DNA of 23,810 bases from a virus: positions 1 to 23,810 of the IMG/VR virus record IMGVR_UViG_3300037541_000170. One strand, written 5' to 3'. Under the pieces are notes generated by a model. That model did not search any database. It was not told the origin of the DNA and saw only the letters and a program-made list of their open reading frames with translations. Numbering within the stretch: position 1 is the stretch's first letter; every line of letters starts with the position of its first letter. The position numbers and the translations under genes were made by a program. Positions 1-23,810 of this stretch are shown in pieces.

Positions 1-614
1 ATTTGTTCTATAACTGATTCATCTCTTTGCACGAACCAATATTTAACACGTCTATTTTTAGGTATATGATCAAACTTGTGCTTTGCTTCTATATCTTTAC
101 GTAGTTGATCATTTTCTTCAATTAAATGTAATTTCCAATGCGCTCTACGTATTTCATCTTCTACCATTTCAAAATCAGTATTGATCAAACAATAGGCTAA
201 TACAGATTCTTTTTTACCAGTTAACCACATATAACCCTGCAACTGATAATAATAGTCTTTGTTTGGTATTTCGGTCTCGAACCATGGAAATGTTGAAGCA
301 TCCCAAGAACTCTTAACGTCAATTAATACCTCGTCTGTATTTACATCAGGCGTACCTGTTATCCAATCATTTTCAAATAGTTCGTCGTTTTTATAGATAA
401 AATTATAATTCAACACTTCGTTAACTAAAGCTATGGAAAGATCTTCTACTTGATTTCCTTTATCCGTGTAACGTGAACTAAACTCTTTTTTTATGCCGTA
501 CTTTTCTTCTAAGACCAAATCTTGAACGTACGTTTTTGCTGTTTGCGAAAGCACTTCACCGCTTTTACGGGGATTGCTCATTATCTTACCAATTTGAGAA
601 GCCCTGACTTTCAT
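1..614 (-). CDS. YqaJ/lambda-type recombination exonuclease, partial at the left edge
   Basis: The start ATG lies at 614-612 and overlaps the stop of the ERF gene (ATGA), so the two are translationally coupled. The frame stays open to base 1, so the C-terminus is missing; 204 codons are visible. The N-terminus (MKVRASQIGKIMSNPR) and the later segments GNQVEDLSIALVNE, NDWITGTPDV and LIDVKSSWD fit a YqaJ/lambda-exonuclease-type PD-(D/E)XK fold. The Asp of TPDV and the Asp-x-Lys of LIDVKSS are the likely metal site. In such phages the enzyme resects double-strand ends so that a single-strand annealing protein can act, and here it sits directly after the ERF gene. The family call rests on motifs and context. 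Confidence 0.75.
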   Translation of the reverse strand, partial: MKVRASQIGKIMSNPRKSGEVLSQTAKTYVQDLVLEEKYGIKKEFSSRYTDKGNQVEDLSIALVNEVLNYNFIYKNDELFENDWITGTPDVNTDEVLIDVKSSWDASTFPWFETEIPNKDYYYQLQGYMWLTGKKESVLAYCLINTDFEMVEDEIRRAHWKLHLIEENDQLRKDIEAKHKFDHIPKNRRVKYWFVQRDESVIEQ

Positions 615-1138
615 ACGTTTTCGATTAATTCAGTTTGCGCTTCTGTCAAACTAAAGTTAGCAATTAATTCTTCTTTAGTGTACTTACCTTCTGCAATAGC
701 TTCAAGAGCTTTACCTAATCTTTTTTGATCAATAGAAGGTTTTTTAGGTTCTCTTTTTACTTGCTCACCAGATGCATCTGTATCTTTGTCAGTTACAAGT
801 CCAAGCGCTGAACTTAATGCATAACGCCTAAAGTAAGTAACACCGCTTCCAAAACTTTGGTAATCGTTCATACCTTTTAACGTAACCTGCGGTATAGCTA
901 CTTTAGATTCTAATATTTCTCCTGTTTCAACATGAAAAATTACCGTACAAATATAGTCAACACCTTCTTTAGTGTCTAATAACTGAGTAAAACCTAATCC
1001 ATGTTTTTTTAATAAAGGATTGATTTTTTCAAAGATAGCGGGTAAATCAGCATAAGAATACCCAAAGCCTTGTGTTCCTTTGTGAATTACAGGAACCTCT
1101 TGTTGGAAGGCTGCCAACGATTTAAACAAATGTTTCAT
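611..1138 (-). CDS. erf: ERF-family single-strand annealing recombinase
   Basis: This 175-residue protein has the ERF signature: an N-terminal LFKSLAAFQQEVPVIHKGTQ segment, then YSYADLPAIFEKINPLLKKHGL, and the core YQSFGSGVTYFRRYALSSALGL around residues 93-115. ERF proteins anneal complementary single strands during phage recombination and genome circularisation. The exonuclease gene overlaps its end by 4 bp, giving a two-gene exonuclease/annealase module like Red or RecET. The C-terminal third (after about residue 118) is charged and probably flexible, as is usual in this family. A Bacteroidota-like -7 element (TATATTTG on the minus strand, 1162-1169) lies just upstream of the start. Confidence 0.85.
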   Translation of the reverse strand: MKHLFKSLAAFQQEVPVIHKGTQGFGYSYADLPAIFEKINPLLKKHGLGFTQLLDTKEGVDYICTVIFHVETGEILESKVAIPQVTLKGMNDYQSFGSGVTYFRRYALSSALGLVTDKDTDASGEQVKREPKKPSIDQKRLGKALEAIAEGKYTKEELIANFSLTEAQTELIENV

Positions 1139-1161
1139 AGCGTAAAAATTTTAGTTACATG

Positions 1162-1169
1162 CAAATATA
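1162..1169 (-). promoter_or_regulatory. Possible Bacteroidota -7 promoter element upstream of the ERF gene
   Basis: The minus strand reads TATATTTG, an exact TAnnTTTG match, about 24 nt upstream of the ERF start and just past the NinG stop. No TTTG is visible 19-21 nt further upstream, so only half of the consensus is present. It could be a weak internal promoter or chance in AT-rich DNA. Confidence 0.3.
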
Positions 1170-1173
1170 ATAA

Positions 1174-1695
1174 TTATATTTTAATATGATATATTTTTTC
1201 TTTATATATTTTAATTATTTCATTTAATTCTTGTTTAGTCCATTTTTTTACTTCATGAGCTTTAGCATGTAATTCTAGTAATTTATCTGCTCCTATTCTT
1301 TTTTGTATACCTATTTGATAGTTGATCAAATTTCCGTGTTTATACTGGTTACAAGTAACACACTGAGCATGTACATTATCCTCATCAAAAGTTACCGACT
1401 TATGTCCACCCATTGAAAAATAGTGCCCAGCGTCATACTTACTTGTTAAAGATTTTTCACAACTTATGCAAGGTTTATCCTTGTCGCGTAGTCGTATGTA
1501 CTTGTTAAATGTTATTTGAGCCAATTTAAGCAGTTCGGGAAGTGTTTGCAGTTCATCTTTTAATTGCTTTTTCTTTTTCTTCCATTGCTTTTCCTTTTCA
1601 ATTTCTACCCAAACTTTTACACAATTATGATCAAAACAATACTTTTGATTAAATCTTACAGGAGTAAATTCTATTTTACAATTTTTACATCTCAT
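1174..1695 (-). CDS. ninG: NinG/Rap-like recombination protein (zinc-binding, HNH-like)
   Basis: The 173-residue protein has an N-terminal zinc-finger-like pattern (Cys3, Cys6, Cys20, Cys25), a lysine-rich linker near residues 34-48, and a second metal motif. The second motif comprises PCISC (Cys76, Cys79), the DAGHYFS segment with His91, and the segment HAQCVTCNQYKHGN (Cys112, Cys115). That architecture matches lambda NinG/Rap, a Holliday-junction and recombination-junction nuclease that supports phage recombination. The gene sits between a helicase block and the ERF/exonuclease pair, which agrees with the role. Its start overlaps the end of the upstream coiled-coil gene by 4 bp. Confidence 0.8.
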   Translation of the reverse strand: MRCKNCKIEFTPVRFNQKYCFDHNCVKVWVEIEKEKQWKKKKKQLKDELQTLPELLKLAQITFNKYIRLRDKDKPCISCEKSLTSKYDAGHYFSMGGHKSVTFDEDNVHAQCVTCNQYKHGNLINYQIGIQKRIGADKLLELHAKAHEVKKWTKQELNEIIKIYKEKIYHIKI

Positions 1696-1985
1696 AACTC
1701 AGTAGTTAGGCTTTCAATTTCTGTTTTTAATTCCTTGTTTTCAACTTTTAATTCTAGATTTATTCTTTCAAGTCTAAAACACGTTTGCATAGCTGCCCTA
1801 TATTCCTTTTCTAGCGTGTGGTAAGCGTTTCGAACGTTGTTTAAGTCGATTAAACTTTGTTCCATTGAATCTATAAGGTCTTTTCTGTGGGGGTGTTTTT
1901 CTTTAATCTCGTCAACACTTGATCTGATTTTTGCAAAAGTGTGGTTAAGTAATACACTTGCTTTAATTAATGTGTAATCGTCCAT
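1692..1985 (-). CDS. Small coiled-coil protein of unknown function
   Basis: I do not recognise this 97-residue protein. It is predicted helical throughout, and the C-terminal half (ERINLELKVENKELKTEIES, about residues 73-92) shows heptad-like spacing of Leu and Ile among charged residues, typical of a coiled coil. It overlaps its neighbours at both ends (the helicase stop by 1 bp and the NinG start by 4 bp), so it belongs to the replication/recombination operon. It may be a dimerising accessory factor, but that is inference. Confidence 0.6.
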   Translation of the reverse strand: MDDYTLIKASVLLNHTFAKIRSSVDEIKEKHPHRKDLIDSMEQSLIDLNNVRNAYHTLEKEYRAAMQTCFRLERINLELKVENKELKTEIESLTTEL

Positions 1986-2848
1986 TATATTCCTTTTCTT
2001 ATGTTATCAATCGGGTTATTTCCATAAATCGTAAAACCTAAACCTCTATTAAATTCACACATAACCGGTTCATTTAATCCTGTAACTTTTCCACCTGTTT
2101 CGGTATCTTTAATTTTTTCTACATTAATCATGGTTACATATTTCATTGTTTCATGTTTGATCAACCGGTGAATTACAAACATGTCATCACAACGATTTAA
2201 AAATGCTTTTCCACCTTCTATGTGATCTTTTAACGGAGGTCTTAAATGTCCTTTAAATTCTCCATCTACATATAAATTTGAGTTTCTACCACTTTCTGTG
2301 TTAGGGTGCGTGTTAATATAGATAGTCATTCCTGTACGATTCACAAATTCTCTAGCTTTGTTCATGAAAATATAATTACCTTCATAACTCATTTCTCTAT
2401 CTAAACCAGTAAATGGATCAATTAATGCTACTTGACATTCTGATTTTTCAAATATTTCTAAAAGTTCTAATGGTTTATAAAGCTTTGAATTATCAACAAA
2501 ATAAAAAAATTGCTCTAAGTAACCTAAGTAAGATTGAATTTGTTGATTAGTCAAGTTTCTAAATGATTCACCTGAATACATTTGAATTAAATCTCTTAGA
2601 ATTTGTCCTTTTTGATTTTCACCTGACCATATACAAAACTTTAATCCGTGTTTAAGAGCAAGAACTAAAAAGTACCAATTAATCCAATATGTTTTACCGA
2701 CATTATCATGACCTAAAATAATATTTAGTTGCTTTTTCTTAAACCTTAAATAAGAATCTAGTTCACAATTTAATCCTAATCCTTCTTTTATCTTACCATC
2801 TTTGTAGTCTAATAGATATTGTATCGTATCTCCTTGTTTTGTTATCAT
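1985..2848 (-). CDS. RecA-fold replicative helicase-like ATPase (DnaB/RepA type)
   Basis: The protein is 287 residues. A Walker A motif, GHDNVGKT, lies at residues 46-53, and a Walker B-like strand (QVALIDPFTGL) has its Asp at 144. INTHPNT near residue 178 looks like a sensor/motif 3 segment. This layout fits the short RecA-like ATPases of phages related to RepA or DnaB helicases, without the N-terminal DnaB domain. The gene overlaps the replisome-organizer-like gene upstream by 4 bp, so helicase recruitment at the origin is the probable role. A recombination ATPase of the same fold is the main alternative. Confidence 0.7.
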   Translation of the reverse strand: MITKQGDTIQYLLDYKDGKIKEGLGLNCELDSYLRFKKKQLNIILGHDNVGKTYWINWYFLVLALKHGLKFCIWSGENQKGQILRDLIQMYSGESFRNLTNQQIQSYLGYLEQFFYFVDNSKLYKPLELLEIFEKSECQVALIDPFTGLDREMSYEGNYIFMNKAREFVNRTGMTIYINTHPNTESGRNSNLYVDGEFKGHLRPPLKDHIEGGKAFLNRCDDMFVIHRLIKHETMKYVTMINVEKIKDTETGGKVTGLNEPVMCEFNRGLGFTIYGNNPIDNIRKGI

Positions 2849-3495
2849 AACTTAAAATTTAGTCGATTCAATAATTTATCTGCTTCAGAAATATCATCAG
2901 AATTTTGTTTTTTATTTATTGATTCCCAAAATAATCCTTGCCAACCATTTTCGATTGAATTATTTATAACAAATTTACATTGATCAAAATTATAACTTTT
3001 CATTTTTTCGTAAATCTGTTTTATTGTAGGTTCTTTTATCGGTCTTTTTATCTGTTTTCGATAGCTAATCCACTCGTCTAATAATACTTCTTTTTCATTC
3101 TTTTCTTTCTTATCATTCTTGTTTGTCGTTAGTTGATTGTTGATTGTTTGTTGTTTGTTTGTTAGTTGTCTGTTAGTTTGATCATTTTCATCTTGGTAAC
3201 TATCATATTTACAAATAGTTACGATACTATATCTGTTTGTTGATTTTAATGAAATTTCATTTGTGTTTTCAAACTTTTTTAATAACGTTCTAATTGATTG
3301 AATACTTATTCCAGTATCTGCAGAAATCTTATTTAAAGAGGCCACTAATTGACCTCTTTTTATTGTTATTCCTTGCCATTGTAGATCTTTATGATTTGCT
3401 TTTAAAATTAGATATATAAATAAATGAACTGCTTCTGTTTTTTCAAACCACTGCCATTCAAGAAACTTTCTATGTATCTTTATCCATCCACTCAT
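2845..3495 (-). CDS. Replisome organizer-like winged-helix protein
   Basis: This 216-residue protein starts MSGWIKIHRKFLEWQWFEK, followed by a helix-turn-helix region (residues about 55-75, SADTGISIQSIRTLLKKFEN). This N-terminal arrangement is characteristic of phage replication initiators and DnaD-like replisome organizers. A low-complexity Asn/Thr/Lys linker (about 105-130) separates it from a C-terminal helical segment with a YNFDQCKFVINNSIENGWQG motif, similar to DnaD C-terminal tails. It is coupled to the helicase gene by a 4-bp overlap. Known relatives bind the origin and load the helicase. Confidence 0.65.
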   Translation of the reverse strand: MSGWIKIHRKFLEWQWFEKTEAVHLFIYLILKANHKDLQWQGITIKRGQLVASLNKISADTGISIQSIRTLLKKFENTNEISLKSTNRYSIVTICKYDSYQDENDQTNRQLTNKQQTINNQLTTNKNDKKEKNEKEVLLDEWISYRKQIKRPIKEPTIKQIYEKMKSYNFDQCKFVINNSIENGWQGLFWESINKKQNSDDISEADKLLNRLNFKL

Positions 3496-3911
3496 ATAAT
3501 TAGTTTTTGTTGTAAAAGGTCGCTAATATACAAAAAGCATGATTTTTCTTCTTTAAATGATTTTTTTAACTTGATCAAAACTTCTTCCTTTTTACAAATA
3601 GGCTCGATATAAGCATAGTTATCTACTAATTGAATAAATACATATAAATCTGAATTTAAATGCTCATTAGCGCGCTCTAAATCGCAGTTAAACGTATATG
3701 TTTTTGCTTTAGTTGCCTTTACTTGATATGTTAAGCCTTTATGATCAGCAAAATCAATTTTTTGAAAATCACGGTCGGCTGATTGATGAAATAATGGCTC
3801 ATCTGCAAAATTAAATGTATACCATAATTCAAATATCTTTTCACCTATAAAACCTGTAGATTCGTTTCTAATTTCTGAAGGTATTCTAATTTTAGCTAAA
3901 TATGTTCTCAT
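3492..3911 (-). CDS. PD-(D/E)XK-like nuclease candidate
   Basis: The 139-residue protein carries the pattern expected of a restriction-endonuclease-like fold: a helix Glu in GFIGEKIFELW (Glu24), the Asp of FQKIDFAD (Asp53), and a TYQVKATKAK strand with Gln63-x-Lys65 in place of the usual (D/E)xK. The lineup suggests a small nuclease such as a Holliday-junction resolvase or an endonuclease acting on host DNA. It lies between the MazG gene and the replisome organizer and overlaps the latter by 4 bp. The Gln for Glu/Asp change occurs in some active subfamilies, so it does not rule out activity. I have no exact family name. Confidence 0.5.
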   Translation of the reverse strand: MRTYLAKIRIPSEIRNESTGFIGEKIFELWYTFNFADEPLFHQSADRDFQKIDFADHKGLTYQVKATKAKTYTFNCDLERANEHLNSDLYVFIQLVDNYAYIEPICKKEEVLIKLKKSFKEEKSCFLYISDLLQQKLII

Positions 3912-3912
3912 T

Positions 3913-4206
3913 TTAATCTTTTTTAAATGTTCCGTTTTCCATTTTTCCTGTTCTATTTTTGATCACATCATAAGCTGAATCAATGCAATCTTCTAATCGA
4001 TATCCGCAAAGTTCTGATAAGTTTACCAAAACTACAACACAATCACCTAGCGCATCAATTATTTCTTCTTGATCATTTTTTAGTATCGCTTTAGCTAATT
4101 CGCCAGCTTCTTCTTGTAATTTAATATACTGTGTTTTTGCATCTCCTTTTTCATAGATACCTTTTGTTTTAGCCCATTCTCTAATTAATTCAAATTTAGT
4201 TTTCAT
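3913..4206 (-). CDS. mazG: MazG-type nucleotide pyrophosphohydrolase
   Basis: This 97-residue protein shows the all-alpha NTP-pyrophosphatase signature. KLQEEAGELAKAIL (residues about 29-42) supplies the EExxE metal motif, and EEIIDALGDCVVVLVNL (about 47-63) supplies the ExxD half. Members hydrolyse (d)NTPs to (d)NMPs plus pyrophosphate. Placed directly after a nucleotide hydroxymethylase gene, it may remove an unmodified dNTP from the pool or supply the dNMP substrate. The substrate cannot be read from sequence. The gene is 2 bp from the hydroxymethylase and 1 bp from the nuclease gene. Confidence 0.8.
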   Translation of the reverse strand: MKTKFELIREWAKTKGIYEKGDAKTQYIKLQEEAGELAKAILKNDQEEIIDALGDCVVVLVNLSELCGYRLEDCIDSAYDVIKNRTGKMENGTFKKD

Positions 4207-4208
4207 AT

Positions 4209-4841
4209 TTATTTATTTAAAAAGTTACTATATAAGTGCATGTTAGAAGTAAAGTGATAATACCAACCAACTTCTATATTTAATTCATTTGCTATTAGTT
4301 CTTGTAATTTTGAAAAACAATATTGATCATTGCAAAATCCAAACCATAGGTCATTTGATCTCATATTAACTGTCATGCACAACATTTCATCTACTATTTG
4401 AAAATGAATTGATAAAGTGCAAGGAGTATCGTTACTATAAGAATCAATTTCTTTTCCGTCGTAAATTGATATTACAGCGTGTCTTGTATTTTTATTTGTT
4501 TTTAATTTGTTTATTATTTTATTTAATTGATCATTTCTTAACCATTGCCAACCATAATTAGATCTTACTAAATTATGTTCATCCATGTGTTTTTTCCATA
4601 TCGGTGCTCTTTTAGATATTTCAGAAGCGTCAGGATTTCCTGATAAATACCATTGCCATTCAAATTCTGCATAATCTTTATTCCATTTTCTATAATTAGT
4701 ATTTATCTCATTATCTAATGGATTCTGCAAATAAAATCCGATGTTAAACATTGTTTGAGTATCATCAATTTCTTTTCCGTGTAAATTGATTAAATTATAA
4801 AGATATTCAAATGCTTGTTGAGCGTTATTAAAGTTATTCAT
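4209..4841 (-). CDS. Thymidylate-synthase-fold deoxynucleotide hydroxymethylase (T4 gp42-like)
   Basis: The 210-residue protein belongs to the thymidylate synthase superfamily. NDTPCTLSIHF holds the nucleophile Cys141, TRHAVI the phosphate-binding Arg120, and NMRSNDLWFGFCNDQY (159-174) the Arg-Ser phosphate site and base-recognition residues. Near the end is HFTSNMHLYSNF, equivalent to the GDAHIY strand. The block NMRSND-x-x-FGF-x-ND is nearly the same as I recall for T4 dCMP hydroxymethylase, where the Asp of ND replaces the Asn that thymidylate synthases use to select dUMP. Here that residue is Asp172. A dCMP or dUMP hydroxymethylase making a 5-hydroxymethyl nucleotide is therefore more likely than a thymidylate synthase. 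It overlaps the PLP gene by 8 bp. Confidence 0.75.
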   Translation of the reverse strand: MNNFNNAQQAFEYLYNLINLHGKEIDDTQTMFNIGFYLQNPLDNEINTNYRKWNKDYAEFEWQWYLSGNPDASEISKRAPIWKKHMDEHNLVRSNYGWQWLRNDQLNKIINKLKTNKNTRHAVISIYDGKEIDSYSNDTPCTLSIHFQIVDEMLCMTVNMRSNDLWFGFCNDQYCFSKLQELIANELNIEVGWYYHFTSNMHLYSNFLNK

Positions 4842-5679
4842 GATTCCAATTTCTAAATGAGTTAATACTACTTTTATCTAAGTTTGATTTTAAATTACCT
4901 GCGACATTCCAAAAAAGATCTCCAGGTTGAAGATATTCCCAAACCTTGGCATCATAATTAGACGCGCTAGGAAAAGGAGGTATAATTTTACTATTTGTGC
5001 TAAAATCCTGGTAATGACCAATTACATTTGCTCTGCCTTTTTCTCCGTCATGTATATTCCTAGCTACCGCTAAACCGTTTGCAGTGGCATTCGGCCATGC
5101 TATTTGCAATGCTCTGTTTAGTACGCCTGTTGAAAATGCAGTCCAAAAAGAATTAGGTTCTTTTATTTTTATAGCAGTTTTTATGATCATAGCCGTAACT
5201 AAAGGATGTTTTAACCCTAATGGAATAAAGAAGGCCCCATTTTCTTCTGCGTATCTTTTAGCTATTAGATTCAAATTCGGCATAGCGGCAATTCTATAAA
5301 AATGATATTCGCAACCATTTTCAATGCAATAAGCTTGATGTTCTGAGATTTCTTTAGAACTTGGCATAAATAATACAAGCTTTTTTCCGTATTGTTTACA
5401 TAATTTAGTTAACGAAACGCCTGCATAACCAAATCTAGGTTGAACATATACAATAGTATCTGACTTACAATTAGCGATTAATGCTTCTCCTGCTCTTGCT
5501 TTTGAACCTACCTCTAGTAGATCTTCTCTAACTACATTAATACCGTTATGATCTTCAATAATAGGATCAGGAAAACTACTTTTAAAATCTTCTACCATTT
5601 CTAAATACTCATCTAAACTGTATATTGAATCAACATTATAGTTTGAAGTTGTAACCGTAAATTTTTCTATCTTATTCAT
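4834..5679 (-). CDS. Fold-type-II PLP-dependent enzyme in the DNA-modification cluster
   Basis: The 281-residue protein resembles fold-type-II PLP enzymes (ACC deaminase, D-cysteine desulfhydrase, threonine synthase). LLEVGSKARAGEAL corresponds to the GNKxRKxE motif with the likely Schiff-base Lys60. YVQPRFGYAGVSLTKLCKQYG (from residue 78) matches the substrate-loop strand and helix. AFSTGVLNRAL (about 181-191) matches the glycine-rich phosphate-binding loop. Sequence identity to known enzymes looks low. The gene overlaps both neighbours by 8 bp, between an amino-acid:DNA transferase-like gene and the hydroxymethylase. Thymidine hypermodification pathways are known to use PLP enzymes to trim an amino acid attached to the base; that role is inferred here. 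Amino-acid supply is the alternative. Confidence 0.6.
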   Translation of the reverse strand: MNKIEKFTVTTSNYNVDSIYSLDEYLEMVEDFKSSFPDPIIEDHNGINVVREDLLEVGSKARAGEALIANCKSDTIVYVQPRFGYAGVSLTKLCKQYGKKLVLFMPSSKEISEHQAYCIENGCEYHFYRIAAMPNLNLIAKRYAEENGAFFIPLGLKHPLVTAMIIKTAIKIKEPNSFWTAFSTGVLNRALQIAWPNATANGLAVARNIHDGEKGRANVIGHYQDFSTNSKIIPPFPSASNYDAKVWEYLQPGDLFWNVAGNLKSNLDKSSINSFRNWNHE

Positions 5680-6583
5680 GACTTAAATTGTTTTTATAAA
5701 TAATATTATTGTTAGCTTTTATATGCGCTTCAGATTGAAAGTTTTCAATATATCTAATAAAATCACACGCAACGTCTTCCATGTCATACGGTTTGCTATA
5801 ATTGCCTGTAATATCGCAAAGATATCTTAACGCTTTATCTGTATTCATCTTAGGTAAAATCATTTTCAAGCATTTTTTTGCATTACTTCCGACATATACA
5901 TCTGAATCTTGATCAACAAGATCAGGAAAATATTCCGCCATATCCATTGCAAAAGCTGTTAATACAAAGTTTTGACGATTATAACCTTTTTTTAATAGCC
6001 AATCATTTCCTTGATCAACTATTTCTTTAATGCCTGTTTTACCAGGTTTATTAATAAGATTAGTAAGATAATTAACCAAATCCATTGATTCATGCATTAT
6101 ATAGTTTCTAAGACCTCCTTTTATCATCGGTAATAAATATCCTTTGACATCGCAAAATCCTTTCTCTGGTATTACTCTAATCCAATCTTCATGTAAAGAC
6201 CAACCTTTTCTTAATTCTTCAACAATCCAAAAATTACCAAAACCGTGTGTGCCGAAAGGTTTTTGATCACCAATTTTAGGTATGTAATTAATCCCAGATC
6301 CGCAAAGTCTAAATAGATAACACATTTTAATAAAATTATCAGATGTTAATCTATCGCCTAAGTTCGTAAAATAAATGCCATTTTTTTTAGGATCATTTTC
6401 TCTATATATAATTGCTTCAGGCAATGAACTAAATGCAGCAAATCTACGGTTTACAACATCGTAAATTGGTACATTCCAAACTAAATCATCATTAATATCT
6501 TCTTTAGTCCAATTTTTGCCTTGAAATTTTAACTCTTGCATTTTTTTTGCTTTAGAGTAATAATTTGTGAATTGTGTTAACAT
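5672..6583 (-). CDS. Alpha-glutamyl/putrescinyl-thymine pyrophosphorylase-like protein (amino acid:DNA transferase candidate)
   Basis: I chose the ATG at 6583-6581 (303 residues) because it sits 1 nt after the upstream stop. An in-frame ATG at 6613 would add ten residues and overlap the SGNH gene by 29 bp. Counting from that longer start, the helix-hairpin-helix-like segment is FGTHGFGNFWIVEELRKG (120-137), followed by LVDQDSDVYVGSNAKKCL (232-249) and MEDVACDFIRYIENF (278-292). These resemble features I recall from the glycosylase-fold aGPT-PPlase families described by Aravind and colleagues: a GxGxFxAxE hairpin, DxxxVxxGxxA, and a final DVExxLCEFxKY helix. Such enzymes join an amino acid or polyamine to an activated 5-hydroxymethyl pyrimidine in DNA. 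Identity is remote, and the related kinase helical domain is an alternative. Confidence 0.55.
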   Translation of the reverse strand: MLTQFTNYYSKAKKMQELKFQGKNWTKEDINDDLVWNVPIYDVVNRRFAAFSSLPEAIIYRENDPKKNGIYFTNLGDRLTSDNFIKMCYLFRLCGSGINYIPKIGDQKPFGTHGFGNFWIVEELRKGWSLHEDWIRVIPEKGFCDVKGYLLPMIKGGLRNYIMHESMDLVNYLTNLINKPGKTGIKEIVDQGNDWLLKKGYNRQNFVLTAFAMDMAEYFPDLVDQDSDVYVGSNAKKCLKMILPKMNTDKALRYLCDITGNYSKPYDMEDVACDFIRYIENFQSEAHIKANNNIIYKNNLSHE

Positions 6584-6584
6584 G

Positions 6585-7478
6585 TTAAAATAGTTTAGGT
6601 TGTTTTTGTACATTATTAATATAAAATTTAGGTCTTAAGTGAACCGATTGCTTAGGTTCCATTACTTCAAAACTTAAATCTCCATCTTCATTTAAATAAC
6701 TACTCGGCCATTCTATATATGGTAATCCTGATTGAATTATTATATCATTAGCCACTTCTCTTAGAGATTTTCTTAATTCTTTCGATCCAAAAAAGTTATA
6801 GCCTTTATACTGACCAGATTGAGGTATTTTACGCGATTCATCTTCTACAGGAAGTAATGTTACCAAAGTTACATTATATTTTGAAGCATAATCAACATAT
6901 CTTTTAAAAAGTTTTTTAGTTGCTTCAATAGGATCTTCTTGTCTAGCTAAATGAAATCTCAGATCTATATTTCCAAAATACATTATAATATGATCATAAC
7001 CAGATAGATCAATATTTAATCTTAAAAAGCCAAAAAGTGTTTTTCCGTCATTTCTAGAAATCTCGTAATTTTCATTTGGCCATACACTTAGACTATGACT
7101 ATCTCCAATAACTAAATTTTTTCTTTTTGGCAATTCTATTAATTTAAGATCTTCAACATTATCATAAAGATTAAGTTTTCTAACTTTTGAAAAATCATTT
7201 AATTGAAATCCATCTAAACTATATAGATCTCCTTTATAATTATTTAATTTTTCCGCTCTTAGCAATACATCATCATTAATGCCTCCTATAATATTAAACT
7301 TACCAGGTCTAAAATTAACACCATGGTATATTATCAACTTATCATATTGATCCCAATTATCATTTTCTTTTAATACGTCTGCGTTAAATAATTTAGATAC
7401 AATATTCACCATTCCTGCCGAGTGTGAATTTTCTGAAGTTGCAGGGTTATTCAATACCCCGATGATTCCTGTTTTCAT
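6585..7478 (-). CDS. SGNH/GDSL-like hydrolase in the modification cluster
   Basis: The protein is 297 residues. Residues 124-131 read IGDSHSLS, a GDS(L/H) nucleophile block with Ser127. YFGNIDLRFHL (167-177) gives the block III Gly-Asn and the Arg-His pair seen in an SGNH subfamily with a GExDCRxHI motif. SVHLRP (278-283) supplies the likely catalytic His280. The usual Asp three residues before that His is Gln277, which is unusual. Residues 1-120 form an extra N-terminal region I do not recognise. The family contains esterases, deacetylases and acyltransferases. Position at the head of a base-modification operon suggests a role on a modified nucleotide or on DNA, but this is inference. Confidence 0.55.
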   Translation of the reverse strand: MKTGIIGVLNNPATSENSHSAGMVNIVSKLFNADVLKENDNWDQYDKLIIYHGVNFRPGKFNIIGGINDDVLLRAEKLNNYKGDLYSLDGFQLNDFSKVRKLNLYDNVEDLKLIELPKRKNLVIGDSHSLSVWPNENYEISRNDGKTLFGFLRLNIDLSGYDHIIMYFGNIDLRFHLARQEDPIEATKKLFKRYVDYASKYNVTLVTLLPVEDESRKIPQSGQYKGYNFFGSKELRKSLREVANDIIIQSGLPYIEWPSSYLNEDGDLSFEVMEPKQSVHLRPKFYINNVQKQPKLF

Positions 7479-7479
7479 G

Positions 7480-7746
7480 TTATTTTTGTTTTTCGTTATA
7501 ATTATTTAAACTAGCTAGATAACCTACTGCATCTAATAAATTATCTTCTTTGTGGTTATATGATTGACGCGATAATTTTAACGCAACCATAAAAATATAC
7601 ATATCACTAGCTGTGATCATTTTACCAGTGGCACCAGATGCAATTAATGCCGCTCTTTCCATACCTTCTTCAAAAGGTCCATAAGTCCTTTCTTTTTCTT
7701 CTTTGCGAAGATTAACAATTTCATTTGCTTTTTCTAAAATATTCAT
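7480..7746 (-). CDS. DUF6378-like small phage protein
   Basis: This 88-residue helical protein has a YGPFEEGMERAALIA segment (residues 22-36) followed by ITASDMYIFMVALKLSRQSYN and DNLLDAVGYLASLNNY. This fits the small phage family DUF6378 (pattern YGxxxxNxxxIA...IxAxDVxxxMxxLKxAR...DNxxDxxGY), whose function is not established. The arrangement of acidic and basic residues resembles MazG-like all-alpha pyrophosphatases. It is the first gene after the structured leader and is 1 bp from the SGNH gene, so it opens the modification operon. Confidence 0.6.
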   Translation of the reverse strand: MNILEKANEIVNLRKEEKERTYGPFEEGMERAALIASGATGKMITASDMYIFMVALKLSRQSYNHKEDNLLDAVGYLASLNNYNEKQK

Positions 7747-7765
7747 ACTTTTTTTAATTAATAAA

Positions 7766-7852
7766 AAACCCCATTAAATCCGTAGGCTCTCACTTCTACT
7801 TCATTAACAGGGTTAACAATTCTTAAGGTTCTATGGCGTGAGAGCGAACCGA
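7766..7852 (-). ncRNA. Candidate structured 5' leader of the modification operon
   Basis: The region between the -7 element at 7857-7864 and the gene starting at 7746 holds two complementary pairs that share a segment. GGTTC (7850-7846) can pair with GAACC (7831-7827). GCTCTCAC (7845-7838) can pair perfectly with GTGAGAGC (7793-7786). Because the second strand starts in the loop of the first hairpin, the two folds are either alternatives or a strained pseudoknot. The leader then runs into GGGG followed by six T. A regulatory leader or small structured RNA is plausible; no known riboswitch class is recognisable to me. Confidence 0.35.
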
Positions 7853-7856
7853 TACG

Positions 7857-7864
7857 CAAATATA
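7857..7864 (-). promoter_or_regulatory. Bacteroidota-type -7 element before the modification operon
   Basis: The minus strand reads TATATTTG. The surrounding 14 bases (7852-7865) are identical to those at the strong promoter near 9400 (9387-9400), giving TTATATTTGCGTAT in both. No clear TTTG is present about 20 nt upstream, so the -33 element is weak or absent. The shared extension past the -7 box suggests a common promoter class or a shared regulator site. Confidence 0.5.
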
Positions 7865-7869
7865 AAAAT

Positions 7870-8250
7870 TTATTCTAATTTATATTCATTTCTTTTAATT
7901 CTTTCTTGAATAGATTCTAATTCTTTTATACTTCCGCAATTTATAACATCTATAAAAAGATCACTAAGACTTCTGCTAATTTCAAAGTTGTTAAATTCAT
8001 TTCTTAAAAACTCGGTATCTAATAAATAAAATTTGTCGCTTTGCTTTTCCCAATAACGAGCATTGTTAAATGAGTGAATACAAGTGGCATGGTTTTGTTT
8101 TAGTAGTTCTGCAATGTAAGAATAACTAGCGCCGTGTCTTCTAAGAAAATAAACAACATAACTTCGTTGATTAACAAATCTTCTTTTTCTACATTTTTTT
8201 TGCAATTCTAATTGATCAATAAGTTGTTTCGCCTTTTCGTAAAGTGTCAT
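7870..8250 (-). CDS. DnaA domain IV-like DNA-binding protein
   Basis: In this 126-residue protein, residues about 22-65 resemble the C-terminal DNA-binding domain of DnaA: NQRSYVVYFLRRHGASYSYIAELLKQ, then NHATCIHSFNNARYW in place of the usual DHSTVxxAxxxI. That domain recognises DnaA boxes. There is no AAA+ ATPase part, so it cannot act as a full initiator. Stand-alone DnaA domain IV proteins occur in phages and may bind the phage origin or regulate early promoters. The two residues altered in the DHSTV signature may change the target. Confidence 0.65.
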   Translation of the reverse strand: MTLYEKAKQLIDQLELQKKCRKRRFVNQRSYVVYFLRRHGASYSYIAELLKQNHATCIHSFNNARYWEKQSDKFYLLDTEFLRNEFNNFEISRSLSDLFIDVINCGSIKELESIQERIKRNEYKLE

Positions 8251-8260
8251 ATCTGTTTAT

Positions 8261-8545
8261 TTATTCTTTGTCAAAAATTGCTAACTCGTTTGAAACTATG
8301 GAATTTTCTTTAGGTATAAAACCGATAACGTACCAACTTTGTCCGTTTTTATATTCTCCTAATAAGGTGTGGTTTTTTTCCCGTTCATCTGCAATTTCAA
8401 TAGAAAACCTAAAAAAATCTTTATATTCCGAAAAACTCTTTACCCAATCAATATTCAATAATTCATCAAGTGAATTAAAACTATTTGTTTTGTTTTCATA
8501 ACCGCTAAAATAGGCGGGTCTGTATTGTTTAATTATTCCTTTCAT
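8261..8545 (-). CDS. Small conserved-type phage protein, unknown function
   Basis: I prefer the ATG at 8545-8543, since MKGIIKQYRPAYFSGYENK looks like the natural beginning; an in-frame ATG at 8578 would add eleven residues. From the chosen start it has 94 residues. It has an FNSLDELLNIDWVKSF segment and a later GEYKNGQSWYVIGFI strand pair, a layout seen in small soluble phage proteins of unknown role. It is one of a run of short early genes downstream of the promoter near 9400. Unlike the modification operon, this stretch lacks GATC. Confidence 0.6.
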   Translation of the reverse strand: MKGIIKQYRPAYFSGYENKTNSFNSLDELLNIDWVKSFSEYKDFFRFSIEIADEREKNHTLLGEYKNGQSWYVIGFIPKENSIVSNELAIFDKE

Positions 8546-8617
8546 ATCTGTTTTATATTTATTATTAATGGTTCCCAAATGTCCAACACTAATTTAGCGT
8601 GGTTGGTATCGTAGGCG

Positions 8618-8806
8618 TTAACTATCGTAGTTGTTCGTTTCTTCCTTGCTTTCGGGTTCTGTTGGTAATAGTGTGTTATTATAAAGGTCTTCATATTTCG
8701 CTTGTATTACGTTGCAATAATGGTTAAAGTTAAAGTGTCCGTTTCGGTGTGTCCAATCTTTGTCTTGAACCCACCATTTAATCTGTTCTATTAAACTATC
8801 TTTCAT
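8618..8806 (-). CDS. Small hypothetical early protein
   Basis: This 62-residue protein is not recognised. It starts MKDSLIEQIKWWVQDKDWTH, is rich in Trp, Asn and His in its first half, and ends in an acidic, Thr/Glu-rich tail. It lies 2 bp from the upstream gene, in the early operon. No transmembrane segment or known motif is visible. Short early genes like this in phages often encode host-takeover factors, but nothing here shows that directly. Confidence 0.5.
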   Translation of the reverse strand: MKDSLIEQIKWWVQDKDWTHRNGHFNFNHYCNVIQAKYEDLYNNTLLPTEPESKEETNNYDS

Positions 8807-8808
8807 AA

Positions 8809-9108
8809 TCAGTATTTTTCGTTTTCCAATCCGTAGTTATGCCAATCGTCTTCTATTTCTTGCCACCAATCAAAAACACCTTCAGCGGCTAATTCTTCCC
8901 AAGTCCAATAATATAAGCCTTCTATTTCGGCTTCCTTCATTTCGTAGGGTTCGCAGTAATCGTCAGTACATAATTCGCAGTAAATGTTACTTAATTCGAT
9001 TTCGTAAGCCCCGTGTTTATCCACTTTGATTTGGTAGTCACAAGTCCCGTAGCGGTCGAAGTATTCAAACTCCAACGTTTCTTTTTGTTTGTTTATTGTA
9101 ATTAACAT
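8809..9108 (-). CDS. Acidic hypothetical early protein
   Basis: This 99-residue, strongly acidic protein has many Glu, Asp, Tyr and Trp residues, including the segment YYWTWEELAAEGVFDWWQE near residues 66-84. Two Cys in YCELCTDDYC are close together and could bind metal, though the spacing is not a standard knuckle. The start overlaps the end of the preceding 31-residue ORF by 7 bp. Very acidic small phage proteins are sometimes DNA mimics; that is only a possibility here. Confidence 0.55.
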   Translation of the reverse strand: MLITINKQKETLEFEYFDRYGTCDYQIKVDKHGAYEIELSNIYCELCTDDYCEPYEMKEAEIEGLYYWTWEELAAEGVFDWWQEIEDDWHNYGLENEKY

Positions 9109-9197
9109 ATTATTAAGAATAAAAGGTTATAAGATAAAATGTACATAGCAACCAAGGCTAAAAAACTAACTATCGAGTTAACATACGGGTCTTTCAT
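9102..9197 (-). CDS. Tiny single-pass membrane protein
   Basis: A 31-residue ORF starts MKDPYVNSIVSFLALVAMYI and ends LFLIIC, almost wholly hydrophobic after residue 8, so it is a probable single transmembrane segment. Its ATG overlaps the stop of the 53-residue gene upstream (ATGA) and its stop overlaps the start of the next gene by 7 bp. That coupling on both sides is the main reason to accept so short a gene. Function unknown. Confidence 0.5.
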   Translation of the reverse strand: MKDPYVNSIVSFLALVAMYILSYNLLFLIIC

Positions 9198-9355
9198 AAT
9201 TCAGTTATTAAATAGTTACATAAATCATTTACATTCGAGTTGGCAAATAATAGTTCTGCGTAAATTTGGCAGTCTTGCAAATCGTACTGCTCGGTTAATG
9301 AAGTCCAAAGTTCGTTACCGTCTTTGTCTAAAAATTCAATTTTAAAAGTTTTCAT
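9194..9355 (-). CDS. Small hypothetical protein, first gene of the early operon
   Basis: A 53-residue ORF starts with ATG at 9355-9353 (MKTFKIEFLDKDGNELWTSL) and ends CNYLITEL. It is the first gene downstream of the consensus promoter at 9392-9423, with a leader of about 30 nt ending in an A-rich stretch. The N-terminal beta-strand-like pattern with a DKDGNE turn suggests a small soluble fold. Function unknown. A plus-strand ORF covering the same bases looks like a shadow. Confidence 0.5.
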   Translation of the reverse strand: MKTFKIEFLDKDGNELWTSLTEQYDLQDCQIYAELLFANSNVNDLCNYLITEL

Positions 9356-9391
9356 AGCGTTTTTTTTAATTGTTTAGTGAATAACTATACG

Positions 9392-9423
9392 CAAATATAA
9401 TAACTAAGTTTCAATCCACCAAA
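9392..9423 (-). promoter_or_regulatory. Consensus Bacteroidota promoter of the early operon
   Basis: On the minus strand TTTG (9423-9420) is followed after exactly 20 nt by TATATTTG (9399-9392). This is a full match to the known Bacteroidota primary sigma consensus TTTG-N19-21-TAnnTTTG. Transcription would start a few bases below 9390 and run leftward through the early, modification, replication and recombination genes. The 14 bases around the -7 box recur at 7852-7865. Confidence 0.75.
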
Positions 9424-9519
9424 CTTTTTAACATTTTTTTTTAATTTTTTAACAAATTTTTTTTGATTTTAAATAAGGATGTACCCATATAAGGCACAAA
9501 ACAAGGGCAAAAAATCCCT
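9424..9519 (-). terminator. T-rich boundary between late and early transcription units, possible terminator
   Basis: This intergenic stretch separates the exonuclease stop from the early promoter. A short inverted repeat, AAGGG/CCCTT with an 8-nt T-rich loop (minus strand, 9520-9503), is followed by GTTTTG, which could be a weak intrinsic terminator for the late operon. The rest (9424-9475) is long A and T tracts with no gene. Bent DNA or an origin element cannot be excluded. Confidence 0.3.
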
Positions 9520-10305
9520 TTAATTACCCTTATTGATAAACTTACGCTTGTAGATGTACTCCTGGTATTTGCTAAATACCAATTGGCTGAGCTTATTGTA
9601 GCTGTTGCAGTCCTTACATTTTACCCAATGGTGTACGGTGCCTGCTCTGGTTACTACCTTCTTATTATATTGGTAATTAGTTCCCCCACATTCCACACAT
9701 TCATACCTGTCTCCTCCATGCTGTACAGCATAATTGTGCTGAGGTAATGTATATGCCTGGATCTTATTATATACCTTCTCAAGAACCTGCACATCCATCT
9801 TGCAATATGCCACCATCTTATCCAGGGCATCCTGATCCTTTCTAAATACAATATCTTTCCAAAGGTCAAGCCCTCCCGTTTCCATCTTAGCACCTACCTG
9901 CAGGAATTTAGCAATGTAGTCGAGCTTATTGCTATTGAAATTAAAGTACTTTTTAGCCAATTTAAGAGTATCAATGGTTTTCGGATTTGGCATAACATCA
10001 ATGCCATGTATTAAGGCCCGTGTGCGTATCCATTTGAGATCAAATCTATCACCATTGTGAGCTACTATCTCATCAGCTTGAGCTAGTAATTTGGTAAATT
10101 CTTTGAGCATGGCCTTATCGCTCTGGTTCTTTGACCAGGTTAGGCTGTGAATCTCCTCCTCACCTTCCCACTTATAACAGATACAAATGATGGCCCTCTC
10201 ATGGATAATATCCTGAGGATTTATATTTATATTGTACCCCGTTCTCCAGAATACCCCAACATTGAAAGACGTCTCAATGTCGTAAAAAAGCCGTTTTCTT
10301 GTCAT
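9520..10305 (-). CDS. DnaQ-like 3'-5' exonuclease with C-terminal zinc ribbon
   Basis: The protein is 261 residues. An RNase H-fold exonuclease domain occupies residues 1-185: FYDIET gives Asp9 and Glu11 (Exo I), HNGDRFDL gives Asn84 and Asp89 (Exo II), TIDTLKLA gives Asp112, and YCKMDV gives Tyr167 and Asp171 (Exo III, YxxxD). Residues 200-235 form a zinc ribbon with CVEC (203, 206) and CKDC (230, 233). This resembles YprB-type predicted exonucleases. The gene is coupled to the spanin-like gene by an ATGA overlap, an odd place for a DNA enzyme. G+C is clearly higher than in the neighbouring early genes (one 60-base row counts 47%), suggesting recent transfer. Confidence 0.75.
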   Translation of the reverse strand: MTRKRLFYDIETSFNVGVFWRTGYNININPQDIIHERAIICICYKWEGEEEIHSLTWSKNQSDKAMLKEFTKLLAQADEIVAHNGDRFDLKWIRTRALIHGIDVMPNPKTIDTLKLAKKYFNFNSNKLDYIAKFLQVGAKMETGGLDLWKDIVFRKDQDALDKMVAYCKMDVQVLEKVYNKIQAYTLPQHNYAVQHGGDRYECVECGGTNYQYNKKVVTRAGTVHHWVKCKDCNSYNKLSQLVFSKYQEYIYKRKFINKGN

Positions 10306-10784
10306 AATTTACGCCACAGGGCAAACCTATCTAATAGGCCACCTTGTAATAGATAAGGTATGATTAATCCTAAGATGAGGCCAATAACAAATGGCCACCA
10401 TCTGGTGCGGTATTTTACCTCCTTAGTTGCCTTAGCTACCTTGGCCTGCTCTCTTATCACCTTTACCTCAGTAGCTCCTTTGATTTTCTCAATCTTTACC
10501 CTCTCTTTATATTCAATACGGGTTTGCCATCTCGTTTTAGGAATCTCTACGATTTGATTTTGGTAACGTATTACCGTATCGCGATATGAGATAACTTTTT
10601 CCCATACTATGGTATCATTAACAATAACAGGGAAGCTATCCACCTTCAGCACCTGGATAGTATCACTACCCTGCTCAAATTTTAACCCATTCTCAATTGC
10701 CTTTCTTAAATGGTATTGTACTTTTAATTCTTTTGAACACGAATAGGCCGTAATGACAATAATAATTATTAATAATAACCTCAT
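10302..10784 (-). CDS. Unimolecular spanin candidate (lipoprotein signal plus C-terminal TM)
   Basis: This 160-residue protein has an N-terminal hydrophobic stretch (MRLLLIIIIVITAYSC) ending in Cys16, a lipobox-like site. A long, charged periplasmic region rich in Val, Lys and Arg follows, and a C-terminal transmembrane helix (WPFVIGLILGLIIPYLLQGG, about residues 130-149) ends in a basic cytoplasmic tail. An outer-membrane lipoprotein anchor joined to an inner-membrane helix is the defining layout of u-spanins such as T1 gp11, which fuse the two membranes at lysis. It directly follows endolysin and holin genes, with a 4-bp overlap. The lipobox is imperfect. Base composition matches the exonuclease gene rather than the endolysin. 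Confidence 0.6.
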   Translation of the reverse strand: MRLLLIIIIVITAYSCSKELKVQYHLRKAIENGLKFEQGSDTIQVLKVDSFPVIVNDTIVWEKVISYRDTVIRYQNQIVEIPKTRWQTRIEYKERVKIEKIKGATEVKVIREQAKVAKATKEVKYRTRWWPFVIGLILGLIIPYLLQGGLLDRFALWRKL

Positions 10785-11374
10785 AATTCTAGTAATGTGT
10801 AAGAGAATTTATTGCCGTGTATTTTCGCCGCTTTCTTACATATAAACATAAACGTTTCGAAGTCTTTTACGCGTTTAAAAACTTGACATCCTTCTGACCA
10901 ATTTTCTACCCAAGTACTGTCAATACCTGCTTTATGTATATTAATGCCGAAAATTCCTGTATCTATAATTTTTTGATCAAAAACTAAATCGCGATTTGCA
11001 TCTCTCCAAACATTAACAACTCCTAAACGTTGACAAAGAGCGTCGTACTTTCCTTGATGTTTGTCAATCATCCATGCACCTCTATATTGACCAGGAACTA
11101 ATCGAGCAACTCCTTTTTTATTATGAAATTTTTCAACGCCTTTTTTGCCAGGATCTGTAGTCGCATTCCAACAAAAGAAATTCCAGTTACCTAAAGAATC
11201 TTTGTAACTAATCGTAATATGATCATCAAAAACATTTGTTACCTTATTAGCTACACTAGGTGAATTATTTCTAACCCCTACTATATTAACGTCGTACCCT
11301 TTATTTGAATTATCTTCAAACCATTTGTAGCCCTTATCTTTAACGGCTTTTTCAATTTGTTCGCGTGTGTACAT
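10781..11374 (-). CDS. YkuD-like peptidoglycan-active endolysin candidate
   Basis: This 197-residue protein has GIFGINIHKAG (140-150) followed by VENWSEGCQVF (156-166). That matches the L,D-transpeptidase (YkuD) core HxG...S(H)GC, with His147 and Cys163 as the likely catalytic pair. The usual SHGC is SEGC here. Upstream, VPGQYRGAWMI resembles the PxGxY strand of the same fold. No export signal is seen, consistent with release through a holin. It lies between holin and spanin genes, so a cell-wall hydrolase role is likely. It may cleave peptide cross-links rather than form them. Confidence 0.6.
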   Translation of the reverse strand: MYTREQIEKAVKDKGYKWFEDNSNKGYDVNIVGVRNNSPSVANKVTNVFDDHITISYKDSLGNWNFFCWNATTDPGKKGVEKFHNKKGVARLVPGQYRGAWMIDKHQGKYDALCQRLGVVNVWRDANRDLVFDQKIIDTGIFGINIHKAGIDSTWVENWSEGCQVFKRVKDFETFMFICKKAAKIHGNKFSYTLLEL

Positions 11375-11377
11375 AAT

Positions 11378-11806
11378 TTAATTTTTAAACTCCGTAAGGT
11401 CGTTTTTTGTCCTAGTTAAAAACTCCTTAAATGATTTAAGCACGTTCTTTCCGGTGACATCTTCGTAAGATTCGTTTATAGACTTAATTTCGATAAAAGT
11501 ACAAAAGAAGGTAAACGCCTTGGTTAAGACCAAGTGAACGCTTACGAAAAGACCCAATATATCAGCTAATAAATACTTTTCTAAAAAGTAAACGGATACA
11601 ATAGCCCCTGCGTAAAGAAAACTTTTAGAAGCCGTGTTACTTAAACGCCTTGACCTAAAAGACTTCCAACCATATAAACTTACACTTCGCCAAACTCCGA
11701 AAAACATATCTAAAATAATAAACCCAACGGCAATTAAAACCATAGGCTTAACTGGTGCTAAAATAGATAGTATCGAAAGTAGGAAAAGTGATAGTTTAGT
11801 TTTCAT
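11378..11806 (-). CDS. Phage holin
   Basis: This 142-residue membrane protein has hydrophobic segments at about residues 5-17, 22-39, 62-76 and 80-104, and a charged cytoplasmic C-terminus. The segment VGFIILDMFFGVWRS followed by a basic loop and Ser/Lys-rich helix (NTASKSFLYAGAI) is typical of the phage holin family 4 (toxin-secretion/phage-lysis holins). It sits 3 bp before the endolysin gene. Holins permeabilise the inner membrane at a set time to release the endolysin. Its start overlaps the end of the small membrane protein upstream by 11 bp. Confidence 0.75.
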   Translation of the reverse strand: MKTKLSLFLLSILSILAPVKPMVLIAVGFIILDMFFGVWRSVSLYGWKSFRSRRLSNTASKSFLYAGAIVSVYFLEKYLLADILGLFVSVHLVLTKAFTFFCTFIEIKSINESYEDVTGKNVLKSFKEFLTRTKNDLTEFKN

Positions 11807-11975
11807 CTGTGTAGTTCCAATGGGCTAATAATTGGTAAGTAATGTATGCGCAAAATGTCGCGCTGAATAGTTTTTGGTAAATTGGTATTTGATCAAACAT
11901 TGAAAATAAAAAACCAGCATAACCGCAAATATAGTATATAAGTCCTAATCCTTGAAGATGATCTAATTTTTTCAC
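11796..11975 (-). CDS. Small two-TM protein upstream of the holin (antiholin or second holin candidate)
   Basis: A 59-residue ORF starts with GTG at 11975-11973; no in-frame ATG precedes it before a stop. A GAGG motif lies about 3 nt upstream of the GTG, and the start overlaps the stop of the preceding gene (GTGA). The protein begins MKKLDHLQGLGLIYYICGYA and has two hydrophobic stretches (about residues 10-26 and 38-51). Placement directly before the holin suggests a lysis-timing role, which is inferred only from context. Confidence 0.5.
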   Translation of the reverse strand: MKKLDHLQGLGLIYYICGYAGFLFSMFDQIPIYQKLFSATFCAYITYQLLAHWNYTDEN

Positions 11976-12100
11976 TGACCTCGTAAATTAGTGTTAGGAG
12001 ACCAACTAATTGTACAGATAGAACCCCAACCAAATATGTTTTTAGGGGCTTGCCCCCATCCAACTACATTATTAACCGCGCCTTGACCCCATGTATTCAT
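11972..12100 (-). CDS. Tiny Trp-Gly-rich repeat protein
   Basis: A 42-residue ORF starts MNTWGQGAVNNVVGWGQA and contains three WG modules (W4, W15 and W25), then SWSPNTNLRGQ. The pattern WGxG-AVNN-xVGWG...SWxxxTxL is one I associate with short structural proteins in Bacteroidota phages. The start overlaps the previous stop by ATGA and the stop overlaps the next start by GTGA. Function unknown; a virion or tail accessory role is possible. Confidence 0.5.
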   Translation of the reverse strand: MNTWGQGAVNNVVGWGQAPKNIFGWGSICTISWSPNTNLRGQ

Positions 12101-12180
12101 TTTGTTTGTTTTTCAAGTTTAATTAATAACTTTTTAAGCTTAATAATGTTTTGTTTTTTAGGTACATAGATCTTTTTCAT
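12097..12180 (-). CDS. Tiny lysine-rich peptide ORF
   Basis: A 27-residue ORF begins MKKIYVPKKQNIIKLKKLLI. Its ATG overlaps the stop of the connector gene and its TGA overlaps the next ATG, both as ATGA. It may be a genuine basic peptide or a coupling ORF that carries ribosomes across the junction. Without the two precise overlaps I would not call it. Confidence 0.35.
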   Translation of the reverse strand: MKKIYVPKKQNIIKLKKLLIKLEKQTK

Positions 12181-12680
12181 AAATACCAACCTGTGTATGT
12201 TGTTGAATCTGATGAAGGGTAAACGTCTCCGTTACTATTAGTAGTATATTCTGGGAATAACGCATTGTTGAAACTCATATAATCTATGAATCTTTCCGTA
12301 TAATAAACCGCTAATTGTCTTTGTTTTTCTATCAAAAAGTCCACTTCGTTTTTATCTACGTTAGTTGCATTCTCAGAACTATGTTTAAAGATACCTTTAT
12401 TCGCTATTGTGTACGCCTGAAATGGTAGAAATTCAACCATAGCCCAATGTATTAGCATAGGCTTTAAGTATGTTTCGACTAGATTTAAATAAGGATTTGC
12501 AAGTGTACTATTTAAAATGTCAGTTTTAATTTTATCTAATAGATCAGTTCCTGTATAATTTTGTATATGGATGTCCTGAGCTACTTTAATCCACTGAATA
12601 AATGTATCGGTATCCATGTTACCATTAATCGCTGTAAAGCGCACCAGATCATCTCTGGTTATTAATAAAGCTTCTGCCAT
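12177..12680 (-). CDS. DUF6712-like protein, head-tail connector candidate
   Basis: This 167-residue protein directly follows the portal gene (1-bp overlap). It opens with LLITRDDLVRFTAINGNMDTD, a helical N-terminus resembling DUF6712-type and head-tail connector proteins, then a central helical region (PYLNLVETYLKPMLIHWAM) and a C-terminal segment with YYTERFIDYM. Size and position after the portal match a connector or adaptor. The assignment is by context and general similarity; no catalytic motif exists to test it. Confidence 0.5.
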   Translation of the reverse strand: MAEALLITRDDLVRFTAINGNMDTDTFIQWIKVAQDIHIQNYTGTDLLDKIKTDILNSTLANPYLNLVETYLKPMLIHWAMVEFLPFQAYTIANKGIFKHSSENATNVDKNEVDFLIEKQRQLAVYYTERFIDYMSFNNALFPEYTTNSNGDVYPSSDSTTYTGWYL

Positions 12681-14476
12681 TATCTTGTTATTTTTCTTTT
12701 TGGTTGTGGATTGCTTGGTAAAAAACCATGATTAGGCATATCTACTGGTCGTTGTGCTACTTTTTTATCATTTTTAATAACATAACCTAATTTTTCTGCT
12801 TTTTTACCTGCTATTATTTTTGCTTTAGGGCTATTGACATCAATTCCCATTCCTTCAAAACTTGCGTAAACTTGTTTGTTCCATCTATGGTGGCAATTGC
12901 CTCCGCCTTTATAGAACCATATCGAATATTTTTTAGCACCTTTAGGTCCCCAACCTTCGTTAACAACCTGATTTGACATTCTTTCAATATCTTCTTTTCG
13001 ATATATTTTATTTGCGCCAATCATTTTTTTACAAAACTCTCGACTATTAGAAGCTAAATTGCCAGCATAAACATAGCGTGTAATAAAATTAATGCCATCT
13101 ATTACTTTATCGTCTTCTGATTTTGAATTAGGAAAAGCCGCACCTGTTGAAATAATCTTTTTGGCTTTCTCAAAAAGTGTTTTTTTACGCTCTTTGAATA
13201 GTTCGTTTTCTTGATCATCATTATCGTAATCGACTTCATATTGATCAACTAATAACCACTCAGGATTTGGATCTTCACCTAAATTAATTAATTCATCTGC
13301 AATTTCATTATCCAAATTTGATTGCGATTTTAATTCAGTAGTTTCAGTACCAGTTTCTTCTGCTACCTGTTCTTCTGTTTTTGCATTTTCAAGATCTGTA
13401 AATTCAAGTGGTTTAAGAGTCTTAAAGAATAGTTTTAAACTAATTCCATTAAATGCTAGGATTTTATCAAAACCTTCAATTATTTCTTCTTGAAATGGCT
13501 TTATGATCATGTTATTAAACAATATAAATGAATTTTGTAATTCGTCAGCGTTAGAACTGAAGCCGTTTGCAGAAGCAATACCAAATAGTAACGGACTTGT
13601 AACATTGTGTCCTAACATTATTTTGCGTAAACTTTCTTCTGAAAGATAAGTATAATGATCAGGTGCGTCGTTTAAAGGAATATCATCAATTGTTGTTTTC
13701 GATTCTGCATTTTGGTTAAATGCTACTATTACTTTTTCTCCTTTTGAACCAGTAAGTTTACTCATTACTTTCTGTGCAATGAAATCTTGTTGTTCTTCAG
13801 ACGGCACTCCATTGTTAAAGTTGATCACTTTTGTGCCCGAAAAACCATGTTGAACCTCATTAATCAAATAGTCTGAAATTTCTTCTTCAAGTACCGCATA
13901 TGGAATAGCTCCCTGATAATCCGGATAAGCATAGTATTTCATCCCAACCCCATAAGGCTTGACAAACATTATTTCTATTTTCTCTTTTGAAAATCCAAAA
14001 GCTGGTATTCTTTTAGGTTCATATTTTCTAACGTCTTCCCAGTTATCAGAATAATAATATCCTGTAATTTCTCCCTTTTCATTGCATTTTTCAGCTCTTA
14101 AAAGATTAACAGGTATATGATAAGCCTTTAGAATCTTATCGTGCTTGTCGTTATAATGTACTTGTATGGCAAATTGACCAAATAACTTCCTATCGAAGAC
14201 AATTTTTCTAACGCAATCTGTAGAAAACAAAGTCATCATTTGCGCGTATTCATTTGGCTTTTTATTTGCATCTAAAGCGCTTAAACCTTTTCCGTATATC
14301 AAACGACTAACATTATTAATAATAGCGCTATTCGTTGTAGATCTTACATATCTATCTATAAGATAATCAAAGAATTTATTATCTTCTCCAAATTCAACCC
14401 AGTTATTTTGTTTAGATTCTTGAATAACTGGCTGTTGATATTCGGCTAGATGTAAAATGTGAACATTATTACTCAT
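12680..14476 (-). CDS. Portal protein with extra C-terminal domain
   Basis: Residues 1 to about 360 of this 598-residue protein have portal features: NSAIINNVSRLIYGKG near the start, the YHIPVNLLR and DNWEDVR segments, and PDHYTYLSEESLRKIMLGHNV followed by PLLFG and ADELQNSFILFNNMIIKPFQ. The last is the helix region that lines the channel in portals. An acidic linker (about 370-420) leads to a C-terminal part with NEGWGPKGAKKYSIWFYKGG and a CHHRW motif (His-rich, possibly metal-binding). The portal is the dodecameric gate for DNA packaging. No large terminase is visible in the window, so it must lie outside. The next gene overlaps by 1 bp. Confidence 0.7.
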   Translation of the reverse strand: MSNNVHILHLAEYQQPVIQESKQNNWVEFGEDNKFFDYLIDRYVRSTTNSAIINNVSRLIYGKGLSALDANKKPNEYAQMMTLFSTDCVRKIVFDRKLFGQFAIQVHYNDKHDKILKAYHIPVNLLRAEKCNEKGEITGYYYSDNWEDVRKYEPKRIPAFGFSKEKIEIMFVKPYGVGMKYYAYPDYQGAIPYAVLEEEISDYLINEVQHGFSGTKVINFNNGVPSEEQQDFIAQKVMSKLTGSKGEKVIVAFNQNAESKTTIDDIPLNDAPDHYTYLSEESLRKIMLGHNVTSPLLFGIASANGFSSNADELQNSFILFNNMIIKPFQEEIIEGFDKILAFNGISLKLFFKTLKPLEFTDLENAKTEEQVAEETGTETTELKSQSNLDNEIADELINLGEDPNPEWLLVDQYEVDYDNDDQENELFKERKKTLFEKAKKIISTGAAFPNSKSEDDKVIDGINFITRYVYAGNLASNSREFCKKMIGANKIYRKEDIERMSNQVVNEGWGPKGAKKYSIWFYKGGGNCHHRWNKQVYASFEGMGIDVNSPKAKIIAGKKAEKLGYVIKNDKKVAQRPVDMPNHGFLPSNPQPKRKITR

Positions 14477-14801
14477 ACATTATAAAGTCGTTAGTTGTTT
14501 GATTTGATATATATTCTCCAGCATTTACTGAAAAAGTACTAATAGGTTGATTTGTACAAAAAAGTCGTTCTTTTAATACTATGTTATTATTTAAATCTTT
14601 TAAAATCATCCAATAAAAGTGGTTTTCTTCTGTTGGTAATACTCCTGTAAATTGATAAACATAATCACCTGGTGTAAATGAACCGTTGATCAATACCATA
14701 ACATTGGTATTTTCATCAATTAATTCAAAAACAACAGGTAGACCTTCTCTTGGTATAAAGTCAAATGTTTGGTTTACATTAGTTTCTTGTACAATGATCA
14801 T
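14469..14801 (-). CDS. Small beta-rich structural-region protein
   Basis: This 110-residue protein has alternating hydrophobic and polar segments typical of beta sheet: TFDFIPREGLPVVFELID, GDYVYQFTGVLP and NHFYWMILKD. It lies upstream of the portal gene with an 8-bp overlap, and downstream of an intrinsic terminator. It has no signal peptide or membrane segment. A minor virion protein, such as a head decoration or completion protein, is possible. I do not recognise a family. Confidence 0.5.
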   Translation of the reverse strand: MIIVQETNVNQTFDFIPREGLPVVFELIDENTNVMVLINGSFTPGDYVYQFTGVLPTEENHFYWMILKDLNNNIVLKERLFCTNQPISTFSVNAGEYISNQTTNDFIMYE

Positions 14802-14835
14802 ATATTAATAACTAGTAAATTAGTTTTTTGTGCAA

Positions 14836-14860
14836 TAAAAAAGGGGGTTGTTACACCCCC
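14836..14860 (-). terminator. Intrinsic terminator after the structural gene ending at 14885
   Basis: On the minus strand GGGGGT (14860-14855) pairs with ACCCCC (14848-14843) around a 6-nt loop, and six T follow immediately (14842-14837). This is a classic rho-independent layout and would reduce transcription into the portal gene. Confidence 0.7.
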
Positions 14861-14884
14861 AATTTACGCTATGAACAAAAGTTC

Positions 14885-15448
14885 TTATGAATTAACTACC
14901 GTAGGGTTATTTAACAAAGCAACCAATGCCGCTTCATCTGAACAATCAAGGAAATTGGCAATTACAGGCTCTTGACCGGTAAAAGTCAATCCGTAACCAT
15001 TCATGTCGCCAAGTGCAGTTCCGTTTCCAATGGTACCAGCGGTTACATCCATCCCACGAACAAGGCCAGCAATAAAATATTGATTATTGTTGTTTTCAAC
15101 GATAATATTAGGTCGTCCGTAAGATAATAACTTAATTTGCTTATGAGTTACCGCGTCTTGTTTTTTCAATTGAATTGATAAAACTTGCTCAAAGAAAGTA
15201 GTTCCGTTTTCACGTGAACTTGTGATTGTTTGCTCAAAAGAGTTAGTACCCTTAAGTTCAAATTTATAAATGTTAGATAAAGCAGGTAAAGTAATACCTG
15301 TGATCAAATCAGAAAGATTTGGAGTAGGGTCGTAAGTTACATCAGTCTGTGGATCATAAAGTCCATAGTTTAAGATGTAGATATTACGAAGTCCACCAAC
15401 CGCGTCTTTACATTGCTCTTCGCGTCCGTGTGTTATGTCGCAACTCAT
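14885..15448 (-). CDS. Probable tail-tube or other major structural protein
   Basis: This 187-residue protein is followed by a strong terminator and lies next to the capsid gene, suggesting high expression. It starts MSCDITHGREEQCKDAVGGL with two Cys and has beta-strand-rich segments (SNIYKFELKGTNSFEQTITS, TTFFEQVLSIQLKK). It also has a small repeat-free Gly-rich part near residues 135-155. Size and beta pattern fit a tail-tube subunit, but a capsid-associated protein is also possible. Codon use is richer in G+C than in the portal gene, consistent with strong expression. Confidence 0.45.
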   Translation of the reverse strand: MSCDITHGREEQCKDAVGGLRNIYILNYGLYDPQTDVTYDPTPNLSDLITGITLPALSNIYKFELKGTNSFEQTITSSRENGTTFFEQVLSIQLKKQDAVTHKQIKLLSYGRPNIIVENNNNQYFIAGLVRGMDVTAGTIGNGTALGDMNGYGLTFTGQEPVIANFLDCSDEAALVALLNNPTVVNS

Positions 15449-15470
15449 TTTATTTAAATTTTAAAAGTTT

Positions 15471-15500
15471 AAAAAAGGGTGGTAGTTTTATCCACCACCC
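15471..15500 (-). terminator. Intrinsic terminator after the major capsid gene
   Basis: On the minus strand GGGTGGT (15500-15494) pairs with ACCACCC (15483-15477), a 7-bp stem with a 10-nt loop, followed by six T (15476-15471). It sits 10 bp after the capsid stop and probably sets the capsid transcript level above that of later genes. Confidence 0.75.
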
Positions 15501-15510
15501 AAATAATTTA

Positions 15511-16449
15511 TTATCCGTAAACTACGATGTCCTCGATAACCCCGTATTGTGCGCCAGCCGCCATTCGCATAACGATACGAACGTTGTCGTCACCTAAAGT
15601 AGCAGAAGTATCAATAACTTTAACTTCTTGAGTGTCACTCAATAAAGAACATCCGAAATAAAGATTAGATACAGTTGTAGCCATCATAGAGTCAACAGGA
15701 AGTCCGTTTGCCATGAAAATAGGCAATCCGTTGAAAGTAAGACTTCCGTTTGCATACCACTGAGTTCCTAAGTTATTTGTTCCTGAATTAGCTTCAGAAC
15801 CAGTTAACAAACCAAAACCACCAAGAGCGGCTACGTAAGCTTTTGCTACATTTTGAGAAACATAGATTTTTAGATCTGGTTTTCCATAAAGAGTAGCAGG
15901 GATAGCATCGTAAACGGCTTGCATTTCACCGATAACGTTAGCGGCAGTAATAGCAACAGAAGGAACTAATTGAGCAGGTGGTAAAAGTGGATCAACCAAT
16001 GCAGTTGAGTACAATCCGTCGAATTGTCCTGAAGTTGCGTTAGAACCTTGCCAAATAGAAATCTCGTTAGCAGCGGCTACTTTTTCAGCGGCATACGCGA
16101 TAAGATAATCAGCAAAAGATTTTGGCAAAGTATCGAAAGAAGAGTAACCCATTTCGATTGATTGCCAAGTTCTGTGGAATTCAGACTTACACAAAGTCAT
16201 GTTTACTTGTAGATCTTTTACCTCAAGAACTCGCTCGGTTAGATCAACAGTTCCGATAGGTGTAAAGTCGCAAGTAGCATCTTTCAAGAAATCGGTAGTC
16301 TCCAAACGTTGGATAACAGCTTTAAACTTTACGTTAGGCATAACGGTAACTCCGCCACCTTCGATAGTTGGTGCGCTCAAAAGAGCGGCAGATACATACT
16401 TACCTGCCCACTGGCCAGCGTAAGTTGTTGTAATTGTTGGATTTGGCAT
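15511..16449 (-). CDS. Probable major capsid protein
   Basis: This 312-residue protein lies between an acidic scaffold candidate and a structural gene, and ends in a strong terminator. Features consistent with a capsid protein are its size, the Ala/Gly/Ser-rich composition, the segment SFADYLIAYAAEKVAAANEISIWQG (from about residue 111; spine-helix-like), and DLKIYVSQNVAKAYVAAL (about 198-215). Its codons are more G+C-rich than those of the flanking genes, as expected for high expression. The HK97 fold is a reasonable guess but cannot be shown by eye. No protease-cleaved N-terminal delta domain is obvious, so scaffolding may come from the upstream gene. Confidence 0.65.
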   Translation of the reverse strand: MPNPTITTTYAGQWAGKYVSAALLSAPTIEGGGVTVMPNVKFKAVIQRLETTDFLKDATCDFTPIGTVDLTERVLEVKDLQVNMTLCKSEFHRTWQSIEMGYSSFDTLPKSFADYLIAYAAEKVAAANEISIWQGSNATSGQFDGLYSTALVDPLLPPAQLVPSVAITAANVIGEMQAVYDAIPATLYGKPDLKIYVSQNVAKAYVAALGGFGLLTGSEANSGTNNLGTQWYANGSLTFNGLPIFMANGLPVDSMMATTVSNLYFGCSLLSDTQEVKVIDTSATLGDDNVRIVMRMAAGAQYGVIEDIVVYG

Positions 16450-16464
16450 TTTTTAAAATTTTAA

Positions 16465-17058
16465 TTATTTATACATTTTTGATAATACGGAATCAATGAT
16501 TCCTTTAGGCGCTTTTGATCCAATTTTAACATGGGTTGAAGCGACTTCATTTTCAGGGTTAAAAGAAATAGGCGCAGGTATTTCTGAAAGTTCGGTAGAC
16601 TCATTTGCTACTTCGTCAACTTTGGAAAATTTTGCCAATTCGGCTTTTAACATTTCGTTTTCTTTTTCTAATCTTTCAATCTCGCTAAAGAAAGTTTCTT
16701 TAACAATAGACTCAATAGTCTTTTTAGGAGCGGCTACTGGAGCACTCATTTCCTCTTCTTCAGCAGGCATTTCTTCTGTAGTTTTTTCCTCAGTTACTTC
16801 TTCTTCTTCTTCTTTCTCTTTCACTTCGCTAATTATTCCTTCTTCAACTACGACTAAAATACGTCCGTCTTCTAATTCGTATTCACCTACGGGAACTGCA
16901 ATTTTTTGATCATCTTCTGTCACGACAAAAACTTCTTTACCTGCTTCGAAAGTTTCTGCTTCGATTTTGGTAACTCCGTCACCCATTAACATTTGCTCTA
17001 ACTTTACTTCGTTAGATAACAACGCTTTGATTTTTTCTAGTAGTGTGCTATTTTTCAT
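16465..17058 (-). CDS. Acidic scaffold-like protein
   Basis: This 197-residue protein is encoded just before the capsid gene, 15 bp away. Residues about 25-75 form a beta-rich domain (VFVVTEDDQKIAVPVGEYELEDGRILVV). They are followed by an extreme Glu-rich stretch (80-105), a helical coiled-coil segment (SEIERLEKENEMLKAELAKF, 125-144), and a Pro/Ser linker. An acidic, helical, low-complexity protein ahead of the capsid gene is the usual picture of an assembly scaffold, and the XkdF-like protease gene is close by. Confidence 0.55.
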   Translation of the reverse strand: MKNSTLLEKIKALLSNEVKLEQMLMGDGVTKIEAETFEAGKEVFVVTEDDQKIAVPVGEYELEDGRILVVVEEGIISEVKEKEEEEEVTEEKTTEEMPAEEEEMSAPVAAPKKTIESIVKETFFSEIERLEKENEMLKAELAKFSKVDEVANESTELSEIPAPISFNPENEVASTHVKIGSKAPKGIIDSVLSKMYK

Positions 17059-17074
17059 TTGTGTTTATTTATTG

Positions 17075-17464
17075 TTATTTGTTTAATTCAGTTACAACTG
17101 ATTTTATCAAACCATCTAATTTAGAAACATTTATTTTACTTAAAGGTTGTAATTGTTTAATTATATTTTGTAAATTATTTGGTAATGTTACTCCTAATTC
17201 TTTAGCTTTAACTTCTAAATCCTTATATTTATTTAATAAAGCAACACTTCTTTTTGGAACCTCATTTAATACTTCTATTTGAAATTTAGCTGTATTTAAA
17301 GCATCTAAAACTTTTTGAATATCTTTTTTTGATAATTCAATAATTTGGTTACTTTCATTAATAAAATCATCAACCATTGCTAAATTAACTTCGTGAGTAC
17401 CTAACTCAACTTTGTTGGCTTGGATTTCATCGGCTCGGTTAATTTTGTCTAAAATGTTTTTCAT
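17075..17464 (-). CDS. Helical protein, paralogue of its neighbour
   Basis: This 129-residue all-helical protein starts MKNILDKINRADEIQANKVELGTHEVNLA. The next gene upstream starts MKDVLNKINKGHEIESLKVDLAKHEIELA, so the two are clearly related over the first 30 residues. They also share a KAKELGV/KQAKELGI motif near residue 90. The family is unknown to me. Position between protease and scaffold genes suggests a capsid-assembly or ejected internal protein role, which is inference. Confidence 0.55.
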   Translation of the reverse strand: MKNILDKINRADEIQANKVELGTHEVNLAMVDDFINESNQIIELSKKDIQKVLDALNTAKFQIEVLNEVPKRSVALLNKYKDLEVKAKELGVTLPNNLQNIIKQLQPLSKINVSKLDGLIKSVVTELNK

Positions 17465-17474
17465 TTTGTTTTTA

Positions 17475-17852
17475 TTATTTTATTATTTGTCTTAAATAAC
17501 CTTTCGCTTGTTCAACATCCCTATCACTAGTTAGCAAATTAATTGCTTTTTTAAATTCGTTAGTATTTCTAATGTCAATTCCTAATTCTTTAGCTTGTTT
17601 CTCTAAAACTTGCATTAAATCATACATGCGTGCTTTATTATTCTGAAAATCATCTGCATTTACCAAAGTAGATTTTGCAAATGCAATCGTTTCTTTATAT
17701 TGTCTATTAAAATTTTCTAAACTTTTTTGAGTAGTAGATGTTAATTTTATTAAATCATTAATATTTGCTAATTCAATTTCATGTTTTGCAAGATCTACTT
17801 TTAACGATTCAATCTCGTGACCTTTATTGATTTTATTTAATACGTCTTTCAT
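17475..17852 (-). CDS. Helical protein, paralogue of its neighbour
   Basis: This 125-residue protein is the partner of the downstream 129-residue gene, from which it is separated by 10 bp. It shares the starting motif (MK-x-x-L-x-KIN-x-x-x-EI) and the KELG motif but is otherwise diverged, so the duplication is not recent. It is helical, charged, without Cys or membrane segments. Long helices with spaced hydrophobic residues suggest an oligomerising protein. Unlike typical scaffolds it is not strongly acidic. Confidence 0.55.
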   Translation of the reverse strand: MKDVLNKINKGHEIESLKVDLAKHEIELANINDLIKLTSTTQKSLENFNRQYKETIAFAKSTLVNADDFQNNKARMYDLMQVLEKQAKELGIDIRNTNEFKKAINLLTSDRDVEQAKGYLRQIIK

Positions 17853-17888
17853 AATTGTATAATTTAATTTATTATTTATTGTTTCATT

Positions 17889-18062
17889 TTACGGCTTAGG
17901 ATACCAAAGAGGCGGAGGTGGTACGGGGTTCGGTGGTGTAACGTCGCTTCCTATTCCTTGGTTAGGTAGTTCGCCGGTACAACACTTTTTGCGGTATTTT
18001 CCGTCTTTGCATAGACACCCTCTTTTACCCCCTATTGGACTGCTTCTTTTTCCTTCAATCAT
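17889..18062 (-). CDS. Small SEC-C-like cysteine-motif protein
   Basis: This 57-residue ORF starts with ATG at 18062-18060 and contains GCLCKDGKYRKKCC (residues 15-28), close to the SEC-C metal-binding motif CxCxSGKxYKxCCG. The C-terminus is proline-rich (TPPNPVPPPP). SEC-C zinc motifs occur at the tails of SecA and of assorted small proteins. The start shares one base with the upstream stop (TAATG), so the gene is translationally coupled. A role in the virion or in late protein complexes is possible but not shown. Confidence 0.55.
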   Translation of the reverse strand: MIEGKRSSPIGGKRGCLCKDGKYRKKCCTGELPNQGIGSDVTPPNPVPPPPLWYPKP

Positions 18063-18196
18063 TATCCTTGACCTTTATATATTTTTAAATAATTCTTAGA
18101 CGATTTTAATTTACTTGCTTTGGTTTTTGCGTGTACATTTGGACGCTTAACCTTAGGTTTTGCAACATGAACTTTTATATTAGTTTGCTTAGCCAA
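18062..18196 (-). CDS. Small strongly basic protein
   Basis: This 44-residue, Lys-rich ORF includes KPKVKRPNVHAKTKASKLKS. It starts with TTG at 18196-18194, the only plausible start: it overlaps the end of the protease gene by 8 bp and no ATG is in frame. It ends NYLKIYKGQG, then stops at a TAATG junction. Coupling to both neighbours supports it. The pattern looks like small basic proteins seen in other Bacteroidota phages, perhaps binding DNA or the acidic scaffold. Confidence 0.5.
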   Translation of the reverse strand: MAKQTNIKVHVAKPKVKRPNVHAKTKASKLKSSKNYLKIYKGQG

Positions 18197-18770
18197 TTCC
18201 TAATAATTTTTTTAATTCTTTGATCACCTCGGTGGCTTCGTCTTCATCTGCGCTCATTTCGAATTTATCTGCAAAGTAACCTTCGATTGAAAAGCCTTTT
18301 ACTTTTCCTTCTTTAACATCGTTCCAAACATCTTCATTATTTACTTTCATCGAAATCATCCAAGTTCCTTTTGGTAAGTCGAATCCGTAAAGTTTAGATT
18401 TGTCTTTTTGTTCGTCTTCAATTATCCACGATTCAACCACTGATAATCCTTCTAATTTTTTTTCGTGTTCGTATGTAGCATTATTTTGTTTAGATCTCAT
18501 TAAAAAAAGCTCACTTGCTTTTCTTACAGTATCTTCGCTAAAATATATATAATATTCTTCACCTTTTTTATTTCTTCGATAAATTTGCTTATTTGGAATT
18601 AAAGCGGCACCCATTAAGATCTTTTTTTCTTGATCAACTTCTTTTAATTCTACTTCGTGTTTATTTAAAGCGATGAAGTTATCTTCCATTGCTGGACTAT
18701 GAACAACGCTCATGGCATCAATGCCACTTTCTTTGTCTTTATCGTCTATGATCAATTCGATAATTCTCAT
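18189..18770 (-). CDS. XkdF-like prohead protease
   Basis: This 193-residue protein matches the XkdF-type putative phage serine protease layout: MGAALIPNKQIYRR (53-66), YYIYFSEDTVRKASELFL (73-90), TYEHEKKLEGLSVVESWII (98-116), and GTWMISMKVNNEDVWNDVKEGKVKGFSIEGYF (135-166). His101 of YEHE and a Ser of GFSIEG are the candidate catalytic residues, analogous to the His and Ser of U35-type prohead proteases. The protein matures the capsid by cleaving scaffold or capsid. It lies upstream of the scaffold and capsid genes, as expected. The acidic C-terminal tail (EDEATEVIKEL) may tether it to the scaffold. Confidence 0.75.
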   Translation of the reverse strand: MRIIELIIDDKDKESGIDAMSVVHSPAMEDNFIALNKHEVELKEVDQEKKILMGAALIPNKQIYRRNKKGEEYYIYFSEDTVRKASELFLMRSKQNNATYEHEKKLEGLSVVESWIIEDEQKDKSKLYGFDLPKGTWMISMKVNNEDVWNDVKEGKVKGFSIEGYFADKFEMSADEDEATEVIKELKKLLGIG

Positions 18771-18791
18771 AATTTAATAATTTAATTTTTT

Positions 18792-21275
18792 TTAAAGTGT
18801 TGCATTTTCAATTCTGTTTCTATCAAGACTTTGCGCAGTGGTAATATGTCCACTAACTACGTAGGCTTGGGTTGGTTGTTGTTGAAGTTGTGCAAGTTGG
18901 TTAAGTCCGTTGTTTCCTACAACGTTAAACGTAGGAGCTTGAGTTGCGCCACCTAAACCGCCACCGCCACCGTTAGCACCACCACCACCACCCGAAGAAC
19001 CACCGCCTTCGAATTTCTGCATACCTATCTTAGCGACGTTGGCTAAACCTGCGGCTACGGCTAACCCTGCAGCGATACCACCACGAACGGGGCTACTTGG
19101 GTCTGGAACGGGCATAAACTGAGAACCATAGGCGGCAGTTGCATTCATATAAGTATCTATTAACGCGTTAGCCATTTGAGCGGCTTTCTTAATCTTAAAC
19201 GCTTTCTTGGCGCTCTCCGTTCCTTTCTTATTGAATAGGTCAGTAAGGTCTGCAATAATTGTTAGTCCTTGCTTGGCAAAGCCTACGTTTCGTTCGAGTT
19301 CTGCGCGTTTTCTTGCTTTACTTTCTTCGTCGTACTTCTTTTCAATTTCGTTTATTTCGTTAGCTTTGGCTTCGGCTATTATCGCTTCTTGTTCGGCGTT
19401 TCCTAACGCTAAGTTTTCTAACTCAAAGTATTTTTGTCGTACTAATTCGAGTTCGTATTTTTGTGCGCCTAATTGTTTTTCAGTTCTCTTTTGGAAGTTT
19501 TGTTCGTCTATTTGTTCGATGGTCGCTTGAAATTCTTGTTCTTTCGCTAACTTATTTTTATTCGCTTCGGCAATAGCGTTTAGTTCGACTTCTTTGTACT
19601 TGTCATCTATTGCTTTAAGGTCTTTTTGTAAAACTTCTTCGGCAGTTTTTAATATGTTTGCTTCTTCTTCAGTTAGGTTTTTTGCGTAGTTAAGTTGAAG
19701 ATTCTTTAGTTCTTCTTCGTATTTAGCACGTTTATAAGTTCCGTCGATAAATTTTTTATCTAAGGCTTCCCGTTCCGCTTTGTTTTGTTCTTTTAGGAAG
19801 TTGTCCCTAAATTCTACAAACGCATTATTACGGGCTTGTTTCTCCTTGTCTATTCCGTCTTCTAATAACGCCAAGTCTTGGTTAATTTTCTCCTTGCGTA
19901 TCTTTGCTTCTTCGTCTTGGGTTTTATTTATATCGTCTATAATTTCCTTGTTAGCCGCCTTCGTATCCTTGACTACTTTTTGGTTATTGCTTATGGTAGT
20001 TTTTGTAGTTGTATTACTATTCTTTGCTTGTTGGGCGGCTTGTTCTTTTTGGGTTCTTGCTAAATCAGCTTCGAATACTTTTAGGTCATTATTCGCGTTG
20101 GCTAAATCATTTTTGGAAGCCGCTAAATCTTTATTACTTTTTTCGATGGTAGACCAAAGTTCATTTAGTCGGGCTATTTCTTCTTTAGACCCAAACACGG
20201 TAGAACCTTCGCCTTTTCGTAAAGTACTTTTAAAAAGGTCGTATTGTAGTTTCGTTTGCTTAACGATACCTTCGTTCTCCTTTACCAAGTCTTTTCGGTA
20301 TTGAATAGACGCTTTAAGTCGCGCTCTTTCTAAATCTGTGGTGTTTTTTCCCTGCGCTTTGGCTAAACTTATTTGGCGGTTAAACGCTTGATCTTCCGTG
20401 TTAAAAGATTCTTCACGAACTACCATACGTTGACGGGCTTTTGCTATTTCCCTATCTATGTTAGCTATTTGGGCTTCTGTTCTTTTTTTGTCGTTTTGTG
20501 ACATTTGTTCACTTGCCCCATCCGTTAGTCCAATCCAATCGGTAAACTCGGCTATTTTTTCACCACACCAAGTAAATGCAGCTCCTAATTTGTCAATGTT
20601 TCCAATTAACATACCAACCAAAACAACTATTGCACCTATTCCCGTGCTAATTAACGCGGCTCTAAATGCTTTCATAGCTACGCTCGAAGCCGTTGTAGTA
20701 GTAGTTAACGTTGTTTGTGCGGTTGTTTGTGCTTTGGTGGTCGCCGTGTCTACTTGTTTGGCTACTATGTTTTCTTTGGTAGTTTTAAAGCTACCCGTTT
20801 GTACAAATCTATAGGCGGCAGTTGCGGCAGTTAGTAGACCTTGACCAACTGCGGTTTGACTAAGTACCGTGCCTAAGTTTTTGAATTGGTCTTTTGCCTC
20901 CATTACGCCTTGAATACCTTGACTTAATGCCATTGCACTCTGAATGCGTACCATTGTTTTTTGCAGGTTTTCTGATTCTACACCAATTAAACCCATTGCG
21001 CCTTCGTATGCTTCAAAACCATTTAAAACACCACCAATTGCACCAGATAAAGCATTAAATTTTGCGTCTGGATTAAATGCGTCTACTAAGTTTTTCGAAT
21101 CTTCTATTTGGTCTTTTAATTCTGCGGCTGCCTTGGCGGCTTTCACGGCTTCTTCAGAAGTAGCTCCGTATTGTTCGGTTACCTTTTGAAGTTCTGTTAC
21201 AGCTTCACGATATTGACTTTTTAAAGATTGGACATTGTCTTTTATCTTTACTTCTACTTCTCTAACTTCTGCCAT
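18792..21275 (-). CDS. Tail tape-measure protein
   Basis: At 827 residues this is the longest gene in the window. Residues 1-60 are a coiled coil (SLKSQYREAVTELQKVTEQY). A hydrophobic region (ALISTGIGAIVVLVGMLIGN, about 208-227) is typical of tape measures, followed by long Glu/Lys/Ala/Gln-rich helices (about 330-640). There is a second hydrophobic Ala/Gly block near residues 705-760 (VRGGIAAGLAVAAGLANVA) and a Gly-rich tail. The protein sets tail length and helps DNA ejection; by the usual rule of about 1.5 angstrom per residue the tail would be roughly 120 nm. The gene has a single GATC and no TGATCA, and higher G+C, unlike its neighbours. Confidence 0.8.
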   Translation of the reverse strand: MAEVREVEVKIKDNVQSLKSQYREAVTELQKVTEQYGATSEEAVKAAKAAAELKDQIEDSKNLVDAFNPDAKFNALSGAIGGVLNGFEAYEGAMGLIGVESENLQKTMVRIQSAMALSQGIQGVMEAKDQFKNLGTVLSQTAVGQGLLTAATAAYRFVQTGSFKTTKENIVAKQVDTATTKAQTTAQTTLTTTTTASSVAMKAFRAALISTGIGAIVVLVGMLIGNIDKLGAAFTWCGEKIAEFTDWIGLTDGASEQMSQNDKKRTEAQIANIDREIAKARQRMVVREESFNTEDQAFNRQISLAKAQGKNTTDLERARLKASIQYRKDLVKENEGIVKQTKLQYDLFKSTLRKGEGSTVFGSKEEIARLNELWSTIEKSNKDLAASKNDLANANNDLKVFEADLARTQKEQAAQQAKNSNTTTKTTISNNQKVVKDTKAANKEIIDDINKTQDEEAKIRKEKINQDLALLEDGIDKEKQARNNAFVEFRDNFLKEQNKAEREALDKKFIDGTYKRAKYEEELKNLQLNYAKNLTEEEANILKTAEEVLQKDLKAIDDKYKEVELNAIAEANKNKLAKEQEFQATIEQIDEQNFQKRTEKQLGAQKYELELVRQKYFELENLALGNAEQEAIIAEAKANEINEIEKKYDEESKARKRAELERNVGFAKQGLTIIADLTDLFNKKGTESAKKAFKIKKAAQMANALIDTYMNATAAYGSQFMPVPDPSSPVRGGIAAGLAVAAGLANVAKIGMQKFEGGGSSGGGGGANGGGGGLGGATQAPTFNVVGNNGLNQLAQLQQQPTQAYVVSGHITTAQSLDRNRIENATL

Positions 21276-21436
21276 TTGTTTAGTCTTTTTATTTTAAATT
21301 CTCTTTTTGCTTGTTTGTACGCTTCTTTTATTGATGTATTTAGTTTATATTTTCCTTTTGCTATTTCAATTGTTTCGTGTTGATCAATAAAATCATCTAC
21401 TTGTAATAATTCAATAATTGTATTTAAATAGTTCAT
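21254..21436 (-). CDS. Small protein upstream of the tape measure
   Basis: This 60-residue protein starts MNYLNTIIELLQVDDFIDQH and ends in a basic helix (AYKQAKREFKIKRLNKWQKL). It overlaps the tail gene by 4 bp and the tape-measure start by 22 bp. Genes here in many siphophages encode tail assembly chaperones, often with a programmed frameshift. No slippery sequence is evident to me, and the protein is shorter than usual for that role. Unknown otherwise. Confidence 0.5.
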   Translation of the reverse strand: MNYLNTIIELLQVDDFIDQHETIEIAKGKYKLNTSIKEAYKQAKREFKIKRLNKWQKLEK

Positions 21437-23730
21437 CTAGTTTGTCTTATTATGTTAATAGTTTCGTCTTGGGTTTCTCCGTTGTTTAAATCATAAGTAA
21501 CAAAAATCGTTGTTACCTGATCAACACTTAAAGTAATATTAATAAATTGGCTTTGTGTTATTTCTAACGGGTCAATAATAACGTCGCTTTGTCCACTTGA
21601 AAACGTAGCCTTATAAGCCATATTAGGAAGGTTAATACCTATTTCTATGTTTGTTTCTTCGTAGCCAACTTGAATAGTTCTAATTGGGCTAATAGGCATA
21701 AAGTCATTAAGAAGTTCGAAGGTAGTTTCACCGGTAGTCATATTCGTTTTCATCTGGTTGATCAAATATCTTTTGTCTCGAATAATTAACCTATCGTTTA
21801 ATTGTAGGCTTGTAAGCAAACTTGTAGGTAGGTTCGCCTTAATTGTGGTAAGTCGGTTTTTTGGATTAAACAAATTCGTCAAATAAGGAAAATAATACGT
21901 TGCAAACATTGATTGGTTAATAACTTGCAACCAATAGGTAGAAGTTTCAGGCGCAAAGTTTAAGGAGTAATCAATACCTAATACTTGTAGGTCTTGACCA
22001 AACATTACATAGTCGAAGTTGGTAACGTGTCCCGTTCCATCTGTGTAATGGATATGGTGCGGTAAAGTAACAGACCCAAATTTGTAAAGTAAACAAGGTT
22101 TAGGAATATAAGGCGCGAACGCACTATCTAACGAATAGCCTACTTGAAGTCCGGTTGGGTTTCCTAACTCAAAGAATTGATTAAATAGTAAATTTTCAAA
22201 AGGTAATTCTATGTTAAATTCGCCCCCGTCGTACGGATATTGGTATTCCGTACTCCCGTATTCTCTTAGCGCTTGATCAAAAAATGCTTTGTTCATAAAT
22301 GAACTCGATTGCTGATATTTAAAGGCTATTTTTTTGTACAACTTTACGCGGTCTATTCCTATTTCGGTTTTGTCCGTGAATTTAGTTATGTCAATAATTG
22401 CCCCCGCAGCATACCAATCGTCTAAAGGGATAACCTCGTAAGTGTTTGGCGCAGTACCATAGCAAGTTAGGTTATATTCTTTTAGGATTCCCGTTATGAA
22501 ATCTTGTACCTTCATCGTAGGCGCTAACCACGATAGATTAGTCGTAGTTGCGGTAGTAATTGTATTGCTTGAATAATCGACGAAGTCATTATAACTTACA
22601 GAACTAATAACATAATCAACTGAATAAGTTAATAAAAAATCAATGCTTAAGCCAACGTCGCTTCGAAGCTGAAAGGTGTACACGTCATTTAATCCTTGAA
22701 CGTTTGGAATCGCGACTAAGTTTCCGTTAGTATTATATCCCAATCCATTCCAAGTTGCATAAAGAGTACCATTCTGATAAACATCTATATAAAATGGAAT
22801 TGTAGGGTTTGAGTTGTTTGATATAAATAAATAAACATTATGAAAACTAACGCCGTTAAGATAGTTTAAAGTTACCGTACTATTTAAGATGTCAACGTAA
22901 GGAATAAGGTTATAAATTCCGTAACCACCGCCACCGACAAAACTATTTAAAGTAATATTTTCGGGTTGACTTGTAAAAGTAAAGTTGTTTCGGTTCTTAA
23001 ACCAAAGGTAAGATTGCGTAAACTTCGGGTCGCTTAAAAAAGTACCCGTGAAATTTACTCCGTATTTATTTTCAATTAAATTAAATATCGAAGCAACCCT
23101 AACGGCAGGGAATAGTTCCCGATAATCAATAGCCCCTTGGTTCGTTCTTATGTCGTTAGTATTCATCGGTATGTTTACAAAAGGTAACCAATTAGGAAGG
23201 GTTGCAGTCGGTTGAACTGCGCCGTATTCCCAAATCCTATTCGAAGTTATTAGTGGGTAGCATACGTCCCAATCAATAGCTCCATTAGTGATCCTTTGGT
23301 ACACTTCTGCAAAACTATATGTATGGTTAATAGGTGTGTAGTCAAGGTCGCTTAATAGGTCTTCACCTACAAGGTCTTTAAGGGTTGTAACGTCTCCGTA
23401 AAAGGTAATAGTGTACGATTCGGGTTGCCCGTTTTTTAATTGGCTCTTTTCCATTTGAATTTTGCCCCTACGAAAAAAAGTCATATCTATTTCTATGTAC
23501 CCGTCTAAACGTTCTTGGTAGTTAATAGAACTATTTAGGGCATTTTCATAAAAATATTCCCAAATCGCATTATTCTTTGGGCTTGTAGGAATCGTAAACG
23601 ACTGCGAAAAGTCTGTATACGTTTTACTAATATCTTGTATGTTCTGAATTGTAGAAGTAACCTCAATTGTTTCATCACTAAATAGATCTAATTTTTGACC
23701 TTCTACAAAAACGCGTACTTGTCTTTTCAT
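21433..23730 (-). CDS. Large tail (distal or baseplate) protein
   Basis: This 765-residue, mostly beta protein starts MKRQVRVFVEGQKLDLFSDE, then IQDISKTYTDFSQSFTIPTSPKNN and EIDMTFFRRGKIQMEKSQLK with SYTITFYGDVTTLKDLVGED. I associate this N-terminal layout with large tail proteins of Bacteroidota phages. The middle (about 200-390) is rich in Asn, Thr and aromatic residues, as in receptor-binding or carbohydrate-facing domains, and the C-terminus ends in an immunoglobulin-like beta region. It is transcribed just before the tape measure. Function at the tail tip is likely; receptor binding is inference. Confidence 0.6.
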   Translation of the reverse strand: MKRQVRVFVEGQKLDLFSDETIEVTSTIQNIQDISKTYTDFSQSFTIPTSPKNNAIWEYFYENALNSSINYQERLDGYIEIDMTFFRRGKIQMEKSQLKNGQPESYTITFYGDVTTLKDLVGEDLLSDLDYTPINHTYSFAEVYQRITNGAIDWDVCYPLITSNRIWEYGAVQPTATLPNWLPFVNIPMNTNDIRTNQGAIDYRELFPAVRVASIFNLIENKYGVNFTGTFLSDPKFTQSYLWFKNRNNFTFTSQPENITLNSFVGGGGYGIYNLIPYVDILNSTVTLNYLNGVSFHNVYLFISNNSNPTIPFYIDVYQNGTLYATWNGLGYNTNGNLVAIPNVQGLNDVYTFQLRSDVGLSIDFLLTYSVDYVISSVSYNDFVDYSSNTITTATTTNLSWLAPTMKVQDFITGILKEYNLTCYGTAPNTYEVIPLDDWYAAGAIIDITKFTDKTEIGIDRVKLYKKIAFKYQQSSSFMNKAFFDQALREYGSTEYQYPYDGGEFNIELPFENLLFNQFFELGNPTGLQVGYSLDSAFAPYIPKPCLLYKFGSVTLPHHIHYTDGTGHVTNFDYVMFGQDLQVLGIDYSLNFAPETSTYWLQVINQSMFATYYFPYLTNLFNPKNRLTTIKANLPTSLLTSLQLNDRLIIRDKRYLINQMKTNMTTGETTFELLNDFMPISPIRTIQVGYEETNIEIGINLPNMAYKATFSSGQSDVIIDPLEITQSQFINITLSVDQVTTIFVTYDLNNGETQDETINIIRQTR

Positions 23731-23810
23731 TAGATCACATTATTTATTAAGTCATTACTTTGATCAAATTCTAAAACGTAGTTTATCATATGGTTGTTAA
23801 TGCTCTTTTG
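23730..23810 (-). CDS. Partial gene at the right edge
   Basis: The minus strand is open from the window edge to a TAA at 23732-23730 and shares one base with the next start (TAATG). The visible 26 C-terminal residues end in SNDLINNVI. The 5' part lies outside the window, so no function can be given. By position it would be another tail gene. Confidence 0.5.
   Translation of the reverse strand, partial: QKSINNHMINYVLEFDQSNDLINNVI

What the first reader, a model, noticed from the sequence alone, without database searches (positions are those of the whole stretch)
3913..7746. Compact candidate DNA-base hypermodification operon with an unusual enzyme set
Seen: six overlapping or near-abutting genes encode a MazG-type pyrophosphohydrolase, a thymidylate-synthase-fold hydroxymethylase, a fold-type-II PLP enzyme, an aGPT-PPlase-like protein, an SGNH hydrolase and a DUF6378-like protein. 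Known: phages such as M6, ViI, phiW-14 and SP10 build thymine hypermodifications from 5-hydroxymethyl bases using aGPT-PPlase-type transferases, and PLP enzymes can trim the attached amino acid. Inference: this phage carries a related pathway, and the PLP plus SGNH combination may give a new base structure.
Basis: partly seen in the sequence, partly recalled or inferred. Interest (0 to 1): 0.82.

Follow-up and report, generated by a model that had tools for sequence, protein, structure and literature searches.

The report
Phage cytosine DNA hypermodification gene cassette

Summary
The six genes are real, overlap as described and are under purifying selection. Among 80 viral loci picked only by the aGPT-like protein, SGNH lies directly upstream in 74/74, PLP directly downstream in 76/76, DUF6378 upstream in 67/67 and the thymidylate-synthase-fold gene nearby in 45/46 testable loci. 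T4-like contigs keep the SGNH, PLP and aGPT-like genes together in other orders. This is a functional module.

The TS-fold enzyme matches CMP/dCMP hydroxymethylases best and has Asp where dUMP enzymes have Asn, as in T4 gp42 and unlike phage M6. The SGNH protein has an intact SGNH motif set fused to an N-terminal domain homologous to that of T4 beta-glucosyltransferase, which acts on 5hmC. The 'aGPT-like' protein belongs to the aGPT/5-hmdU-kinase/amino-acid:DNA-transferase group by fold only; sequence profiles do not reach it. The PLP enzyme is in the same subfamily as M6 gp52.

Verdict: a 5hmC-based hypermodification cassette, a new variant of a known kind. The final base structure is unknown. 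The same SGNH family occurs in Aeromonas phages 44RR, 31 and 25, whose 5hmC decoration was reported unknown in 2010.

The parts
7480..7746 (-). DUF6378 protein (88 aa), first gene of the cassette; exact role unknown
   Evidence: PF19905 E=2.1e-13; within three genes upstream of the aGPT-like gene in 67/67 testable loci
6585..7478 (-). SGNH hydrolase/acyltransferase-fold enzyme (297 aa) with a T4 beta-glucosyltransferase-like N-domain (about residues 1-100, N62xxG65G66 loop) and an SGNH catalytic domain (about 119-290; S127, G169-N170, H280)
   Evidence: model pLDDT 93; Foldseek PDB SGNH esterases prob 1.00; N-domain vs BGT profile E=1.2e-6 with controls and 30 shuffles all at 0.09 or above; motif conservation; 8/47 members hit PF09198 at E<=1, best 3e-4
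5672..6583 (-). all-helical protein with the aGPT-PPlase / 5-hmdU DNA kinase helical domain / amino-acid:DNA transferase fold; likely acts on flipped-out 5hmC in DNA
   Evidence: model pLDDT 91; Foldseek BFVD prob 1.00 to aGPT-PPlase1/HMUDK_hel/AADT-annotated proteins; weak PDB match to AGOG DNA glycosylase; invariant D224, G242/N244 and E279..C283-D284..R287
4834..5679 (-). fold-type II PLP enzyme of the M6 gp52 subfamily; Schiff-base Lys60 inferred from the G-x-K-x-R motif; C-terminal YDxKxW motif
   Evidence: PHROG 7093 E=4.7e-39; hhalign to M6 gp52 95.7%, E=9e-9; K60 invariant; YDxKxW in 85/90 members and in M6 gp52
4209..4841 (-). deoxycytidylate (dCMP) 5-hydroxymethylase of the thymidylate synthase fold; Cys141 catalytic, Asp172 at the E. 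coli Asn177 position, Thr after the catalytic Cys
   Evidence: best PDB matches CMP 5-hydroxymethylase MilA and T4 dCMP hydroxymethylase among the top four; Asp in every family member whose motif could be read
3913..4206 (-). MazG-type nucleotide pyrophosphohydrolase; likely turns dCTP into dCMP, supplying the hydroxymethylase and keeping plain dC out of phage DNA
   Evidence: PF03819 E=3.7e-8; downstream in 41/46 testable loci; substrate inferred by analogy with T4 gp56
3492..3911 (-). associated downstream gene in a subset of loci; PD-(D/E)XK nuclease-like sequence pattern; membership of the module uncertain
   Evidence: next to MazG/TS in several loci; no Pfam or PHROG match

Best explanation
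This is a cytosine (5-hydroxymethylcytosine-based) DNA hypermodification cassette of a tailed phage. MazG, perhaps with the DUF6378 protein, lowers dCTP and supplies dCMP. The TS-fold enzyme converts dCMP to 5-hydroxymethyl-dCMP, which is phosphorylated and built into DNA. After replication, two enzymes act on 5hmC in DNA: the BGT_N-SGNH protein, whose T4 glucosyltransferase-like N-domain would bind and flip 5hmC while the SGNH Ser-His site transfers or removes an acyl group at the hydroxymethyl oxygen; and the DNA-glycosylase-fold aGPT/kinase/AADT-like protein, which activates the hydroxymethyl group or replaces it with an amine or amino acid. The PLP enzyme, a relative of M6 gp52, then tailors the attached amino acid. 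Shown here by computation: gene order, conservation, fold assignments, cytosine signature of the hydroxymethylase, BGT homology. Inferred: that 5hmC is in virion DNA, the order of the late steps, the acyl chemistry, and that the added group is derived from an amino acid.
For: Asp at the specificity position and T4-like RSND..FG[FY]xND motif; PMC8670742 reports that positions 177 (Asp in modified contigs) and 147 are the residues most associated with cytosine-modified phage contigs. BGT N-domain homology with controls and conserved N-x-x-G-G loop. SGNH motifs strictly conserved. The same SGNH family is in Aeromonas phages 44RR, 31, 25 and Stenotrophomonas phage IME13; 44RR, 25 and IME13 carry gp42-type hydroxymethylases with Asp. 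44RR, 31 and 25 have gene 42 but no known glucosyltransferase (PMC2993671). In 44RR the SGNH region is fused to a segment with a weak HMUDK_hel match (E=8e-4), and viral contigs fuse SGNH with the aGPT-like protein. Fold of the aGPT-like protein. PLP relation to M6 gp52. Near-absolute synteny and persistence in other orders in T4-like contigs.
Against: No nucleoside data. No hm-dCMP kinase in the window, though the record is a fragment. Distant carriers (L185, L188, L191, L196-L198) also encode a dCMP deaminase-like gene, so a 5hmU end-product cannot be wholly excluded there; T4 also has one. The aGPT-like protein does not reach its supposed family by sequence profile. SGNH proteins can be esterases as well as acyltransferases. 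In phage 25 and IME13 the SGNH gene sits near a UDP-galactopyranose mutase gene, which could mean it acts on a sugar attached to 5hmC.
Confidence: 0.72

Rival explanations
1. Thymine hypermodification as in M6/ViI/phiW-14/SP10: the TS-fold enzyme makes 5hm-dUMP, the aGPT-like protein is the 5hmU kinase or transferase, and PLP trims the amino acid.
For: PLP related to M6 gp52; fold of the aGPT-like protein; distant carriers have dCMP deaminase.
Against: Asp instead of Asn in the TS-fold enzyme of every readable member, while M6 gp58 has Asn; best PDB matches are cytosine hydroxymethylases; BGT-type domain on the SGNH protein; no M6-type 5-hmdU kinase or radical-SAM gene in the cassette.
Confidence: 0.1
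2. Simple O-acylation of 5hmC: BGT_N-SGNH is a 5hmC O-acyltransferase that alone makes the final base (for example an O-acetyl or aminoacyl ester), the helical protein only helps to flip or target the base, and PLP supplies the acyl or amino-acid donor.
For: SGNH occurs without a detected aGPT-like segment in phage 25, IME13 and PTm1; strictly conserved catalytic motifs; fusion with the helical domain in 44RR and L043.
Against: PLP and the helical protein are almost never absent in the viral cassette, which suggests each has an enzymatic step; PLP resembles M6 gp52, thought to act on the base-linked amino acid.
Confidence: 0.25
3. The SGNH enzyme edits a sugar on 5hmC (esterase or acetyltransferase of a glycosyl-5hmC), with an unlinked glycosyltransferase elsewhere in the genome.
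For: UDP-galactopyranose mutase two genes from SGNH in phage 25/IME13; SGNH structural matches include sialate O-acetylesterases; PF19040 is an SGNH domain of acyl-modifying proteins.
Against: No glycosyltransferase gene was recognised next to the cassette in the loci examined.
Confidence: 0.12
4. Nucleotide-pool cassette only (MazG, DUF6378 and TS for dTMP synthesis) with unrelated SGNH/PLP metabolic genes.
For: MazG and TS are common phage nucleotide genes.
Against: Synteny of SGNH, aGPT-like and PLP genes in 74/74 and 76/76 loci; cytosine signature; DNA-glycosylase-like and BGT-like domains.
Confidence: 0.04

Closest known systems
T4 5hmC pathway (gp56 dCTPase, gp42 dCMP hydroxymethylase, beta-glucosyltransferase)
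   Same: dCMP hydroxymethylase with matching active-site motif; nucleotide pyrophosphohydrolase; a BGT-type N-domain that would recognise 5hmC
   Different: the UDP-glucose-binding half of BGT is replaced by an SGNH catalytic domain; extra aGPT-like and PLP enzymes; no glucosyltransferase
Pseudomonas phage M6 thymidine hypermodification (gp51 AADT, gp52 PLP, gp53 radical SAM, gp55 5-hmdU kinase, gp58 hydroxymethylase)
   Same: PLP enzyme of the same YDxKxW subfamily; a protein of the AADT/HMUDK fold; a TS-fold hydroxymethylase
   Different: hydroxymethylase is cytosine-type (Asp vs Asn); no radical-SAM gene; SGNH protein instead; no sequence-level match of the aGPT-like protein to gp51 or gp55
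5hmC carbamoyltransferase pathway (MetaGPA, PMC8670742)
   Same: TS with Asp177, PRA-PH/MazG-type pyrophosphohydrolase, and an enzyme capping the 5hmC hydroxyl
   Different: capping enzyme is SGNH plus aGPT-like plus PLP, not a carbamoyltransferase
Aeromonas phage 44RR/31 ORF233c and phage 25 ORF225c (uncharacterised)
   Same: same SGNH family; 44RR ORF233c is fused to an HMUDK_hel-like C-region; the phages carry gp42
   Different: no cassette PLP homologue found; function never tested to my knowledge

Membership tests
dCMP hydroxymethylase (T4 gp42 / MilA type) | TS fold with catalytic Cys | tested here: met
   PF00303 E=4e-24; Cys141 invariant
dCMP hydroxymethylase (T4 gp42 / MilA type) | Asp at the E. 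coli Asn177 position | tested here: met
   Asp172 invariant; alignment to T4 gp42, MilA and M6 gp58
dCMP hydroxymethylase (T4 gp42 / MilA type) | hydroxymethylation rather than methylation of dCMP | not testable with these tools
   needs an enzyme assay
aGPT-PPlase / HMUDK_hel (PF18723) / AADT (PF18724) | reaches the Pfam model by sequence | tested here: not met
   0 of 48 members at E<=1, 0 of 7 further-checked members at E<=10; profile-profile E=0.08 to 0.09
aGPT-PPlase / HMUDK_hel (PF18723) / AADT (PF18724) | shared DNA-glycosylase-like helical fold | tested here: met
   Foldseek BFVD prob 1.00 to annotated members, TM about 0.5 to 0.78
aGPT-PPlase / HMUDK_hel (PF18723) / AADT (PF18724) | C-terminal E-x3-C-x-[FW] motif | tested here: inconclusive
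   EDVACDFIRY in ours, EHTLCEFDKY in M6 gp55, ETVLCKWKSH in gp51; the bare pattern occurs in 14% of ORFs over 200 aa in these loci, so alone it is weak
T4 beta-glucosyltransferase | acceptor-side N-domain | tested here: met
   hhalign E=1.2e-6 over 90 columns; controls and shuffles at 0.09 or above
T4 beta-glucosyltransferase | UDP-glucose-binding C-domain | tested here: not met
   C-region vs BGT E=0.41; it is an SGNH fold instead
SGNH hydrolase superfamily | GDS block I, G-x-N block III, block V His | tested here: met
   GDSH 91/91, GN 90/91, H280 90/91; Foldseek
fold-type II PLP enzymes, M6 gp52 subfamily | invariant Lys in K-x-R, and YDxKxW C-terminal motif | tested here: met
M6-type thymidine hypermodification system | dUMP hydroxymethylase (Asn) and 5-hmdU DNA kinase | tested here: not met
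   Asp-type enzyme; no sequence match to the kinase family

The most novel reading that the evidence does not exclude
A cytosine counterpart of the aminoacyl-thymine pathway: 5hmC in DNA is O-acylated by a BGT_N-SGNH enzyme instead of being phosphorylated, an AADT-like protein swaps the acyl group for an amino acid, and a PLP enzyme trims it. The product would be an undescribed amino- or aminoacyl-methylcytosine base, widespread in environmental phages and possibly related to the unidentified 5hmC decoration of 44RR-type phages.
Probability: 0.25. Interest if true: 0.88.

Novelty: new variant of a known kind. Interest (0 to 1): 0.72.

Why it matters
It predicts a family of undescribed cytosine hypermodifications in many environmental phages and gives a testable candidate (SGNH plus helical domain, ORF233c) for what protects 5hmC in 44RR-type Aeromonas phages, a question stated as open in PMC2993671 (2010). 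It also shows a domain swap in which a glucosyltransferase's 5hmC-reading half was joined to a hydrolase/acyltransferase, and could yield new enzymes for marking or capping 5hmC.

Tried and rejected
Profile-profile matching of the aGPT-like family to M6 gp51, M6 gp55 and the 44RR C-region stayed non-significant even with more distant members. tblastn found no cultured phage with the aGPT-like protein. A profile search of the PDB with the SGNH and aGPT-like alignments found nothing useful; fold comparison did. DUF6378 versus MazG by hhalign gave no support for a shared fold. PTm1: TS-like hits exist but one is interrupted, and the specificity residue could not be read. The key biochemical papers (Iyer 2013; Lee 2018, 2021; Wen 2024; EcoSal 2021 review) are not held, so statements about M6 enzyme functions rest on citing papers, Pfam names, PDB molecule names and general knowledge. 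Considered and rejected: thymine pathway, and nucleotide-pool-only operon.
Full report
WHAT WAS CHECKED. The window is a 23,810-base IMG/VR virus record. Its portal protein is closest, at 35% identity, to Nonlabens (Flavobacteriaceae) phages P12024S/L, so a marine flavobacterial host is likely (inference). On the minus strand, genes run DUF6378, SGNH, aGPT-like, PLP, TS-fold, MazG, with overlaps of a few bases or gaps of 1-2 bases. All genes with a usable estimate show dN well below dS against close relatives.

CONSERVATION OF THE MODULE. I fetched 80 viral loci chosen only by similarity to the aGPT-like protein. Where the contig reaches far enough, SGNH is directly upstream (or fused) in 74/74, DUF6378 within three genes upstream in 67/67, PLP directly downstream in 76/76, the TS-fold gene in 45/46 and MazG in 41/46. 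Loci are the closest relatives and some near-identical contigs recur, so these are not 80 independent events. However, loci picked by PLP include much more distant phages, and three T4-like contigs in cellular assemblies (L185, L188, L191) keep SGNH, PLP and aGPT-like genes together in other orders with a hydroxymethylase and a dCMP deaminase-like gene. In two contigs (L043, L047) SGNH and the aGPT-like protein are one ORF. Gene fusion and reshuffling without dispersal are strong signs of a shared pathway.

THE HYDROXYMETHYLASE IS CYTOSINE-TYPE. A profile of 42 members hits CMP 5-hydroxymethylase MilA first and T4 dCMP hydroxymethylase fourth in the PDB. The motif RSNDLWFGFCND aligns without ambiguity to T4 gp42 RSNDVVFGFRND, while M6 gp58, from a thymine-hypermodifying phage, has Asn at that place. 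The Asp is present in every member whose motif could be read, also when the preceding Asn is lost (GFCID) and in LGLPYD variants. The residue after the catalytic Cys is Thr, as in gp42, not His. The MetaGPA paper names exactly these two positions (177 and 147) as the ones separating cytosine-modified from unmodified phage contigs, and describes Asn to Asp at 177 as the dUMP-to-dCMP switch (PMC8670742). This contradicts the thymine model.

THE SGNH PROTEIN. The predicted structure (pLDDT 93) matches SGNH esterases in the PDB (sialate O-acetylesterase, PAF acetylhydrolase). G125-D126-S127-H128, G169-N170-I171-D172 and H280 are conserved in 90-91 of 91 sequences, so the active site is probably functional. 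Eight of 47 members hit the T4 beta-glucosyltransferase Pfam model at E<=1, best 3e-4. Profile comparison of the first 118 residues with a small BGT family gives E=1.2e-6 over 90 columns starting at residue 1 of both; the SGNH half gives 0.41, eight unrelated families give 0.16 or worse, and 30 column shuffles 0.17 or worse. The shared N-x-x-G-G loop corresponds to residues 70-74 of T4 BGT. I infer that the protein reads 5hmC in DNA with a BGT-type N-domain and acts on it with an SGNH site in place of the UDP-glucose half. Whether it adds or removes an acyl group is unknown.

LINK TO KNOWN 5hmC PHAGES. In cultured phages this SGNH family occurs in Aeromonas T4-like phages (44RR, 31, 25 and relatives), Stenotrophomonas phage IME13 and Tenacibaculum phage PTm1. 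44RR, 25 and IME13 carry gp42-type enzymes with the Asp. Petrov et al. state that 44RR, 31 and 25 have genes 42 and 56 but lack glucosyltransferase homologues, and (naming RB69 and JS98) that it was not known whether such phages modify 5hmC in another way (PMC2993671). 44RR ORF233c is 795 aa: SGNH region plus a C-region with a weak match to HMUDK_hel, the helical domain of the 5-hmdU DNA kinase (E=8e-4, below Pfam's cut-off). Phage 25 and IME13 have the SGNH region without a detected 44RR-type C-region, near a UDP-galactopyranose mutase gene.

THE AGPT-LIKE PROTEIN. No Pfam or PHROG family is reached. The AlphaFold2 model (pLDDT 91) matches predicted viral proteins annotated as amino acid:DNA transferase, aGPT-PPlase clade 1 and 5-hmdU DNA kinase helical domain with probability 1.00, and weakly an archaeal DNA glycosylase. 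Direct profile comparison with M6 gp51 and gp55 families is not significant, although the best local alignment with gp55 covers the same C-terminal region (G-[SP]-x-A..L, then E-x3-C-[DE]-F-x-[RK]-Y). So it works like, and probably descends from, this superfamily, but cannot be filed in a named clade.

THE PLP ENZYME. Fold-type II, invariant Lys60, and C-terminal [YF]D-x-K-x-W shared with M6 gp52 and with PLP proteins of Erythrobacter and Microcystis phages. In M6 the PLP gene is adjacent to the AADT gene. By analogy, it acts on an amino acid attached to the base (inference).

MECHANISM AND LIMITS. Most likely: MazG makes dCMP from dCTP; the TS-fold enzyme makes hm-dCMP; polymerase installs 5hmC; BGT_N-SGNH and the helical protein modify the hydroxymethyl group in DNA; PLP tailors the product. 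The cytosine target is well supported; the order and chemistry of the last three steps are inference. The hm-dCMP kinase is not in the window; several distant carriers have a P-loop kinase-like gene between PLP and TS. A dCMP deaminase in distant carriers leaves a small chance of 5hmU use there.

NOVELTY. Within the papers searchable here, none that I found describes an SGNH enzyme in phage base modification or this gene set; key subscription papers were not available, so prior in silico mention cannot be excluded. I rate it a new variant of a known kind: phage 5hmC hypermodification with a new capping enzyme set.

Noticed in passing
window 3492-3911 (-): Gene after MazG with a GxxGE...IDF....YQVKA pattern typical of PD-(D/E)XK nucleases; co-travels in a subset of loci. 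It might degrade unmodified DNA, as T4 denB does; speculation.
   Followed up: partly
L113 6001-8388 (Aeromonas phage 44RR ORF233c): 795-aa fusion of the SGNH region with a C-region weakly matching HMUDK_hel, annotated as hypothetical; candidate 5hmC-modifying enzyme of 44RR/31-type phages.
   Followed up: yes
L204 776-4047 and L205 270-4047 (Aeromonas phage 25, Stenotrophomonas phage IME13): UDP-galactopyranose mutase, an unknown 358-aa protein and the SGNH gene are neighbours, hinting at a sugar (galactofuranose?) on 5hmC in these phages.
   Followed up: partly
L115 7816-10238, L206 2326-4764, L116 8117-9708: Erythrobacter phages R6L/ZS04 and Microcystis phage Mae-JY30 carry the same PLP subfamily fused or adjacent to an N6/N4-methylase-like fragment, with no TS-fold gene detected; possibly another base-modification route.
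   Followed up: partly
L191, L188, L185: T4-like viral contigs binned into bacterial genome assemblies hold the SGNH-PLP-aGPT module in changed orders; likely phage contigs caught in the bins.
   Followed up: partly
L114 (Tenacibaculum phage PTm1), record 123486-123854 and 200823-200996: TS-like hits, one with an internal stop, perhaps split by an intron or intein; the specificity residue was not readable.
   Followed up: partly
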